Source: Mycoplasmatota bacterium
GTDB lineage: Bacteria; Bacillota_I; Bacilli_A; Acholeplasmatales; Acholeplasmataceae
Direction: 5' to 3'
Assembly: GCA_024650045.1 (NCBI GenBank)
Contig: JANKMU010000001.1
Span: forward strand, 62,001 to 126,000
DNA length: 64,000 nt
How positions within the stretch are numbered: the first letter of the stretch is position 1; each line of letters opens with the position of its first letter. The position numbers and the translations under genes were made by a program. Under the pieces are notes generated by a model, which saw only the letters and a list, made by a program, of their open reading frames with translations, was not told where the DNA came from and ran no database searches. Below are positions 1 to 64,000 of the stretch, one piece after another.

Positions 1-1090
1 AATTGCATTAAAGAATTTGGGCATAGAAAAGGATCTTTTAGTCATGGGACCCGATTGTGGAACTGCAATCATTAATGGTAAAGGATTGTGTTTTGCCAAT
101 CAAGTCAATAAAGGAAACATTGGATTAGTAGCAGCAAGTGGTACTGGATTACAAGAAGTAACTGTTATTATTGATAGATTTGGTGGAGGTATTACACAAG
201 CTATTGGTGTTGGTGGACGTGATTTATCAAAAGATGTGGGTGGAAAAATGATGTTAAAGGGTATTGATGCCCTAGTTGAAGATGAAAATACAGAAGTCAT
301 CGTTTTGATTAGTAAACCACCTCATCAGTCTGTTTTAGATAAAATTTTGGATAAGTTAAAGACAATTAAAAAACCAGTTGTTTTATGCCTTTTAGATGCT
401 AAAGTTGATATTGAATTGAAACATGTTCATTTCACATCAACTTTAACCGAAGGAGCTCAAAAAGCATTAGAACTGATTGGAATAGAAACAATGGATCTAT
501 TATCAATAGATGATGAAACTAGAAATTTAATCAAAAATGAACGTAAACAATTAGCAAAAGGGCAAGACAAGGTTAAAGGATTATTTTGTGGTGGCACATT
601 AACTTCTGAGGCATTGAGCATATTGAGAACTGATTTAAAAGATATAACAAGTAATGTAGCAAAGAAGGATCATGAAAAAATGAAAGATCCTAAGAAAAGT
701 TCTGGTCATAATCTAGTGGATTTAGGTGACGATATATTCACTCAAGGTAAGCCACATCCAATGATTGAACCAATGATTAGACTAGATCGAATTCTAGAAG
801 AAGCTAAACTAAAAGAAACAGCTGTTATTCTACTAGATTTTGAATTAGGATTAGGTTCTCATGAGGATCCAGTAGGCGTCACCATTGAAGCACTTGATGA
901 AGCTAAACAAATTGCTAAAGAACAAGATAGATATTTAAGTATAGTAGCATATGTTTGTGGGACAAACAAGGACCATCAAGGCCTGGAAAGATCAGAGCAA
1001 TTATTAAAAGAACATGGTGTCATTGTGGCAAAAACTAATGCACATGCAGCCATGATTGCTAAACATATTGTAGGAGGTGTGTTTAAGTGA
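1..1090 (+). CDS. fdrA: FdrA/AllF-like subunit of oxamate carbamoyltransferase (5' end outside window)
   Basis: The reading frame is open from base 2, so the N-terminus lies off the window; about 362 codons are present against roughly 555 aa for E. coli FdrA. It has the succinyl-CoA-synthetase-like fold signatures of FdrA: GPDCGTAI near the start, then GNIGLVAASGTGLQEV. In E. coli FdrA (AllF), YlbE (AllG) and YlbF (AllH) form oxamate carbamoyltransferase, which makes carbamoyl phosphate and oxamate from oxalurate in allantoin breakdown. The stop overlaps the next start by 4 bp, and a YlbE homologue and a carbamate kinase follow, the same neighbourhood as in E. coli. AllH (DUF2877) would be expected just upstream, out of view. 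An in-window TTG at 17 is not the real start. Confidence 0.88.
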   Translation, partial: IALKNLGIEKDLLVMGPDCGTAIINGKGLCFANQVNKGNIGLVAASGTGLQEVTVIIDRFGGGITQAIGVGGRDLSKDVGGKMMLKGIDALVEDENTEVIVLISKPPHQSVLDKILDKLKTIKKPVVLCLLDAKVDIELKHVHFTSTLTEGAQKALELIGIETMDLLSIDDETRNLIKNERKQLAKGQDKVKGLFCGGTLTSEALSILRTDLKDITSNVAKKDHEKMKDPKKSSGHNLVDLGDDIFTQGKPHPMIEPMIRLDRILEEAKLKETAVILLDFELGLGSHEDPVGVTIEALDEAKQIAKEQDRYLSIVAYVCGTNKDHQGLERSEQLLKEHGVIVAKTNAHAAMIAKHIVGGVFK

Positions 1091-2502
1091 GTACTAAACA
1101 ATTATTTAATGAAGAGCTAAGAGTTGTAAATATCGGATCTCCTTCATTTAAAAAAGACTATGATACACAAAATATTGATTATGTTCATCTTGAATGGAAA
1201 CCTCCAGCATCAGGTAATATTAAATTGATTAAACTGTTAGATCAAATATATCCTATGAAAGAACTTATTGAAAAAGCTAATGAGGAAGTTGTCGAAAAAA
1301 TTAAAACAGCTGAAGCTAAACTAATAGGCGTACAAAAAGCAATTGATGTTATTCCTAAAATGACAAATCATACGATACTACATTCAGGACCACCTATCAA
1401 ATTTGATAAAATGGCTGGGCCAATGAGAGGTGCAATTATTGGAGCACTTATTTATGAAGGGTTAGCAAAAGATCAAGATGAAGCAACTAAACTCGCAAAA
1501 TCTGGAAAGATTATTTTTGATAGTGCACATCATCATCAGGCTGTTGGACCAATGGCAGGTGTTATTTCACCATCTATGCCTGTCCACATCTTATATAACG
1601 AAATCCACGAAAATTATAGCTATTGCACAATAAATGAAGGTTTAGGAAAAGTATTAAGATATGGTGCTAACAGTAAAGAAGTTATAGAACGATTGAAGTT
1701 TATCGAAAAAACAGTTATGCCTGTACTTAATCAAGCCATAAAACTAGCAGAAGGAATTGATGTTAAATCAATCATCACTCAAGCACTACACATGGGCGAT
1801 GAATGCCATAATAGAAACAAAGCATCATCCGCAATTTTCTTAAGAGAAATCGCAAGTTATATTGTTCAAACCGATTATTCAAACGAAGAAAAACAAAAAA
1901 CGATTGAGTTCATTAAAAATAATGAACATTACTTTTTGAATTTATCAATGCCGTACTGTAAACTCGCATTAGACAGTGCAAGAAATACAAAGTATTCAAC
2001 AGTGTTAATAGCAATGAGTAGAAATGGTGTAGTTTTCGGAATTCAATTGGCACATAGTGATGAATGGTTTACTGCACCAGCAAATTATGTAAAAGGTTTA
2101 ATGTTCCCTGGTTTTAAAGAAGATGATGCTGCACCAGATATCGGTGATAGTTCAATTACTGAGACTTGCGGAATAGGAGGATTTGCTATGGGTGGAGCAC
2201 CAGCAATTGTTCAATTTGTAGGAGGTGCTGTCAAGCAAGCCTTTGACTACTCAAAAGAAATGCATGAAATTACAACTGGAAAACACCAAGTGTTCACATT
2301 ACCACCATTAGACTTTATGCAAACAGCATTAGGGATTGATATGGTTAAGGTTATCGATACTGGTATATTACCAATTATTAATACAGGTATGGCACATAAA
2401 AAAGCAGGTGTCGGTCAAGTTGGGGCAGGGTTAGTAAATCCACCAATGGAGTGTTTTGAAAAAGCACTTGAAAGTTTTTCTAAATCAATCATGAAGGAGT
2501 AA
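1087..2502 (+). CDS. YlbE/AllG-like DUF1116 protein, oxamate carbamoyltransferase subunit
   Basis: The 471-aa protein matches the DUF1116 (YlbE) family, which sits beside FdrA. Family-like blocks include the HSGPPIKFDKMAGPMRGA segment, the AHHHQAVGPMAGVISPSMP segment, and the Gly-rich ITETCGIGGFAMGGAPAIV region near residue 360. E. coli YlbE is about 420 aa. The start is GTG, overlapping the fdrA stop by 4 bp, so the two are probably translationally coupled. The role in carbamoyl transfer from oxalurate comes from the AllFGH assignment in E. coli and is not proven by motifs here. Confidence 0.87.
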   Translation: MSTKQLFNEELRVVNIGSPSFKKDYDTQNIDYVHLEWKPPASGNIKLIKLLDQIYPMKELIEKANEEVVEKIKTAEAKLIGVQKAIDVIPKMTNHTILHSGPPIKFDKMAGPMRGAIIGALIYEGLAKDQDEATKLAKSGKIIFDSAHHHQAVGPMAGVISPSMPVHILYNEIHENYSYCTINEGLGKVLRYGANSKEVIERLKFIEKTVMPVLNQAIKLAEGIDVKSIITQALHMGDECHNRNKASSAIFLREIASYIVQTDYSNEEKQKTIEFIKNNEHYFLNLSMPYCKLALDSARNTKYSTVLIAMSRNGVVFGIQLAHSDEWFTAPANYVKGLMFPGFKEDDAAPDIGDSSITETCGIGGFAMGGAPAIVQFVGGAVKQAFDYSKEMHEITTGKHQVFTLPPLDFMQTALGIDMVKVIDTGILPIINTGMAHKKAGVGQVGAGLVNPPMECFEKALESFSKSIMKE

Positions 2503-2506
2503 AAAA

Positions 2507-3439
2507 ATGAAAATATTAGTTGCATTAGGTGGTAATGCTTTAGGTGATACGCCAACAGAGCAGTTAGCACTTGTTAAACACGCATCACAAAGTATCGCAG
2601 ATTTAATACAAGATGGACATCATGTCACTATTGTTCATGGAAATGGACCTCAAGTAGGCATGATTCAAAGTGCATTTGAAGTTAGTAAAGAAACAAAGAA
2701 AACGGATTATTTAATGCCACTTCCTGAATGTGGAGCTATGAGTCAAGGTTATATTGGATACCATTTGCAAAATGGTATATATAATGCTCTAAAAGAAAGA
2801 AATATCAACAAACAAGTTGTCACTGTAGTCACACAGACGCTTGTTGATGTAAAAGATCCAGCATTTAAAAACCCATCCAAACCCATTGGCAAGTTTTATA
2901 AAAAAGAAGAAGCAGATTTGATGATAAAAGAAACTGGATTGTCAATGGTCGAAGATTCAGGTAGAGGATATCGCTTAGTTGTTCCAAGTCCTAAGCCAAT
3001 TGATATCATCGAAAAAGATGTCATTCAGACCTTAATTGACAACAATCACGTAGTTATTGCATCGGGTGGAGGAGGTATACCTGTTATTCAAAAAGACACA
3101 CTCGTTGGGGTCAACGCAGTTATTGATAAAGACTTAAGCAGTTCTAAGCTTGCCGAACTAATCAGAGCGGATATTTTTGTTATCTTAACAGCGGTGAACA
3201 AAGTAGCGATAAATTTTGGTACACCACAACAAAAAGACTTATCAAAGATATCAGTTAAAGAAGCAAAAAACTATATAAAGACAGGTGAGTTTGGTAAAGG
3301 TAGTATGGAGCCAAAAGTTCATGCTGCAATCAGTTTTGTAGAACATAACCCAAATGGGAAAGCTATTATAGCGAGTCTTGAAGAAGCTGCTTTGGCAATT
3401 AAAGGAGAGTCAGGAACTGAAATATATGTAGGAGAATAA
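2507..3439 (+). CDS. arcC: Carbamate kinase
   Basis: The 310-aa protein is the usual length for carbamate kinase. It opens with the nucleotide-binding ALGGNALG motif, then has VHGNGPQVG near residue 45, ASGGGGIPV near 185 and the lysine-containing DKDLSSSKLAE segment near 207. The enzyme converts carbamoyl phosphate and ADP into ATP, ammonia and CO2. It starts 4 bp after the DUF1116 gene behind an AAGGAG ribosome site, and a hairpin terminator follows. In this context it corresponds to AllK rather than an arginine-deiminase ArcC; no arcA or arcB is nearby. Confidence 0.93.
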   Translation: MKILVALGGNALGDTPTEQLALVKHASQSIADLIQDGHHVTIVHGNGPQVGMIQSAFEVSKETKKTDYLMPLPECGAMSQGYIGYHLQNGIYNALKERNINKQVVTVVTQTLVDVKDPAFKNPSKPIGKFYKKEEADLMIKETGLSMVEDSGRGYRLVVPSPKPIDIIEKDVIQTLIDNNHVVIASGGGGIPVIQKDTLVGVNAVIDKDLSSSKLAELIRADIFVILTAVNKVAINFGTPQQKDLSKISVKEAKNYIKTGEFGKGSMEPKVHAAISFVEHNPNGKAIIASLEEAALAIKGESGTEIYVGE

Positions 3440-3442
3440 ATG

Positions 3443-3463
3443 AAAGGCGATTATCGCCTTTTT
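3443..3463 (+). terminator. Intrinsic terminator after the carbamate kinase gene
   Basis: An 8-bp perfect stem (AAAGGCGA/TCGCCTTT) with a TTA loop runs into further T residues. It separates the carbamoyl-transferase operon from upp, though upp starts only 17 bp later, so read-through is possible. Confidence 0.8.
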
Positions 3464-3479
3464 CAAGGAGGAAGAAAAT

Positions 3480-4103
3480 ATGCCATTTCAAGTATTTAAC
3501 CATCCACTTATGAAACATAAAATGACAATTATTAGGAATAAGGATTGTGGGACAAAAATGTTTAGAGAGGTTGTAGAAGAACTTTCAGCACTTATGGTTT
3601 TTGAAATCAGCAGAGAATTGCCGCTTAAGACTGTTGATGTTGAAACTCCAATAGCAAAAACCAAAGGATACGAGCTAGCCCAAGACATCGTTATTGTACC
3701 GATATTACGTGCAGGTCTTGGTATGACACAAGGTATACAAAATCTCATTCCATCATTAAAAATTGCCCACGTAGGTATGTATAGGGATCCGGATACACTT
3801 ATACCACATGTTTATTATGCAAAGTTTCCAGGGAATATCAAAACAGCAAAAACATTTATACTAGATCCTTTATTAGCAACTGGTGGAAGTGTTCTAAGAA
3901 CTATTGATTTTCTCAAAGAAAAAGGTGTTCAAGATATTACAGTTTTATCAATTATCGGTGTCATGCAAGGTATTAATAAAATACTAGAGGAACATCCAGA
4001 TGTCAATATTTATTTAATAGCTCTAGATGAGAAACTTAATGATCATGCATACATTGTTCCTGGATTAGGAGATGCGGGAGACCGTCTGTTTGGAACGAAA
4101 TAA
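3480..4103 (+). CDS. upp: Uracil phosphoribosyltransferase
   Basis: The 207-aa protein is full length for Upp, which makes UMP from uracil and PRPP in pyrimidine salvage. Visible signatures are NHPLMKHKMTIIRNKDC at the N-terminus, VPILRAGLGM near residue 75, the PRPP loop region DPLLATGGSVLRTIDFLK near 130, and the C-terminal PGLGDAGDRLFGT. The start has the ribosome site CAAGGAGGAAG a few bases upstream. It lies between two terminators and may be monocistronic. Confidence 0.97.
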   Translation: MPFQVFNHPLMKHKMTIIRNKDCGTKMFREVVEELSALMVFEISRELPLKTVDVETPIAKTKGYELAQDIVIVPILRAGLGMTQGIQNLIPSLKIAHVGMYRDPDTLIPHVYYAKFPGNIKTAKTFILDPLLATGGSVLRTIDFLKEKGVQDITVLSIIGVMQGINKILEEHPDVNIYLIALDEKLNDHAYIVPGLGDAGDRLFGTK

Positions 4104-4135
4104 GAACTTCAATAAATAGATGATTTTATTATGTA

Positions 4136-4180
4136 AAAACGACAAGTTTCCACATTTTCCACATGGAAACTTGTTGTTTT
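4136..4180. terminator. Long inverted repeat between upp and the lacI-type gene
   Basis: A 17-bp inverted repeat with one wobble pair (AAAACGACAAGTTTCCA against TGGAAACTTGTTGTTTT) and an 11-nt loop. A-rich and T-rich flanks let it end transcription in either direction; its likely job is to terminate upp. Its right arm contains the -35 of the next promoter, so a role as an operator for the adjacent LacI regulator is possible. Confidence 0.7.
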
Positions 4181-4199
4181 CATGTTTATTGTATATAAT
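4171..4199 (+). promoter_or_regulatory. Predicted promoter of the lacI-type regulator gene
   Basis: TTGTTG (4171-4176), a 17-bp spacer and a perfect TATAAT (4194-4199), about 22 bp ahead of the regulator start. The -35 lies inside the right arm of the preceding inverted repeat. Confidence 0.6.
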
Positions 4200-4221
4200 A
4201 CTTATTAAGAGGTGACTGAAT

Positions 4222-5202
4222 ATGGCAAGTATTATAGATGTAGCGAAAAAAGCAGGTGTTGGGATTGCTACTGTCTCAAGAACTATAAACAATTCTGGAT
4301 ATGTAAAAAAAGAGACCAGAGAGAAAATTGAAAGAATCATCAAAGAAGTGGGTTATGTTCCAAATGAAATCGCCAGAAGTATGACATTGCAGAAAAACAA
4401 TATTGTAGCTTTTATTCTACCCAATAGTACACATCTATTTTTTGGTGAGCTTCTATATTATGTAGAAGAAGAATTGTATAATCAGGGTTTTAAGATGATG
4501 ATATGTAACTCTAGTATGCAAACCGAAAAAGATTTATCATATATTGATTTACTTAAAAAAAATAGAGTTGATGCCATTATACTTCTTACGAATAATGATG
4601 TCGAATCTCAACTAGATAAAAGATTGCCTATTGTATCATTTGACAGAAAATTTGATGGAGTTCCCTTCGTATCGAGCGATAATCACGCTGGTGGTGTTAT
4701 GGCTGCCAAACATTTGATTAAAAAAGGGTGCAAAAATATAATGTTTATCGGTGACGACGCACAAGGTTTACATACTAATGTCTCAACAGAGGTTAGCAAA
4801 AGACGAATTGGATTTTTGGAAGAACTAAAAAGAAATGGTATTGATAAAGTAATAAATATTGAATACCCTTTGGGAAATTATATATACATACCAGACTATG
4901 TACACGAACTAATTCAATCCCACCCCGAAGTTGATGGTATATTCTGTATCAGTGATGCTGTAGCTGCAGAAGTAATTCTAAACCTTGAAAAAAATGGAAA
5001 AAAAATCCCAGAGGATGTAAAAGTTATAGGGTTTGATGGAGGAAGATCGTTCATTAATTTAGGAAAAAGAATAACGAGTATTGGTCAATCTCCAAAGTTG
5101 ATTGCTGAAGCCATCTCAGAAATAATCGTCAAATATTATTTAAAAGAAAAAGTAGAAAATATAATTGTTCCAGTTTACTTCCAAAATGGAGACACGGCAT
5201 GA
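4222..5202 (+). CDS. LacI/GalR-family transcriptional regulator of the disaccharide locus
   Basis: The 326-aa protein has the N-terminal LacI helix-turn-helix (IIDVAKKAGVGIATVSRTIN, then the hinge region YVPNEIARSM near residue 48) and a periplasmic-binding-like sensor domain with VDAIILL, GGVMAAKHLI and GVDGIFCISD-like segments. It is predicted to bind palindromes in the promoter just downstream of its own gene and to leave DNA when a sugar or sugar phosphate binds. The ribosome site is AAGAGGTG. Its stop codon sits in the loop of a terminator hairpin. The inducer cannot be read from sequence. Confidence 0.93.
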   Translation: MASIIDVAKKAGVGIATVSRTINNSGYVKKETREKIERIIKEVGYVPNEIARSMTLQKNNIVAFILPNSTHLFFGELLYYVEEELYNQGFKMMICNSSMQTEKDLSYIDLLKKNRVDAIILLTNNDVESQLDKRLPIVSFDRKFDGVPFVSSDNHAGGVMAAKHLIKKGCKNIMFIGDDAQGLHTNVSTEVSKRRIGFLEELKRNGIDKVINIEYPLGNYIYIPDYVHELIQSHPEVDGIFCISDAVAAEVILNLEKNGKKIPEDVKVIGFDGGRSFINLGKRITSIGQSPKLIAEAISEIIVKYYLKEKVENIIVPVYFQNGDTA

Positions 5203-5215
5203 CCGTGTTTTTTTT
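5192..5215 (+). terminator. Terminator overlapping the end of the regulator gene
   Basis: Stem ACACGG/CCGTGT with a CATGA loop containing the TGA stop, followed by seven further T residues. It isolates the regulator from the transporter operon. Confidence 0.8.
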
Positions 5216-5218
5216 GAA

Positions 5219-5247
5219 TTGACAGCGCTTTCAAGAGGTGATATAAT
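5219..5247 (+). promoter_or_regulatory. Consensus promoter with overlapping LacI-type operator O1
   Basis: TTGACA (5219-5224), a 17-bp spacer and TATAAT (5242-5247), a perfect sigma-A-type promoter for the sugar operon. The -35 and the start of the spacer form TTGACAGCGCTTTCAA (5219-5234), a 16-bp palindrome with one broken pair and the central GCGC typical of LacI/CcpA operators. A repressor bound here would block RNA polymerase directly. Confidence 0.8.
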
Positions 5248-5260
5248 ATCTATAACAACA

Positions 5261-5276
5261 ATGGAAAGGTTTTCAT
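5261..5276 (+). promoter_or_regulatory. Putative operator O2
   Basis: ATGGAAAGGTTTTCAT is an imperfect palindrome of the ATG-AAA--TTT-CAT form. The same 19-bp sequence (with the following AAA) recurs exactly at 5326-5344. It lies in the leader just after the predicted transcription start. Confidence 0.55.
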
Positions 5277-5325
5277 AAAGAAATTATAGTTATCTTTTTA
5301 TGAGACCTGTTTATTATATTAAAGT

Positions 5326-5341
5326 ATGGAAAGGTTTTCAT
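5326..5341 (+). promoter_or_regulatory. Putative operator O3, exact copy of O2
   Basis: A second identical ATGGAAAGGTTTTCAT, 65 bp after O2 and just ahead of the preferred start of the first permease gene. Three palindromes around one promoter would suit DNA looping by a LacI-type dimer or tetramer. Confidence 0.55.
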
Positions 5342-5359
5342 AAAATATTAGGGGTGCTT

Positions 5360-6520
5360 ATGAAATCTACTGAAAAGAGTAAAAGAGCATTAATTAACAA
5401 CCGTTATTTGCTTAACTCACTTAAAAATTTGCCTAAACTTGTATCACTCATTATTATAACGTTTTTTGTTATTCTATCACTTCCGGTTGTTGCTTTAATT
5501 AAATTAATAGTTAGATTTAAAAATCCTGAATTTATGCGCTTTCGTGTAATTAAAAAAAGAAATTATATATCAACTTATATACTTAATGAATGGTATGGTG
5601 AAAAAGAAAGAGCGCAATCTAGACGTGTTTTTGTCTATTTCTTATTTCCAGCCCTTTTTTCCTTTGTTTTATTTGTCATCTTTCCATTTGTACATGGTGT
5701 TTTTTTGTCATTTACGAATTGGGATGGTTTAAACACTGGAAGAGAAGAGTTCGTAGGATTGTTGAATTATCAGACAATTTTTTCAGATCTAAGATTCATG
5801 TACTCTCTTTATAGAACTATACTTTATTCGGTATTGAATATTTTTGCTATTAATTTAGTTGCTTTTGGGTTAGCTCTTTTAGTAACCCAAAAACTGAAAT
5901 TTAAAAATGTATATAGAGCAGGTTTCTTTATGCCTAATCTAATTGGTGGATTGGTCTTGGGTTATATTTGGCAGTTTATTTTTAACAGAGCAGTGACAAC
6001 ATTCGGACCCGCATGGCAAACATCATTATTGGTGAACGGAACGACGGCTTTATTCGCATTAATCTTTGTAGTAACATGGCAATATGCAGGTTATATAATG
6101 ATGATTTATATTGCAGCAATACAAAACATTCCAGAAGACTTAATTGAAGCTGCAACCATAGATGGAGCAAACGCATTACAAAGATTGAAATCTATAACAT
6201 TTCCGATGGTTGCACAAGCATTTACTGTTGCAATGTTTTTGACTTTAATTACATCATTCAAACAATATGATACAGTTGTCTCATTGACTCAAGGTGGACC
6301 ACCGGAATTAATGCCAGTATGGTTTGGGAATCTATTTGGAGCATCCAGTCAAATCCCGGTAAATTCCACTTCATTAGTCTCCATGAACATTTTCCAAACA
6401 GCATTTACTAACTATGAGTTGGGAATCGGGCAGTCAAAAGCTATTATATTTTTCGTATTTTTATTAATTATCTCACTCTTACAGGTTTACTACAATAAGA
6501 GAAAGGAGATAGAATTATGA
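5360..6520 (+). CDS. ABC sugar transporter permease, MalF type
   Basis: Integral membrane subunit of a carbohydrate ABC importer (CUT1 family). The EAA loop is visible near residue 255 (EDLIEAATIDGANALQRLKSITFP). There are about seven hydrophobic segments; one at residues 27-48 precedes the usual six, and the core begins with FLFPALFSFVLFVIFPFVHG. The start at 5360 is preferred over an in-frame ATG at 5300: 5360 has the ribosome site TTAGGGGTG, while 5300 has none and would place operator O3 inside the gene. The gene overlaps the next permease by 4 bp. No ATPase is encoded here, so a shared MsmX-type ATPase elsewhere is likely. Confidence 0.9.
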   Translation: MKSTEKSKRALINNRYLLNSLKNLPKLVSLIIITFFVILSLPVVALIKLIVRFKNPEFMRFRVIKKRNYISTYILNEWYGEKERAQSRRVFVYFLFPALFSFVLFVIFPFVHGVFLSFTNWDGLNTGREEFVGLLNYQTIFSDLRFMYSLYRTILYSVLNIFAINLVAFGLALLVTQKLKFKNVYRAGFFMPNLIGGLVLGYIWQFIFNRAVTTFGPAWQTSLLVNGTTALFALIFVVTWQYAGYIMMIYIAAIQNIPEDLIEAATIDGANALQRLKSITFPMVAQAFTVAMFLTLITSFKQYDTVVSLTQGGPPELMPVWFGNLFGASSQIPVNSTSLVSMNIFQTAFTNYELGIGQSKAIIFFVFLLIISLLQVYYNKRKEIEL

Positions 6521-7410
6521 CAAAAAACGTGAAAATGAAGAAAAGTAAACATTTTGTCTCCAAAAAGATATTAATAATTCTACTTGAAGTGTTTTCAATT
6601 GCTTTGTTAATGGCTTTCTTTTTTCCTTTCTTCTTAGTTATTGTTAATTCTGCAAAACCGATGTCAGAGATTCGTTTAAGACCATTAACTATGCCAGATA
6701 ATTGGAGTAATCTTTATTATAATTTTATTGAGATTTTAGGTAGAAGAAATGTTGATTATTTTAGATCATTCTTTAATTCAGTGATTATCACTACAACAAG
6801 TTTGGTTGCAATAGGAATATCTAGTGCAATGGCTGCTTGGGTTTTAGTGAGAACTAAAACGAAATTATCTTTTTGGATTTTTATGTTTTTCTTAGCCGGA
6901 ATGGTTATTCCATTTCAAGTTGTTATGTTACCGCTCACTAGATTGCTACAGACACTAAGGAATCAAACAGGAATCCCATTTAAAGATACTTTTCATGGTG
7001 TTGTTCTAGCTTATGTAGGGTTTGGTGCACCACTGTCAATTTTCTTATTTCACGGCTTTATTAAGTCGATTCCAGTAGACATTGAGGAAGCTGCGATTAT
7101 TGATGGGTGTAGTAAGGCGCAGGTGTTCTTCAAAGTTGTATTACCTATTTTAAAACCAATCTTTGTAACTTTGTTGGTTCTAAATGGTATGTGGATTTGG
7201 AATGACTATTTGTTACCAGTCCTAGTAATTGGTCTTGGTGGAGATATGAAAACTTTGCCATTATCAGTCGCAAATCTTGCAGGAAATTACGAGAAGGAAT
7301 GGGGACTTATTTTAACTGCTGTATTAATGGCAGCTTTGCCAATATTAATCATGTTCTTCTTTGCTCAAAAACATATTATTAGAGGAATGACGTCAGGGGC
7401 GATTAAGTAG
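6517..7410 (+). CDS. ABC sugar transporter permease, MalG type
   Basis: The 297-aa protein has six predicted membrane segments and the EAA loop (PVDIEEAAIIDGCSKAQVFFKV) near residue 190, plus the conserved C-terminal RGMTSGAIK of MalG-type permeases. It pairs with the MalF-type subunit to form the pore. The ribosome site GAAAGGAGAT lies in the end of the upstream gene. It overlaps the next gene by one base. Confidence 0.92.
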   Translation: MTKNVKMKKSKHFVSKKILIILLEVFSIALLMAFFFPFFLVIVNSAKPMSEIRLRPLTMPDNWSNLYYNFIEILGRRNVDYFRSFFNSVIITTTSLVAIGISSAMAAWVLVRTKTKLSFWIFMFFLAGMVIPFQVVMLPLTRLLQTLRNQTGIPFKDTFHGVVLAYVGFGAPLSIFLFHGFIKSIPVDIEEAAIIDGCSKAQVFFKVVLPILKPIFVTLLVLNGMWIWNDYLLPVLVIGLGGDMKTLPLSVANLAGNYEKEWGLILTAVLMAALPILIMFFFAQKHIIRGMTSGAIK

Positions 7411-8075
7411 TGAGAAAAAAACTTATTATAATTGATTTGGATGGTGTTATAACTTCAACAACTGATGAACACTTTAGTGCTTGGGTATTATTGTTCAAAA
7501 AATACTTCGGTATTCGTCTAGACTCGAACCTTGAGACATACGTCAAAGGTGTATCTAGAATAAAATCATTGGAGATATTACTTGAAAAGTCAGGAATCCA
7601 AGTTGAAAGTCAAAAAATAATAAATAAGATGGCGCAAGAGAAAAACAAAATCTATCGAGAACTTATTTCAGATTTTAATGAAACAAGATTAATGCCTGGA
7701 GTTGTACGGTTTTTAGAATATTTAAGGAATAAAGGTTTAAAAATAGCTTTGGGAAGTGCATCGAAAAATGGAACATTTTTGCTTGATAAACTAAAAATTG
7801 AATCATTTTTTGATTTTATTGTTGACCCAAGCTTGTTAAAAAGTAAACCTCATCCAGATATATTTTTGACAGCTATGAACCATTTTGATTTAGAACCAGA
7901 AGAATGTATAGGTATTGAAGATGCTATTTCAGGTGTTGAAGCTATTAAAAAAGCGAATATGTATGCAATAGGCATTGGTCCAGAAAAACTTGATCGAGCT
8001 GATTGGCAAATTAAGGATTTATCACACATGGACTACGAAAAATTAGAGGAGATTGTAGAGGGAGCAAATGACTAA
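7410..8075 (+). CDS. pgmB: Beta-phosphoglucomutase (HAD superfamily)
   Basis: The 221-aa HAD hydrolase-fold protein has the catalytic DLDGVIT motif at residues 9-15 (nucleophile and acid/base Asp), the GSASKNG motif near 115, and KSKPHPDIFL and GIEDAISGVEAIKKA motifs typical of PgmB. The enzyme turns beta-glucose 1-phosphate into glucose 6-phosphate. That is the product of inverting GH65 phosphorylases, and the GH65 gene overlaps by 8 bp immediately downstream. The start is GTG, reusing the last base of the previous stop codon. Confidence 0.9.
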   Translation: MRKKLIIIDLDGVITSTTDEHFSAWVLLFKKYFGIRLDSNLETYVKGVSRIKSLEILLEKSGIQVESQKIINKMAQEKNKIYRELISDFNETRLMPGVVRFLEYLRNKGLKIALGSASKNGTFLLDKLKIESFFDFIVDPSLLKSKPHPDIFLTAMNHFDLEPEECIGIEDAISGVEAIKKANMYAIGIGPEKLDRADWQIKDLSHMDYEKLEEIVEGAND

Positions 8076-10314
8076 AAACAAACAACAAGAAAACTTAATT
8101 ATTGAGAGAAGCAATCGTACTTCATATGAAGAACTTATGACTGATGAAACGATTTTTGGTCAAGCAAATGGTGTACTTGGAACTAAAGGCCAATTTGTCG
8201 AAGGTTATGGAATGTACGATTATCCACAAACATCAATTAATGGATTCTATAATACGTATCCATTTAAATACGAAGAAAATTATAAGCAGTTTCCACAAGT
8301 TGGCCAGATTGTCGTCAATTTGCCCGATGCTTCTTATATAAAAATAAAAACAGATGAAGGAATTATAGATTTATATCACACAGAACTCACAAGTTTAGAA
8401 CGAAGACTTGATATGCAGAAAGGAACTACATACCGAAAAGCAACTTACTTAACGAGAAAAGAATATGAGTTTGAGATTATCGAAGAAAAAATTGTCCCAC
8501 ATAACATTAATATGGTAGTTTCTAGACTAAAAATTCACTCAAAAAACTATACAGGTAAAATTATATTATCTTCATATCTTAGAATGCCACTTGATAAAAA
8601 GGCACATCCTCTTGACCCGAGATTGCCATATGCAACAAAAGATTTAGACTTAGAACAAATACATGCTAATCAGGATCACGGTTATCTAACTGCGAAAACA
8701 ACGAATACATCTTTAAGCGTTCGAGTTTGCATAGCACACGATCAACCTTTTGATTATCATGTTGAAAATGATGAAGTTATAGCCACTATGGCTTATGACT
8801 TAAAACCAGAATCTGATATCAATATAACTAAATATCAGTTATATTATACTGATTTACGCACTGATGACTTCGATCGAGAGATGGATGAAGATTTAAAGAA
8901 GTTGAATAATTTTGAAAGTTATGAGAAAGATGAAACTGAGTTTAGAAGAACTTTTTGGTCGAAAGCAAACGTTGAAATAGACAACAAAGTGATTGAAAAA
9001 GCATTAAGATTCAACATTTATCAATTAGATCAAAGTGGAGGTGTTGACTCAAAAACAAGTATTGCTGCGAAAGGTATTGCTGGTGAAGGTTACGAAGGAC
9101 ATTATTTTTGGGATACTGAAGTATACATGCTACCGTTTTTTATACTCACACAACCAGACAAAGCTAAAAATCTATTAATGTATCGATATAATACACTTGA
9201 GCAAGCAAGGGTTGAAGCTAAAAATTTAGGTGGAACTAGAGGAGCGAAAATACCTTGGAGAACAATAAACGGTAAAGAAACATCACCATATTATCCTGCA
9301 GGAAGTGCGCAAATTCATATTAATAGTGATATTGCATATGCAATTAAGTCCTACTATGAAGCGACTCATGATCTCGAGTTTATGATTGATTATGGAGCTG
9401 AAATACTTTTGGAAACGGCAATTTTTATACTTGATTATGGACATTTTAAAAACGGAATGTTTCATTTAGATAGTATTACAGGTCCTGATGAATATACAGC
9501 AATTGTAAGTGACAATTATTACACAAATCATATGGCGAAAGTACACTTTGAATTTGCATGCGACTTTGTTAAAGAATATGAAGATCAATTAAGCACCTTA
9601 CTCGAGAAAATTGAAATTACAAAAGAAGATTTAATTTTGATGAAGAAGGCATCTAATAATATGACACTTTTAATCGATGAGGAAAAGAAAGTCATCAAAC
9701 AAGATGCTACATTCATGGATAAGAAGGAACTTGACATTCAGGTTATACCACGTGAAAAATTCCCGCTGTTACTGAATTATCACCCCTTATACATTTATAA
9801 ACACCAGGTCTTAAAACAAGCAGATACTATGATTGCTCTTGTGTTGTTAAACGAACAAAATAATGATGTATATCAAAATACATTTGATTATTATTTGAAA
9901 CGTACAACTCATGATTCTAGTTTATCTAAATGCATATATGGTATTGCGGCTTATCATTTGGGTCATCATGAACTAGCATTTGAGTATTTAAAGGCTGTTA
10001 CTGAATTTGATTTAATTGACGTCAAAAAATTTACAAGATATGGATTACATGTGGCAAATCTTGGAGGTAGCTATTTAATTTTCATGTATGGTTTATTCGG
10101 ACTGAGAATGGGTAAATATCTAAAAATAAGTCCCCCTTTTCAAACGGAAATTAAAAAAGCGAAAACAAATATTTTCTATCAGGGAGTTAAGATAGAAATC
10201 TCTATTGATTCTCAAAAACTAACACTGTCTACAGATGAACCCGTTGAACTCATGGTTTATGGGGAAATGATAACTGTGGATAAGTATTATCAAGTTGAAA
10301 TCAAAAAAAATTAA
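8068..10314 (+). CDS. GH65 alpha-glucobiose phosphorylase
   Basis: The 748-aa protein has the GH65 layout: an N-terminal beta-sandwich, a helical linker, an (alpha/alpha)6 barrel and a small C-terminal beta domain. The catalytic acid is Glu475 in TGPDEY; the phosphate-binding region includes the KYTRYGLH-like segment KKFTRYGLH near residue 655. It phosphorolyses an alpha-linked glucobiose to beta-glucose 1-phosphate and glucose (or a related acceptor), feeding PgmB. Maltose, trehalose, kojibiose, nigerose or a sucrose isomer cannot be told apart from sequence alone. It lies within the binding-protein-dependent transport operon. Confidence 0.9.
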   Translation: MTKNKQQENLIIERSNRTSYEELMTDETIFGQANGVLGTKGQFVEGYGMYDYPQTSINGFYNTYPFKYEENYKQFPQVGQIVVNLPDASYIKIKTDEGIIDLYHTELTSLERRLDMQKGTTYRKATYLTRKEYEFEIIEEKIVPHNINMVVSRLKIHSKNYTGKIILSSYLRMPLDKKAHPLDPRLPYATKDLDLEQIHANQDHGYLTAKTTNTSLSVRVCIAHDQPFDYHVENDEVIATMAYDLKPESDINITKYQLYYTDLRTDDFDREMDEDLKKLNNFESYEKDETEFRRTFWSKANVEIDNKVIEKALRFNIYQLDQSGGVDSKTSIAAKGIAGEGYEGHYFWDTEVYMLPFFILTQPDKAKNLLMYRYNTLEQARVEAKNLGGTRGAKIPWRTINGKETSPYYPAGSAQIHINSDIAYAIKSYYEATHDLEFMIDYGAEILLETAIFILDYGHFKNGMFHLDSITGPDEYTAIVSDNYYTNHMAKVHFEFACDFVKEYEDQLSTLLEKIEITKEDLILMKKASNNMTLLIDEEKKVIKQDATFMDKKELDIQVIPREKFPLLLNYHPLYIYKHQVLKQADTMIALVLLNEQNNDVYQNTFDYYLKRTTHDSSLSKCIYGIAAYHLGHHELAFEYLKAVTEFDLIDVKKFTRYGLHVANLGGSYLIFMYGLFGLRMGKYLKISPPFQTEIKKAKTNIFYQGVKIEISIDSQKLTLSTDEPVELMVYGEMITVDKYYQVEIKKN

Positions 10315-10350
10315 TATAATTTTTTTCGATAAAAAAAGGAGGAGAAAGAA

Positions 10351-11607
10351 TTGAAAAAGTTAATAGTATTATTTGGTGTTGTACTTGTTGCACTTACAGT
10401 TGCAGCATGTCAACCAAAAGATGACACACTCGTAATCTTCCAAAACAAAATAGAAATTGATCAAGTTTTAAGAGATTATGCAGAAGCTTGGGGAGAAGCG
10501 AATGGTGTTGATGTAGAAGTTAAGAGTTGTGGTGGAGATACCTGTGCATATGGTACTCAGATTTTAGCAGAATTTCAGGCTGATAAACAACCAGACATTT
10601 TCGTAATCGAAGGTTTAGGTGGCTATAATATTTATGAAGACAAACTTTATGAGTTCGAAGATGAAGAATGGATGGATGATACTGATCTTGCATTTACAGT
10701 CGATGGTAAAGTTTATGGTTTCCCAGTAGCAGTTGAAGGATGGGGTATGGGCTATAACAAAGACCTACTTTTAGAGATTGGTTTTACAGAAACTGAAATT
10801 ATGGATTTAGAAAGCGTTTCACAAACTGAAATGAGAGCAGCGTTCCAAAAAGTTCAAGATGCATATGATGCAGATGTTGCCTATGATGATTACACAGTTG
10901 TTTCCATGGCAGCAGGTCCAGGTATGACTTGGGTAACGGGATTACATAATTTTAATGGTTATCTTTCTGCTGGCTTAGCTTATGATGATAACTCGGTCAT
11001 TACAAGCTTATTAGCTGGACAAGTTAATACTGCAAGACTAAATGATTTAGCAAACTGGGTGGAAATGTTGTTTGAATTTGCTAATCAAAGTGTATTAACA
11101 ACTGGTGGTTATGATGAGCAAGTAGGTGCATTTGCAGAAGGTAAAGCAGCTTTCATTCACCAAGGTAACTGGACTGATGGTTCTTATGGAGATTCAGATT
11201 TTGAAATGGGTTATTTACCACACGCTACTATGGCAACAGGTAATAACAAGATTTTCATTGGTGCACCTTCATATTATGTCATCAATAAAGATTCAACAAA
11301 CATTGAAGCAGCTAGATTATTTCTTGAGGACTTAGCTGGAACTCAAGCTGGTCATGAATACATGGTTAATGAAGCAAACATGGTTCCTGCATTTAATAGT
11401 GTAACATTAACACCTGCGACACCATTGTCCGCAGCAGTTATGGAGTGGAATCAAGCAGGTAAGGCATATGCTTGGTGGCAAAATGATATGCCAAGTGGAT
11501 TTGGTATGGAAACATTAGGACCTATTTATACATTATATGCAGCAGGCACAATTAACAAAACAGAATTTATCGCTCAAATGACAGCAGCTATTGAAGATTT
11601 AGGATAA
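10351..11607 (+). CDS. Sugar-binding lipoprotein of the ABC importer
   Basis: The 418-aa extracellular solute-binding protein (family 1) begins with TTG behind the strong ribosome site AAAGGAGGAG. It has a lipoprotein signal with cleavage before Cys20 (TVAAC). Family-like regions include QPDIFVIEG, VYGFPVAVEGWGMGYNKDL and the FAEGKAAFIHQGNW segment near residue 260. It captures the sugar outside the cell and delivers it to the two permeases. Its place at the end of the operon, behind its own ribosome site and ahead of a terminator, suits high expression. Confidence 0.9.
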   Translation: MKKLIVLFGVVLVALTVAACQPKDDTLVIFQNKIEIDQVLRDYAEAWGEANGVDVEVKSCGGDTCAYGTQILAEFQADKQPDIFVIEGLGGYNIYEDKLYEFEDEEWMDDTDLAFTVDGKVYGFPVAVEGWGMGYNKDLLLEIGFTETEIMDLESVSQTEMRAAFQKVQDAYDADVAYDDYTVVSMAAGPGMTWVTGLHNFNGYLSAGLAYDDNSVITSLLAGQVNTARLNDLANWVEMLFEFANQSVLTTGGYDEQVGAFAEGKAAFIHQGNWTDGSYGDSDFEMGYLPHATMATGNNKIFIGAPSYYVINKDSTNIEAARLFLEDLAGTQAGHEYMVNEANMVPAFNSVTLTPATPLSAAVMEWNQAGKAYAWWQNDMPSGFGMETLGPIYTLYAAGTINKTEFIAQMTAAIEDLG

Positions 11608-11629
11608 ACAATATAATAGTTAGTTTGGC

Positions 11630-11655
11630 AAAGAGGGGTACTACACCCTCTTTTT
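11630..11655 (+). terminator. Terminator or attenuator between binding protein and fructokinase
   Basis: Stem AAAGAGGG/CCCTCTTT with an 8-nt loop and a trailing T run. The kinase starts 24 bp later with no obvious promoter of its own, so partial read-through would lower kinase expression relative to the binding protein. Confidence 0.75.
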
Positions 11656-11678
11656 GCTGAACATAGATGAGGTTATTT

Positions 11679-12632
11679 ATGAAAAGAATTGTTGCAATGG
11701 GAGAAGCTTTGATCGATTTTGTCCCAATTGAAAAAGGTGTACCACTATCACAAGTAAACACATTTAAAAAAATGCCAGGTGGAGCACCGGCAAATGTTTG
11801 TTCCTGTGTTGCGAAATTAGGTGGTAAATCTAGTTTCATGGGAATGATTGGAAAAGATGAGTTTGGTTCTTTTCTAAAAACAACCCTTATAAGTGAAGGT
11901 GTTGATGTTTCTTTATTGAAGAGTACATCAAAAGCAAAAACAGGGTTAGCTTTTGTTTCTTTAACTAATTCAGGAGAAAGAGATTTTATATTTTACAGAG
12001 ACCCTAGTGCTGATCAATTATTTACAGTCTCTGACGTAAATGTGGAGGTGTTAAATAATTCGATTTTTCATTTTTGCTCAGTTTCATTATCAAACTATCC
12101 AATTAAGGATGCACATTTATATGCAATAAAGGAAGCTAAAAAAAGGAACGGAATTATAAGTTTTGATCCAAATATTAGATTACACTTGTGGTCTGATCAT
12201 ATAGCTTATCGAAAAGTAATAAATCAGTTTATTCCGTTTGTCGATGTTCTAAAAATTTCTGATGATGAGTTTGAGTTTATAACTGGAAAAGAAAACGAGC
12301 AAGAAGCAGTACAATTTCTACTTCAAAATCAAATTAAATATTTAATTATAACTAAAGGAAAAAAAGGAGTAACCCTTTATACAAAGACATACAAAATTGA
12401 TGAAGATGGAATTAATGTCGAGGTTAAAGATACTACTGGGGCAGGAGATGCTTGGATAGGAGCATTTTTATATCAATTATCAAAAAATGAGATCAATAAT
12501 GATAACGAAAAGGAAATGCTAAGATTATATTTAAGGTTTTCAAATGCTACAGCAGCATTGACAACAACCAAATATGGAGCAATTAGTGCGCTTCCAACAT
12601 TAAATGAGATCAATAAACTTACTAATAATTAA
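11679..12632 (+). CDS. PfkB-family sugar kinase, probable fructokinase
   Basis: The protein (317 aa from this start) opens with VAMGEALIDFVP, typical of bacterial fructokinases, continues with PGGAPANVC near residue 32, and ends with the PfkB signature DTTGAGDAWIGAFL containing the catalytic Asp. It is predicted to phosphorylate fructose to fructose 6-phosphate. The ATG at 11679 is preferred over 11667 because the ribosome site ATGAGG lies 6 bp upstream of it. Being next to an amylosucrase, which frees fructose from sucrose, supports fructose as the substrate. Confidence 0.85.
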   Translation: MKRIVAMGEALIDFVPIEKGVPLSQVNTFKKMPGGAPANVCSCVAKLGGKSSFMGMIGKDEFGSFLKTTLISEGVDVSLLKSTSKAKTGLAFVSLTNSGERDFIFYRDPSADQLFTVSDVNVEVLNNSIFHFCSVSLSNYPIKDAHLYAIKEAKKRNGIISFDPNIRLHLWSDHIAYRKVINQFIPFVDVLKISDDEFEFITGKENEQEAVQFLLQNQIKYLIITKGKKGVTLYTKTYKIDEDGINVEVKDTTGAGDAWIGAFLYQLSKNEINNDNEKEMLRLYLRFSNATAALTTTKYGAISALPTLNEINKLTNN

Positions 12633-12636
12633 TAAA

Positions 12637-12672
12637 AAAGAATGTAAATGATATTTATCACTCACATTCTTT
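12637..12672. terminator. Bidirectional terminator between convergent kinase and amylosucrase genes
   Basis: Inverted repeat AAAGAATGT/ACATTCTTT with an inner TGATA-ATCA pairing, A-rich on the left and T-rich on the right. It can end transcription from both sides; the amylosucrase stop lies inside it. Confidence 0.75.
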
Positions 12673-14496
12673 ATTTTTTGGGAATGCCCATAAGTACTCA
12701 TATGGACTCAACTCAATTTGATGTTCATTTATATCTATTTTACGACCATTAATAATATCTTCATATTGGAATGAAGATACATTTTGTCTTAATGTATCTA
12801 GATTTATAATCTGAGGATGTTCACTGAAATTAAATAATCCGAAAATAAGTTCATCTTCATAGCGTCTTAATAGACAGAATACTGCTTGATTTTGGACATC
12901 CAATGAGAATTGAAGGTTTCTTCCATCAAAGAATGCGTTGTTCTTACGAATTTGAATCATTTTTTTTAATGTTTGAAAAACAAAGTATTCTTTTGTACCA
13001 TAGACATTTCTTTTCTTGGCACGATCCCAATCGAAAAAGGGGCGATGCACCCAACGACCATCGTTTGCTTTGATAGGATCCTTTTTATATTCTTGATTAT
13101 TTAAAGTAGCAATTTCATCTCCAGAGTATAATATAGGGAAACCTCTATAAAAAAGAATAAGACCATGTGCGAGATTAATCCGTTTTATTGCTGTTTCTTG
13201 CTTGAACTTATCATTTTCCAAAATAGCTTTTTCAAGTCCTAATAAACTTGCAAGTGTACCATTCGTTCTTGCATCATGATTTGCTTGATTAATTTGGTAA
13301 TACTCGCCACTTGAAAATGTATTTGGAAAATTGTTTCCATAAAATTCGATAAGATATTGCTTATGATGGTAACTGCTAAATCCCATATTTTCAATAGCTT
13401 CCTCATTAAATCCCCATCCGATATCATCGTGACAGCGAACATAATTCATCCATGAACCTGTATTGGGAATATGATGGAGATTTGTATCAATCGCTATCAG
13501 TCTTGTATCTCTAGTTGCAAATGAGTTAAATATATCAACCATCAAATTAGCATTATACATGATTTCGCATTCCGGATTATGAGATGTTCCGAAATATTTG
13601 ACTATTTCATGAGGTTCTACAATAGCCTCACCTAGCAATGCAACAGAAGGACAAACTATGTTTTTAATTAGGTTTAACATTTCAATTAGTTTATGAATCA
13701 TTGGTAGGTTTCTACAACTCGTATCTAGTTCTTTCCACATAAAAGGAATTGCATCTAATCGTATCATATTTACTCCAAGATTTGCTAAGTAAAGTAAGTT
13801 TTCAGCCATTCCAAGGAATACTTTTGGATTTTTAAAATTCAAGTCCCATTGAAACTCACTAAAAGAAGTGAATACATATTTATTTATTTCAGAATAGTAC
13901 GTAAAATTACCAGGATATTTATCTGGTAGTACTTCGGGGACAGTTTGATTGAAACGATTTGGTATTTCATCGTTGTCATACATAATAAACATATCTTGAT
14001 ATTCTTTATTTTTTTCTAAAGCTTTTTTAGCCCATTCGTGTTCTTTTGCTACATGATTGATGACATAATCAATACATATATATATACCATTTTCTCTATA
14101 GATATTAAGCATATAAGTGAAGTCTTCTATTGATCCCAAATGCTCATTAATTGAACGATAGTCCTCAACAGCATATCCTCCATCATTGTCACCTTTTCTA
14201 GTTTTTAATAGGGGCATTAAATGAATAAGAGTAATACCTAAATCTTTAAAATAAGGTAATTTATTTATGAGATTATTTATGTTTTCTGAAAATAGTTCAA
14301 TGTAAAGCGTCATTGCTACTATATTAGATTTAAAATACCAATCACTTTGTTCTTGGTCAAGTAGTAATAAATCCATCTTTCTTTCTTTTTTAAAAGAATT
14401 GATTGATACCAATAATTCCTCAAACGTAGTATCTAACAAAACAGATTCCTTATATACATCTTGAAATAGAGCTTTTAGCCTCATTATTTTGTCCAT
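12658..14496 (-). CDS. Amylosucrase-type GH13 enzyme
   Basis: The protein (612 aa) resembles amylosucrase (GH13_4) rather than ordinary alpha-amylase. It has DNDGGYAVEDYR near residue 105, nucleophile Asp248 in RLDA, acid/base Glu290 in LLGEAIV, and Asp357 in the RCHDDIGW block. This catalytic spacing tracks closely with Neisseria polysaccharea amylosucrase. Such enzymes split sucrose, releasing fructose and using the glucosyl unit for glucan or isomer synthesis, or for hydrolysis. No signal peptide is visible, so it is cytoplasmic. The start at 14496 has the ribosome site GGAGGATTTA; a longer frame to 14631 adds 45 hydrophobic residues without a ribosome site. Confidence 0.85.
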   Translation of the reverse strand: MDKIMRLKALFQDVYKESVLLDTTFEELLVSINSFKKERKMDLLLLDQEQSDWYFKSNIVAMTLYIELFSENINNLINKLPYFKDLGITLIHLMPLLKTRKGDNDGGYAVEDYRSINEHLGSIEDFTYMLNIYRENGIYICIDYVINHVAKEHEWAKKALEKNKEYQDMFIMYDNDEIPNRFNQTVPEVLPDKYPGNFTYYSEINKYVFTSFSEFQWDLNFKNPKVFLGMAENLLYLANLGVNMIRLDAIPFMWKELDTSCRNLPMIHKLIEMLNLIKNIVCPSVALLGEAIVEPHEIVKYFGTSHNPECEIMYNANLMVDIFNSFATRDTRLIAIDTNLHHIPNTGSWMNYVRCHDDIGWGFNEEAIENMGFSSYHHKQYLIEFYGNNFPNTFSSGEYYQINQANHDARTNGTLASLLGLEKAILENDKFKQETAIKRINLAHGLILFYRGFPILYSGDEIATLNNQEYKKDPIKANDGRWVHRPFFDWDRAKKRNVYGTKEYFVFQTLKKMIQIRKNNAFFDGRNLQFSLDVQNQAVFCLLRRYEDELIFGLFNFSEHPQIINLDTLRQNVSSFQYEDIINGRKIDINEHQIELSPYEYLWAFPKNKECE

Positions 14497-14611
14497 TAAA
14501 TCCTCCGAAAGGTATATTAATGTATTTATGTTATTATTATATATTTTATATAATAAAAAGAATATGTTTATAGTGCACATAAAAATATTGTTTATTGAGT
14601 TGAAAAATAAA

Positions 14612-14620
14612 TGATATAAT
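14612..14620 (+). promoter_or_regulatory. Extended -10 promoter for the peptide-binding lipoprotein
   Basis: TGATATAAT, an extended -10 element, about 60 bp ahead of the next plus-strand gene. The rest of 14497-14682 is very AT-rich; a minus-strand TATAAT-like sequence near 14535-14545 may serve the amylosucrase gene. Confidence 0.5.
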
Positions 14621-14682
14621 AGTCTTAACATATACGAGTTTTTAAAAATGAAGAAGATAAGCCATACTCTTAGGAGGGGAAT

Positions 14683-16542
14683 ATGAAAAAAATAAGTCGT
14701 AAAATATTTATAATTTCTATAATCATTATTACCTCAATTGTCCTTATTCAATGTAAAAGTGAGGAAAATAAGACTTTAACTGTAGGTGCCGCTGAGATAA
14801 GTGGTAATTTTATAAGTGGTTTTGGTAATAATAAGTATGACGGATGGGTAAAAGACTTAATTTACGGATATGAGACATATACGATTACAGAACATGGAGA
14901 AATCATCTTAAATCAAACAGTGGTTGAGAATGTAACAACGTCTTTAGCTTCAAATGATGATAAAACATATACATTTATTATTCATGATGACCTCAAATGG
15001 TCTGATGGAAAACAAATAACAGCAAGTGATTATGTGTTTAGCTTATTACTTCAAGCTTCTAAAGAATGGATAACTGCTGGGGCTTTATCAACACTAGGAG
15101 AATCACTAGTTGGTTATGAAGAGTACCGAGTAGATGTCACATCTGCTAACACTAGATTTCATGGTGTAAAACTCATTAATGAATTTTCATTTTCATTAAC
15201 GATTAAAGGAGAGTTGTTACCATATTTTTATGAAACTCTTTATGTAGCAGTTAGTCCACTACCACTGCATGTTTTAGCACCTGAAGAGGCGATTATAGAT
15301 TCTAATAATCAAGGGACTAGAATTAGTGTTGAAGGATTTGATCTGGTTCCAAGTATTTCAAAGATTGGTGGTTACAGATATATACCTACCGTAACATGTG
15401 GACCTTATAGGTTTATAAGTTTTATTGACCAAGTTGTCACATTAGAGAAAAATGATTATTTCAAGGGCAATGTTTATGGAGATACCCCTTCAATTAAAAA
15501 CATCATCATCAAAAAAGTAAATCAAACTTTAGATGTTGATTTAGTGATTGAAGGTGAAATAGATTTAGTTGTAGATGTCATCGAAGGTTCTAAAATTGAA
15601 AATGCTGAAGCATCTTTAACAACAAACACAAACTACTATTCACGTAATGGCTATGGTATATTAGTTATGCAAGCCCACTTCGGTCCTACCCAAGATTATA
15701 AAGTCCGTCAGGCAATTGCTCATCTAGCAAACCGCGAATCTTTTCTTAATCACATTCTTGATGGTTATGGTTCACTAACATATTCAGAATATAGTCTTGC
15801 ACAATGGATGTATATTCGAAGTGAAGCGTGGATTGATGAAAACATCAATCAGTATGCATACTCACTTGATGATGCAAAAAATATTTTAGATGAAACAGAT
15901 TGGATATATGAAAGTGACGGAACAACCACATTTGATACAGAAAAAGCTGTTGTAGATAGCGAATACTATCGACATAATGAAAATGGTGAAGTTTTGAAAA
16001 TCAATCATTTAAGTACACCTAGTGGCTCAGTTAATAATTTTATCTTGTTTGATGACAGTATCCAAAAAGCTGGTATATTGTATGAATATTTTGAAAAATC
16101 ATTTGATACACTAATTGATCATTACTTCTATGCATATGAGTTAGAAGAATCAGAAAAACTATATCATGTCTTCAGCTTAGCAACTAACTTTACTGTCGTT
16201 TATGATCCATATTATAGTTGGCATACAGATTTCCTAGGTACTTGGAGGAATGGTCATCAATTAGAAGATAGTCCAGAAAATCCAGCTGCACCTCTAAATG
16301 AAGAAAATGGATTAATGACGCTTGATGAATTAACAGTTGCGATGAGACAACTTGATCCTAATGATAAAGAAACATACCTTGAATTATGGAGAGAGTATCA
16401 AATTCGGTGGAATACATTAATTCCTAACTTGCCTCTATATTCAAACCAATATTATGACATATTCAATAGCAAGCTTCAAGGTGTTGAATCAACCCCATAT
16501 TGGAATTGGGCACTCATGATAAACAATATAACGTTTAGTTAA
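14683..16542 (+). CDS. Family 5 (oligopeptide-type) solute-binding lipoprotein
   Basis: The 619-aa lipoprotein has a signal ending at Cys24 (LIQC). The SBP_bac_5 features are visible: FIIHDDLKWSDGKQITASDYVFSL near residue 98, VRQAIAHLANRESFL near 344, and a C-terminal segment beginning LWREYQIRWNTLIPNLPLYSNQ. OppA/DppA-type proteins bind peptides or other small ligands outside the cell. No permease or ATPase genes adjoin it, so it must work with transporter subunits elsewhere or act as a sensor. It has its own promoter and terminator. Confidence 0.88.
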   Translation: MKKISRKIFIISIIIITSIVLIQCKSEENKTLTVGAAEISGNFISGFGNNKYDGWVKDLIYGYETYTITEHGEIILNQTVVENVTTSLASNDDKTYTFIIHDDLKWSDGKQITASDYVFSLLLQASKEWITAGALSTLGESLVGYEEYRVDVTSANTRFHGVKLINEFSFSLTIKGELLPYFYETLYVAVSPLPLHVLAPEEAIIDSNNQGTRISVEGFDLVPSISKIGGYRYIPTVTCGPYRFISFIDQVVTLEKNDYFKGNVYGDTPSIKNIIIKKVNQTLDVDLVIEGEIDLVVDVIEGSKIENAEASLTTNTNYYSRNGYGILVMQAHFGPTQDYKVRQAIAHLANRESFLNHILDGYGSLTYSEYSLAQWMYIRSEAWIDENINQYAYSLDDAKNILDETDWIYESDGTTTFDTEKAVVDSEYYRHNENGEVLKINHLSTPSGSVNNFILFDDSIQKAGILYEYFEKSFDTLIDHYFYAYELEESEKLYHVFSLATNFTVVYDPYYSWHTDFLGTWRNGHQLEDSPENPAAPLNEENGLMTLDELTVAMRQLDPNDKETYLELWREYQIRWNTLIPNLPLYSNQYYDIFNSKLQGVESTPYWNWALMINNITFS

Positions 16543-16553
16543 AAAACATAATA

Positions 16554-16596
16554 AAAATGGTTGTATCTATCATCTGGATATAGCCATTTTTTTTAT
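16554..16596 (+). terminator. Terminator after the peptide-binding lipoprotein
   Basis: A 14-bp stem with two G-T wobbles (AAAATGGTTGTATC/GATATAGCCATTTT) and a 9-nt loop, followed by a T run. Confidence 0.8.
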
Positions 16597-16614
16597 GTGT
16601 AAAGAGTACTCAAC

Positions 16615-16643
16615 TTTACAGTTTAGTAGATGTAACATATAAT
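16615..16643 (+). promoter_or_regulatory. Predicted promoter of the FMN reductase gene
   Basis: TTTACA (16615-16620), 17-bp spacer, TATAAT (16638-16643), 35 bp ahead of the start codon. Confidence 0.65.
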
Positions 16644-16678
16644 ATAAGTGTAAGTAAGAGACAAAGGAGGTAACTTCA

Positions 16679-17227
16679 ATGGATCAAAAAAAATTAAAGA
16701 TAGGCATTATTCTAGGAAGCACTAGAAAAGGTAGAGTGAGTCCACAGGTAGGCTCATGGGTTAAAAAATTAGCAGATCAAAGAGATGATGCTGATTATGA
16801 AATTGTTGATACGAAAGAATATAATCTGCCTTTATTAGGAGAAACGTCTGAAAAAGAGGGTATTCTCAGATGGAGAGAAAAATTAGATTCACTCGATGGA
16901 TTTATTTTCATTGTTCCAGAATATAATCATGGAATGCCAGGAGCCCTTAAAAATGCATTAGATCAAGCTAGAGAACCATGGTTTAATAAAGCTGCAGGTT
17001 TGGTGAGTTACGGTAGTGCAGGTGGAACACGATCTGCAGAACAATTAAGAGGAGTGCTCGCAGAACACTATATAGCAACCATCAGAGAACACGTTGTATT
17101 ATCAACGTTTACAGATTTTGAAAATCATTCTGTATTTAAACCTCAAGATCACCACAAAGATCAGATGGAAAAATTGTTTGAGCAACTTTTAAATTGGGCA
17201 AGTGCACTAAAACCATTAAGATCTTAA
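16679..17227 (+). CDS. NADPH-dependent FMN reductase family flavoprotein
   Basis: The 182-aa flavodoxin-like protein has the phosphate-binding loop GSTRKGRVSPQVGSW at residues 13-27 and the conserved FIFIVPEYNHGMPGALKNALD segment near residue 77 (PEYNxxxPGxLKNAxD). Members are azoreductase/quinone-reductase type enzymes that move two electrons from NAD(P)H through FMN. It is probably monocistronic, with a ribosome site AAAGGAGG and terminators on both sides. The physiological substrate is unknown. Confidence 0.9.
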   Translation: MDQKKLKIGIILGSTRKGRVSPQVGSWVKKLADQRDDADYEIVDTKEYNLPLLGETSEKEGILRWREKLDSLDGFIFIVPEYNHGMPGALKNALDQAREPWFNKAAGLVSYGSAGGTRSAEQLRGVLAEHYIATIREHVVLSTFTDFENHSVFKPQDHHKDQMEKLFEQLLNWASALKPLRS

Positions 17228-17243
17228 CAGAATAGAAAATAAT

Positions 17244-17283
17244 AAAACCCATTTGATGGCCTAATCAAGCCAATTGGGTTTTT
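17244..17283 (+). terminator. Terminator after the FMN reductase gene
   Basis: Stem AAAACCCA/TGGGTTTT with additional TTGAT/ATCAA pairing inside, ending in T residues. Confidence 0.75.
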
Positions 17284-17368
17284 ATTTATATTACACACAA
17301 ACTTTTTACCAATAAAAAACTAATGTGGTTCGTATATATAGTAGAAAGAAAAAAAGGAGAGAAAAAAA

Positions 17369-18388
17369 ATGAAAAAAATTATATTTGGATTTGTAGTACT
17401 TTCGTTGTTGGTTTTAACAGCTTGTACAGATGGTTTTAATTATAGTGATAATGATTTATTTAATTCTAATGAAGAAATTATCTCATTTCAAGCTTTTGCA
17501 GCAGCAAGCTTTTTAGGTGATGTTAGCAATGAGACATTGAATGCTAATGATGGGAACACATTATTATCTGTTCCATTAGAAACAGTTGAAGAAACAGAAG
17601 AAGTTGAAGAAACAGAAGAACCTTCAAACCCTTTGATTTTATCAATTGAACCTTATATTGAATTAGCTGAGAAATTTTTAGGTAATGACAATGGTTTATC
17701 AGTTAACATGGGATTATCAGACATGGAAGATTATGAATTAATGATGACATTCCAAACTAAAGGTTTACTTGGTGAAACACAAAGTTATACAATACATTAT
17801 AATATGACAATTATTGAAGAGGAAGATGATGAGACTGAATTTAGTCTTGTAGGTATTATGGTTGTAGGCGATCAAATTTATCAATTGACTGGTGAAAGAG
17901 AAGTTGAAGAAGATGAAGATAAAATTGAATTTATTGCTAAACTTGATGACCTAAATTATTTTGAGTCAGAATATAAAGTTGAAAGTTCTGAAACAGAATT
18001 CGAAATAAAAGTTGTCAAAAACGGTGAAACAGTACTTGAAACAAGTATTGAAATAGAAATCGAAGAAGACGAAACAAAAATCTCATTTGAATTTTATGAT
18101 AACGGAAATGAAGGAACTTATGAGTTTAAATATGAGTTCGAAGGCGAACAACAAGTTCTTAAAATAGAATATGATGTTACATTTGACGGTATTGAATCAG
18201 AAGGTGAAGTAACAGTAGCTGTTATGGTTGATGAAGTCACTGGTGAAACAACATATAAACTTTATGTAGATCCTGATGATGATGACGCTTATGAAGATGA
18301 ACTAGATCGTGATGTAGATGACGATGACGATGATGAAGAAGATGAAGAAGAAGATGATGATGATGATGAGGAAGATGACGAAGAATAA
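17369..18388 (+). CDS. Lipoprotein with Asp/Glu tail, paralogue of the sigma-linked membrane protein
   Basis: No known family is recognised. The 339-aa protein has a lipoprotein signal (LTAC, Cys19), a Glu-rich linker near 70-85 and a 200-residue middle region predicted to be beta-rich. The last 39 residues are almost all Asp and Glu. From about residue 88 to the end it aligns with the protein encoded at 18995-20128: both have a PY followed by a short helix, FQTK-LLG, the HYN motif, EIEIE-D-TK, and TY/SY ahead of a DPDDDD or NPDDDD tail. It lies directly upstream of the ECF sigma gene, so a competitor or co-sensor role is plausible but unproven. The tail is encoded by GAT/GAA triplet runs that look expansion-prone. 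Confidence 0.8.
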   Translation: MKKIIFGFVVLSLLVLTACTDGFNYSDNDLFNSNEEIISFQAFAAASFLGDVSNETLNANDGNTLLSVPLETVEETEEVEETEEPSNPLILSIEPYIELAEKFLGNDNGLSVNMGLSDMEDYELMMTFQTKGLLGETQSYTIHYNMTIIEEEDDETEFSLVGIMVVGDQIYQLTGEREVEEDEDKIEFIAKLDDLNYFESEYKVESSETEFEIKVVKNGETVLETSIEIEIEEDETKISFEFYDNGNEGTYEFKYEFEGEQQVLKIEYDVTFDGIESEGEVTVAVMVDEVTGETTYKLYVDPDDDDAYEDELDRDVDDDDDDEEDEEEDDDDDEEDDEE

Positions 18389-18422
18389 TCCTCTCACAGT
18401 GAACATATTGATTTTTAAGTTA

Positions 18423-18431
18423 TGATATAAT
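18423..18431 (+). promoter_or_regulatory. Extended -10 promoter of the sigma factor operon
   Basis: TGATATAAT matches the extended -10 consensus perfectly; no good -35 lies 17 bp upstream. It suggests basal sigma-A transcription of the sigma factor and its partner. Confidence 0.6.
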
Positions 18432-18432
18432 A

Positions 18433-18455
18433 CAAAGGAGACAAGTTCTCCTTTG
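18433..18455 (+). promoter_or_regulatory. Leader hairpin of the sigma factor operon
   Basis: A perfect 9-bp stem (CAAAGGAGA/TCTCCTTTG) with a CAAGT loop lies right at the expected transcript 5' end. It hides a ribosome-site-like AAGGAG and lacks a T run, so it is not a terminator; 5'-end stabilisation is a likely role. The true ribosome site AAGGGGA is at 18469-18475. Confidence 0.6.
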
Positions 18456-18482
18456 TTAAATTATATTTAAGGGGATTATTTA

Positions 18483-18998
18483 ATGATTAATCATAAAGTG
18501 ATTAAAGCTTTAAAACAGAAAGATGAAGCAGCATTTGAATACGTATATCAACAGACAAAAAAAGGTGTTTATGCTATTATTTTTTCTGTCGTGAAAAGTC
18601 ATCAAGTAACAGAAGATCTCATGCAAGATGCATATATGAAAATGATGACTTCGATTGATCAATATCAATCAAAGACGAACTTTAACAATTGGTTATTGAC
18701 AATTGCTAAAAACCAAGCAATAGACTATTATAGACGTTCAAAAAAAGAGCAATATATAGATGATGTGGATTATGAAAATAGACTTATCAGTAATGAAACA
18801 CAACCAGATGAAAACGATCATTTTATAAACATGATTGAAATGCTAAATGAGGAACAAAGAACAATCGTACTATTAAAAATTGTGGATAATATGAAATTTA
18901 AAGACATTGCTAATTTAGTAGATAAACCTTTGGGTACTGTCATCTGGCATTATCATGAGGCACTAAAAGTGCTAAAAGGATATGAGGATATATCATGA
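18483..18998 (+). CDS. ECF-family RNA polymerase sigma factor
   Basis: The 171-aa protein has sigma region 2 (residues about 15-80, with VTEDLMQDAYMKMMTSIDQY, then NNWLLTIAKNQAIDYYRR) and region 4 (about 115-165, with EEQRTIVLLKIVDNMKFKDIANLVDKPLGTVIWHYHEALKVL split across the helix-turn-helix). It redirects RNA polymerase to a specific promoter set. The next gene starts within its stop codon (ATGA overlap), the usual arrangement for a sigma and its anti-sigma partner. The target promoter motif is not evident in this window. Confidence 0.93.
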   Translation: MINHKVIKALKQKDEAAFEYVYQQTKKGVYAIIFSVVKSHQVTEDLMQDAYMKMMTSIDQYQSKTNFNNWLLTIAKNQAIDYYRRSKKEQYIDDVDYENRLISNETQPDENDHFINMIEMLNEEQRTIVLLKIVDNMKFKDIANLVDKPLGTVIWHYHEALKVLKGYEDIS

Positions 18999-20128
18999 AA
19001 ACTAAAGATATAAAAAAATTAATAAAAACAAATATTGAATCTCATATACCAGAGTCAGCTCCAAAAATTGACTTCCCTTTTGAGTCGACTAAAACGAGTC
19101 AAAGAGTTAGAAGAGGGTTTTCTTTTAAGTGGAGTTATGGACTATCTTTTGTGTTGTCTATTCTTATACTAGCATTAGTTTTTAGCCTATTATCTGGTGA
19201 AGATCCAATTGTTCCACCAACACCTAATCAACTATTAACTAGTGAAAATGAAGTTATATCATTTTCAGCTTTATCAACTGTATCATTATTAACATCAACT
19301 TCAAATGAATTAATAAGTCATCAAACGCAAACCCTTAGCACAACTCAACAACCCCCAGTCATTGGTTACATAACCCCATATTTACGAATGGTTGAAGAGA
19401 TTTTGTCAAATGACTCGGGTATGCATATTATGACAGGTGATTCTGAGTATGAAGAATATACGACATTTATGCAATTTCAAACAAAAGATTTATTAGGCAA
19501 TACAAGAACATATGTTATGCATTACAATTTAGTATTAGAAGAATTTGATGATGATGAGTTTGAATATAGTTTAGCAGGCATACTTTTGTTTAACAATCAA
19601 ATATATGATGTTGTTGGAGAAAAGAAAATTGAAAATGATGAAGAATCAATTTCATTTAAAGCAATGGTAGATGATGATAACTATGTTGAATCATTTTATG
19701 AAATTGAAGAAGATAAGCAAATATTTGAATATTTAATTGTTCGATTTGGACAAGTTGTATCAGAAAGCAAAATAGAAATTGAGATTGAAGATGATGTCAC
19801 CAAAGTTCAACTTCAGTTTGTTGAAGGTGATGATACTGGAGAATTTGAGTTTGAATATATTACGGAGGGTAATATAAACATCATCAAAATAGAATTCGAA
19901 ACAGAAATTGATGGCGTTGAAATCTCTGGAGAAATGTCGATTCAAGTCATCGTAGATCCAGTCAGTGGGAAAACATCATATCGTATTTTGTTAAATCCTG
20001 ATGACGACGATGAATATGAATATGATATTGATCGTGATGATGAAGAAGACGACGAAGATGAAGAAGATGAAGAAGACAACGATGAGGAAGATGATGAAGA
20101 AGACGATGAAGAAGACGATGAGGAATAA
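18995..20128 (+). CDS. Putative membrane-anchored anti-sigma partner with Asp/Glu tail
   Basis: The 377-aa protein has a short basic cytoplasmic N-terminus (residues 1-46, ending RVRRGFSFK), one membrane helix (about 47-67) and a 310-residue outside domain ending in about 45 Asp/Glu residues. Single-pass topology, gene order and the 4-bp overlap with the sigma gene suggest an anti-sigma factor, but no ZAS or RsgI motif is recognised and the cytoplasmic part is short. The outer domain is a paralogue of the lipoprotein encoded at 17369-18388. Ligand and mechanism are unknown; cation or cationic-peptide binding by the tail is an inference from charge. Confidence 0.75.
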   Translation: MKTKDIKKLIKTNIESHIPESAPKIDFPFESTKTSQRVRRGFSFKWSYGLSFVLSILILALVFSLLSGEDPIVPPTPNQLLTSENEVISFSALSTVSLLTSTSNELISHQTQTLSTTQQPPVIGYITPYLRMVEEILSNDSGMHIMTGDSEYEEYTTFMQFQTKDLLGNTRTYVMHYNLVLEEFDDDEFEYSLAGILLFNNQIYDVVGEKKIENDEESISFKAMVDDDNYVESFYEIEEDKQIFEYLIVRFGQVVSESKIEIEIEDDVTKVQLQFVEGDDTGEFEFEYITEGNINIIKIEFETEIDGVEISGEMSIQVIVDPVSGKTSYRILLNPDDDDEYEYDIDRDDEEDDEDEEDEEDNDEEDDEEDDEEDDEE

Positions 20129-20185
20129 TCAATACCGTATAAAAAATAACAACAAATAATCAAGTTTAGATACCACCTTAAAATA

Positions 20186-20194
20186 TGATATAAT
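20186..20194 (+). promoter_or_regulatory. Extended -10 promoter of the AI-2E family gene
   Basis: TGATATAAT about 29 bp ahead of the start codon, identical to the element before the sigma factor gene. No terminator was seen between it and the preceding gene. Confidence 0.5.
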
Positions 20195-20222
20195 TTAGTT
20201 AATCATTAATGGGCGGTGTCAT

Positions 20223-21437
20223 ATGAAAAAAGAGCGATTTTCAAAAGATAAATTAATTAAATATTTATTATGGATATCAATATTTACTGTTGCTATCATT
20301 GGATTATATGTATTTCAATTATTTGCATCAACAACATTATCCAAAATAGCGATGGCATTAAGATTTGTTGTTATCCCATTTGTTATTGCATTTTTCTTGA
20401 GTTTTATTATAGGGCCATTTTCAAATCTATTTAGAGAAAAATTAAAACTACCAAAAGTACTAAGTATTATCATTGCAATTCTTATAGGTGTATCGTTTTT
20501 ATTACTTATATTGGTTGGTACAACTATATTTATAGTGACACAATTGAGTCAAATTTTAAATAGCTTGATTAGTCTGATTGATAACCAGACACTTGAAACC
20601 ATTATTAATAATATTATCAATGTTATCAACGAATATCTCGGTGGATCAGGTCTAAATCAAATTATTGACGAGATACTCAATCAAGGTTTTACCATAGATA
20701 AACTATTTTCAATGATTGGTACGATATTGGTTGCATTGTCAGGTATAGCATCCAGTATATTGAACATATTATTTATTGTGGTATTAACACCTGTATTCAT
20801 GTATTACTTAATTAAAGAAAAAGCTTATATTTTTACTAATATTTCAAAAGTTATACCAGAAAATGTTCGACATCATGCAGTTGAGTTAGGTAAGAGAAGC
20901 GACATTGTAATTAGAGATTATCTAAGAGGTCAAGGACTTATGATGTTGTTTGTTACGGTATTCTTTATCATAACATATGGTATATTATCGTTTTTTGTGC
21001 CAAACTTTAGTTTACAAATTGCTATATTATTTGGTGTAATGATGGGGTTATTTAGTATATTGCCATATATTGGTGTTTGGATTAGTATGGCTTTACCGGT
21101 TATATTACTTGTAACTCTACATTTAGAACATGGGCATACAAATCAGATCAATATATATCTTATTGCTATTATTGTTATCCTATTATTAAATCTAGTCGAA
21201 CAGGTCTTAGAAAGCAGTATAGTACAACCGCAGATTTTTGGAAAACAAGTTCATATTCACCCCCTTGCTGTTTTATCTAGTTTCTTGTTCTTTGGTGGTG
21301 TTTTTGGATTTATAGGATTTTTACTTGCTATTCCTATAGCGGGTACAATTAAAGTTATATTCCAATATTTTAACGAAATAAATAAAGGAACCAACAACTC
21401 AAACGAATCAACTGAGTTGAAAAATACAAATCAGTAA
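20223..21437 (+). CDS. AI-2E transporter family (PerM/YtvI-type) membrane protein
   Basis: The 404-aa protein has about eight membrane segments. Family features include the LVIPFVIAFFLSFIIGP-like segment near residue 55, the central non-membrane stretch with LNSLISLIDNQ, and the C-terminal LEQ-LESSIVQPQIFGKQVHIHPL block near 330 (QPxxxGxxxxxHPL). Members include TqsA and sodium/proton antiporters of the UPF0118 group; the substrate cannot be predicted. Likely monocistronic, with the terminator right after. Confidence 0.88.
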   Translation: MKKERFSKDKLIKYLLWISIFTVAIIGLYVFQLFASTTLSKIAMALRFVVIPFVIAFFLSFIIGPFSNLFREKLKLPKVLSIIIAILIGVSFLLLILVGTTIFIVTQLSQILNSLISLIDNQTLETIINNIINVINEYLGGSGLNQIIDEILNQGFTIDKLFSMIGTILVALSGIASSILNILFIVVLTPVFMYYLIKEKAYIFTNISKVIPENVRHHAVELGKRSDIVIRDYLRGQGLMMLFVTVFFIITYGILSFFVPNFSLQIAILFGVMMGLFSILPYIGVWISMALPVILLVTLHLEHGHTNQINIYLIAIIVILLLNLVEQVLESSIVQPQIFGKQVHIHPLAVLSSFLFFGGVFGFIGFLLAIPIAGTIKVIFQYFNEINKGTNNSNESTELKNTNQ

Positions 21438-21450
21438 CAAAAGTGATGAT

Positions 21451-21478
21451 AAGAGTCTCAATGAGAGACTCTTTTTTA
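21451..21478 (+). terminator. Terminator after the AI-2E family gene
   Basis: A perfect 9-bp stem AAGAGTCTC/GAGACTCTT with a 5-nt loop and a T run. Confidence 0.85.
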
Positions 21479-21561
21479 TATATAAAATTAAAACTCTTAT
21501 ATACTTTGGTCGTGGTATTGTTATATAATAGTATCAAATATTAAATGAATGGGGAAAGAGT

Positions 21562-22047
21562 ATGAATAAGAAAATTTTTATTTTAATTGTTTTTTTTATT
21601 ATGGCTTTAATGCTTACAGCTTGTGGATCAAACCCTAAAGAGTTTTCCGGATCTGGGATATCAATTACATTAACTGATCAATTTATTGAAAAAGAAGTTA
21701 TCCAAGCACCTTTGTATCTCGAATCAACAAATCACATCTTTATGGGAATGAGAGAAAGTAAATCAGAACTTGCAATCTATAATATCAACACATTAAGAAA
21801 GTATATTGATGCAGTAATCAATAATGGTAATGTGAATGCAGAAGTAGAGACTTTTAATGAGGATGGAGTAGAATATTTGTATGCATATTACACAGCAACA
21901 GTTAGTGAAATTGAATATGGATACATGCTTATTGTAATGGAAGGACAAAGTCATTATTATTCAATGAATTTTGGATGTTTACAAAAAAATCTTGATGACT
22001 ATAAAGACACCTATTTTACATGGGCAAAAACAATCATCGTTGAATAA
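21562..22047 (+). CDS. Small lipoprotein of unknown function
   Basis: The 161-aa protein has a clear lipoprotein signal (LTAC, Cys21). The mature part is predicted alpha/beta and resembles, by general pattern only, PsbP-like or DUF-type small lipoproteins (FSGSGISITLTDQF at the mature start, YYSMNFGC near the end). No function can be assigned. It stands alone, with a TATAAT-like element at 21524-21529, ribosome site GGGGAAAGAG and its own terminator. Confidence 0.75.
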   Translation: MNKKIFILIVFFIMALMLTACGSNPKEFSGSGISITLTDQFIEKEVIQAPLYLESTNHIFMGMRESKSELAIYNINTLRKYIDAVINNGNVNAEVETFNEDGVEYLYAYYTATVSEIEYGYMLIVMEGQSHYYSMNFGCLQKNLDDYKDTYFTWAKTIIVE

Positions 22048-22074
22048 TAATTACCTAACAAATGTACTCAAAAG

Positions 22075-22101
22075 AAATGAACATTGCGTTCATTTTTTTA
22101 T
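22075..22101 (+). terminator. Terminator after the small lipoprotein gene
   Basis: Stem AAATGAAC/GTTCATTT with an ATTGC loop and a long T run. Confidence 0.85.
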
Positions 22102-22159
22102 TTTCAATTAATATAAAAAAAAATAATCAAAAAAAAAGAACAATTTTCCGATTTTTATT

Positions 22160-22187
22160 TTGATATTCAAATGTCTCATGATATGAT
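22160..22187 (+). promoter_or_regulatory. Predicted promoter of the antiporter gene
   Basis: TTGATA (22160-22165), a 16-bp spacer and TATGAT (22182-22187), 35 bp ahead of the GTG start. Confidence 0.5.
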
Positions 22188-22222
22188 AACAATAACAAAC
22201 TAAAAAAAGGAGAAATTTAAAA

Positions 22223-23764
22223 GTGCAGTTATTTCTATCGTTATTACCAGCATTGGTCATGATTGTATTGGTCATTGCTACAAGAAAAGTACTTATTTCT
22301 TTGGGAATAGGAATTATTCTAGCAGCATTAATTTATGCTGAATGGAATATTATTGGTATGGTGACATACATTTGGGGAAGTTTTATTGGAATCGTAACAA
22401 GTTTAGATTGGTATTTACCAATTATTGGATTTGTCGTTATTATTGGAGGCATTACGGCAGTTATTACTTTAATGGGCGGTATTTTAGCTTTTGCTAATTG
22501 GGCTGTTTCAAAAGTAAAAAATCCAATTGCTGCTCAAACGTTAACTTGGATTCTAGGTATCATCATTTGTATTGATGACTATTTTAATGCATTGGTTATT
22601 GGTGAAGTATCAAAACCTATTACAGATCAATACAAGATATCACGTGCTAAATTAGCATATATTATCGATTCAACTAGTGCTCCAGTCGTTATTTTAATGC
22701 CTATTTCTACATGGGGAGCATATATTATTGGTATGATGGGTGGTTTATTTGTAAATAGTGGTTATACAACGCATACAGGATTCTCTGGATTCCTTGCTGC
22801 TGTACCTTATCAATTCTACCCAATTACAGCAATCATTATGGTTTTCTTAGTTATTAAATTTGGTATTAATTTTGGAGCAATGAAGAAATTTGAAGATGCT
22901 TCAGCTGAAGGCGATGATGTTTCTAAATTAGATGCAGCACAAGCAGTATCTCAAGTTAAAATTGAAGGCACAAAAGCTACACAATGGTCGCTAATAGTGC
23001 CAATACTTGTTTTAGTTTTTGTAACATTCTTCATGATGCTTGTTAAAGCTGGTTTTGCACCTTCAGAAATTATGGATCAAGAAATCACAGTTCCATTATT
23101 CCTTGGTGGGTTATCAGCATTTATTACAGCAGTGATCTTTGCATTAACTGATAGAGCAGTTAAGGTTAAATCAATCGCTGTTGTAAGTGGCAAAGGTATG
23201 TTTGCAATGTTTAAATCAGCAGTAGCAATTTTAGTACTTGCTTGGATGGTATCAGGAGCAATACAAGATTTAGGAACTGGTGACTTAATTGCTGATGCAA
23301 TATCAGGAACTAGCTTATCAGCTGCATACGTTCCTCTTGTGATGTTCTTTATTGCTGGTGGTATTGCATTTGCTACAGGAACAAGTTGGGGATCATTTGG
23401 TATTTTATTACCAATCGCAATTCCAATTGCGATGGCAACAAATCCTGTATTTATGCCAGCAATCGTTGCAGCAGTACTAGGTGGAGCAGTATTTGGAGAT
23501 CACTCATCACCAATTTCTGATACAACAGTTTTATCTGCAACAGGTGCTAGATCAACATTACATTCGCATTTTATTTCACAACTACCCTATGCTTTAGTTA
23601 CTGCAGGTATTGCAGCATTCGGTTATTTAGTATATGGATTAACTGAAATGTTATTATTAGCTTATGTAGTTATCGCAATCTTAATCTTCTTATTTACTAA
23701 ATATTGGAAAGTTATATTCCAAAGATCAGAAAATAAAGTCGTAGAAGTTCAAACTGAAGAATAA
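22223..23764 (+). CDS. Na+/H+ antiporter, NhaC family
   Basis: The 513-aa membrane protein has about twelve hydrophobic segments. The NhaC-family core is visible: IDDYFNALVIGEVSKPITD near residue 128, STSAPVVILMPISTWGAYI near 150, ATGTSWGSFGILLPIAIPIA near 390 and the GDHSSPISDTTVLSATGA block near 425. Members exchange Na+ for protons or, in some branches, carboxylates. The GTG start has an AAAAAGGAG ribosome site. In this genome it may use or reset the sodium gradient made by the Nqr complex. Confidence 0.9.
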   Translation: MQLFLSLLPALVMIVLVIATRKVLISLGIGIILAALIYAEWNIIGMVTYIWGSFIGIVTSLDWYLPIIGFVVIIGGITAVITLMGGILAFANWAVSKVKNPIAAQTLTWILGIIICIDDYFNALVIGEVSKPITDQYKISRAKLAYIIDSTSAPVVILMPISTWGAYIIGMMGGLFVNSGYTTHTGFSGFLAAVPYQFYPITAIIMVFLVIKFGINFGAMKKFEDASAEGDDVSKLDAAQAVSQVKIEGTKATQWSLIVPILVLVFVTFFMMLVKAGFAPSEIMDQEITVPLFLGGLSAFITAVIFALTDRAVKVKSIAVVSGKGMFAMFKSAVAILVLAWMVSGAIQDLGTGDLIADAISGTSLSAAYVPLVMFFIAGGIAFATGTSWGSFGILLPIAIPIAMATNPVFMPAIVAAVLGGAVFGDHSSPISDTTVLSATGARSTLHSHFISQLPYALVTAGIAAFGYLVYGLTEMLLLAYVVIAILIFLFTKYWKVIFQRSENKVVEVQTEE

Positions 23765-23773
23765 ATTAAAGAT

Positions 23774-23807
23774 AATACACAACCTAAAAACGGTTGTGTA
23801 TTTTTTT
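23774..23807 (+). terminator. Terminator after the antiporter gene
   Basis: A 9-bp perfect stem TACACAACC/GGTTGTGTA with a 7-nt loop and seven T residues. Confidence 0.88.
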
Positions 23808-23843
23808 AAAATTTTGATAATCAACTTTTAATAACATGTGAAA

Positions 23844-23857
23844 TTTAGTATACTAAA
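23844..23857 (+). promoter_or_regulatory. Palindrome over the -10 of the aldo/keto reductase promoter
   Basis: TTTAGTATACTAAA is a perfect 14-bp palindrome containing a TATACT -10 element, just upstream of the start codon. It could be an operator; the binding protein is unknown. Confidence 0.4.
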
Positions 23858-23870
23858 GTAGGGTGTTAAT

Positions 23871-25025
23871 ATGAAAACTAAAGTATTCGTTAAAGAAACC
23901 AAGTTTAAAGGAATTGAAAAGAATCCATCTCTTTTAGGATTCGGATGTATGAGATTTCCTACAAAATCAAAGGATCAACCAGATATTGATGAAGATCTAG
24001 CATATCAAATGATAGATGATGCTTATCAACATGGTGTTACCTATTTTGATACAGCATATCCATATCATCACGGTATGTCTGAGACATTTATTGGTAAAGC
24101 GCTTAAGAAATATCCAAGAGACTCTTTTTACCTTGCAACCAAAATGCCAACCTGGTTAATAGAATCTGTAGATGATGCTAAACGCATTTTTTATGAGCAA
24201 TTAGAAAAATGTCAAGTTGATTATTTTGATTTTTATCTATGTCATGCCTTAAATAGAAGTAACTATAAGGCATATCAAATACCAGGTGTCATGGATTTCT
24301 TATATCAAATGAAAAAAGAAGGTAGAATCCATCACTTAGGATTTTCTTTTCATGATACTCCAGAAATCTTAAATGAAATTATTCATACGTTTAAATGGGA
24401 TTTCGTTCAATTACAACTCAATTATTTAGATTGGGAATTCCAAGATGCCAAAACACAATATAAAATTGTAGAAGATTATGGTATCCCTTGTATAGTTATG
24501 GAACCTGTAAGAGGTGGATTATTGGCATCATTATCTGATGAAGCAAAAGAGATATTAGTCAATATGAATCCAAATGTAAGCATAGCATCATGGGCGATTC
24601 GTTATGCAGCTTCTAAGCCCAATGTTATGGTTGTTTTAAGTGGAATGTCTAATTTGGAACAGACTCAAGATAACATTAAGACAATGTCACAATTTAAGCC
24701 TATAGAAGATGAAGAGCAAAGAGTTATCGATCAAGCTTTAAAAGTCTTTCTAGAAAGCAATGCAGTGCCTTGTACTGGTTGTAGTTATTGCATGCCATGT
24801 CCTGAAGGTGTTGATATTCCCGAATTATTTAGAATCTATAATCGGTATATGGTTACGAAAAGTAAAATGGATTTTAAGCGAGAGTATGAAAGACTAGAAG
24901 AGGGCAAAAGAGCAAACCTCTGTGTATCTTGTGGTGAGTGTATGTCGCAATGCCCACAAAAAATAAATATACCCAAGCTTATGCAGGATATATCTAGTCT
25001 TTATAACGAAATATGTAATAGTTAG
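23871..25025 (+). CDS. Aldo/keto reductase with C-terminal ferredoxin-like 4Fe-4S domain
   Basis: The 384-aa protein is an AKR barrel (residues about 10-290) with GFGCMRFP at the start, DTAYPYHHGMSETFIGKAL near residue 60 (catalytic Asp and Tyr) and EPVRGGLL near 213. The C-terminus has two cysteine clusters, CTGCSYCMPCPEGVDIP and CVSCGECMSQCP, predicted to hold two 4Fe-4S centres. The fused iron-sulphur domain suggests electron transfer to or from ferredoxin-type partners in an anaerobe. Substrate unknown. It converges on pcm with a 4-bp overlap of the ends. Confidence 0.93.
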   Translation: MKTKVFVKETKFKGIEKNPSLLGFGCMRFPTKSKDQPDIDEDLAYQMIDDAYQHGVTYFDTAYPYHHGMSETFIGKALKKYPRDSFYLATKMPTWLIESVDDAKRIFYEQLEKCQVDYFDFYLCHALNRSNYKAYQIPGVMDFLYQMKKEGRIHHLGFSFHDTPEILNEIIHTFKWDFVQLQLNYLDWEFQDAKTQYKIVEDYGIPCIVMEPVRGGLLASLSDEAKEILVNMNPNVSIASWAIRYAASKPNVMVVLSGMSNLEQTQDNIKTMSQFKPIEDEEQRVIDQALKVFLESNAVPCTGCSYCMPCPEGVDIPELFRIYNRYMVTKSKMDFKREYERLEEGKRANLCVSCGECMSQCPQKINIPKLMQDISSLYNEICNS

Positions 25026-25660
25026 TCTTTATTTACCATTTCAACAAATCTACAATAAGTTATAAAAGATTTTTTAAAATGAGTATTCTCTTTTTCAACT
25101 AGAAATAGTTGTTGTAAATATGAATCTCCAATAGGAATTATCATCTTACCAGATTCCTTTAATTGACTCATCAATTCCTTTGGAAATTGTTTAGGAGCAG
25201 CAGTCACAATAATTTTATCAAATGGAGCATAAGCATTTAAACCATGATATCCGTTACCTATATGGTAATGGATATTTTTGTATTCTAATTCATCTAGAAT
25301 CTGTTTTGCTTTTATGGATAACATTTCATGTAGTTCAACGGTATAAACGTGATTAGCAAGATATGCTAAAATAGCTGTTTGATATCCACTTCCTGTACCA
25401 ATTTCTAAAACTTTATCTGTTTTTTGTATATCTAATTGATCAGTCATTAATGCAACCATATAAGGTTGTGAAATGGTTTGATTATTATCAATTGGAAGAG
25501 GGTGATCATCATAAGCCATATATTGATATGAATTTGATATAAATTTATGTCTTGGGACATTTATAAATGCATCAATAATCTTTTTAGTTTTGATGCCTCT
25601 ACTGATGATTTGATCGTTAACCATTTGTTTTCTTAACTCACTATAAAGTTCGTTTTTCAT
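25022..25660 (-). CDS. pcm: Protein-L-isoaspartate O-methyltransferase
   Basis: The protein (212 aa from this start) has the Pcm pattern: PRHKF near residue 35, the substrate loop QTISQPYMVALMTD near 59, the SAM-binding VLEIGTGSGYQTAILA near 82, and VTAAPKQFP near 150. It repairs damaged aspartyl residues by methylating L-isoaspartate with SAM. The ATG at 25660 has the ribosome site GAGGTGG 8 bp upstream; an in-frame GTG at 25672 lies inside that ribosome site and is less likely. Confidence 0.93.
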   Translation of the reverse strand: MKNELYSELRKQMVNDQIISRGIKTKKIIDAFINVPRHKFISNSYQYMAYDDHPLPIDNNQTISQPYMVALMTDQLDIQKTDKVLEIGTGSGYQTAILAYLANHVYTVELHEMLSIKAKQILDELEYKNIHYHIGNGYHGLNAYAPFDKIIVTAAPKQFPKELMSQLKESGKMIIPIGDSYLQQLFLVEKENTHFKKSFITYCRFVEMVNKD

Positions 25661-25709
25661 CGTATCATCCACCTCAGTCCTATCTTATCACAATTTTATC
25701 TGAACATAA

Positions 25710-25743
25710 AAAAATGGTAATGATTGGGATAATCATCACCACT
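25710..25743 (-). terminator. Terminator of the ABC exporter operon
   Basis: Read on the minus strand, GGTGATGATTATCCCAATCATTACC-like pairing (arms GGTGATGAT and ATCATTACC with one mismatch) runs into seven T residues. Confidence 0.7.
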
Positions 25744-25763
25744 TAATTAATTGATTGTTAATA

Positions 25764-26507
25764 CTATTGAAGTTCTAAACTCCTATCCATCATGTAGTAT
25801 GTACTTATATATAGTACTAAAGTAATACAACCGTATACTCCTATAAAAGTCCAATCGATATATGTTGTTGAGCTTAATAAATCAGTTGTTAATTCCTGGT
25901 GTGGTACTAGTATTTGATACACTGTGTCGATGACGATAGACATTCCAAAGTATATGAGTATGCCCATAAGTATTTTTCTTTCACCTTTATATATGAGATT
26001 AAGAAAGGAAAATAAAAACATTAAAGTAGCAATTGAATATAAGGCATAGATAATTAAGGATAATATTGAAACGAATCCCTCCATAGGATTCTCTATAAAA
26101 AATAAAGTAATCATTTGAAATACAGATGAAAACGAGCCATCAAAAAAATAGAAAGTAACAGAAAATGTAATGATAGAAACTATAACTGTACAAATGATCC
26201 AGAAAAAGTTAACTATTATTTTCGATAGCATAATATCTGTTGTTGTTACAGGTAATGTAAATAATAGATACCCTGGCTTTCCATAAACACGTTTGCCTAA
26301 AGAAATAATCATATTATAAATGGTAAACAGTGTCATTACACTTACAATAATAACTGCACCAGATAGCAAAATTGCATTTAAATAAAAAGTATCGTCTGAA
26401 TAGTTTGTTAATGGATTGAGTAGAGCAAGAATAAGTAATGTGACATAAAAAGGCAAATATCTTCTATAACTTGCAAAAAATTCATGTTTTATCAATTTTC
26501 TAAGCAT
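25764..26507 (-). CDS. ABC-2 type transporter permease
   Basis: The 247-aa protein has six predicted membrane segments and short loops, like ABC-2 permeases of the YtrC/YhcI or BcrB type. It starts with LRKLIKHEFFASYRRYLPFY, typical of such subunits. The start has the ribosome site AAGGAGGTC and overlaps the ATPase gene by 8 bp. The exported substrate is unknown; peptide or antibiotic export and membrane stress response are common roles for this layout. Confidence 0.85.
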   Translation of the reverse strand: MLRKLIKHEFFASYRRYLPFYVTLLILALLNPLTNYSDDTFYLNAILLSGAVIIVSVMTLFTIYNMIISLGKRVYGKPGYLLFTLPVTTTDIMLSKIIVNFFWIICTVIVSIITFSVTFYFFDGSFSSVFQMITLFFIENPMEGFVSILSLIIYALYSIATLMFLFSFLNLIYKGERKILMGILIYFGMSIVIDTVYQILVPHQELTTDLLSSTTYIDWTFIGVYGCITLVLYISTYYMMDRSLELQ

Positions 26508-27201
26508 ATTTGAAGACCTCCTTAAAAGTTTCTAATAAGGACATTCCAGATAGTTCTATGAGTTCATTAATTGGTTTGTGCAGTAATACTCTACCTTCCT
26601 TTAAGAAGATAACTTCATCAAAAAGACTTTCTACATCATATATTTGATGTGTTGAAAGTAGAACAGTTGAGTCAGGCTCATGCTCATTCATAATTGTATC
26701 TAGTATGATTTGTCTAAGAGCGGGATCTACACCGCCTATAGGTTCATCAAAGATATAGATTTTAGCTCTTCTAGATAATACAAGAGCAAGTTGAAGCTTT
26801 TCTTGATTTCCCTTTGATAATTTTTTAATATATATACGATCTTCAATTTTGAATTTTCTTAATAATTCTTGGAATCTATCGTTATCAAAATCTGTATACA
26901 TATCTTTATAATAGTTTCTTAAATCTTTAATTTTCATCCACGAATCAAAAAAAAGTTGATCTGGTAAATATGAAATTAAAGCCTTTGATTTATTGGATTT
27001 AAGCTGGCCATCTATATATATTGTTCCACTATACTGCTTGAGCAATCCTGTTAACACTTTGATAAGTGTTGTTTTACCGCTACCATTTGGTCCTAACAAA
27101 CCAATGATTTTCCCTTTTTCAAGTTCTAGGTTGACATTAACTAACGCGTTTAAACTACCATACGATTTCGTAAGGTCATTTATCTTTATAATAGTGTTCA
27201 T
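26500..27201 (-). CDS. ABC transporter ATP-binding protein
   Basis: The 233-aa ATPase has Walker A (GLLGPNGSGKTTLIKVL) near residue 34, the signature LSKGNQEKLQLALVL near 130 and Walker B IYIFDEPIGGVDP near 150. It resembles BcrA/YtrB-type exporters. It is first in a two-gene operon with the permease; ribosome site GGGGTGG. No regulator gene adjoins. Confidence 0.92.
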   Translation of the reverse strand: MNTIIKINDLTKSYGSLNALVNVNLELEKGKIIGLLGPNGSGKTTLIKVLTGLLKQYSGTIYIDGQLKSNKSKALISYLPDQLFFDSWMKIKDLRNYYKDMYTDFDNDRFQELLRKFKIEDRIYIKKLSKGNQEKLQLALVLSRRAKIYIFDEPIGGVDPALRQIILDTIMNEHEPDSTVLLSTHQIYDVESLFDEVIFLKEGRVLLHKPINELIELSGMSLLETFKEVFKYA

Positions 27202-27243
27202 CGTTCCACCCCTTTATAGATATTATAATATAGATACAAAAAA

Positions 27244-27275
27244 AATGAGAATAATTTTTATATCATTCTCATTTC
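27244..27275 (-). terminator. Terminator of gdhA
   Basis: A 10-bp stem AAATGAGAAT/ATTCTCATTT with a 12-nt loop; on the minus strand it is followed by a T run. It may also work weakly on the plus strand. Confidence 0.75.
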
Positions 27276-27294
27276 TATTTCTTATTGATGTAAT

Positions 27295-28641
27295 CTAGAG
27301 AACACCTTGTTCCATCATCGCTTTTGCTATTTTATGGAAACTAAGCACGTTTGCTCCAAATAATAGGTCTTTTTCACGATCATATCTTTTAGAAGTTCTA
27401 TGAATTTCATGAAACATTTCACGCATGATAGAGTCAAGTTTCGAATCAATTCGTTTAAACGACCATGCATATCTACTAGTATTTTGAGCCATTTCTAGTC
27501 CAGAGACTATAACACCACCTGCATTTGCTGCTTTTCCTGGAGCATATAAGACATTATGCTTTTTAAGTAACTCTACAGCCTTATATGTTGTTGGCATATT
27601 CGCACCTTCAGCAACAATCATTACATTATTGTTAATTAATTTTAATGCTGATTTATAGTCCAACTCATTTTGTGTTGCACAAGGCATTGCGATATCACAT
27701 TTATATTTCCATATATCTGATGGGGTATTTCCATATGTGGCTTTGTCATCTTCATCTAAATACGCTTTGATTCGCTCTGATTTATTTTCTTTTATTTTTT
27801 TTATGATATCTAAATCAATACCACCTCTTTTATAGATGTAACCAGATGAGTCACTCATTGCAATCACTTGTGCACCTAACTCAATAGCTTTCTCTGCAGC
27901 GTAAATAGCAACATTACCTGATCCTGACACAATAACTTTCTTGTCTTTAAATCCTGTATCATGGAATGTTTTTAGAACTTCATCAACAAAATAACATAAA
28001 CCATATCCGGTTGCTTCCTTCCTTACTAGAGAGCCACCATATCGCTTGCCTTTTCCAGTAAAAGCACCAGTTATTTCATTACAAATCTTTTTATAATAAC
28101 CATACATATAACCAATTTCTTTTTGTCCAACACCGATGTCACCAGCAGGTATATCAACATCTGGACCAATATGACGATATAGCTCACTTATGAAACTTTG
28201 AGAAAATCTCATGATCTCAAAATCACTTTTACCTTTTGGATCAAAATCTGACCCACCTTTTGACCCTCCTAAAGATAATGAAGTTAAGGCGTTTTTAAAT
28301 GTTTGTTCAAAAGCAAGGAATTTCATAATTGATAAGTTTACAGAGGGATGAAAACGAAGTCCACCTTTATATGGGCCTTTGAGAGAATTGTACTGTACAC
28401 GATAACCTCTGTTAACACATACTTCATTTTTATCATTCATCCAAGATACCCTAAATTGTATGATTCTTTCTGGTTCCAAAATCCTTTCAATAATATTCAT
28501 TTTCTCATAGTGAGGGTACTCATCAATAATAATATCTACTGATTCTAACAATTCTAATGCTGCTTGTAAAAACTCAGTTTCGTGCTCATTTCTTTGAGAT
28601 AAAGCGCGATAACAAGATTTAAGGTATTCATTTTTTAACAT
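27295..28641 (-). CDS. gdhA: Glutamate dehydrogenase, probably NADP-dependent
   Basis: The protein (448 aa from this start) has the GdhA hallmarks: the glutamate-binding GPYKGGLRFHPSVN segment near residue 85, catalytic Lys in GGSKGGSDFDPKGKSD near 120, the PAGDIGVG block, and the Rossmann GSGNVAIYAAEKA near 233. It interconverts glutamate with 2-oxoglutarate and ammonia. The length and the SDFDPKGKSD region are typical of bacterial NADP-type hexamers. The ATG at 28641 follows TCGGAGGTG; an upstream in-frame ATG at 28680 lacks a ribosome site and falls in a palindromic region. Confidence 0.93.
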   Translation of the reverse strand: MLKNEYLKSCYRALSQRNEHETEFLQAALELLESVDIIIDEYPHYEKMNIIERILEPERIIQFRVSWMNDKNEVCVNRGYRVQYNSLKGPYKGGLRFHPSVNLSIMKFLAFEQTFKNALTSLSLGGSKGGSDFDPKGKSDFEIMRFSQSFISELYRHIGPDVDIPAGDIGVGQKEIGYMYGYYKKICNEITGAFTGKGKRYGGSLVRKEATGYGLCYFVDEVLKTFHDTGFKDKKVIVSGSGNVAIYAAEKAIELGAQVIAMSDSSGYIYKRGGIDLDIIKKIKENKSERIKAYLDEDDKATYGNTPSDIWKYKCDIAMPCATQNELDYKSALKLINNNVMIVAEGANMPTTYKAVELLKKHNVLYAPGKAANAGGVIVSGLEMAQNTSRYAWSFKRIDSKLDSIMREMFHEIHRTSKRYDREKDLLFGANVLSFHKIAKAMMEQGVL

Positions 28642-28654
28642 ATACACCTCCGAA

Positions 28655-28677
28655 TTAGTTAAGGTAACTAACTTAAC
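28655..28677 (-). promoter_or_regulatory. Nested palindromes upstream of gdhA
   Basis: TTAGTTA-AGG-TAACTAA (28655-28671) and GTTAAG-8-CTTAAC (28658-28677) overlap each other between promoter and ribosome site of gdhA. This is the sort of dyad a nitrogen or carbon regulator could bind; the regulator is not identified. Confidence 0.4.
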
Positions 28678-28809
28678 CATATTTTATATACATCATTGAT
28701 GAAAGTCAAGGCAACTCATTGGCACAAGTGTGATAAAAATTAGGTTTTTAGTATATAATGGGTATAAACAAAGTCATTATATATTTAAAAACAACCAGGA
28801 GGTATTTAT

Positions 28810-29820
28810 ATGGGAATTACATCGTATTTAAAACCAAAAACAATGATATATACCGGAAAGCATGATGATGTTAAAACAAAAATAACACATTATCAGTACA
28901 GTACAGAGTTATTGGAAATTATAAAGGAGTATGAACCGACAAAAGAAGCTAAGCACTATATTCAGGTTGTAGGTTTATCTGACATTGAACAACTTAAGCA
29001 GATTAGAGATTTTTATCAAATTGATCATCTCGTTTTTGAGGATGTACTCAATGTGAATCAAAGAAATAAAATAGAACTAACTAACCAGTACCTTTTTGGA
29101 ACGTTTAATATATCTTATCTTGAAAACAAACAAATTAAAAATGATTATTTAAGTTTAATCATGTTTAAAGATACAATTATTTCTTTTCATGAAACTATAC
29201 CAGTATATCTATCACCTTTGGAACAGTTGTTCACCGAATATAAAGAACTTAAAGAGAAAAATATTGACTTTTTACTATATGAGATTTTAGATATTATTAC
29301 CGATGGTCACTTAGATGTTTATGATCATTTAGACTTTTTAGTTAATCAGTTTGAAGAAGAAATATTAGAAACCAAGAACATTGAGCAAGAAGCATTTTAT
29401 TTAATAAGAAAGCAATTATTAAGACTGAGAAATAACGTGTCACCAGTATTTGAACAATTGGAGAAAATAATTCTAAAGAAGGAATTACTTTTTAATAATG
29501 ATAATATTCCATATTATGATGATTTAAAAGATCACCTTCAAAGACTGGAACTACGTTTAATCCAAAGCAAAGAAACAACGAATCATTTACTTGATTTACA
29601 TATCAATAACCAATCAAACAAAATGAATCAGATTATGGCAACTCTAACATTGTTTTCTGCGATTTTCATTCCGTTATCTTTTTTAACTGGTTTTTTTGGT
29701 ATGAATTTTGTATATTTTGAAGTGTTATCATATGAGCATGCATTAATCTTCTTTGTGGCAGTGTGTGCTGTGATTGCTGGTGCAATGTTCTACATTTTTA
29801 AGAAAAAGAAGTGGTTATAA
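28810..29820 (+). CDS. corA: CorA family divalent cation transporter
   Basis: The 336-aa protein has a large cytoplasmic N-terminal domain and two C-terminal membrane helices joined by the signature loop GMN (TGFFGMNF near residue 298), the selectivity motif of CorA Mg2+ channels. The last helix ends in a basic KKKKW tail. Substrates can be Mg2+, Co2+ or Ni2+; Mg2+ is most likely. The ribosome site is CAGGAGG. Confidence 0.94.
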   Translation: MGITSYLKPKTMIYTGKHDDVKTKITHYQYSTELLEIIKEYEPTKEAKHYIQVVGLSDIEQLKQIRDFYQIDHLVFEDVLNVNQRNKIELTNQYLFGTFNISYLENKQIKNDYLSLIMFKDTIISFHETIPVYLSPLEQLFTEYKELKEKNIDFLLYEILDIITDGHLDVYDHLDFLVNQFEEEILETKNIEQEAFYLIRKQLLRLRNNVSPVFEQLEKIILKKELLFNNDNIPYYDDLKDHLQRLELRLIQSKETTNHLLDLHINNQSNKMNQIMATLTLFSAIFIPLSFLTGFFGMNFVYFEVLSYEHALIFFVAVCAVIAGAMFYIFKKKKWL

Positions 29821-29845
29821 AAACCAGTTAATAGGAGCACTCATT

Positions 29846-30637
29846 ATGAAAATAGATTTACTTAAAACTAAAATTAGAGAAACATTGAATGATAAAGATA
29901 TCAATCAATATAAACACTTATTAAAAGATGCTATTGAACATATTGGACATATAGATTCAGAACTTAGAGATGATTTGATACTTGAATATTTATTTAGATT
30001 GTTTATTGAAGCAGACTTGAATAAGGAAATACTTAATGAAACAGTTTTAAAACTACTATCAAATCTTAATGATGGCATTGATGAAGTCAGTGATAAAGTA
30101 TTTAAAAGAACATTCTCAATGTTGGCTTTGGTTGCGTTAATAAAAAGGCACACGATAACACCTTGGATTGATCATGATTTACAAGATCAAATTATTCATG
30201 ACAGTATCCATGCGTTTTCAAAGGAAAAAGATATGAGAGGTTATGTTGAAGATAAAGGATGGGCACATGCTGGTGCACACGGAGCCGATTTATTTTTAGC
30301 CATATCAAACCTAGAGAGAATAAGTAAAAAAGATTTAAATCAAATGCTTGATATTCTTTATTCAAAACTTTGCCTCGAACAAAATACGTTCCATTTAGGT
30401 GAAGATAAGAGAATGGCTAGAGCTGCATCATTTATCTTTAAAAATGAGAAAATGGATAGAGGACAAGTGAAAATATGGATACGTTCATTTACTAAAATTG
30501 ATAACCGAGGAATAGAACTTGTTGTGTCAAAAAGTAATGGAAGAAATTTTTTAACAGCTTTAAGTGTTTACATGAAGCACGATGATGAAATAGTTAAGTT
30601 GTGTCGTGAAGTTATTGAGTATCTTGTTTTGGAGTAG
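29846..30637 (+). CDS. DUF2785 domain protein
   Basis: The protein (263 aa from this start) is helical and carries the DUF2785 pattern RGYVEDKGWAHAGAHGADLFL near residue 133. Its function is unknown; the invariant Trp-Ala-His/His-Asp pattern could form a binding site. The ATG at 29846 has the ribosome site TAGGAGCAC; an ATG at 29774 inside corA is in frame but lacks one. It starts 25 bp after corA and is probably in the same transcript. Confidence 0.83.
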   Translation: MKIDLLKTKIRETLNDKDINQYKHLLKDAIEHIGHIDSELRDDLILEYLFRLFIEADLNKEILNETVLKLLSNLNDGIDEVSDKVFKRTFSMLALVALIKRHTITPWIDHDLQDQIIHDSIHAFSKEKDMRGYVEDKGWAHAGAHGADLFLAISNLERISKKDLNQMLDILYSKLCLEQNTFHLGEDKRMARAASFIFKNEKMDRGQVKIWIRSFTKIDNRGIELVVSKSNGRNFLTALSVYMKHDDEIVKLCREVIEYLVLE

Positions 30638-30663
30638 ATATACTGATATTTTAGATAATTTAA

Positions 30664-30699
30664 GAACATATCACAGAAGATCTGGATATGTTTTTTTAT
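30664..30699 (+). terminator. Terminator of the corA operon
   Basis: Stem AACATATC/GATATGTT with a 12-nt loop and a T run. Confidence 0.8.
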
Positions 30700-30755
30700 T
30701 TAATTAAATATTTATTTAATTGTGTTAATAAAAAATAAAAAGTTAAAAATAGGTA

Positions 30756-30784
30756 TTGTGTTACGAATAGTACTGTGTTATAAT
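30756..30784 (+). promoter_or_regulatory. Predicted promoter of the padR operon
   Basis: TTGTGT (30756-30761), 17-bp spacer, TATAAT (30779-30784). A GTGTTA motif occurs at the -35 and again just before the -10, which could be part of an autoregulatory site. Confidence 0.55.
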
Positions 30785-30804
30785 CAGTGTGTAGGAGGGA
30801 TTGT

Positions 30805-31179
30805 ATGAATGCACAGTTTAAAAGAGGAATCATTGAGTTATGTGTCTTATCTATCTTAGTAGAAGAAGACAATTACGGTTATGAAATCATAAGTAAGTTA
30901 TCTGAACATATCGATGTTAGTGAAAATACGATATACCCAATTTTAAGAAGACTTACAAGTGAAGATTACTTTAGCACATATTTACAAGAATCAAATGAAG
31001 GAGCACCTAGAAAGTATTACTCGATGACTGAAAAAGGATTTATATATTATTTAACTTTAAGAGAAGAATGGGACGAATTTATTGGTGGCGTATACCACAT
31101 CATAAACCAAGGAGGTAAGAAAAATGAAGAAATATTTAGAAGATTTAAGACAAGAATTAATGAAAAGAAACATGAGTAG
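30805..31179 (+). CDS. PadR-family transcriptional regulator
   Basis: The protein (124 aa from this start) is a winged-helix PadR protein: KRGIIELCVLSILVEEDNYGYEI at the N-terminus, the recognition helix region ISENTIYPILRRL-like (VSENTIYPILRRLTSE) and the wing with EGAPRKYYSMTEKG. Such regulators repress their own operon, which often encodes a DUF1700 membrane or envelope protein, as here. The ATG at 30805 follows TAGGAGGGA; an earlier in-frame ATG at 30787 is unlikely. Confidence 0.92.
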   Translation: MNAQFKRGIIELCVLSILVEEDNYGYEIISKLSEHIDVSENTIYPILRRLTSEDYFSTYLQESNEGAPRKYYSMTEKGFIYYLTLREEWDEFIGGVYHIINQGGKKNEEIFRRFKTRINEKKHE

Positions 31180-32089
31180 TGATGAGATTGATGAGATTAT
31201 TAAAGATCATGAGGAAATGATTGAGTCAGCACTTGCAAAAGGCATTGATGAGGAAGATCTAAAAACTCAGTTTGGTGATCCAAAAAAACTTGCTGATGAT
31301 TTAACTGGAGATGCAGACAGCGAAAAGACTGAAAAAAGTGAAAAGACTGAATCAAAAGATTACGAAGTTTATAAATCATTCGATCCAGATAGTGATTCTA
31401 TAAGTGTATTTGTAAAACTAGTTTCGGAAGACATTGCATATAGACCTTCAAACAATGGAAAAGTCAATGTATTATTTAAGGGCGTAAAAGATTTGAAAGA
31501 TTATGAAGTCAAGTATGAAAACAATGAACTCATTATCGAAGCACCAAAACAAGTTGGATTCTTCTTTATGAGAACATCACAATCAGATGCTAGTCTTATT
31601 GTAGAAGTTCCAAAGGCTTTAGATTTCATTCAATTAAAGCATAAATCGGTTAGTTCAGATGTCTTAGTTCTAGATGTCAATGTTAAATCGTTTGAATTAA
31701 GTTCAACAAGTGGAGATATCGAAGTTAAGGATGCAAAACTTGGACTAACGAAATGGAACACAGTTAGTGGAGACATTGAAGTTAAGAACACTTCAATTGA
31801 TACTTTAAATTCCTCACAAGTCAGTGGAGACTTAGCATTAAGTAAAGTTCAAATTTCAGGAGATATAAAGCTCAATACTGTAAGTGGAGATGTTGAAGCT
31901 GAAGATACTATTTGTGAAACATGTGACTATAGTTCAGTGAGTGGAGATTTAAAAGGTAAAGAGTTTTATCCAAAAGCAGTTTTATTAAAATCAGTAAGTG
32001 GAGATATCAAAATTACCAATAAAGAAGTAACAGATATCAAAGTGATTAAAAAATCATCTGTATCAGGTAGTATCAGTATCAAAGACTAA
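31124..32089 (+). CDS. DUF1700/DUF4097-like protein paired with PadR
   Basis: The 321-aa protein begins with a helical DUF1700-type segment (YLEDLRQELMKRNMSSDEID, then IIKDHEEMIESAL) typical of partners of PadR. A Lys/Glu linker follows (about residues 66-82), then a repetitive beta-strand domain with VSGD(I/L/V) occurring about every 20-25 residues from 200 onward, as in DUF4097 beta-solenoid proteins. No membrane helix or signal peptide is seen, so it is probably cytoplasmic or peripheral. It overlaps padR by 56 bp, which implies coupled expression. Function unknown. Confidence 0.82.
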   Translation: MKKYLEDLRQELMKRNMSSDEIDEIIKDHEEMIESALAKGIDEEDLKTQFGDPKKLADDLTGDADSEKTEKSEKTESKDYEVYKSFDPDSDSISVFVKLVSEDIAYRPSNNGKVNVLFKGVKDLKDYEVKYENNELIIEAPKQVGFFFMRTSQSDASLIVEVPKALDFIQLKHKSVSSDVLVLDVNVKSFELSSTSGDIEVKDAKLGLTKWNTVSGDIEVKNTSIDTLNSSQVSGDLALSKVQISGDIKLNTVSGDVEAEDTICETCDYSSVSGDLKGKEFYPKAVLLKSVSGDIKITNKEVTDIKVIKKSSVSGSISIKD

Positions 32090-32111
32090 ATCAAAAAATA
32101 TGTTAAAAATC

Positions 32112-32137
32112 GAAAAAGGCGACATGCCTTTTTCTTT
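32112..32137 (+). terminator. Terminator of the padR operon
   Basis: Stem GAAAAAGGC/GCCTTTTTC with a GACAT loop, then TTTATAT. Confidence 0.75.
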
Positions 32138-32423
32138 ATATATACAATATGTTAAAATAAATATATCGAGTCCCATTTCTAATCATTTTTTTAATTGCAA
32201 TATGAATGTTTTTAAAAGCATTTTTGGAGATAATGAATCATAAAAATTTAAGCTTTAATAATAATTGCTTCAATTTTGAATAAATAGTTAATGTTATTGT
32301 AAAATCGCTATACAAACTGATATACCAATCATTTAAAAATGTTAAAATAATGATATAGAAGTAAAAAAGTATAAAAAATAAATAAAAAAAATTAGAAAGG
32401 TAATTTCATTTAGCATTTATTTA
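32138..32423. other. AT-rich intergenic region without recognised genes
   Basis: Between the padR operon terminator and the methyltransferase gene. It is extremely AT-rich with several ATGTTAAAATAA-like repeats (near 32149 and 32339). No ORF, tRNA or convincing paired promoter was found. Confidence 0.5.
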
Positions 32424-33269
32424 ATGTTTAAGTGGATAAACAGAAAAATGAACATTAAAAATCTAGAAAAATATCTAAATAAACCGATCATATACACGAA
32501 TGGTAATGCCCAGATGTGGACTGACCCATATATAAGTAAACATTTATTAGATGCACATTTAAATCAAAGCGTTGATGCAGCCAGTAGAAACTTTAGGGAT
32601 ATTGATCAAACTGTTGATTGGTTATCTAATATGATAAAAAATCCTAATGCTAGTATTTTAGATTTAGGATGTGGACCTGGACTATATACACAAAGGTTTG
32701 CTAAAAAAGGTTATCAAGTAACAGGTGTTGATTTTTCTGAAACATCGATTCAATATGCAAAAGAACAAGCATCTAAAAATAACTTGAATATTATATACAA
32801 CCAGAGTAATTACTTAAGTTATGAGTTTAATGAAAAGTATGATTTAATATATATGATTTATTGTGACTTTGCTGTGCTGTCTTTTGCTGAAAGAAAGATA
32901 TTAGTAAATAACATTTTTAATACACTAAAACCTAATGGGTTATTTGTTTTTGATGCGTATAATGAATCATTTCTCAAGACAAAAACATTTGATAAAGATT
33001 TTGAATATGATGAATCCGGGTTTTGGACAGACAAACCATATTTGTGTCTAAGCCAAAGTTATCATTATAAAGAACACAAGGTCATACTTGATCAACATAT
33101 TGTTTTAACTGATGATAGTGAACCTAAAGTGTATCGTTTTTATAATCAATACATGAACTTAAAAGACGTTAGTCAATATTTTTTACCTTTTGGTTTTTCC
33201 AATATTAAAGTACATGAAAATGTAATCGAAGATGAAAACATTAATTTTTACTCAATGAGAAAAATATAA
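32424..33269 (+). CDS. Class I SAM-dependent methyltransferase
   Basis: The 281-aa protein has the SAM-binding motif ILDLGCGPGLYTQRFAKKG near residue 79, the acidic motif VDFSETSIQYAKEQA, and the later LKPNGLFVFDAYNE block. The substrate is unknown. The start is uncertain: ATG 32424 has an AGAAAGG ribosome-like site rather far upstream (about 20 bp), and ATG 32448 is an alternative. It appears monocistronic. Confidence 0.85.
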   Translation: MFKWINRKMNIKNLEKYLNKPIIYTNGNAQMWTDPYISKHLLDAHLNQSVDAASRNFRDIDQTVDWLSNMIKNPNASILDLGCGPGLYTQRFAKKGYQVTGVDFSETSIQYAKEQASKNNLNIIYNQSNYLSYEFNEKYDLIYMIYCDFAVLSFAERKILVNNIFNTLKPNGLFVFDAYNESFLKTKTFDKDFEYDESGFWTDKPYLCLSQSYHYKEHKVILDQHIVLTDDSEPKVYRFYNQYMNLKDVSQYFLPFGFSNIKVHENVIEDENINFYSMRKI

Positions 33270-33311
33270 TTTTTTTCTTTATTAAAATACTATGATTTAT
33301 ATACATTGTAT

Positions 33312-33319
33312 GCTAGAAT
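33312..33319 (+). promoter_or_regulatory. Extended -10 element for the riboswitch transcript
   Basis: TATGCTAGAAT around 33310-33319 contains the extended -10 TG-N-TAGAAT. It would start transcription a few bases ahead of the riboswitch aptamer. Confidence 0.45.
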
Positions 33320-33336
33320 ATTAATGAATTAAATAA

Positions 33337-33407
33337 ATGTCAAAGGCAAACCTAGGGAAATCTAGCGACGCAAAACTATAGGGCCTTGAATGGTCGCCAG
33401 TTGTCAT
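33337..33407 (+). ncRNA. Cyclic-di-GMP-I (GEMM) type riboswitch aptamer
   Basis: The region has the class I c-di-GMP aptamer layout: P1 arms ATGTCAA/TTGTCAT with one T-T mismatch, the GGCAAACC entry, a P2 helix capped by GGGAAATC (GAAA tetraloop), the strongly conserved GACGCAAA linker, then ACTATAGGG-CCTT for P3 and GGTCGCCAG closing. The only protein gene downstream is a surface-protein gene 58 bp away, the usual target type. Class I binds c-di-GMP; a cGAMP-binding variant cannot be excluded by eye. Confidence 0.88.
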
Positions 33408-33442
33408 GAAAGTTACATATGTAATTTTTTTGACTTTTTTTA
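33403..33442 (+). terminator. Riboswitch-controlled terminator (expression platform)
   Basis: A 14-bp hairpin GTCATGAAAGTTAC/GTAATTTTTTTGAC (one mismatch, two wobbles, ATAT loop) is followed by a T run. Its left arm begins with the GTCAT that forms the 3' strand of riboswitch helix P1, so the two structures exclude each other. Ligand-stabilised P1 would block the terminator, which predicts an ON switch. Confidence 0.72.
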
Positions 33443-33464
33443 TTGCCAAAAAGGAGGTGCCAAA

Positions 33465-34631
33465 ATGAAATCCAAGTTGAATAGAAAATCAATCATTGTC
33501 TTTTTAGGAACAATGCTACTATTATTTAATTTTGGAATTACTTTCGCTTTTTGGGCATCATCTATTCAAGGAGATTTGGATCAAACAAATGGTAACATCT
33601 CAATTGGCTCTTGGCAGTTTTTACCACCAGGTTTTGTAGGGGTCACTCAAAATGGGAATGGAGATTTTATAACTCTTGATCAAATAGGAACAACTGGGTA
33701 TCCCGCATCTGGACAATATAAACTTATGGAAAATATTGATTATATGAATAACAACTTTACACCAATAGAAAATTTTAGTGGTGAATTCTATGGTGATGGG
33801 TTTATCATTTCAAATATATCTATTTCAAGCGGTAACAATGTTTTAGGTGTTTTCGCACAAAACAGTGGTTTAATTACACAAGTAGGTTTCCATAACGTCA
33901 ATATCACATACAGTTCATCTGGAGATTTTACAGTTGGAGGTTTAGTTGGAGAAAACACAGGTACAATAAGTTTTGTTTATATAATAGGAAGCATAGATGT
34001 TGATTCAACGAAACTGACAAATGCAAATAACGAAGTAATGAGTCATCAATTAAATGTAGGTGGATTGGTTGGATTAAATTCAGGAACGATTCACCATACA
34101 CATTCTAATATGTCAATTTTTGCTGATTCAACAGCATCAGCTGCAAATCCAAGAAGTAATGTAACTGCTAACACTTATACTGGTGGTTTAGTTGGAAGAA
34201 ACATTTCTAGCGGTAGTATAAGTATAAGTTATGCAACAGGTACTGTAAATGCTAGTGCTACAGGAATAAGGAATCAAGGAAATTCAACATCTAATGCATA
34301 TAGTTATGCTGGAGGTTTAGTTGGAGATAACATAAACACAGCATCGGTTTCAAGTAGTTTTGCAACTGGTAATGTAACAGCAACAGCAACAGCTACAAAT
34401 ACACAACTTAGTTATGCAGGTGGATTGTTAGGGCAAGGAAGTTCAACTTCTAGTTATCGATTAAGTTCACAATCTATTACTGGTGGTACAATTAATACAT
34501 CAGGAACTGCAACGACATCAACAAATCTTCAATTAGAATCTTTTGTTACTGCGAATCTAGGATGGAGTGCAGATAACTGGTTATTTGAGACAGGTAATTA
34601 TCCAAAAATTAAAGAGAACACTTATAATTAG
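33465..34631 (+). CDS. GLUG-repeat surface protein under c-di-GMP riboswitch control
   Basis: The protein (388 aa from this start) has a signal peptide (hydrophobic residues about 10-28) and an N-terminal segment like SipW-type secreted proteins (FAFWASS, then NGNISIGSW). The body is a Ser/Thr/Asn-rich beta-solenoid with at least four GLUG motifs: VGGLVGENTGTIS, VGGLVGLNSGTIH, TGGLVGRNISSGS and AGGLVGDN. GLUG proteins are often adhesins or matrix components. The ATG at 33465 has the ribosome site AAAGGAGGTG. No LPXTG anchor is seen. The riboswitch upstream suggests it is made when c-di-GMP is high. Confidence 0.88.
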   Translation: MKSKLNRKSIIVFLGTMLLLFNFGITFAFWASSIQGDLDQTNGNISIGSWQFLPPGFVGVTQNGNGDFITLDQIGTTGYPASGQYKLMENIDYMNNNFTPIENFSGEFYGDGFIISNISISSGNNVLGVFAQNSGLITQVGFHNVNITYSSSGDFTVGGLVGENTGTISFVYIIGSIDVDSTKLTNANNEVMSHQLNVGGLVGLNSGTIHHTHSNMSIFADSTASAANPRSNVTANTYTGGLVGRNISSGSISISYATGTVNASATGIRNQGNSTSNAYSYAGGLVGDNINTASVSSSFATGNVTATATATNTQLSYAGGLLGQGSSTSSYRLSSQSITGGTINTSGTATTSTNLQLESFVTANLGWSADNWLFETGNYPKIKENTYN

Positions 34632-34634
34632 AAC

Positions 34635-34665
34635 AAAAGGCAAGTGGAAACCCATTTGCCTTTTA
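34635..34665 (+). terminator. Terminator after the surface-protein gene
   Basis: Stem AAAAGGCAAGTGG/CCCATTTGCCTTTT with a short AAA-type loop. A TGTTATACT extended -10 for gltS follows immediately (34666-34674). Confidence 0.75.
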
Positions 34666-34696
34666 TGTTATACTAAAAAATAAGAGAGGTGAGTTA

Positions 34697-36106
34697 ATGA
34701 GTGCAAGTATGATTGGTGGAAGCATCATAATTATAGCAGTCAGTCTACTCATAGCGAAGCTTATACGGATCAAGTTCAAAATATTTTCTAAGCTCTTTTT
34801 GCCTAGTTCAATAATAGCTGGTTTTTTGTTGTTAATACTAGGACCAGAGGTTTTAGGAAAAGCATTAAGTGAATCATACACATATGGTATATTTAATGAA
34901 AACATTATTGAAGTTTTTAGAAGTATACCAGGGTTACTTATTACGTTTATTTTCGCTAGTTTGTTTATTGGAAGTAAGATACCTAAAATCAAAGATATCT
35001 TATTAGTTGCAGGTCCGCAAGTTTCATTTGGGCAAACCGTTGCTTGGGGACAGTATGTCATAGGCATATTAGTAACGATGCTTATTTTGACACCTATATT
35101 TGGTGCAAATCCAATGGTTGGGGCATTAATTGAGATTGCATTTGAAGGTGGTCATGGTACAGCTGCAGGTTTAGCAGATACTTTTGATGAACTAGGGTTT
35201 ACAGAAGGTAGAGATTTGGCTATGGGTTTAGCAACTATTGGTATTGTTTTTGGAGTCATATCAGGAGTTATCTTAATTAACTGGGCAGTTAGAAAATCAC
35301 ATACGAACTTTTTAAAGACTAATAAAGAGGCTGAGGAATCAAATATTTCAAATATTGTTCCTAAAGAAGAAAGAGAATCAGCTGCAGTGCTAACAGTTTC
35401 ACCTGAATCTATTGAACCTTTAGCACTGCATTTAGGAGTCATTGCATTAGCTATTGGTATTGGCAAACTAGCACTTGAGGGATTGAGACTACTTGAAAAT
35501 ATGACATGGGGTAGCGGTGATGGATTTTTAATTATCCACTATATGCCATTATTTCCACTAGCAATGCTAGGTGGTTTCGTTGTTCAGTTATTTATTTCAA
35601 AATTTGATTTCAAACATATCATCGATAGAAAAACAATTGTCAGGCTACAAGGATTAGCTCTAGATTTATTAGTCGTAAGTGCAATTGGGGGACTTTCATT
35701 AACTGTTATTGGCGAAAACATTGTCGTATTTTTAATATTAGCTTTCGTAGGTATTATGTGGAATATATTAATGTTTGTGTTTATAGCGAGACGAATGATG
35801 CCTAAGTATTGGTTTGAAAGAGGTATTGGAGATTTTGGGCAATCCATGGGGATGACTGCTTTAGGTTTAATGCTCATACGTATTGTAGATAGTGATAATA
35901 AATCAAATGCACTGTTTGCATTTGGATATAAACAATTATTATTTGAACCTATTGTTGGAGGAGGTTTAATGACTGCGATTAGTGTTCCATTAATCTTCAA
36001 TTTTGGATCAACTGCAGTCTTAATCGTCAGTATGATCTTTATGATATTTTGGTTAATTTTAGGACTATTTTACTTTGGGAAAATGAAACAATCTAGAATA
36101 TATTAG
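34697..36106 (+). CDS. gltS: Sodium/glutamate symporter, GltS family
   Basis: The 469-aa membrane protein has about eleven hydrophobic segments and GltS marks: VAGPQVSFGQTVAWGQYV near residue 105, FEGGHGTAAGLADTF near 155 and the second inverted-repeat motif GDFGQSMGMTALGL near 378. It takes up glutamate with Na+, consistent with gdhA in the same genome. The C-terminal part differs from E. coli GltS in being longer (E. coli GltS is about 400 aa). Ribosome site AGAGAGGTG. Confidence 0.88.
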   Translation: MSASMIGGSIIIIAVSLLIAKLIRIKFKIFSKLFLPSSIIAGFLLLILGPEVLGKALSESYTYGIFNENIIEVFRSIPGLLITFIFASLFIGSKIPKIKDILLVAGPQVSFGQTVAWGQYVIGILVTMLILTPIFGANPMVGALIEIAFEGGHGTAAGLADTFDELGFTEGRDLAMGLATIGIVFGVISGVILINWAVRKSHTNFLKTNKEAEESNISNIVPKEERESAAVLTVSPESIEPLALHLGVIALAIGIGKLALEGLRLLENMTWGSGDGFLIIHYMPLFPLAMLGGFVVQLFISKFDFKHIIDRKTIVRLQGLALDLLVVSAIGGLSLTVIGENIVVFLILAFVGIMWNILMFVFIARRMMPKYWFERGIGDFGQSMGMTALGLMLIRIVDSDNKSNALFAFGYKQLLFEPIVGGGLMTAISVPLIFNFGSTAVLIVSMIFMIFWLILGLFYFGKMKQSRIY

Positions 36107-36112
36107 AGTATA

Positions 36113-36160
36113 AAAAAAGATGACACCTTTATCATTCAATAAAGTCATTGTCATCTTTTT
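36113..36160. terminator. Bidirectional terminator between gltS and the rhomboid gene
   Basis: AAAAAAGATGACA and TGTCATCTTTTTT arms with partial inner pairing; A and T runs on the two sides. The rhomboid stop codon is in the loop region. Confidence 0.78.
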
Positions 36161-36788
36161 TATTCTCATTCATCATTTTTACTTGTTGCACATAATAATA
36201 AGGGTATTCTGGTGTGATAAAGAAAAATAATATAAGTCCCACAACTAGTCCACCGATATGTCCTGCCCTACTAATGCCAGGAATTACGAATGTGATAACT
36301 AAATTGATGAGCATTAATTGTCTAATCGATCGAATAGCTTGAGGGTTTAACCACTGTTTTCTAATGAAAGTTAAAGTCAACAAGCCACCCATTACACCAA
36401 AGATTGCACCACTTGCTCCAATTGTCGCTGCATTTGGACCAAAGAAGACTACAAATAAACTAGAAACAATACCAGATAATAAATAAACAATAAAATATTT
36501 GATAGGTCCTATGAGTCTTTCCATATGTCCACCAAGATAATATAGAACAAATGAATTCATAAGAAAGTGTAAAATACTACCATGTAAAATCATAGCTGTA
36601 AATATTCTATAGTAGTCTCCATCTTCGGTAACCATACTTGGAACCAGCGCTCCATAATAAATAAGGTTTTCGACAGTGAATCCATCTGTTAAAAGTAAAA
36701 CAATAACCATCATGAAATTGATGAGTAGTATTAAACTAGTAACTGGATGTAATCGATAGTAAATTTGTAATTTTTTAATAAAGTCCAT
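36132..36788 (-). CDS. Rhomboid family intramembrane serine protease
   Basis: The protein (218 aa from this start) has six membrane helices. The catalytic Ser is in GASGAIFG (helix 4) and the catalytic His in AGHIGGLVVG (helix 6); the HGSILHFLMN segment of helix 2 supplies the conserved His and Asn. It cleaves membrane proteins within the bilayer; substrates are unknown. ATG 36788 is preferred over 36857 because the longer form adds 23 residues without a ribosome site, though the site before 36788 (GGTG) is weak too. Confidence 0.9.
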   Translation of the reverse strand: MDFIKKLQIYYRLHPVTSLILLINFMMVIVLLLTDGFTVENLIYYGALVPSMVTEDGDYYRIFTAMILHGSILHFLMNSFVLYYLGGHMERLIGPIKYFIVYLLSGIVSSLFVVFFGPNAATIGASGAIFGVMGGLLTLTFIRKQWLNPQAIRSIRQLMLINLVITFVIPGISRAGHIGGLVVGLILFFFITPEYPYYYVQQVKMMNENKKDDNDFIE

Positions 36789-36857
36789 AAAGACACCACA
36801 TTTCTTATACGCAATCATTATACATAAAGAAAATGATACATTCAAGTATATTAACAA

Positions 36858-37174
36858 TACTGATGAGTTGTGCTTCTAGATTGCTTTATTAGGTGTATAT
36901 TGTGTGAAAGAACGTTTTCAATTGCTAATCTTAAGCATTTATGATACTATAAAGTGTACTTCTTGATGGATTTGTGAGTAAGAAGACAAGTTTAATGCAA
37001 CTGCCTATCTAATATAGATATGACGAATTTATAATAATATATGTTTTGAAAAAATCAAAATCAATACTATTAATAATTTAAAGCGTTGTGTGGCTTTCAC
37101 CTACAGCGTTTTTTATTATGCGAAAATTCATCAACCAGTGATTGAACGAGAAAACAAATCAAAGGAGAAAAAAT
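36858..37174 (+). promoter_or_regulatory. Promoter and long leader of the DEAD-box helicase gene
   Basis: TGATACTAT (36939-36947), an extended-10-like element, could start a leader of over 200 nt. The leader contains an AT-rich stretch and a terminator-like hairpin at 37080-37115. Long structured leaders are common for cold-induced helicase genes; that comparison is an inference. Confidence 0.5.
37080..37115 (+). terminator. Attenuator-like hairpin in the helicase leader
   Basis: Stem AAAGCGTTGT/ACAGCGTTTT (two wobbles) with a GTG/CAC inner pairing and a T run, 60 bp ahead of the helicase start and with no gene between. It therefore looks like a conditional terminator. Confidence 0.65.
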
Positions 37175-38620
37175 ATGAAATTTGAAGATCTCAATATTAT
37201 CGCACCTATATTGGATGCGATCAAAAGTGAAGGGTATACAATACCCACACCGATACAAGAACAATCTATTCCAGTCTTATTAGAAGGAAGAGATATTTTA
37301 GGAAGTGCTCAAACAGGCACGGGTAAGACTGCAGCTTTTGCAGTTCCAATTTTACAAGGCATTTATGAGGATAAGAAAAACAGTCAAGGTCAAAAACAGA
37401 TTAAAGCTCTAGTCTTAGCACCGACAAGAGAACTTGCTGAACAAATTAAAGATAGCTTTAGAGCATATGGAAAAGCTTTAGGTATTCGTTCTGATGTTGT
37501 TTATGGTGGTGTGAATCAAAAAAGCCAAGTTATATCTATCAAAAAAGGATTAGATGTATTAATTGCAACACCAGGAAGATTGTTAGATTTAATGAATCAA
37601 GGCATAGTTGATATACGTCACATTAAGTATTTTGTTTTAGATGAAGCTGATCGTATGCTTGATATGGGGTTTATTATAGATGTTAATAGAATCGTTGATA
37701 AAATTCCAAAGGATAGACAAACGATGTTATTCTCAGCAACAGTACCTAAAGAAATAACTAAGTTAGCCAATTCTTTATTAAAAGACCCAGTAAGAATTGA
37801 AGTCACACCTCCAGAAACAATGATTGAAATGATTAAACAGTCATTATATCATGTTACAAAAAAGGATAAAACAAATTTATTACTAGATATATTAGCAGAT
37901 CCAAAAGTTGTTTCAGTTCTCATCTTTACAAGAACAAAACATGGAGCTAATAAACTAGTTAAAGAATTGTTATCATATGCGGTTAAAGCAGATGCAATTC
38001 ACGGGAATAAGTCACAAAACAAAAGACAACAAGCTTTACAAGATTTTAAAAAAGGAAAAATAAGAGTTTTAGTTGCAACAGACATTGCAGCAAGAGGCAT
38101 TGATATTGATGAGTTGACTCATGTTATCAATTATGATTTACCAGAATCTGCAGAAACTTATATTCATAGAATGGGTAGAACAGGTCGTGCTGGATTATCA
38201 GGTGAAGCATATACATTCTGTAGTGCAGAAGAAGGCCACTTATTAAAGGCAATTGAAAAGCATATTAAAATGAGTATTCCATTAATTCAAAGTCATCGCT
38301 ATTCAACTAACTTTACAGGACTTATACTAACAAAGCCTAGCAAAACAAAACCTCAAACTAGAAAGAGCTCGCAACCAAGCAAGAAAAAATCATATGCAAA
38401 ACCTAGAACTTTAGATGAAGATGCAAACACGAAAGCAAATGAAAGAAGAAATAATCAAAAGAAAAACACATTTGCACAATCATTTACAGATAGTCCAAGT
38501 AAAAGAAGTCGATATAATAAATATGGACAACAAAAAAGAGATAGAAACAATTCTGATAATGACAGAACAGGTGAAACAAAAAGTTTTTCAGGTAACAAAA
38601 GAAAATCAAAATATAATTAA
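37175..38620 (+). CDS. DEAD-box ATP-dependent RNA helicase
   Basis: The protein (481 aa from this start) has all family motifs: Q motif (PTPIQEQSIPVLLEG), I (AQTGTGKTAAFAVP), Ia (APTRELAEQ), Ib (TPGRLLD), II (VLDEADRMLDMGF), III (FSATVPKE), V (TDIAARGIDI) and VI (HRMGRTGRAG). The C-terminal 100 residues are basic and low-complexity (Lys/Arg/Asn/Ser), fitting RNA binding as in CshA/RhlE-type proteins. It probably unwinds RNA in ribosome assembly or decay. ATG 37175 has the ribosome site AAAGGAG. Confidence 0.95.
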   Translation: MKFEDLNIIAPILDAIKSEGYTIPTPIQEQSIPVLLEGRDILGSAQTGTGKTAAFAVPILQGIYEDKKNSQGQKQIKALVLAPTRELAEQIKDSFRAYGKALGIRSDVVYGGVNQKSQVISIKKGLDVLIATPGRLLDLMNQGIVDIRHIKYFVLDEADRMLDMGFIIDVNRIVDKIPKDRQTMLFSATVPKEITKLANSLLKDPVRIEVTPPETMIEMIKQSLYHVTKKDKTNLLLDILADPKVVSVLIFTRTKHGANKLVKELLSYAVKADAIHGNKSQNKRQQALQDFKKGKIRVLVATDIAARGIDIDELTHVINYDLPESAETYIHRMGRTGRAGLSGEAYTFCSAEEGHLLKAIEKHIKMSIPLIQSHRYSTNFTGLILTKPSKTKPQTRKSSQPSKKKSYAKPRTLDEDANTKANERRNNQKKNTFAQSFTDSPSKRSRYNKYGQQKRDRNNSDNDRTGETKSFSGNKRKSKYN

Positions 38621-38625
38621 TAATT

Positions 38626-38654
38626 AATCCTCTAGAAATAGGGGATTATTTTTT
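38626..38654 (+). terminator. Terminator after the helicase gene
   Basis: Stem AATCCTCTA/TAGGGGATT (one wobble) with a GAAA tetraloop and a T run. Confidence 0.85.
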
Positions 38655-38675
38655 TAGTTTTGTATTGCTTTATAA

Positions 38676-38704
38676 TTGACACCATATCATTCGAATGCTA
38701 TAAT
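38676..38704 (+). promoter_or_regulatory. Consensus promoter of the RND pump operon
   Basis: TTGACA (38676-38681), 17-bp spacer, TATAAT (38699-38704), with an extended TG at -15. It is about as strong as a sigma-A promoter can look, so tight repression is expected. Confidence 0.8.
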
Positions 38705-38717
38705 CAACACATACCGA

Positions 38718-38733
38718 CCGACCGTTCGGTCGG
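38718..38733 (+). promoter_or_regulatory. TetR-type operator
   Basis: CCGACCG-TT-CGGTCGG is a perfect 7-2-7 inverted repeat, GC-rich in an AT-rich setting, placed just downstream of the -10. The last gene of the operon encodes a TetR-family regulator, so this is its likely autoregulatory operator. Confidence 0.8.
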
Positions 38734-38769
38734 ATTGTTTATTTATTAATCAACAAGGAGAATATAAAA

Positions 38770-41700
38770 ATGAGTTCGTACAGTGTCAAAAGACCAATAA
38801 CAGTTTTAATGGGCATCCTCATTATTATTGTATTAGGCATATTTTCGGTAACAAGGTTACCATTAACATTATTTCCAGATATTAACCTACCATTTGTCGT
38901 AACCATTACGCCATATGAAGGAGCAACCCCAGAAGAAGTTGAATCTGAAGTTTCAAAAAGAATTGAATCAACGGTTGCGACTATTGGAAATTTCCAAGAA
39001 GTACAATCCATGTCAAATGAACACTTTGGGATTTCAATCATTACATTTGCGGAATCATCCAATATGGATAGTGTTGTTATTGAGTTAAGAGAATTACTTA
39101 ATAATATCAGTTTTGCTGATGGTGTTGGAAATACAAGAATCTTAAGAATTAGTCCAGATATGTTGCCAGTGATGACGGTAACACTTTTTAGAACTTATGA
39201 TGAGGACTTAACTGATGATGAAACTCTTATTAGAAATACAGAATGGATCAACCGTGAAGTTCTTTTAGATTTAACGAGTATTCCAGGTGTAGCTGATGTC
39301 AATGTATCAGGAGCTGCAGATGTTGTACTCCAAGTTAACCTTGATCAAGACATACTCGATGCTTATAGCATAACGCACGATCAGGTATTATCAATTATTG
39401 AGGATCAAAACGTTGGAGGTCTTATTGGAGTTGCACTTGATTCAGGGGAATTAAGAATGCTTTACTTAGGTGACCGTCCTAGTTTATTGTCAGATATAGC
39501 ATCATTACCAATTTTAAATGATGGTGGTAATATCGTCTATTTAAGCGATTTAACAGTTGAAGGTGGTATTCATTATATTAATGCTAACACTGAAACATAC
39601 TCGAAAATTAATGGCATACAAGGTATTCAAGTATCATTCCAAAAACAATCAGATTATGGAATCACTGAAGTCACAGAAAACATTATTAATCGATTAAATT
39701 TGATTATTGATGAAGATGAAGGTGATGCACATTATACAATACTTTTGGATCAAGGCGAGTATATTAATCAAGCAGTTGGATCTGTTTTACAAAATATTAT
39801 AATCGGTGGTGTATTAGCCATCATTGTTTTATTTGTTTTCTTAAGAAATGTTAAACCAACATTGATTGTAGGATTAGCAATTCCAATATCTGTTATTGCA
39901 GCATTTATGTTAATGTATTTTACAAATGTAACATTAAACCTTGTTTCAATGGGAGGTCTAGCATTAGGTATTGGGATGCTTGTAGATAATGCTGTTGTCG
40001 TCATTGAAAACATATATCGAATGATAGGTGAAGGAAAAACTAAAGCAGAAGCTGCTATTCAAGGATCTAAACAAGTTGCAGGTGCAATCACTGCATCAAC
40101 GTTCACTACAATCGCTGTGTTTCTTCCAATAGCGTTTATAGAAGGTATGGTTGCTGATGTCTTTATGAGTATGGCATTAACGATTGCTTATTCTTTGGGT
40201 GCAAGTTTAATCATTGCATTAACATTAGTTCCAAGTATGGCATCAAGAATGCTTGATGATCAAAAAATACAAAAAGAAGGAAAAACAATTTTAAAGTTAA
40301 AGAAATGGTATAAGTCATCAGTATTGTTTACCATTAAACACAAAGCATTAACATTGCTTACAGTTATTGTATTATTAGCTGGTTCTTTATTCTTAGTCAT
40401 ATCAAAAGGGTTTATTATGTTACCAACTTCGGATGAGGGGACAATTAATGTTTCAATCTCAACAACAAGTCAAACAACCTTTGTAGCAAAAGCAAATTAC
40501 GCTGATTATCTAACCGAACAATTGATGGATATAGAAGACATTGAAACTGTCTCAACTACCATTGGTGGTGGTGGAGGATTTGGAGCTATGAGAATGATGA
40601 ATCAAGGATTAAATGCAACGATTAATTTTACAATTAATTTAAAAGAAAATAGAACGAAAACAACAGAGTATTACGACACATATATTGAAGCATTAGTTCA
40701 GAATATTGATTTAGATGAAATTGAAGGCATGAATCAAAATCAAATTCTTGAAATCAATGTTTCCGCTCAAAATAGTACAGGAGCTTTAGGTGGTACACAA
40801 GGTGTTCGAATCAAAGTAAGTGGTTATAACTTAGAGACTTTAGAAGTCATTGCAAATGATATAACTGATATATTAAATGATATTGACGATGTAATAAAAG
40901 CTGATAACGGAGTCATACAAGGTCAAGATAATGTTAAAATAACTGTTGATCGTGATCAAGCAATGGTCTATGGTTTAACCAGTCAAGATGTAATGAATAA
41001 TGTTGGTTACTTATATACCAATCTTGAAACATTAGGACAGACACAGTCGCTGACAGTAACTATTGAAGGTATTGAGTATACACTAGAGTTGCCTGTTGAA
41101 ACATTTGGTGGAGGAATTTCATTTGATTTATTTGGAGATTATCTAACATTTTTAGGTGAGATTAAACTTTTTGATTCAGCAACTCAAGGTATGATTGATA
41201 CATATATTGAAAATACTGGACAAGGCATTTATGTACCTAGTGTTATGTTACCAACATATACCATTGGGGATCCAATTCAATTTGTTGTCAATCCATATTT
41301 AAAAGTTACTGGTTCTAATACGATTGAGTTAAATCCAATAAGTGCAGATCCTACACTAGTTTCACTTAGTATTGCTCCATTATATGATGCTGATTCTGAA
41401 GACAGTGTGACCTCTATTGAGTTAATAACAGGGTTTGCAACAATTAATACAGATGGTTCTAATAGATACCTAGATGTTTCTGCTCAAGTTACAGAAGGTA
41501 AAAATGTTACACTTGTTAGTCAAGAAGTAACAAGAAGAGTCAATGAATATTTAAGTAGCACAGAGTTTACTCAGCACGGACTTGGTTATGATGTTTCATT
41601 CGAAGGTGAAAATGAAGAAATTCTTGATGCTGTATCAGAGTTAACTATTGCTGCTCTTGTAGCCATCTTATTAGTTTATATGGTGATGGCAATTCAGTTC

Positions 41701-42159
41701 CAATCACTTCTATACCCTTTAATTATTTTAGGCACTATACCTTTAGCATTTACTGGAGGTATGATGGCATTATTAGTTACAAACTCATTTTTAAGTTTAA
41801 TTTCCATTATGGGTCTTATTATTTTGATTGGTATCGTCGTTAATAACGGTATTGTTTTAATTGACTATATTAATAAGTTAAGAGAACAAGGCAAAACAGT
41901 TATGGATGCTATTGTTGAAGCTGGTCAAACAAGATTAAGACCAATTTTTATGACAGCCCTAACAACGATATTAGCTTTAACAACAATGGCAATTGGATTT
42001 GGTGAAGGTTCTGAATTATTACAACCTATGGCAATTACTGCAATTGGCGGATTGATTTATGCAACAGTATTGACATTAGTTGTTGTTCCAACGATATACG
42101 CTTTGTTTAATTTTAGAAGAATTAAGATGGAGGCAAAAGATGCAAACGACGAAGGATAA
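38770..42159 (+). CDS. RND efflux pump (AcrB/SwrC-like, HAE1 type)
   Basis: The 1129-aa protein has the RND layout: one N-terminal helix (VKRPITVLMGILIIIVLGI), a large outside loop with LFPDINLPFVVTITPYEGATPEEVE, six helices with GMLVDNAVVVIENIYR near residue 405, a second outside loop, then six more helices with GIVVNNGIVLIDYINKLREQG near 1030. It exports drugs, surfactants or lipids using the proton or sodium gradient. It resembles SwrC/YerP of Bacillus, which work without an outer membrane. No membrane-fusion protein gene is adjacent. It overlaps the tetR gene by 20 bp. Confidence 0.93.
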   Translation: MSSYSVKRPITVLMGILIIIVLGIFSVTRLPLTLFPDINLPFVVTITPYEGATPEEVESEVSKRIESTVATIGNFQEVQSMSNEHFGISIITFAESSNMDSVVIELRELLNNISFADGVGNTRILRISPDMLPVMTVTLFRTYDEDLTDDETLIRNTEWINREVLLDLTSIPGVADVNVSGAADVVLQVNLDQDILDAYSITHDQVLSIIEDQNVGGLIGVALDSGELRMLYLGDRPSLLSDIASLPILNDGGNIVYLSDLTVEGGIHYINANTETYSKINGIQGIQVSFQKQSDYGITEVTENIINRLNLIIDEDEGDAHYTILLDQGEYINQAVGSVLQNIIIGGVLAIIVLFVFLRNVKPTLIVGLAIPISVIAAFMLMYFTNVTLNLVSMGGLALGIGMLVDNAVVVIENIYRMIGEGKTKAEAAIQGSKQVAGAITASTFTTIAVFLPIAFIEGMVADVFMSMALTIAYSLGASLIIALTLVPSMASRMLDDQKIQKEGKTILKLKKWYKSSVLFTIKHKALTLLTVIVLLAGSLFLVISKGFIMLPTSDEGTINVSISTTSQTTFVAKANYADYLTEQLMDIEDIETVSTTIGGGGGFGAMRMMNQGLNATINFTINLKENRTKTTEYYDTYIEALVQNIDLDEIEGMNQNQILEINVSAQNSTGALGGTQGVRIKVSGYNLETLEVIANDITDILNDIDDVIKADNGVIQGQDNVKITVDRDQAMVYGLTSQDVMNNVGYLYTNLETLGQTQSLTVTIEGIEYTLELPVETFGGGISFDLFGDYLTFLGEIKLFDSATQGMIDTYIENTGQGIYVPSVMLPTYTIGDPIQFVVNPYLKVTGSNTIELNPISADPTLVSLSIAPLYDADSEDSVTSIELITGFATINTDGSNRYLDVSAQVTEGKNVTLVSQEVTRRVNEYLSSTEFTQHGLGYDVSFEGENEEILDAVSELTIAALVAILLVYMVMAIQFQSLLYPLIILGTIPLAFTGGMMALLVTNSFLSLISIMGLIILIGIVVNNGIVLIDYINKLREQGKTVMDAIVEAGQTRLRPIFMTALTTILALTTMAIGFGEGSELLQPMAITAIGGLIYATVLTLVVVPTIYALFNFRRIKMEAKDANDEG

Positions 42160-42727
42160 GATATTAAATATTGTTATATCTCATATAAAGAGTGGTTCAA
42201 ATTTAAAAAGTGTATCACTTGCTCAAATAGCATCAGAAGCTGAAATCGGTAAGAGTACAGTTTATGAGTATTTTAAAAGTAAAGAAGAACTTATCTCAGA
42301 AACTTACTTGTATTTGTTAAAGCATTATGAGTCTATTTTAACGAGTGATATTGAACAGATGGATTTTAAAGGTGCATTTATCGAACAAATCAAAAAGATT
42401 TTAATCGTTATGAAAGATGCAAGAACGATTATGGATGCCATTATGAATCACCAGCAAGGATCTTTTGTTGGTTTTGGGAAAAATATAGAAACTTGTATTC
42501 ATAGAATTCAAAAACAAATGGAAGAACGTTTTGAAAGCATTATTAAATTAGGGTTGATTGAAGGTGTGATTGAATACAAAGAACCCAAACCTTATATTAA
42601 AAATGTAATTCAAGCTGTTATATCAGGTTTACTTTATCAATATGTTAATCTAGAAATGCATATTGAAGAAGATGATTTGTTCGAGTTGATTTATGATCAG
42701 GTTCTACTATTAATTAAAAACAATTAG
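42140..42727 (+). CDS. TetR/AcrR-family regulator of the RND pump
   Basis: The protein (195 aa from this start) has an N-terminal TetR helix-turn-helix (VSLAQIASEAEIGKSTVYEYFKSKEELISE) and a variable C-terminal ligand domain. Co-transcription with the pump and the palindrome beside the operon promoter point to local autorepression relieved by a pump substrate. The ATG at 42140 follows a GGAGG ribosome site inside the end of the pump gene; an earlier frame start at 42080 is not used. Confidence 0.92.
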   Translation: MQTTKDKILNIVISHIKSGSNLKSVSLAQIASEAEIGKSTVYEYFKSKEELISETYLYLLKHYESILTSDIEQMDFKGAFIEQIKKILIVMKDARTIMDAIMNHQQGSFVGFGKNIETCIHRIQKQMEERFESIIKLGLIEGVIEYKEPKPYIKNVIQAVISGLLYQYVNLEMHIEEDDLFELIYDQVLLLIKNN

Positions 42728-42731
42728 TATA

Positions 42732-42770
42732 AATAACCTCTGTTTCAATTGATATAGAGGTTATTTTTTT
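42732..42770 (+). terminator. Terminator of the RND pump operon
   Basis: A 10-bp perfect stem AATAACCTCT/AGAGGTTATT with a 14-nt loop and a T run. Confidence 0.85.
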
Positions 42771-42897
42771 ATATTTTAATTCAATTTATGGCTCAGAAAT
42801 ATTTTATACTGCACTATTTCAAGTTTTTAAAAGTCAATTATTGACCATTCATCATATATTCACATTTAATTTGTATAATGTAATCGAGGTGAAATTT

Positions 42898-43221
42898 ATG
42901 AAAAAAATAAAAGCACTTGTATTCGTGTTATCTATATTACTAATTGTCGGAGTCATTTTAACAACAGTTGGATTTTATTACTTTAACTGGTTTCCTGAAA
43001 CAGAGTATTACGGTCATATGTATTCTGGTTGGATGATGCCATTTGGTATGATTGGTATGGTATTATTTTGGATTTTTATAGCTTTTGTCGTTATTACATT
43101 TTTTGAGGACAGAGAAAACTCAAAAAAGGATAGTGCACTTGAACACTTGAAAGAAAGATTATCTAAAGGTGAAATAAGCATACAAGAATACGAAGTAATT
43201 TATAAAAGGTTAAAGGATTAA
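42898..43221 (+). CDS. Two-helix membrane protein with C-terminal SHOCT domain
   Basis: The protein (107 aa from this start) has two membrane helices (about 5-27 and 43-65) and a C-terminal SHOCT motif (LEHLKERLSKGEISIQEYEVIYKRL). SHOCT is a short oligomerisation helix found in many small membrane proteins. A Trp/Met-rich loop (HMYSGWMMPFGMIGM) between the helices could bind copper, in keeping with the copper-type genes that follow 3 bp later. ATG 42898 has the ribosome site CGAGGTG. Confidence 0.82.
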   Translation: MKKIKALVFVLSILLIVGVILTTVGFYYFNWFPETEYYGHMYSGWMMPFGMIGMVLFWIFIAFVVITFFEDRENSKKDSALEHLKERLSKGEISIQEYEVIYKRLKD

Positions 43222-43224
43222 ATA

Positions 43225-43770
43225 ATGAAAAAATACATTATCTTATTATCAATTATTATTGGTGTAATTACACTGGTTGTTATGCTGTCTCCGAATAAAG
43301 AATCCAAATTGCTAGATACCTATGGTATTAATAATCTATCAACACAAAAAATGGTAGATAGTTTAGAGGAGCAAACGATTAATCCAGAAGCTCTTATTGC
43401 GAGCATTTCAGCAACTACTTTAACATTAACTACTCCAAATCAGGTTTATACATATCAAGTACCTAACACATTATTTTATCTATCGGTTGCACCATATATT
43501 AACAACACACATCCTTGTGGAACCCATAACTTGACGACATGTAGGGGAGAATTAGCAAATGAAACCTTTGAGGTAAGAATTGTTACTCAAGGTGGTTTTA
43601 TTATATTGCATGAAAATATGACAACAAACGATAATGGGTTTATGGGTATATGGTTACCAAGAAATATTGAAGGAACCATCGAGGTAAACTATCAAGGAAT
43701 GTCATCATCGTACGAAATAAGCACAACAATAGACTCTGATACTTGTTTAACAAAAATGAGGTTGACATGA
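43225..43770 (+). CDS. CueP-like copper-binding protein
   Basis: The 181-aa protein has an N-terminal membrane anchor or signal (about residues 4-22) and matches CueP: THPCGTHNLTTCRGEL with Cys98 and Cys106, GIWLPRN near 141, and a C-terminal DTCLTKM with Cys174. Salmonella CueP has three conserved cysteines at 96, 104 and 172, the same spacing. CueP holds copper in the periplasm; here it would sit on the outer face of the membrane. It lies between the SHOCT gene and an HMA-domain gene, in one tight operon. Confidence 0.87.
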   Translation: MKKYIILLSIIIGVITLVVMLSPNKESKLLDTYGINNLSTQKMVDSLEEQTINPEALIASISATTLTLTTPNQVYTYQVPNTLFYLSVAPYINNTHPCGTHNLTTCRGELANETFEVRIVTQGGFIILHENMTTNDNGFMGIWLPRNIEGTIEVNYQGMSSSYEISTTIDSDTCLTKMRLT

Positions 43771-43771
43771 A

Positions 43772-44008
43772 ATGAAAAATTATCAGTTGATTATTAGAAT
43801 AGATAGTATCACTTGTGTTGGATGTATGAATCGAATTACACAAACTTTGACAGCGATGGGTGCAGATCAGGTTGATATAGATATCTCAACAAAGATTGCG
43901 AAGATATTTTATGAAGGATTAGAAGAAGATGGTACGACTTATTTTGAGGCAGTTAATCACATGGGATACCCAAGTGAATATCTAGTTTTAATGGAAGTTG
44001 AACAATAA
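43772..44008 (+). CDS. HMA-domain (CopZ-like) metal chaperone
   Basis: The 78-aa protein is a single heavy-metal-associated domain. The metal-binding CxxC is present as SITCVGCMNRI (Cys15, Cys18), with the usual ferredoxin-like pattern. It probably carries Cu(I) in the cytoplasm; related domains can carry other soft metals. It starts one base after the CueP-like stop. No P-type copper ATPase is in this window. Confidence 0.87.
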   Translation: MKNYQLIIRIDSITCVGCMNRITQTLTAMGADQVDIDISTKIAKIFYEGLEEDGTTYFEAVNHMGYPSEYLVLMEVEQ

Positions 44009-44010
44009 AG

Positions 44011-44048
44011 ATCAAACAAAGCATGTTCTCATTGGACCATGCTTTTTG
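44011..44048 (+). terminator. Terminator of the copper-type operon
   Basis: Stem AAAGCATG/CATGCTTT extended by ATCAAA/TTTGAT pairing, with a 12-nt loop and T residues. Confidence 0.75.
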
Positions 44049-44088
44049 ATTAATGAAGTATAATGGGAATGAAAGCAGGTGGATGTTT

Positions 44089-44772
44089 ATGCGCATACTT
44101 GTCGTCGAAGACCACAAAAAAATTAATGATTTGCTATCATTGTTTGCTAAGCAAGATGGCCATGAAGTCGTCCAAGCTTTTAGTGCGGAAGATGCCTTAG
44201 ACTTGTTAGCAAATCAGGCTTTTGACATTGTGATTACTGATTTGATGTTGCCAGGCATGCAAGGCGAAACGTTGATTGAAAATATAAGAAATACAAGCGA
44301 TATCTATATCATTGTAATCTCAGCAAAAACTGATATTGATAACAAACTTGATGTCTTATCAATTGGTGCTGATGACTATATTACAAAACCTTTTTCTGTT
44401 GAAGAAGTTATGATGAAACTTAAAAATATTTCAAAAAGACAAGTATTGATTAAACCATCAGTGAGATCTTATCATCAAGGATGTTTGGTAATTAGACCTT
44501 TATTGAGAGAGGTTTACTACAAAAATAAACTCATATCTTTAACAAAGTATGAATATGATGTTTTATTATATTTAATTAATCATTCAAACAAAGTCTTTAG
44601 TAGAGATGAGTTGATGAATGCGTGTTTTACAGATAGTGACGCATATGATCGTGTTATTGATGCATATATTAAGAATATTAGGAAAAAACTCAATGATAAT
44701 CCCTCAAAGCCAAAGTTTATCAAAACATTTTATGGGGTTGGTTACCAATTTATAGGTGATTCTGATGATTAG
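44089..44772 (+). CDS. OmpR/PhoB-family response regulator
   Basis: The protein (227 aa from this start) has a receiver domain with the phospho-acceptor Asp51 (VITDLMLPGM), acidic pair VVEDH, switch Lys in ITKPFSVEEV, and a C-terminal winged helix with LTKYEYDVLLYLINHSNKVFSRDEL. It works with the overlapping histidine kinase gene. ATG 44089 follows GCAGGTGG; an upstream in-frame ATG at 44053 is less likely. Placement right after the copper-type operon suggests metal or envelope sensing. Confidence 0.93.
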   Translation: MRILVVEDHKKINDLLSLFAKQDGHEVVQAFSAEDALDLLANQAFDIVITDLMLPGMQGETLIENIRNTSDIYIIVISAKTDIDNKLDVLSIGADDYITKPFSVEEVMMKLKNISKRQVLIKPSVRSYHQGCLVIRPLLREVYYKNKLISLTKYEYDVLLYLINHSNKVFSRDELMNACFTDSDAYDRVIDAYIKNIRKKLNDNPSKPKFIKTFYGVGYQFIGDSDD

Positions 44773-46006
44773 TTTTAATACTTTTTTCAAACAAAAGATG
44801 ACAAGGTTTTTCATTATTGTTTTTTCAGCACTACTGATTATCTTTAATATCGGGTTTTTTGTTTTTTCAATAGTCCAATATAATAGGCAAATAGAACGTC
44901 AAGAAGATTCTTTTATTGAAATGATGGGGCACTTAATAGTTTTAGAGAGCATTGATGCATCTATTACTTATGTAGAGCACTATGATCATACACATGGTGT
45001 TAGTGTTATTTATTATGATGCAGATAATCATATATTATATCAAAGTGAACAAATACCCAATCATACAAATCGTTTACAAATAAAAGATTCATCTGATAAC
45101 ATTTTAGGCGAAGTCGTATTGGACTACCAAAAATCAGTGATTGGAAAAGAATTAACAGTTGGTTTAGTATCTTTTAATCTTTTTTCACTCATCGTTTTTT
45201 TGATTGGAATCAGTATCTTGTATAAATATATCAATAGTCAATACAAGTTTATTGTTGAGGACATGAATAACATAGGGAAAGGAAGTTCATCTTTCAAGTT
45301 TAGTGATATTGATAATATCCATGATCGTTATATAAAGGCTTTAGAATCGGAAAAAGAAATCAAAAAGATTCAAGAGCATTATGTCAAAGTCTTAGCACAT
45401 GATGTGAAGACACCATTAACAGTGATTAAAGCATACTTAGAAGGTATACATTCTAAGAGGATTGAATTTGATTCTCGTATTAATCAGGATATGTTGAATG
45501 AAGTCAAAATTATCGAGAAACTTATACCACAACTTATGGTGACAAGTATCAAACAAGTTTCTATCAAACAAGATATCGCATTACCGATTAAAGCAACACT
45601 AGACAAGTTAAAAGATGTCTTTAAAACTAAAGACATAGAAGTATATCAAAGCATTGATTCATTTATCATTTATGTTTCAACCATTGATATAGTGAGGTTG
45701 TTGGAAAATCTTGTATTTAATGCATTTTATTATAGTGACTATGGTGGTAAAATAAATATTGTACTAGACAAGAAAAACTCACAGCTTGTTGTTGAAGATT
45801 TTGGAATAGGCATGTCCAAAGAGACACTTAATAAAATTTATAGCGGGCCATACCGTGAAACGAAAGCTAAACAATATCATCAAAAAGGTAGTGGAGTTGG
45901 GTTGCAAATTGTATTTGCCATCGTAGAAAAAATTGGAGCGAAGATAAGAATTGATAGTGAGGAAAACAAGGGTACAAGAGTAACAATCACATTTTCGAGT
46001 GATTAA
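44765..46006 (+). CDS. Membrane sensor histidine kinase
   Basis: The protein (413 aa from this start) has two membrane helices (about 14-36 and 133-155) around a 95-residue outside sensor, then a HisKA domain with His212 (LAHDVKTPLTV) and an HATPase domain with LVFNAFYYSDYGG (N box), EDFGIGMSKE (G1) and GSGVGLQIV (G2). The sensor has a His-rich stretch, EHYDHTHG at residues 71-78. Next to CueP- and CopZ-like genes, this may bind copper or another metal. It overlaps the regulator by 8 bp; ATG 44765 has AGGTG upstream. Confidence 0.92.
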   Translation: MISFNTFFKQKMTRFFIIVFSALLIIFNIGFFVFSIVQYNRQIERQEDSFIEMMGHLIVLESIDASITYVEHYDHTHGVSVIYYDADNHILYQSEQIPNHTNRLQIKDSSDNILGEVVLDYQKSVIGKELTVGLVSFNLFSLIVFLIGISILYKYINSQYKFIVEDMNNIGKGSSSFKFSDIDNIHDRYIKALESEKEIKKIQEHYVKVLAHDVKTPLTVIKAYLEGIHSKRIEFDSRINQDMLNEVKIIEKLIPQLMVTSIKQVSIKQDIALPIKATLDKLKDVFKTKDIEVYQSIDSFIIYVSTIDIVRLLENLVFNAFYYSDYGGKINIVLDKKNSQLVVEDFGIGMSKETLNKIYSGPYRETKAKQYHQKGSGVGLQIVFAIVEKIGAKIRIDSEENKGTRVTITFSSD

Positions 46007-46058
46007 TTTTTTGAAGCGGTGTTATACTAATAAAGTAAGACACTATAAGAGGTGAATC

Positions 46059-46850
46059 ATGAAAGAAATATTAGAAAATAAAAAAGCATGGAATATGCTA
46101 GCAAAAGACCATTATGAAGCGTTTAAGAAAAAATTAGAAGATCCATACCAAACATTAAGTGAGATTATATTATCTGAATTAGGCAATATCAAGAACCAAA
46201 ATATTATTCATCTTCAATGTAATACAGGATATGATTCTATTCTTTTGGTTAGACAAGGCGCTAAAAAAGTTGTAGGTGTTGATTTTTCTGATCAAAACAT
46301 TTTATATGCTAACCAACTTAAAAATGATTTTAAAGTTAATGAAGTTGAATTTATTGAATCAGATATACTTGATTTGCCTAAAATTCATCATGACACATAT
46401 GATATGGTCTTTACAAGCGAGGGTGTACTAGGATGGATTCCAGATATTAAACAATGGGCAAAAGTAGTATACGGATTATTAAAAGCCGGTGGTTATGTTT
46501 ATATTCATGATGCACATCCTGTCTTTATGACACTAGATGAAGAGAAATTAGCAGAATCAAGAACACTTGAAGTTAAGTATCCTTATTTTTCTAATACATA
46601 TGATGTCAGTGATACTATTGGTGGGTATGCATCAGAACAAAAACAAGCTATCAATTACTTCTGGTCGCATAAATTTTCGGATATTATTACAGCATTAGCA
46701 GATGCAGGATTAAGAATTGAATTTTTACATGAATATGATTTGCTATGTTGGGATAATGGAAACATGAAGGAAATTAAAAAAGGTTTATATCAATATGAAG
46801 ATTTTCAAGGTAAATTACCGTTTTCATTTTCAATAAGAGCTAGAAAATAA
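46059..46850 (+). CDS. Class I SAM-dependent methyltransferase
   Basis: The 263-aa protein has a SAM-binding core: IIHLQCNTGYDSILLVRQGAKKVVGVDFSD near residue 49 (a variant motif I, HLQCNTGYD), then SDILDLP and MVFTSEGVLGWIPD. It resembles small-molecule methyltransferases of the YrrT/UbiE-like kind; the substrate is unknown. It sits 53 bp after the kinase gene with its own ribosome site AAGAGGTG. Confidence 0.87.
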   Translation: MKEILENKKAWNMLAKDHYEAFKKKLEDPYQTLSEIILSELGNIKNQNIIHLQCNTGYDSILLVRQGAKKVVGVDFSDQNILYANQLKNDFKVNEVEFIESDILDLPKIHHDTYDMVFTSEGVLGWIPDIKQWAKVVYGLLKAGGYVYIHDAHPVFMTLDEEKLAESRTLEVKYPYFSNTYDVSDTIGGYASEQKQAINYFWSHKFSDIITALADAGLRIEFLHEYDLLCWDNGNMKEIKKGLYQYEDFQGKLPFSFSIRARK

Positions 46851-46856
46851 ATAAAG

Positions 46857-46892
46857 AAAATGAAGGTATCAAATTGATATCTTCATTTTTTA
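46857..46892. terminator. Bidirectional terminator between convergent genes
   Basis: A 14-bp stem AAAATGAAGGTATC/GATATCTTCATTTT (one wobble) with a 5-nt loop and A/T runs on both sides. Confidence 0.85.
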
Positions 46893-49226
46893 TTTCATCT
46901 TTTGCCAAAATGCCGTTAATTCCTTTTCAAGTTGAGAACTTGTTTTTAATATAGTATGCTTTTTCCATTCCATTGGAAAGAGTTTTTTATATTTTGTTTG
47001 TCCGAATCTATCGTCAATGAGAATAGCGATACCATAATCATGATCACTACGAATGACTCTACCTACCGCTTGGATAACTTTGTTCATACCTGGGTAAGTA
47101 TATGCATAATCAAAACCTTGTGAAAAGTTATCTTGGTAATATTTTTTTAGTTGATTATTGGTTTCATTAAGCATAGGTAAACCAACACCAACAATAATAA
47201 CACCATTCAGCATATCTCCAATATAGTCAATGCCTTCAGCAAACATACCACCCATGACAAAGAAAGCAAGTTGTGACAAATGATTTTCATTTTTAAATCG
47301 ATCAACCGTTAAAACTCTTAGTGCCTGATCCATTTCTTTTTCTTGGATGATTAAGTCAGCGTTTAAATCAGAAGGTAGGTGATCAATGACTTCGTTCATA
47401 TATTGATAAGATGGGAAGAATGCAATATAATTACCTTTTTTAGAGTTAACGACTGTTTGAATTGTATCTACAACTTGATGAATAGATTGCTTTCTATCTT
47501 GATATCTTGTAGAAATTTGGTTCATCAAAACTATTTTTAAGTTGTTAGGATTAAATGGTGACTGTATTTTTAATGTTTCACCCTGTCCTTTTGATAAAAG
47601 TTTCATGTAATATTCTAAAGGATATAAGGTAGCACTGAAAAAGACTGCACCGTATGCTTTATGATTTAATGTGTCTAAGATGAATGAACTAGCATCTAAG
47701 CACTGAATCGTGATTCGAATATCATCATCAAGTCTTTCAACATTTGTCAAATAAGTCTCATTATAAAACTCATAAATTCTGGAAAAACCTAAAATATTTA
47801 AGTATCCTTCAATAACATCTGTCTTTTTGGAATATTTTGGATTTTCTTTCAAACTATTTTCAATTTTTCTCATTAAATTTCTAATAGCATCTATAAAATC
47901 TTCATCTAGTGTTTTGTGTGAATAAAATAAAGCATCCCCTAATTTTTCTTCATAATTATCATAAGCATCCAAGACTTTCTTAACAGCATTTCTAATGCTA
48001 GGTTTAAGTTTTGAAGCTATGCGTCTTAATTTGATAAAATCTGATTTATATAATGTTGATGAGTACATATCTCTTGACCTTGAAATTAAATTATGCGCCT
48101 CATCTATAAGCAGAAGTGGTTTATAATTGTCCTCATCAAAATAGCGAATCAAATGTGTTCTAGGATCAAAAACATAGTTATAGTCACAAATAATAACATC
48201 AACATAGTATGAAACATATAAACTAAATTCAAATGGACAAACCATATGTTTTCTAGCGTATCGCTCTACTGTGTTCCTATCTAACAAAGTTTCATGATCA
48301 AATATATCTTTAGTAGCCTCTTGAAGACGATCAAAAAAACCTTTCGCAAAAGGACATTTTTCCGGATCACATTCTCTTTTATCCAAAAAGCAAATAGCAT
48401 CTTTAGAAGTGATTTCTAAAGTTTTTGTATGAAGTCCGGCTTCATGAAGCATATCCATAGTTTGCAGTGCAATCTGTTTACCGGCAGTTTTTGCAGTTAA
48501 ATAAAATACTTTTTGGTTGTCTTCATGAAGTGATTTTAATGTAGAAAAAAGGGATGCCATAGTTTTACCAATACCTGTCGGTGCAATTGCATAAAGAATA
48601 TCATCTTCCATCATGGTTTGATAAACAGCACTCATCATTTCTCTTTGACCCCGTCTGTACTGATCAAAGGGGAAATACAATTGTTCTAGTGAAGTTTTTT
48701 TCTTTTCATTATGTGCTTCTAAACGCAACATCCATTCCATATATAATGCAATGGATTCATTAAAAAAAGATTCTAATAAATCAACATCAAAGATAAACTC
48801 AAAATATCTAGTTTTATAATCTGATAATTGAATATAAGTCACCCGTGCTGAAATATCAGTTAAATTGTTGTTTTTCATATACATATAGCTATACATTTTT
48901 AATTGTGCTAGATGCTCATTGTTTAGAGCAAAGTCATCAGAAAAAATCGGGAATCTTGTTGACTTGATTTCCTCCATTACTAAAGTATCATTTCTTAACA
49001 ATAGACCATCAATACGACCAGTTAATAAAATCATATGATGATCGTCTTGCCATTCATAACGAATAGAAACTTCAGCTTGATCGTTTAATCCATATTTACT
49101 TTGAAGGTGTTGATGAGCTCTTGTTCCATCAAGTAGTGATACGTTTTGAAATGTTTCACTTGATAAATCTCCACTTGAATAGAGAAAAGATACGAGTTCT
49201 CCAACGCCGATTTTAAATATTTTCAT
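46890..49226 (-). CDS. RecB/Cas4-like nuclease fused to an XPD/DinG-type Fe-S helicase
   Basis: The 778-aa protein has an N-terminal PD-(D/E)XK nuclease domain: His in RAHQHL (38-40), Asp73 in GRIDG, Glu86 and Lys88 in EEIKS, and Gln108/Tyr112 in QLKMY. A superfamily 2 helicase follows, with Walker A PTGIGKT at 216-222, four cysteines at 279, 286, 291 and 330 expected to hold a 4Fe-4S cluster, and DEAH at 375-378. Later motifs include FFSATL and QAVGRVIRS near the end. It probably acts 5'-3' on single-stranded DNA in repair or replication. The start follows AGAGGTATCT. No phage or CRISPR genes adjoin. Confidence 0.9.
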   Translation of the reverse strand: MKIFKIGVGELVSFLYSSGDLSSETFQNVSLLDGTRAHQHLQSKYGLNDQAEVSIRYEWQDDHHMILLTGRIDGLLLRNDTLVMEEIKSTRFPIFSDDFALNNEHLAQLKMYSYMYMKNNNLTDISARVTYIQLSDYKTRYFEFIFDVDLLESFFNESIALYMEWMLRLEAHNEKKKTSLEQLYFPFDQYRRGQREMMSAVYQTMMEDDILYAIAPTGIGKTMASLFSTLKSLHEDNQKVFYLTAKTAGKQIALQTMDMLHEAGLHTKTLEITSKDAICFLDKRECDPEKCPFAKGFFDRLQEATKDIFDHETLLDRNTVERYARKHMVCPFEFSLYVSYYVDVIICDYNYVFDPRTHLIRYFDEDNYKPLLLIDEAHNLISRSRDMYSSTLYKSDFIKLRRIASKLKPSIRNAVKKVLDAYDNYEEKLGDALFYSHKTLDEDFIDAIRNLMRKIENSLKENPKYSKKTDVIEGYLNILGFSRIYEFYNETYLTNVERLDDDIRITIQCLDASSFILDTLNHKAYGAVFFSATLYPLEYYMKLLSKGQGETLKIQSPFNPNNLKIVLMNQISTRYQDRKQSIHQVVDTIQTVVNSKKGNYIAFFPSYQYMNEVIDHLPSDLNADLIIQEKEMDQALRVLTVDRFKNENHLSQLAFFVMGGMFAEGIDYIGDMLNGVIIVGVGLPMLNETNNQLKKYYQDNFSQGFDYAYTYPGMNKVIQAVGRVIRSDHDYGIAILIDDRFGQTKYKKLFPMEWKKHTILKTSSQLEKELTAFWQKMK

Positions 49227-49528
49227 AGATACCTCTTTGATTCAAGTCTATTATACACCATGGGTTTGATAATTTGATTTTACAATATAAATAATCATAA
49301 ATGAATCAAATAAAACATTAAACATTATGCGTTTACCTTTATTAAGCCATTTTATTTTAATTGAAATAAATGCTTCAATAACCGCATTTTTAGTAAGAAA
49401 GAAAAAGAATAAATTATGTGAAACTCTTTTATTGAAATCAACACCAATAAAGGTTATAATACTTTTAAACCAATATGGTATTTTATCGGGTACGATAAGG
49501 GGATTATAAAATTAAAGAGGTGGAAAAG
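49227..49528 (+). promoter_or_regulatory. Upstream region and promoter of nrdJ
   Basis: TTGAAA (49432-49437), 17-bp spacer, TATAAT (49455-49460) form a good promoter about 69 bp ahead of nrdJ. The remaining 200 bp are AT-rich. No cobalamin riboswitch and no paired NrdR boxes were recognised. A 60-codon frame at 49327-49509 covers the promoter and is not credited as a gene. Confidence 0.55.
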
Positions 49529-51715
49529 ATGTATGTAGTAAAACGTAATGGAGCCCAAGAACCGTTTGATTTAAACAAGATTGCTAATGCAATGCAAAAG
49601 GCATATAAAAGTGTTGGTGTTGCCTTCAGTGACGAAGAATGTCTAAAACAAGCCACTGAAATTACTAAGGCATATCCTAAGAATCAAGAAGTTAGTATCG
49701 AAACAATTCAAGATGATGTTGAATTGTATTTGATGAAGAAAAAGCATTATGAAGCTGCTAAATCTTATATTAAGTACCGTGAAAAACAAAAGACTGATCG
49801 TGATAATCCATGGGCAGATAATGATGAAAGACAAGATTTAATTTTAAATAAATATCTTATTCCAGGAGAAGGAAAAAAAGAGTTTCTAAAGCGTGTAGCA
49901 TTTGGACGTTCTGCTCTTGAAAAGATATTAAGAAGAAAAGAAGCTATTTTTGGTGGAAGAAATCTTTATGCAATTGGTAGAGATGGTAATATTACAGGAA
50001 GTAACTGTTATGTAACACAAGATCCTGAAGATAGTTTGGAAAGTATTTACAAAGTCGATTACCAAATCGCTAGAACTTATAGCTACGGTGGTGGACAAGG
50101 GATGAATTTATCAAAGATTCGTCCAAAAGGGGCAAAAGTTAACAACAGTAGTAATACCACACCTGGTGTGATGGTGTTTGCTGAAAAATATTCACATACA
50201 ACCTTAAACACGCAACAAGATAATAGACGTGGAGCACTGATGTTAGTATTAAACATTGATCATCCTGATATTATTGATTTTATTACGACAAAACTTGACT
50301 TGAGTAAAGTTAATGGTGCAAATATTAGTATCGCAATTACAGATGAATTCATGGAAGCTGCGAAAAATGATGAATTATGGGTTTTGAGTTTTGAAACACC
50401 ATATGAAAAAATAGAGAAGAAAATTAAAGCAAAAGACTTATTAAAACTTGTTGGATATTCTGCACATACTATGGGAGACCCTGGTGTTATCTTTATTGAT
50501 CATATGAATGACTACCATTTCCTAAGCGAATATGATGATGTTAAGTTTACTGCAACCAACCCTTGTGGGGAACAACCGTTGATGCCACATGGTTCTTGTA
50601 ATTTAGGTAGTATTAATTTAAATGCATTTATTAAAAACCCATTTACTGAGAGTGCAACATATGATTGGGAAAGATTTGATTTTGTTGTTACTGAAATGAT
50701 TTACTCTCTAGATGATTTACTTACAATGTTAGGTGATCGCCATGCACTTCCAGAACAAAGAGAACACGTTAAATTATATCGTGAAGTTGGACTAGGAGTT
50801 ATGGGGTTGGCAGATGTTGCTTTAAGTATGAGATTACCTTATGGTAGTAAAGAGTTTATCAAGTTCTTAGATACTTTGATGAGAAGAATGCTTAATACTG
50901 CTGTTAAAGCATCAGCGCTTAGAGCTAAAGAGTTAGGAACATTCCCAAGATTCGATTATAATAAAGTTTCAAAATCTAAGTTCTATCAAACAGGAATAGA
51001 TAAAGATACAGATGAATTAGTTAAACAATATGGATTGAGAAACAGTAGATTATTGAGTATTGCACCTACAGGATCAATTAGTAATATCCTAGGGGTTAGT
51101 GGTGGTGTTGAACCATTTTTCCAAATCAATTACACAAGAAGAATCGTTAGTATGTTTGAAGAAGAAAAAACAATTACTATTTGGGAAAAAACACCTTTGG
51201 CACTAGCTAAAGCAATGGGTATTAACCCATCTGAACTTCCTGAATGGGCATTAATCACTTCACAAAATATCGATTTTATGGAACGTGCTGAAGTTCAAGC
51301 AACTATTCAAAAATACGTAGACACAGCAATCAGTTCGACATTCAATCTACCTAATAGCGCGAGCGTTAGTGATGTAATGAGCATATACCAAACTGCATGG
51401 GAAAAAGGATTTAAAGGTGCTACTGTTTTTAGAGACAGATGTGCGAAAATTGGTATCTTAGCGGGTATTAATGAAAATACTGAAGATCTAAATCCAGCAA
51501 CTCCACCAACAGTTCATATCGAAGAAAAATGGACTGATAAAAAAACAAATGTAGTTAAAGAATACATTACACATATTGCAGTTAGTCAAACTGGGCATAC
51601 TCCAGAAAAGATAGAAAAAGAATTATGTCCTTTATGTGGCGATGTACTCATTAAAAAACAAGGTTGTATTCAATGTAATAACAATGAATGCGATTATGAA
51701 AAATGTGCAATTTAA
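49529..51715 (+). CDS. nrdJ: Adenosylcobalamin-dependent (class II) ribonucleotide reductase
   Basis: The protein (728 aa from this start) begins with an ATP-cone (VKRNGAQEPFDLNKIANAM) and has the class II signatures GSNCYVTQ, GGGQGMNLSKIRPKGA near residue 190, NPCGEQPLMPHGSCNLGSINL near 345, and LLSIAPTGSISNI near 515. A C-terminal cysteine-rich tail (CPLCG, CIQC) passes electrons. It makes deoxynucleotides from ribonucleotides without oxygen, using B12. The ATG at 49529 follows AAAGAGGTGG; the GTG at 49520 lies inside the ribosome site. Confidence 0.93.
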   Translation: MYVVKRNGAQEPFDLNKIANAMQKAYKSVGVAFSDEECLKQATEITKAYPKNQEVSIETIQDDVELYLMKKKHYEAAKSYIKYREKQKTDRDNPWADNDERQDLILNKYLIPGEGKKEFLKRVAFGRSALEKILRRKEAIFGGRNLYAIGRDGNITGSNCYVTQDPEDSLESIYKVDYQIARTYSYGGGQGMNLSKIRPKGAKVNNSSNTTPGVMVFAEKYSHTTLNTQQDNRRGALMLVLNIDHPDIIDFITTKLDLSKVNGANISIAITDEFMEAAKNDELWVLSFETPYEKIEKKIKAKDLLKLVGYSAHTMGDPGVIFIDHMNDYHFLSEYDDVKFTATNPCGEQPLMPHGSCNLGSINLNAFIKNPFTESATYDWERFDFVVTEMIYSLDDLLTMLGDRHALPEQREHVKLYREVGLGVMGLADVALSMRLPYGSKEFIKFLDTLMRRMLNTAVKASALRAKELGTFPRFDYNKVSKSKFYQTGIDKDTDELVKQYGLRNSRLLSIAPTGSISNILGVSGGVEPFFQINYTRRIVSMFEEEKTITIWEKTPLALAKAMGINPSELPEWALITSQNIDFMERAEVQATIQKYVDTAISSTFNLPNSASVSDVMSIYQTAWEKGFKGATVFRDRCAKIGILAGINENTEDLNPATPPTVHIEEKWTDKKTNVVKEYITHIAVSQTGHTPEKIEKELCPLCGDVLIKKQGCIQCNNNECDYEKCAI

Positions 51716-51738
51716 AACATATTTAAAATTAAAGATTA

Positions 51739-51772
51739 AATGGGCTGATTTTTTTCAGCCCATTATGTTTTT
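51739..51772 (+). terminator. Terminator after nrdJ
   Basis: A 10-bp perfect stem AATGGGCTGA/TCAGCCCATT with a T-rich loop, then a T run. Confidence 0.85.
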
Positions 51773-51789
51773 TAACGGTCAAATCATAC

Positions 51790-51818
51790 TTGACAATTCA
51801 AATAAATTTTACTAAAAT
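51790..51818 (+). promoter_or_regulatory. Predicted promoter of htpG
   Basis: TTGACA (51790-51795), 17-bp spacer, TAAAAT (51813-51818). No CIRCE or CtsR-like repeat was seen next to it, so vegetative expression is likely. Confidence 0.65.
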
Positions 51819-51836
51819 TTTCATGGAGGCGATAAC

Positions 51837-53711
51837 ATGGCAAAAACAAAACAGTTTAAAACAGAATCTCAAAAATTATTACACTTAATGACCCATTCAA
51901 TCTACACACAAAAAGAAATCTTTTTAAGAGAGTTAATCTCTAATGCAAGTGATGCGATTGATAAACGTCATTATTTATCATTGACAGATTCATCAATTCC
52001 AACAGATACCTATGAAATTTGGTTAACACCAAACGAAAAGGATCGTACATTAGTCGTTGCAGATAATGGCATTGGTTTTACTGAAAAAGAGTTAATCGAA
52101 AACTTAGGAACTATTGCACAAAGTGGATCAAAATCATTCTTAGAAAAAATAGAACAAAAAGATGTTGATATTATTGGACAATTTGGGGTGGGGTTTTACA
52201 GTGCATTTATGGTTTCAGATAAAGTCATCGTTGAAACAAAATCACCATTTTCTGAAACAGGATATCGTTGGTCATCAAAAGGTGAGTCAAGTTACACTAT
52301 TGAAGAAATCCAAAGAGAAGAGCTAGGAACAACTATTATATTGTATCTTAGAGAAGATGATGAGGAAAACGAGGAAAACTTCACTAAGTTCACCAACGAA
52401 TATACACTTAAAAATTTGGTTAAAAAATATAGTGATTATGTCCGTTACCCTATCAATATGATGATAGAAAAGAAAGAAAAAGAAAAAACAACACAAGTCA
52501 AAGAAACGTTAAATCAAATGACACCTATCTGGAAAAGATCAAAACAAGATATAAAACCAGAAGACATGAATCAATTTTATAAACACCAGTTTAATGATTT
52601 TGAAGATCCTTTAAAAGTAATACATACGAGTGTTGAAGGTATGTTAACGTATACTGCATTGTTATTTATACCTAAAAAGCCAGCATTTGACTTTTATAGC
52701 GAACATTATGAAAAAGGCTTGCAACTGTATACAAAAGGTGTTTTTATTCAGGATAAGAATAAAGAACTTATTCCTGATCATTTTAAATTCATAAAAGGTT
52801 TAGTCGATTCTGCTGACCTTTCATTAAATATCTCTAGAGAGATGTTACAACATGATCGTCAACTAAAGAAAATAGCTTCACATCTAGAAAAGAAGATAAA
52901 AAGTGAACTTGAAAATATGATGTCACATGATCGCGATCAATATGTTGAATTTTATGAAGCATATAAAACAACACTTAAATATGGCATCTATGACCAATAT
53001 GGTTTAAATAAAGATAAGCTTCAAGATCTAATTATGTTTAAAACAAACAAAAGTGATGACTATATATCACTCAAAGAATATATAGAAAGAAAACCAGAAG
53101 AACAAAAAACAATATATTATGCAACAGGTAAAACAAAACAAAGCATTCTTTCACTTCCTCAAATGGATATTATGAAAGAAAAAGGGTATGAGGTTTTATT
53201 GTTTACAGAAGATATTGATGAATTTATGATTCAAGTTCTACAAAACTATCAAGATGTTCCTTTTAAATCTGTACAACAAGGCGAGTCTGATCTTATTGAT
53301 GATACGAAAAAGGAAGATTTAAAAGAAAAAGAAAAAGAAAACAAAGATATCTTAAAAGCAATTAAGAAATCATTAAAAGATAAAGTAAAAGATGTTAAAT
53401 TATCTGCTAGACTTAAAGAATCAGCTGTTTGTTTAGTATCTGGTGAAGGATTAAGTTTAGAAATGGAAAAAATATTGAAGCAAATGCCGAACCAAACAGA
53501 ACTAAAAGCTGATCGCATTTTGGAAATTAATCCAGATCATGAACTTTTTAAAGCCTTACAAAAAATTTATGAAGTTGATGCTAAAAAAATTGATGGTTAT
53601 GCATCAATTCTTTACCACCAAGCATTACTCATCGAAGGTTTACCCATTGAAGATCCAACAGAATTTTCGAATAACCTTGTGAAGCTAATGATTGAGTCCT
53701 CAAAATCATGA
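51837..53711 (+). CDS. htpG: Molecular chaperone HtpG (Hsp90)
   Basis: The 624-aa protein is full length for HtpG. It has the GHKL ATPase motifs IFLRELISNASDAIDK near residue 26, VADNGIGFTEKEL near 74 and GQFGVGFYSAFMVSDK near 114, the middle domain with SLNISREMLQHDR near 330, and a charged segment about 485-500. It refolds client proteins with ATP. The next gene starts within its stop codon (ATGA overlap). Confidence 0.96.
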   Translation: MAKTKQFKTESQKLLHLMTHSIYTQKEIFLRELISNASDAIDKRHYLSLTDSSIPTDTYEIWLTPNEKDRTLVVADNGIGFTEKELIENLGTIAQSGSKSFLEKIEQKDVDIIGQFGVGFYSAFMVSDKVIVETKSPFSETGYRWSSKGESSYTIEEIQREELGTTIILYLREDDEENEENFTKFTNEYTLKNLVKKYSDYVRYPINMMIEKKEKEKTTQVKETLNQMTPIWKRSKQDIKPEDMNQFYKHQFNDFEDPLKVIHTSVEGMLTYTALLFIPKKPAFDFYSEHYEKGLQLYTKGVFIQDKNKELIPDHFKFIKGLVDSADLSLNISREMLQHDRQLKKIASHLEKKIKSELENMMSHDRDQYVEFYEAYKTTLKYGIYDQYGLNKDKLQDLIMFKTNKSDDYISLKEYIERKPEEQKTIYYATGKTKQSILSLPQMDIMKEKGYEVLLFTEDIDEFMIQVLQNYQDVPFKSVQQGESDLIDDTKKEDLKEKEKENKDILKAIKKSLKDKVKDVKLSARLKESAVCLVSGEGLSLEMEKILKQMPNQTELKADRILEINPDHELFKALQKIYEVDAKKIDGYASILYHQALLIEGLPIEDPTEFSNNLVKLMIESSKS

Positions 53712-54232
53712 ACCTATATTTAAAAAAACCAACACCTGAAGATGAAAAAAACTATATAGAATATATCAAAGATTGGAAAGATGAATTCATTTATCCAACA
53801 GCTTCTAGTTATGGAAGAAAATCATATCAAGACTTACTGGATAGAATAAAATTAGATGAGCTTAACTTGATAGATCCAGACACAAGAGTTCCAGCCTCAA
53901 CATATATGCTTGTTGATGAATTTAATGAAATATATGGTTTCATCAATATAAGACATAGACTTAACGAAGACCTTTTGTTGTATAATGGAAATGTAGGTTA
54001 TGGTGTGAAACCAACAAAACGTCATCAAGGTTATGGGAAACTTATGCTAAAACTTGGTTTAGAAAAAGCGAAAGAGCTTGGTTTAACCAAAGTTTTAATT
54101 ACTTGCAATGAAGAGAACATTGCTTCAAGAAAAACAATTGAAGCAAACCATGGCGTATTGGAAAACAAAGTCTACAAAACAGATGGCTATATACTAAGAT
54201 ATTGGATTGATTTGATTAAGGAGACTACATGA
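53708..54232 (+). CDS. GNAT-family N-acetyltransferase
   Basis: The 174-aa protein has the acetyl-CoA-binding GNAT motif VGYGVKPTKRHQGYGKLMLKLGLEKAKELGL near residues 97-127 (with the Q/RxxGxG/A core HQGYGK) and the following CNEENIASRKTIEANHG block. Such proteins acetylate amines, peptides or small molecules; the substrate is unknown. It overlaps htpG and ridA by 4 bp each, so the three are one operon. Confidence 0.9.
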   Translation: MNLYLKKPTPEDEKNYIEYIKDWKDEFIYPTASSYGRKSYQDLLDRIKLDELNLIDPDTRVPASTYMLVDEFNEIYGFINIRHRLNEDLLLYNGNVGYGVKPTKRHQGYGKLMLKLGLEKAKELGLTKVLITCNEENIASRKTIEANHGVLENKVYKTDGYILRYWIDLIKETT

Positions 54233-54606
54233 GAAAAATAGAAACAAACAAAGCACCACGCGCAGTTGGTGCTTATAGTCAAGGTGTTTTCGTTAATGAT
54301 ACGCTTTATGTATCTGGTCAAATACCTTATGTTGCAGATACCATGGAACTCGTATCTAGTGATATTAAAGAGCAAACGAAACAGTCTTTAAATAATGTAT
54401 TGAGCATTGTTGAGGCTGCAGGCTTAAAAAAAGAGAACATCGTACGATGCGGTGTATTTATGACGGATTTAGGAGATTTCCAAAAAATGAATGAAGTTTA
54501 TGCAAATTTCTTTGGTGATCATAAACCAGCTAGAGCGGCAGTAGAAGTTCGTCGTTTGCCTAAAGATGTTCAAATAGAGATAGATGCAATCGCAATAAAG
54601 TTTTAA
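54229..54606 (+). CDS. ridA: RidA family enamine/imine deaminase
   Basis: The 125-aa protein is full length for RidA: APRAVGAYSQGVFVNDTLYVSGQIP near the start, and the C-terminal KPARAAVEVRRLPKDVQIEIDAIA with the carboxylate-binding Arg of active members. RidA clears reactive enamines made by PLP enzymes such as threonine dehydratase. It ends the htpG-GNAT-ridA operon. Confidence 0.95.
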   Translation: MRKIETNKAPRAVGAYSQGVFVNDTLYVSGQIPYVADTMELVSSDIKEQTKQSLNNVLSIVEAAGLKKENIVRCGVFMTDLGDFQKMNEVYANFFGDHKPARAAVEVRRLPKDVQIEIDAIAIKF

Positions 54607-54616
54607 ATATTTTTTT

Positions 54617-54646
54617 ACAGTGCTCAAACAATGAGCACTGTTTTTA
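54617..54646 (+). terminator. Terminator of the htpG operon
   Basis: A 10-bp perfect stem ACAGTGCTCA/TGAGCACTGT with a 5-nt loop and a T run. Confidence 0.9.
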
Positions 54647-54716
54647 TTTATAATTTATAAATTCTTAATGATAAGAAGTAATGATAGAAAAAATGCAGTT
54701 CTAGAGTGCTTGCCGT

Positions 54717-54745
54717 TTGTTATTATAGTCTTGAAATGCTATAAT
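54717..54745 (+). promoter_or_regulatory. Predicted promoter of the nqr operon
   Basis: TTGTTA (54717-54722), 17-bp spacer, TATAAT (54740-54745) with an extended TG. The leader that follows holds GATGG/CCATC arms (54761-54782) and the perfect palindrome at 54789-54804. Confidence 0.65.
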
Positions 54746-54788
54746 TGAAGTAAAATTTACGATGGTTTGACCAACTCCATCAAGCAAA

Positions 54789-54804
54789 ATCATCATATGA
54801 TGAT
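54789..54804 (+). promoter_or_regulatory. Palindrome in the nqr leader
   Basis: ATCATCATATGATGAT is a perfect 16-bp palindrome 23 bp ahead of the first nqr start codon. It may be an operator or a leader hairpin. It does not look like a Rex box. Confidence 0.4.
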
Positions 54805-54827
54805 GATATAAAGAAAGTGGTGACAAC

Positions 54828-55763
54828 ATGACACAAACGATTTCGTCTGTTCGTAGTGAAACATTGACAAAGAAAAACAACCTAATTTTAATTGTATCAC
54901 TTGCAATTTTATTGTTATCAGGAAGTGTAATTTTTGGTTGGATTGTACTTGCAATGGCTGCAGTTGCTTTTGTTAGTTCTATTTCTGTAGAAGTTCTATT
55001 TGCAAAAGTAAGAAAGAAAAAACTTGATGTAACAATCTTTGTTACACCATTGATATTTACATTAATACTTCCTTCAACACTTCCTTTATGGATGGTTGCT
55101 GTTGGTGCTGTTTTTGGTACGTTTTTTGCAAAAAGCTTATTTGGAGGAAGTGGGAAGAACATTTTCAATCCTTCAATCGTTGGGGCATTATTTCTATTGA
55201 TTTCATTTCCTGCACAGATGATTACAGCTTGGTTCGATCCTAAAACAAACGATTTAGTTGGTGGAGCAACACCACTAAACCTATTTAATAGAGGATTAGA
55301 TCTCAATCATGAAATTATTGATTTTTTCATGGGTAATGTTCCTGGGGCTGTAGGAGAAACATTTAGATTAGGTATTTTAGTACTGGGTATATTACTCTTA
55401 TTACTTAAAGTTGCTGATTGGCGTATACCATTATCATACATTGGTACAGTATTTGTCTTAATGGGAATTGGTCACCTTGTTTTCCCTGAAACTTTTGGTA
55501 ATCCTTTCATGTCATTAATCATTGGAGGTTTACTATTTGGAGCATTTTTTGTTGCTACAGATCCTGTAACTGCACCATTAACATCATGGGGTAGAGTGAT
55601 TTATGGGTTTGGTTTAGGGTTCTTAACTGTTGTTATTAGAGTATTTGGTGCATTCCAAGAAGGCGTTATATTTGCGATTGTCATTATGAATGCTATTGCA
55701 CCATTGATTGATAATATGACTTTAAAAGATAAATTAAATGAAGTTGAGGAGGTTACAGAATGA
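54828..55763 (+). CDS. nqrB: Na+-translocating NADH:quinone oxidoreductase subunit B, N-terminally short
   Basis: The 311-aa membrane protein matches the body of NqrB: FVTPLIFTLILPSTLPLW near residue 71, FGGSGKNIFNPSIVGALFL near 105, the covalent FMN site Thr148 in DLVGGATPL, and a late DPVTAPLTSWGRVIYGFGLG block. NqrB is usually about 410 aa; roughly 90 N-terminal residues are missing here, the part that contacts NqrA in solved complexes. It begins the operon, where nqrA would normally lie first. RnfD is the alternative family name, but the neighbours are Nqr-type. Ribosome site AGAAAGTGG. Confidence 0.88.
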   Translation: MTQTISSVRSETLTKKNNLILIVSLAILLLSGSVIFGWIVLAMAAVAFVSSISVEVLFAKVRKKKLDVTIFVTPLIFTLILPSTLPLWMVAVGAVFGTFFAKSLFGGSGKNIFNPSIVGALFLLISFPAQMITAWFDPKTNDLVGGATPLNLFNRGLDLNHEIIDFFMGNVPGAVGETFRLGILVLGILLLLLKVADWRIPLSYIGTVFVLMGIGHLVFPETFGNPFMSLIIGGLLFGAFFVATDPVTAPLTSWGRVIYGFGLGFLTVVIRVFGAFQEGVIFAIVIMNAIAPLIDNMTLKDKLNEVEEVTE

Positions 55764-56344
55764 TACAACATTTAAAATTAATATTGTTTGTTGTTATTTT
55801 AGGATCTGTGACATCTTTGTTATTACTAGGTATGGATAACTTAACTAGAGAACGTATTATAGCAAATGAGGAAGCAGAAATTAAGGCAACACTTCTTAAC
55901 GCGTATAATATTGAATACACGTACGCGGACATACACGAGATATTTGATGAACATGTTCAAGTTTTAGAAATTGATGGATTAACATTTTATTTAGAAGAAG
56001 ATTCTGGAGCTGTTAGCTTTCACTTTGAAGGTGGAGGTGTATGGGGACCAATAACTGGCATTATCACATTAGAATCAGATTTTGAAACTATAGTGGCTAT
56101 TGCGGTTCTTCAACAAGAAGAAACACCAGGATTAGGTGGTGTTGTTGCTGAAAGTCAATATTTAGCTAAGTTTGTTGGTGTCAAAATGGTTCCTGAACTT
56201 ATTATAAGTAAAACAGCTGATCCTGATGCTGATAACGAAGTAGACGCAATTACTGGAGCAACTAGAACATCTAGTGCATTTAGAAATATATTGAACAATG
56301 CCTATGCCTTGCATCTCGATGCATGGAATAGTCGCAACGACTGA
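55760..56344 (+). CDS. nqrC: Nqr subunit C, covalent FMN carrier
   Basis: The 194-aa protein has one N-terminal membrane helix (about 5-24) and an outside domain with the NqrC-like GGGVWGPITGIITLESD, ETPGLGG near residue 121, and the flavinylation motif DAITGAT with FMN expected on Thr168. It is shorter than most NqrC (about 255 aa). An ApbE flavin transferase is needed to load FMN but is not in the window. It overlaps nqrB by 4 bp. Confidence 0.9.
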   Translation: MIQHLKLILFVVILGSVTSLLLLGMDNLTRERIIANEEAEIKATLLNAYNIEYTYADIHEIFDEHVQVLEIDGLTFYLEEDSGAVSFHFEGGGVWGPITGIITLESDFETIVAIAVLQQEETPGLGGVVAESQYLAKFVGVKMVPELIISKTADPDADNEVDAITGATRTSSAFRNILNNAYALHLDAWNSRND

Positions 56345-56355
56345 AAGGAGAACTC

Positions 56356-56982
56356 ATGAGACTCATTCGATTATTATATACAAAGCCTTATAATATATTA
56401 AAAGATGGATTATCAAGAAACAATCCAATCGTCATTGCAGTTCTTGGTATTTGTTCAGCATTAGCTGTAACCAATCGAGTTGAAAATGCAATAGCTATGG
56501 GTTTAGGTGTTACGTTTGTTATTATGGCAAGTTCAGCAACCGTATCACTTGTTAGAAACTTTATTCCTTCAAAAGTGAGAATGGTTACTTATATGGTTAT
56601 CATCTCATCATTTGTTATTTTGGTTCAAATGTTTCTTCAAGCTTATTACCCAAGTATAGCAAGTGCATTAGGTGCATATGTAGGATTGATTATTACAAAC
56701 TGTATTGTCATGGGTAGAGCAGAGGCATTTGCAGCAAAGAATCCTGTTAAGTATACATTGGTTGACGGATTTGCAAGTGGTATGGGTTATACATATGTAC
56801 TTGTAGCTGTTGCAGTTGTAAGAGAGTTGTTAGCATTTGGTACTTTGTTAGACTATCGTATCATGCCAGCAAATTGGAATAACTGGGTCGTTATGGCTAT
56901 GGCACCAGGAGGGTTCTTCGTTTTAGGACTTTTTATCTGGTTGATTAGAGAAATGGCACATTATTATGAGATGGAACAATAG
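56356..56982 (+). CDS. nqrD: Nqr subunit D
   Basis: The 208-aa membrane protein has six helices and is close to NqrD in length and sequence: NPIVIAVLGICSALAVTNRVE near residue 25, LIITNCIVMGRAEAFAAKNP near 115, and FASGMGYTYVL near 145. NqrD and NqrE form the inverted-repeat pair that holds an iron centre (Cys pairs in LGIC and TNC) and the Na+ path. Ribosome site AAAGGAG. Confidence 0.93.
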   Translation: MRLIRLLYTKPYNILKDGLSRNNPIVIAVLGICSALAVTNRVENAIAMGLGVTFVIMASSATVSLVRNFIPSKVRMVTYMVIISSFVILVQMFLQAYYPSIASALGAYVGLIITNCIVMGRAEAFAAKNPVKYTLVDGFASGMGYTYVLVAVAVVRELLAFGTLLDYRIMPANWNNWVVMAMAPGGFFVLGLFIWLIREMAHYYEMEQ

Positions 56983-56996
56983 GAAGGGGATAAACT

Positions 56997-57575
56997 ATGG
57001 ATATATTAGAACTTATTATAGCTTCAATTCTTAGTCACAATATCGCTTTGGTTTACATTCTCGGGATGTGTCCACTTATTGCGATCTCAACAAATGTAAA
57101 AAATGCAAAAGGTATGGGGATGGCTGTAGTCTTTGTCGTTACACTTACCGCAATGATTAATTGGCCAATACATCAATTATTACAAACTACAGGCACTACG
57201 AATCTCAATTTATTAATCTTTATTATAACAATTGCAGCAACCGTTCAATTTTTAGAGATGATATTGGAAAAATTCTTTCCTAAACTATATAATGCATTTG
57301 GTATTTATTTACCTTTGATTACTGTGAATTGTGCAGTATTAGCAATATCATTATTCTTTGTAAATAGAGAATATAACTTTGTTCAAACGACAGCTTTCGC
57401 ATTTGGTTCAGCAGTAGGTTGGTTAGTTGCTATTGTATTGCTTGCTGGAATTAGAGAAAAAATGACAAGAAACAGTGATGTTCCAAGAGGACTTGCTGGA
57501 AAAGGTATTGTCTTTATTATATTAGGAATCATTGCTTTAGCATTTATTGGATTCTCTGGATTAGCAAACATCTAA
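56997..57575 (+). CDS. nqrE: Nqr subunit E
   Basis: The 192-aa membrane protein has six helices matching NqrE: LSHNIALVYILGMCPLIAIST near residue 13, LEMILEKFFPKLYNAFGIYLP, LITVNCAVLA near 107, then GSAVGWLVAIVLLAGIREKM. The GMC and VNC cysteines pair with those in NqrD to hold the membrane iron centre. It starts 14 bp after nqrD with ribosome site GAAGGGG. Confidence 0.94.
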   Translation: MDILELIIASILSHNIALVYILGMCPLIAISTNVKNAKGMGMAVVFVVTLTAMINWPIHQLLQTTGTTNLNLLIFIITIAATVQFLEMILEKFFPKLYNAFGIYLPLITVNCAVLAISLFFVNREYNFVQTTAFAFGSAVGWLVAIVLLAGIREKMTRNSDVPRGLAGKGIVFIILGIIALAFIGFSGLANI

Positions 57576-57588
57576 TGGGAGGTACTAT

Positions 57589-58668
57589 ATGAATTTCTTA
57601 GTTCCAGTTATATTGATTGGAGTTTTATTAATTATTTCGTTTTTACTCATTATTGCTGAAAAATTAATTGGCAGTGGTGGAGAAAAAATTATAAAGCTCA
57701 ATGATGACAAAATTATTCCGGTTACCGGAAATAATACAGTATTAAATACATTATCAGAACATAAAATATTTATTCCTTCAGCTTGTGGTGGAAAAGCCAC
57801 TTGTGGATTATGCAAGTTTAAACTCATCGATGGAGGAGAACCAAAACCTACAGAGTTGCCTTTTTTAAGTAAGCAAGAATTAAAAGATGGAATTCGTCTT
57901 TCATGTCAAGTCAAAGTTAGCGACAATATGAAGATCGAAATACCAAAAGAATTATTGAATGCAAAGGAATATAAAACTAAAGTTATACATATTGAGGATT
58001 TAACGCATGATATCAAACTTGTTAGGTTTAAATTAATCGAGCCTGAGGAAATGGTGTTCAAACCAGGACAGTATGCACAACTAAAAGTTCCAGGACTAGA
58101 TGTAATACGAGCTTATTCAATTGCATCTCATCCAAAAGAAACAAAACAAATCGAATTAATCATTCGACAAGTTCCCAAAGGATTAGCTACTACCTTTGTT
58201 CATAAAGCATTAGAAGTTGGGGATAAAATAATTCTTACTGGACCTTATGGTGATTTCTATTTACAAGAAGAATCAGAAAGAGAAATGATCTGTATAGCTG
58301 GTGGTTCAGGGAAAGCACCGATTCGTTCTATCTTATATTATTTAAGAGATCAAGGTATGCCACGAAAAGTCAGATACTTCTTTGGAGCAGTTACTAAAAA
58401 AGACTTATATTATACAGAAGAGTTTAAACAACTTTCAAAGGAATTCCCTAATTTTGAATATATTCCAGCATTATCAGCACCTGATCCAGATGATGATTGG
58501 GATGGCGAAGTTGGTTTAATTACAGAAGTTGTTGATAGACACACTAAAGATTTAACTGAAGCAGAAGCATATTTATGTGGATCACCAGGTATGATTAATG
58601 CATGTATTAAAGTTCTAGAAAATCATAATATCAGGCAAGAAAACGTATTTTTCGATCCATTCTCTTAA
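57589..58668 (+). CDS. nqrF: Nqr subunit F, NADH-oxidising flavoprotein
   Basis: The 359-aa protein has one N-terminal membrane helix (about 4-24), a 2Fe-2S ferredoxin domain with Cys66, Cys72, Cys75 and Cys106, then an FAD/NADH-binding reductase domain (RAYSIASHP near residue 179, GGSGKAPIRS near 238, CGSPGMI near 330). It takes electrons from NADH and feeds them through FAD and Fe-S to the other subunits. This subunit makes the set Nqr rather than Rnf. It is the last gene of the operon. Confidence 0.95.
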   Translation: MNFLVPVILIGVLLIISFLLIIAEKLIGSGGEKIIKLNDDKIIPVTGNNTVLNTLSEHKIFIPSACGGKATCGLCKFKLIDGGEPKPTELPFLSKQELKDGIRLSCQVKVSDNMKIEIPKELLNAKEYKTKVIHIEDLTHDIKLVRFKLIEPEEMVFKPGQYAQLKVPGLDVIRAYSIASHPKETKQIELIIRQVPKGLATTFVHKALEVGDKIILTGPYGDFYLQEESEREMICIAGGSGKAPIRSILYYLRDQGMPRKVRYFFGAVTKKDLYYTEEFKQLSKEFPNFEYIPALSAPDPDDDWDGEVGLITEVVDRHTKDLTEAEAYLCGSPGMINACIKVLENHNIRQENVFFDPFS

Positions 58669-58686
58669 AAATATATATATACAATT

Positions 58687-58726
58687 AAAACCCAAACACT
58701 GGAAAAAACCAGGATTTGGGTTTTTT
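58687..58726 (+). terminator. Terminator of the nqr operon
   Basis: AAAACCCAAA/TTTGGGTTTT arms with an inner CTGG/CCAG pairing and a six-T tail. Confidence 0.88.
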
Positions 58727-58737
58727 ATTTGTCCAAA

Positions 58738-58810
58738 ATCAATAAAAATATCACTAATATCAATAAAAATTAGAAAAAAATCAATAAAATCAATATAAAA
58801 ATCAATAAAA
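58738..58810 (+). repeat. Phased ATCAATAAAA repeat array upstream of a strong promoter
   Basis: ATCAATAAAA occurs at 58738, 58759, 58780 and 58801, exactly 21 bp apart, with a variant ATCAATATAAAA at 58789. A-tracts continue toward the -35 at 58834. Spacing of two helical turns puts every box on the same face of the DNA. This fits an operator array or intrinsically bent upstream DNA; not a CRISPR array, because the units are only 10 bp. Confidence 0.8.
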
Positions 58811-58833
58811 TTAACAAAAATACAAAAAAATGC

Positions 58834-58862
58834 TTGACAAATGATAACTAAATGAATATAAT
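58834..58862 (+). promoter_or_regulatory. Perfect consensus promoter of the lipoprotein/repeat-RNA transcript
   Basis: TTGACA (58834-58839), 17-bp spacer, TATAAT (58857-58862), preceded by the phased A-tract array, which may act as an UP-like element. High transcription is expected. Confidence 0.85.
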
Positions 58863-58884
58863 TAAAGTGTAAATTAAAAAAATT

Positions 58885-58929
58885 AATGATTTCGAAAAAA
58901 AGATTAACAAAATCAAAATAGAAATCGTT
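58885..58929 (+). promoter_or_regulatory. Leader hairpin of the lipoprotein transcript
   Basis: AATGATTTC pairs with GAAATCGTT (9 bp, one wobble) across a 27-nt A-rich loop. It lies between promoter and ribosome site (AAGGAAAGGA) and may protect or regulate the transcript. Confidence 0.45.
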
Positions 58930-58976
58930 AAAATAAAAAAAGTGATGTTGGGTAAAACCAAGGAAAGGATTTAAAA

Positions 58977-59426
58977 ATGAAAAAGACATTAACCACTATG
59001 TTCTCAATGCTCGTCTTCCTAGTACTATTGACAGCTTGTTCAATACAACAAAACCAAAATATTTATGATAATGATAATAAAATATTAAAACTTGATGATT
59101 ACAAAACATATGAGTCAATAGAAGGTGGAGTTGAAGAAAACAATGCATACATTAGCTTTAAGGATTACGATGGTATTGATACACTCTTCGTCTTCGCAGG
59201 AAGTCAAACAGTAACAATCACAGTTTATGATTATGTTACAGATGGTAGATTTAAGGTTGTCCTAATTGATCCTTATAATAATGTTAAAGAATTAAAAGAA
59301 ACAACAAGAGTTGAAGCAATCGAAGGACAATATAAAGTTAAAGTTGTTGGTGATCATGCTTCTGGTGCAGTCTCAATCAACTTAGAATTGCAAGTTTCAT
59401 TCTATCCGTTATCAAATAAGAACTAA
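58977..59426 (+). CDS. Small lipoprotein ahead of the tandem RNA hairpins
   Basis: No family is recognised. The 149-aa protein has a lipoprotein signal with Cys21 (LLTAC). The mature part is predicted to be an all-beta domain: alternating hydrophobic strands such as DTLFVFAGSQTVTITVYDY and GRFKVVLIDPYNNV, and a final SINLELQVSFY strand. It has the strongest promoter seen in the window and is followed not by a terminator but by some 550 nt of structured non-coding sequence. It probably sits on the outer membrane face. Confidence 0.78.
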   Translation: MKKTLTTMFSMLVFLVLLTACSIQQNQNIYDNDNKILKLDDYKTYESIEGGVEENNAYISFKDYDGIDTLFVFAGSQTVTITVYDYVTDGRFKVVLIDPYNNVKELKETTRVEAIEGQYKVKVVGDHASGAVSINLELQVSFYPLSNKN

Positions 59427-59483
59427 TATTTGATACAAAAGATTAAATGAAAAGATAAGTTTTAAATTATCATTTGAAAACTA

Positions 59484-59525
59484 GGCACTAAGAAATCATG
59501 GGAAATATGGTTAGATCTGGGTGTA
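59484..59525 (+). repeat. Hairpin repeat copy 1 (most diverged)
   Basis: Outer stem CACTAAGA/TCTGGGTG has A-T pairs where the other copies have G-C. The inner stem is AATCAT/ATGGTT with a GGGAAAT loop. Confidence 0.65.
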
Positions 59526-59587
59526 GTAAGTAAAAAAGATAAAATAAAACTTAGGATGGTTATTTAAAAAGAAATGATGATTCGAAT

Positions 59588-59628
59588 GGCACTAGGAGAT
59601 CGTGAAAAAACGATTATGGTCCAGGTGA
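59588..59628 (+). repeat. Hairpin repeat copy 2
   Basis: Outer stem CACTAGGA/TCCAGGTG, inner stem ATCG/CGAT, loop TGAAAAAA, with the 3' bulge TATGG. Confidence 0.75.
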
Positions 59629-59665
59629 TTTGAATAAATTATTTACAAAAAAGAAAAAGGAGTGC

Positions 59666-59705
59666 GGCACTAGGAGATTGAGAGAAATCAATTGTGGTCC
59701 AGGTG
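59666..59705 (+). repeat. Hairpin repeat copy 3
   Basis: Outer stem CACTAGGA/TCCAGGTG, inner stem ATTG/CAAT, loop AGAGAAAT, 3' bulge TGTGG. Confidence 0.75.
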
Positions 59706-59750
59706 GCAGTCCAATAGTCAGAAAAAGTATTAAAAAGATTTAAACTATAT

Positions 59751-59790
59751 GGCACTAGGAAATTGAGAGAAATCAATTGTGGTCCGGGTG
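59751..59790 (+). repeat. Hairpin repeat copy 4
   Basis: Outer stem CACTAGGA/TCCGGGTG, inner stem ATTG/CAAT, loop AGAGAAAT, 3' bulge TGTGG; followed by ATATAGAAAG, similar to the sequence after copy 5. Confidence 0.75.
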
Positions 59791-59821
59791 ATATAGAAAG
59801 AAAGTGTAATAAAATGCGTAT

Positions 59822-59862
59822 AGCACTAGGAAATTGTAAAAAAAACAATTGTGATCCTAGTG
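59822..59862 (+). repeat. Hairpin repeat copy 5, outer stem perfectly paired
   Basis: Outer stem CACTAGGA/TCCTAGTG with all eight pairs; inner stem AATTGT/ACAATT; A-only loop; 3' bulge GTGA. Followed by ATACAGAAAG. Confidence 0.78.
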
Positions 59863-59880
59863 ATACAGAAAGTCAATCAT

Positions 59881-59974
59881 CCAATCCTCCTAAAAACTAA
59901 TCTTTCTGAAAACCTAATAGATGCAACCTAAAAAGTTGTAAGTTCTAGAAGGGGATCATTAGATTGGTTTTTTT
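59881..59974 (+). terminator. Large 3' structure and terminator of the repeat-RNA transcript
   Basis: CCAAT (59881) pairs with ATTGG (59963-59967) and CTAAT (59897) with ATTAG (59958-59962), enclosing a TGCAAC/GTTGTA hairpin; a long T run follows. AAAACC at 59909-59914 can instead pair with GGTTTT at 59966-59971, so two rival folds are possible. Confidence 0.65.
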
Positions 59975-60097
59975 ATATGTAAATATATTGCATAGTATAG
60001 TATATTCATTTCAATTATAGTATAATGCTATTATATGTGTATGTCGATTTGGGGAAATATGTGCATAGCACAATAAAAATAGAAAGAAGGCATAAAA
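59975..60097 (+). promoter_or_regulatory. Promoter region of the DUF975-type gene
   Basis: AT-rich spacer with TATAAT at 60021-60026 and ribosome site AGAAAGAAGG before the next gene. No good -35 was found at the right distance. Confidence 0.4.
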
Positions 60098-60799
60098 ATG
60101 ATTAGTAATAGAATCGAGATTAAAGAAAAAGCAAGACAAAACTTGCAAGGAAAGTATGGCGTTGTTATACCTATTTTGTTGATATTTGCAGTCGTTCAAG
60201 GTGCGGTTGGTACAATTAGAGACCAGTTTACTCCGAAATACGAAATTGATTGGGAAACTATGACAAGAGTATTAGTTAGTGAAGGAAATCCAGTATTGAA
60301 CCTATTGTTTTCTCTTGTAGGAACTTTAGTCGGAGCAATCATTTTGTACGCTTCAGCAAGAGTTTATATTCAACTTGCAAGAAATGAAAAACCAGTGATT
60401 GAAGAAGCATTAACTATTGGTTTTAAAACCAGTCCAGTTAAGTTATTTGTTACTTCATTTTTAATGGGGCTCTATATCCTTTTATGGATGCTTTTGTTTA
60501 TTATTCCTGGTATTGTTAAAGCTTATGCATATTCAATGACTTATTACTTGTTACACTTAAGACCAGAAGTTAATGCAGCTGATACAATAACTTTGTCTAA
60601 AGAATATACAAAAGGATACAAGATGGATTTATTTGTGTTAGATTTAAGTTACTTATTACATTACATATTAGGTATATTTACACTTGGTATTTATTGGTTA
60701 TGGGTTATTCCAAAGCATTCAACAGCTAGAACGCTTTATTATGAAGAAATTTATTTAAAGCATAATCCTGTTGTCAATGTAATAGAAGATGAAGTTTAA
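60098..60799 (+). CDS. DUF975 family integral membrane protein
   Basis: The 233-aa protein has about five membrane segments. DUF975 features are visible: the amphipathic start SNRIEIKEKARQNLQGKYG, a middle FKTSPVKLFVTSFLMGLYILLW, the IPGIVKAYAYSMTYYLL segment near residue 138, and a late KGYKMDLFVLDLSYLLHYILG followed by YWLWVIPKHSTARTLYYEEI. Its function is unknown; members are common in Firmicutes. Confidence 0.87.
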   Translation: MISNRIEIKEKARQNLQGKYGVVIPILLIFAVVQGAVGTIRDQFTPKYEIDWETMTRVLVSEGNPVLNLLFSLVGTLVGAIILYASARVYIQLARNEKPVIEEALTIGFKTSPVKLFVTSFLMGLYILLWMLLFIIPGIVKAYAYSMTYYLLHLRPEVNAADTITLSKEYTKGYKMDLFVLDLSYLLHYILGIFTLGIYWLWVIPKHSTARTLYYEEIYLKHNPVVNVIEDEV

Positions 60800-60804
60800 A
60801 AAAT

Positions 60805-60827
60805 AAAGCCTCTTTGGAGGCTTTTTT
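60805..60827. terminator. Bidirectional terminator between convergent genes
   Basis: A perfect 8-bp stem AAAGCCTC/GAGGCTTT with a TTTG loop, A-rich on the left and T-rich on the right. Confidence 0.88.
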
Positions 60828-62001
60828 AATGTGTTTTTTCTACATTTGTTAATAGAGCTGAATCATAGACTGCTTGGGCAATCTTTTGGTGAACCGTTTT
60901 GTCTAAGGGATCTGGGATGATATAGTTCATTTTTAAATCTTTTTGCTGGATTGAATTAGCGATCGCCAAAGAAGCAGCTTTCATCATGTCATATGTTATC
61001 TCTTTAGCATGAGCATCCAAAGCACCTCTAAAAATACCAGGAAATGCTAAAAGATTATTAATTTGATTTTCATATTTTGAACTACCAGTCCCAACTATAT
61101 AGGCACCTGCATCATATGCATCTTCAGGCAATATTTCTGGTATTGGATTTGCCATAGCAAACACAATAGGTTGTTCGCTCATTGATTTAATCATTTCTTT
61201 AGTTACACAGCCTGCAACCGATACACCAATAAAGACATCGGCATTTTTAATCGCTACACTTAAATCGCCAGTTAATTGTTTTTGATTTGTCATATTAGAT
61301 AATGATTGATGAGATAAACTTAAAGTTTGATCTGATTTTGATAATATTCCGTGTTTATCACAAACAATAATATTACTAGCACCGAGTGATATTAGAAAGT
61401 GAGTAATTGCAGTTCCAGCAGCACCAGCACCGTTAATAACTATCTTGATATCTTTAATTTTTTTATGAACTAGTTTTAATGCATTTAATAATGCAGCACC
61501 AACGACAATTGCTGTACCATGTTGATCATCATGAAATATAGGTATATCACATGATTTTTTTAATGCATTTTCAATCTCAAAACACCTTGGGGCTGAAATA
61601 TCTTCTAAATTGATTCCACCAAAACTTTTAGATAATAAAGTAATGGTTTTAATGATTTCATTTGTGTCTTGTGTATCAAGACATAGAGGAATAGCGTCAA
61701 TATTACCAAGTAACTTAAATAGTACAGCTTTACCTTCCATAACAGGCATGCTTGCTTGAGCACCAATGTTGCCCAATCCTAAAACAGCAGAACCATCAGT
61801 GATCACAGCAACCGTATTGTGTTTTCTTGTATACATATAACTTAATTTACTATCTTTATATATTTCTAATGAAGGTTCGGCAACACCAGGTGAATAAACA
61901 ATAGATAAATCGTCTTTATTTTTGATATCTACTCTAGAAATCATTTCAATTTTACCCTGTACTTCTCTATGCAATTTGATAGATGCTTCTTTATAGTTCA
62001 T
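60826..62001 (-). CDS. NAD(P)-dependent malic enzyme
   Basis: The 391-aa protein is the short bacterial type of malic enzyme (like MaeA/YtsJ of Bacillus). Visible blocks are VYSPGVAEP near residue 35, TDGSAVLGLGNIGAQASMPVMEGKAVLFK near 68 with a catalytic Lys, FHDDQHGTAIV near 155 (metal-binding Asp residues) and the Rossmann VINGAGAAGTAI. It decarboxylates malate to pyruvate, giving NAD(P)H. The start follows AAAGGAGTT. The sequence TTAGTTAGTTA lies just upstream and recalls the dyad upstream of gdhA. Confidence 0.94.
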   Translation of the reverse strand: MNYKEASIKLHREVQGKIEMISRVDIKNKDDLSIVYSPGVAEPSLEIYKDSKLSYMYTRKHNTVAVITDGSAVLGLGNIGAQASMPVMEGKAVLFKLLGNIDAIPLCLDTQDTNEIIKTITLLSKSFGGINLEDISAPRCFEIENALKKSCDIPIFHDDQHGTAIVVGAALLNALKLVHKKIKDIKIVINGAGAAGTAITHFLISLGASNIIVCDKHGILSKSDQTLSLSHQSLSNMTNQKQLTGDLSVAIKNADVFIGVSVAGCVTKEMIKSMSEQPIVFAMANPIPEILPEDAYDAGAYIVGTGSSKYENQINNLLAFPGIFRGALDAHAKEITYDMMKAASLAIANSIQQKDLKMNYIIPDPLDKTVHQKIAQAVYDSALLTNVEKTH

Positions 62002-62122
62002 ATTAACTCCTTTATTTTGCTTTAGTTAGTTATATTTTAACATGTTTTAGATGATAAAAACGTTAAAAAATCAGATAAAAGAAGATTATTCATGTAAAAG
62101 AATAGAAAATTCAATAAAACAT

Positions 62123-62136
62123 TAAAAGCGCTTACA
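62123..62136 (+). promoter_or_regulatory. cre-like palindrome upstream of the tryptophanase promoter
   Basis: TAAAAGCGCTTACA reads TGTAAGCGCTTTTA on the other strand and is one end-base short of the Bacillus cre consensus. It lies 8 bp upstream of the -35, a position where CcpA can activate (as at B. subtilis ackA) rather than block. Confidence 0.5.
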
Positions 62137-62143
62137 TTTGGGG

Positions 62144-62172
62144 TTTATTTTTTGTGACTTATTATGTATAAT
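62144..62172 (+). promoter_or_regulatory. Predicted promoter of tnaA
   Basis: TTTATT (62144-62149), 17-bp spacer, TATAAT (62167-62172), 28 bp ahead of the start codon. No tnaC-like leader peptide fits the short leader. Confidence 0.6.
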
Positions 62173-62200
62173 AAGGGTATCAGACAAAAGGAGATAATAC

Positions 62201-63586
62201 ATGAAAAAAAAATATGTTGCAGAACCATATCGTATCAAGGTAGTAGAACCTATTCGTCAAACAACGAAGGCAGAACGGATTAAGATTCTAAAAAACGCTG
62301 GGTATAACCCTTTTTCTTTGAGAAGTGAGGATGTCTATATTGATTTACTAACAGATTCAGGAACTAGCGCAATGAGCCAAGAACAGTGGTCAGCATTGAT
62401 GATTGGTGATGAAGCTTATGCTGGTAGTAGAAGTTTTTATAGACTTGAAAGCGTTGTAAAAAATATTACAAACTATCAATATTTTATACCTGCACATCAA
62501 GGTCGTGGGGCTGAACAGGTTTTTTTACCACAACTTGTGACCAAAAAGGGGATGTACTACATATCTAATATTCATTTTGATACGACAAGATCACATGTTG
62601 AACTTGCAGGAGCAAGAGCAATTGATTGTGTGATTGATGATTGTTTTGATTTAAATACATATCATCCTTTTAAAGGTAATTTTTGTCTTAAAAAATTAGA
62701 AAAAGTCATTCTTGAAAAAGGTAAAGAAAATATTGCAGGCATTATTATGACAATTACTAACAACTCAGCAGGTGGTCAACCAGTAAGTATGGAAAATATG
62801 CGATTAGTCAGTCAAATGGCTAAAAAGTATGGTATTACGACGATTATTGATGGAGCACGATATGCTGAAAATGCTTTTTTCGTTAAAGAAAGAGAAGAAG
62901 GATATCAAGATATGGATATTATTGATATCGCAAGAGAAGCATTTAGTTATGCAGATGCTTTATTAATGAGTGCTAAAAAAGATGGGCTCGTTAATATGGG
63001 AGGATTTATTGCGATAAAGAATAATGAAGATCTTTATAATAAATGTAGAACATATATTGTTCCTATGGAAGGCTTCCCAACTTATGGTGGTATGAATGGT
63101 AGAGATATGGATGCTCTTGCTGTAGGACTTATGGAAGCACTTGATGAGAATTACTTAAGACATCGAATAGATCAAGTTAGATATTTGGGAGATCGATTAA
63201 GAGAAGCTGGAGTACCTATACAATATCCTATTGGTGGGCATGCGGTTTTTGTTGACTGCAAATCAGTTGCACCACATATTCCATATGATCAATTTCCAGC
63301 ACAAAGCGTGACCAATGCAATTTATATTGAAGCAGGTGTGAGAGCGGTAGAGATAGGATCTTTGTTATTAGGTAGAGACCCAGATACGCACGAGAATTTA
63401 CAAAGTGAAATGGAGTTAATGAGATTAACGATTCCAAGAAGAGTATATACATATAGACACCTAGATGTTGTTGCAGATGCTGTTATTCATGTCTATGAAC
63501 ATAGAAACGAACTCAAAGGTTTAGCGTTTGTTTATGAACCTCCAATTCTTAGACATTTTACTGCTGTTTTCAAACCAATCGATTAA
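62201..63586 (+). CDS. tnaA: Tryptophanase
   Basis: The 461-aa PLP enzyme belongs to the beta-eliminating lyases. It has EPYRIKVVEPIRQTTKAER at the start, IDLLTDSGTSAMSQEQWSALMIGDEAYAGS near residue 46, the PLP-binding Lys in MSAKKDGLVNMGG, and PRRVYTYRHLDVVADAV near the end. Tyrosine phenol-lyase is close, but that family has SMERG where this protein has AVEIGSLLLGRDP, as in tryptophanase. It splits tryptophan to indole, pyruvate and ammonia. Ribosome site AAAGGAGAT. Confidence 0.88.
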   Translation: MKKKYVAEPYRIKVVEPIRQTTKAERIKILKNAGYNPFSLRSEDVYIDLLTDSGTSAMSQEQWSALMIGDEAYAGSRSFYRLESVVKNITNYQYFIPAHQGRGAEQVFLPQLVTKKGMYYISNIHFDTTRSHVELAGARAIDCVIDDCFDLNTYHPFKGNFCLKKLEKVILEKGKENIAGIIMTITNNSAGGQPVSMENMRLVSQMAKKYGITTIIDGARYAENAFFVKEREEGYQDMDIIDIAREAFSYADALLMSAKKDGLVNMGGFIAIKNNEDLYNKCRTYIVPMEGFPTYGGMNGRDMDALAVGLMEALDENYLRHRIDQVRYLGDRLREAGVPIQYPIGGHAVFVDCKSVAPHIPYDQFPAQSVTNAIYIEAGVRAVEIGSLLLGRDPDTHENLQSEMELMRLTIPRRVYTYRHLDVVADAVIHVYEHRNELKGLAFVYEPPILRHFTAVFKPID

Positions 63587-63607
63587 ACAAAAAAAGGAGA
63601 TTACTTT

Positions 63608-64000
63608 ATGCCATTTAAAATATTAGCAATTAACCCAGGATCAACAAGTACAAAATTAGCAATTTTTGAAGATGAAAAAAGTGTTTATAGCACTAATATT
63701 AAACACGATTCTAAGGAAATACTAAAGTTTGAACATATTATCGACCAATATGATTTTAGAATGGATGCGATAACAGAATTTTTAGAAAAAGAAAACATTG
63801 ACATATCATCACTAGATGCTGTAGTAGGTAGAGGTGGTATGTTAAAACCTATTCCAGGTGGAACATATTACGTTAACGATGCAATGATTGACTATATTAA
63901 AAAAGCACCGAGAGGTGAACATGCATCAAATTTAGGATGTATTATCGCTCATCATATTGCAAGTAAATATGGTATCCCAAGTTTTATCGTAGATCCTGTA
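63608..64000 (+). CDS. buk: Butyrate kinase (3' end outside window)
   Basis: 131 codons are visible from ATG 63608, which follows AAAAAAAGGAG. The protein starts KILAINPGSTSTKLAIFEDE, the ASKHA-fold phosphate loop of acetate/butyrate kinases, and goes on with VVGRGGMLKPIPGGTYYVN, which marks butyrate kinase rather than acetate kinase, then APRGEHASNLG. It makes ATP from butyryl phosphate. It starts 22 bp after tnaA and is probably in the same operon; a phosphotransbutyrylase gene may be near but is out of view. Branched-chain acyl phosphates are alternative substrates. Confidence 0.92.
   Translation, partial: MPFKILAINPGSTSTKLAIFEDEKSVYSTNIKHDSKEILKFEHIIDQYDFRMDAITEFLEKENIDISSLDAVVGRGGMLKPIPGGTYYVNDAMIDYIKKAPRGEHASNLGCIIAHHIASKYGIPSFIVDPV

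Follow-up and report, generated by a model that had tools for sequence, protein, structure and literature searches.

Five tandem hairpins, which the covariation of their homologues marks as real and as selected RNA structure, were found behind a small lipoprotein gene in a 64,000-nucleotide stretch of DNA (the window), part of contig C11 of a 1.89 Mb genome (G000). The array lies between the stop codon and the terminator of one predicted transcription unit. Its hairpin matches no known RNA family and, judged by sequence comparison, founds a new family of structured RNA that covariation strongly supports.

The transcription unit

The promoter, lipoprotein gene, five hairpins, C-rich stretch and terminator follow one another in that order and probably give a monocistronic mRNA (Table 1). 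All six genomes that have the array (the window genome and five others) arrange promoter, gene, array and terminator in this way. A terminator-like hairpin sets the preceding gene apart from this unit. Upstream of the promoter, A-tracts of the ATCAATAAAA type follow one another over a long distance (region 58730-58862), and the combination resembles an UP-element promoter of great strength. It is conserved in genomes with the array and in relatives without it. In the 5′ UTR a small hairpin immediately precedes the Shine-Dalgarno sequence.

Table 1 Features of the lipoprotein transcription unit in the window
Feature	Position	Strand	Remarks
Intrinsic-terminator-like hairpin after preceding rnfC/nqrF-like gene	58687..58726	+	Sequence reading: AAACCCAAA..TTTGGG and T-run
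Sigma-70 promoter, TTGACA-17-TATAAT	58834..58862	+	12/12 consensus; kept in 6/6 array genomes
5′ UTR	58869..58976	+	Predicted start ~7 nt past the -10 box
Lipoprotein gene, 149 aa	58977..59426	+	Lipobox LLTAC; no Pfam family above cut-off
Hairpin copy 1	59480..59527 (model match 59480-59531)	+	R1 59.3 bits; AGA/UCU outer-stem variant, A.G mismatch
Hairpin copy 2	59584..59631 (model match 59584-59635)	+	R1 69.5 bits
Hairpin copy 3	59662..59709 (model match 59662-59713)	+	R1 68.9 bits
Hairpin copy 4	59747..59794 (model match 59747-59798)	+	R1 75.2 bits
Hairpin copy 5	59818..59866 (model match 59818-59870)	+	R1 65.9 bits; continuous 8-bp outer stem
CCUCCU, anti-Shine-Dalgarno-like stretch	59886..59891	+	In 6/6 array genomes; putative function
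Terminator, AAAAACUAAUC/GAUUGGUUUUU stem and T-run	59892..59974	+	Folding z = -2.8 and sequence

The lipoprotein gene has a dN of 0.07 and a dS of 0.44 against its orthologue in G005 (0.07-0.20 and 0.44-0.63 across genome pairs), values that indicate purifying selection. The gene is thus alive, and its predicted transcript is more readily taken for an mRNA carrying a long 3′ UTR than for a free-standing non-coding RNA hosted by a dead gene. A preliminary description of the region had called the array a non-coding RNA tied to a small lipoprotein mRNA. The tie is borne out in 6/6 genomes and the structure is confirmed, but the RNA is better described as the 3′ UTR of that mRNA. A protein-coding reading of the array was rejected, the only frames being two that start with TTG, one of 45 aa (+ strand) and one of 69 aa (- strand).

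As the lipoprotein has no Pfam family and no solved relative, its biology gives no hint to the role of the array. The lipoprotein extends beyond the genomes that carry the array, with homologues lacking it in G002, G026, G011 and G001; the G002 homologue (44% identical) has the same promoter type and a short terminator in place of the array. The array is therefore dispensable for the gene as such.

Structure and conservation of the hairpin

A covariance model, R1, was built from the five window copies and matches all five on the + strand, in the places first described; their starts are 104, 78, 85 and 71 nt apart. The unit reads as a 48-nt three-tier hairpin consisting of P1, an unpaired 5′ GG, P2, a 3′ bulge, P3 and a GNGAAA hexaloop. 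The outermost stem, P1, is about 4 bp long, differs from copy to copy (AUAU/AUAU, ACUA/UAGU, GUAU/AUAC) and is separated from P2 by the unpaired 5′ GG or AG; the two-tier fold of the preliminary description had missed it. The middle stem, P2, is conserved, is of the CACUAGGA/UCYUGGUG type and has a U.G wobble fixed in 38/39 copies. The outer 8-bp stem reported earlier is continuous in copy 5 only, copies 1-4 having an A.A or A.G mismatch in mid-stem, and the bulge, which had been given as usually TGTGG or TATGG, is actually of 3-4 nt (AGA, AUGG, GUGG, GUGG and GUGA).

The unpaired 5′ GG is near-invariant (G in 36/40 and 40/40 aligned copies). Over the same 40 copies the hexaloop counts are G36 N G34 A40 A39 A40, and those of the GG that ends the 3′ bulge are G40 G33. 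Two readings of the bulge were tried by eye and rejected: the sheared G.A pairs required by a kink-turn are missing, as is the CCUAAG strand required by an 11-nt tetraloop receptor. A 20-nt stem around copy 1 (59456-59475 with 59534-59553) was also set aside, as by eye it is not kept in G005.

The 554-nt tail (59427-59980) has a folding energy of -134.4 kcal/mol, whereas dinucleotide shuffles reach -95.0 ± 5.3 kcal/mol (z = -7.4; 0/100 shuffles as stable), and single copies have folding z values of -1.3 to -6.0. Covariation was assessed on an alignment of 40 copies from six genomes (A3) with a 17-pair structure. Standard pairs fill 96.4% of the pair cells, a figure inflated by the fitting of the alignment to the structure, against 82.6% in shuffles, a contrast inflated by the relatedness of the copies; when the partners are slid by 1-3 columns pairing falls to 26-43%. 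Two-sided changes occur at 12 of the 17 pairs, in 110 cells against 32 ± 5.5 in shuffles, with the same inflation of the contrast. As the difference is large and the P1 sequence varies from copy to copy, fit and kinship are unlikely to be the cause of the signal. One covariation that is robust to the alignment, GGCACU...GGUG to GGUACU...GGUA, is found in eight distinct copies. Between genome pairs the hairpins are 87-92% identical, the spacers 61-74% and the coding region 77-88%. The earlier suggestion of selected RNA structure is thus upheld by strong covariation in the homologues.

Across the 40 copies 97 cells are G-U and 2 are A-C; the constraint is therefore on the + strand RNA and not on DNA palindromes, for which strand-symmetric mismatches are expected. 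A search for the behaviour of a scattered DNA repeat (REP, MITE or attC-like) found neither unrelated sites nor reverse orientation. A DNA-only repeat is ruled out by this asymmetry and by the single locus per genome, in agreement with the first description.

Distribution and copy number

R1 finds 35 further copies in G003, G004, G005, G014 and G019 (E 3e-17 to 4e-5 per genome). Full copies number 5 in G000 and G014, 7 in G003, G004 and G005, and 9 in G019, in tails of 548-1095 nt. In 6/6 genomes the array is directly behind the orthologous lipoprotein gene and nowhere else, with 40/40 copies in the orientation of the gene. Elsewhere in the window genome the best match scores 14.2 bits (E = 2.2) and there are no isolated copies.

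The array is present in 6/20 genomes, from a few species, of the genus, which comprises wall-less, free-living bacteria. No credible match was obtained in the other 68 of 88 family genomes, and samples of the class (395 genomes) and the phylum (392 genomes) gave only isolated weak matches outside the genus. Two of these were taken as chance, one inside an MgtC-like ORF (L056) and one antisense within a permease-like gene (L061); four other class matches have 23-25 bits each. A search of viral contigs with one fixed pattern gave 0 exact matches. Among named relatives that have the array, Peloplasma aerotolerans M4Ah is the closest; this Mollicute from a mud volcano belongs to the Acholeplasmataceae and appears to be G005. 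Either the array was gained inside the genus or G002 has lost it.

A second group of genomes (G003, G004, G014 and G019) has, towards the 3′ end, an extra copy of reduced length, GGA-P3-loop-AGN-CC, with conserved pairs, which scores 9-14 bits with model R2. In G004 (L035, 2090-2410) two hairpins and their spacer, about 171 nt in all, have been duplicated nearly unchanged, which shows how the array grows. The spacers, first described as unrelated, are indeed different from one another in the window; in G004, however, this duplication took in a spacer as well as hairpins.

The 3′ end of the tail is also conserved in part. CCUCCU, which resembles the anti-Shine-Dalgarno sequence of 16S rRNA, is kept just before the terminator (3′ tails including L033-L037), whereas the rest of the tail differs from one group to the other. 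The terminator itself possibly contains a degenerate hairpin copy (AGAUGCAAC..GUUGUAAGUUCU).

Comparison with known RNA families

No match to the array was found in Rfam 15 at the gathering score, so that the class is, as first described, unrecognised; a permissive Rfam scan of 58700-60100 gave chance-level matches only, and literature searches returned no description of this RNA. The only Rfam match in the window, which comes from an Acholeplasmataceae genome, is a c-di-GMP-I riboswitch at 33335-33408 (+, 53 bits).

Protein partners of known hairpins were sought in the genus. CsrA (PF02599) and CAT_RBD (PF03123, the partner of the LicT/SacY RAT hairpin) were each found in 0/20 genomes, control genomes being matched in both cases. 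For ANTAR (PF03861), in a search that matched no positive control, there was no above-cut-off match in the genus, none at all in G000, G003, G004, G005 or G014, and one sub-cut-off match in G019. The ToxI RNAs of type III toxin-antitoxin systems are tandem repeats of a length similar to the array units, but the array consists of hairpins with variable spacers, and no ToxN gene (PF13958) was found in any array genome or adjoining the repeats. A ToxN-like type III toxin is encoded in G012 (contig C25, 10475-11011; PF13958, E 8.9e-36), a genome without the array.

Possible roles of the array

We tentatively favour, at a little under an even chance, a role as a cis-acting multivalent docking array on the lipoprotein mRNA. 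One set of unpaired bases is displayed by each of the five to nine successive units, at which a single RNA-binding protein with sequence specificity would dock, or through which the RNA would associate with itself. Docking would act in cis on the lipoprotein mRNA and might, for example, protect, store or place it. The sequences establish the structure, its strand, its conservation, its constant genomic position and the variation in copy number, and from these we infer transcription, the existence of a partner and action in cis. Near-invariant unpaired bases in a repeated unit make a specific partner likely, the constant position behind one gene and the lack of isolated copies favour cis action over a sponge, and a copy number varying from 5 to 9 is as expected of multivalency. 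Against this, the lipoprotein also occurs without the array, no dedicated gene accompanies the array, and much the same traces would be expected of RNA that assembles with itself or binds a ligand. A bolder and unlikely version is an undescribed bacterial mRNP, in which the five to nine protein-binding or self-associating hairpins of the lineage-specific 3′ UTR array would gather many copies of a single partner and keep the mRNA in a condensate or membrane-bound.

Should a protein be recruited, bacteria would have their own equivalent of the multivalent binding arrays of 3′ UTRs, which are known mainly from eukaryotes or as engineered MS2/PP7 tags, and the hairpin could serve as bait for a new RNA-binding protein. 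The array occurs in an isolated and named Mollicute, P. aerotolerans, a member of a group in which RNA regulation is little known.

The hairpins could instead be passive stabilisers with no specific partner, which would make the mRNA longer-lived by blocking 3′-to-5′ exonucleases, as REP elements do in enteric bacteria. The 3′ UTR position, the strong folding and the variable copy number and spacers would suit such a role, and REP/BIME elements are likewise repeated palindromic units behind a gene. The array differs from them in being unscattered, at a single locus, and in conserving its asymmetric bulges. A generic roadblock needs neither the loop and bulge bases that are near-invariant over 40 copies nor the fixed U.G wobble in P2, and passive stabilisation is considered improbable.

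A trans-acting RNA is about as doubtful. The tail would be processed from the mRNA and act as a sponge titrating an RNA-binding protein away from other mRNAs, with CCUCCU possibly pairing with Shine-Dalgarno sequences. Repeated near-identical sites, a consensus promoter and a C-rich stretch kept in both groups are consistent with this, and CsrB/RsmZ also carry many copies of one hairpin per RNA with conserved unpaired bases. In the array, however, the GGA is base-paired and not in the loop, and the hairpins form the 3′ UTR tail of an mRNA. The best-known sponge partner is CsrA. Its absence from the genus, together with the lack in the window genome of a second motif site above 14.2 bits that could be a competing target, weakens the sponge version put forward in the preliminary description.

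The C-rich stretch, for its part, behaves as a generic anti-Shine-Dalgarno sequence. In the window its own start ranks 22nd of 57 starts, 21 others pairing better, and specific pairing with that start was rejected there; in all four second-group genomes the lipoprotein start has AGGAGG, to which CCUCCU is fully complementary. Pairing with Shine-Dalgarno sequences is therefore offered as a lead only, on sequence grounds. In icaR of S. aureus a long regulatory 3′ UTR has a C-rich UCCCC motif that is able to pair with the Shine-Dalgarno sequence (PMC3868564). The array mRNA resembles icaR in its long 3′ UTR and in CCUCCU, which is similar to UCCCC, but icaR has not been described with a tandem hairpin array.

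Homotypic assembly, in which the hairpins would interact mutually to build an RNA-only particle of the sort demonstrated for ROOL, GOLLD and OLE (PMC12286853), seems very unlikely. The repeated near-identical loops and bulges and the large tail would fit, and the array shares large structured RNA with these and with the abundant, narrowly distributed lncRNA of L. salivarius (PMC5643018), whose narrow distribution it also shares. It is, however, simply a series of tandem hairpins on an mRNA that encodes a protein, has no sequence or model relation to ROOL, GOLLD or OLE, and no loop-receptor pair was identified in it. Control of the mRNA 3′ end by a row of aptamers for a small molecule is likewise very unlikely: the asymmetric bulges and hexaloop are conserved, but the five to nine copies lie behind and not before the gene, with no evident expression platform between them and no Rfam riboswitch match at the array.

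Neighbouring genes

No dedicated gene accompanies the array, and the downstream gene differs between the two genome groups. In the window its neighbours are a DUF975 gene and an oxidoreductase. Lipoprotein paralogues at L050 and L051, with neither promoter nor array of their own, are in another operon before a membrane-methyltransferase-like gene. At L034-L037 (G019, G004, G003 and G014) the DUF975 and malic-enzyme-like genes that intervene in the window are absent, and the next downstream gene is a homologue of window ORF 62201-63586.
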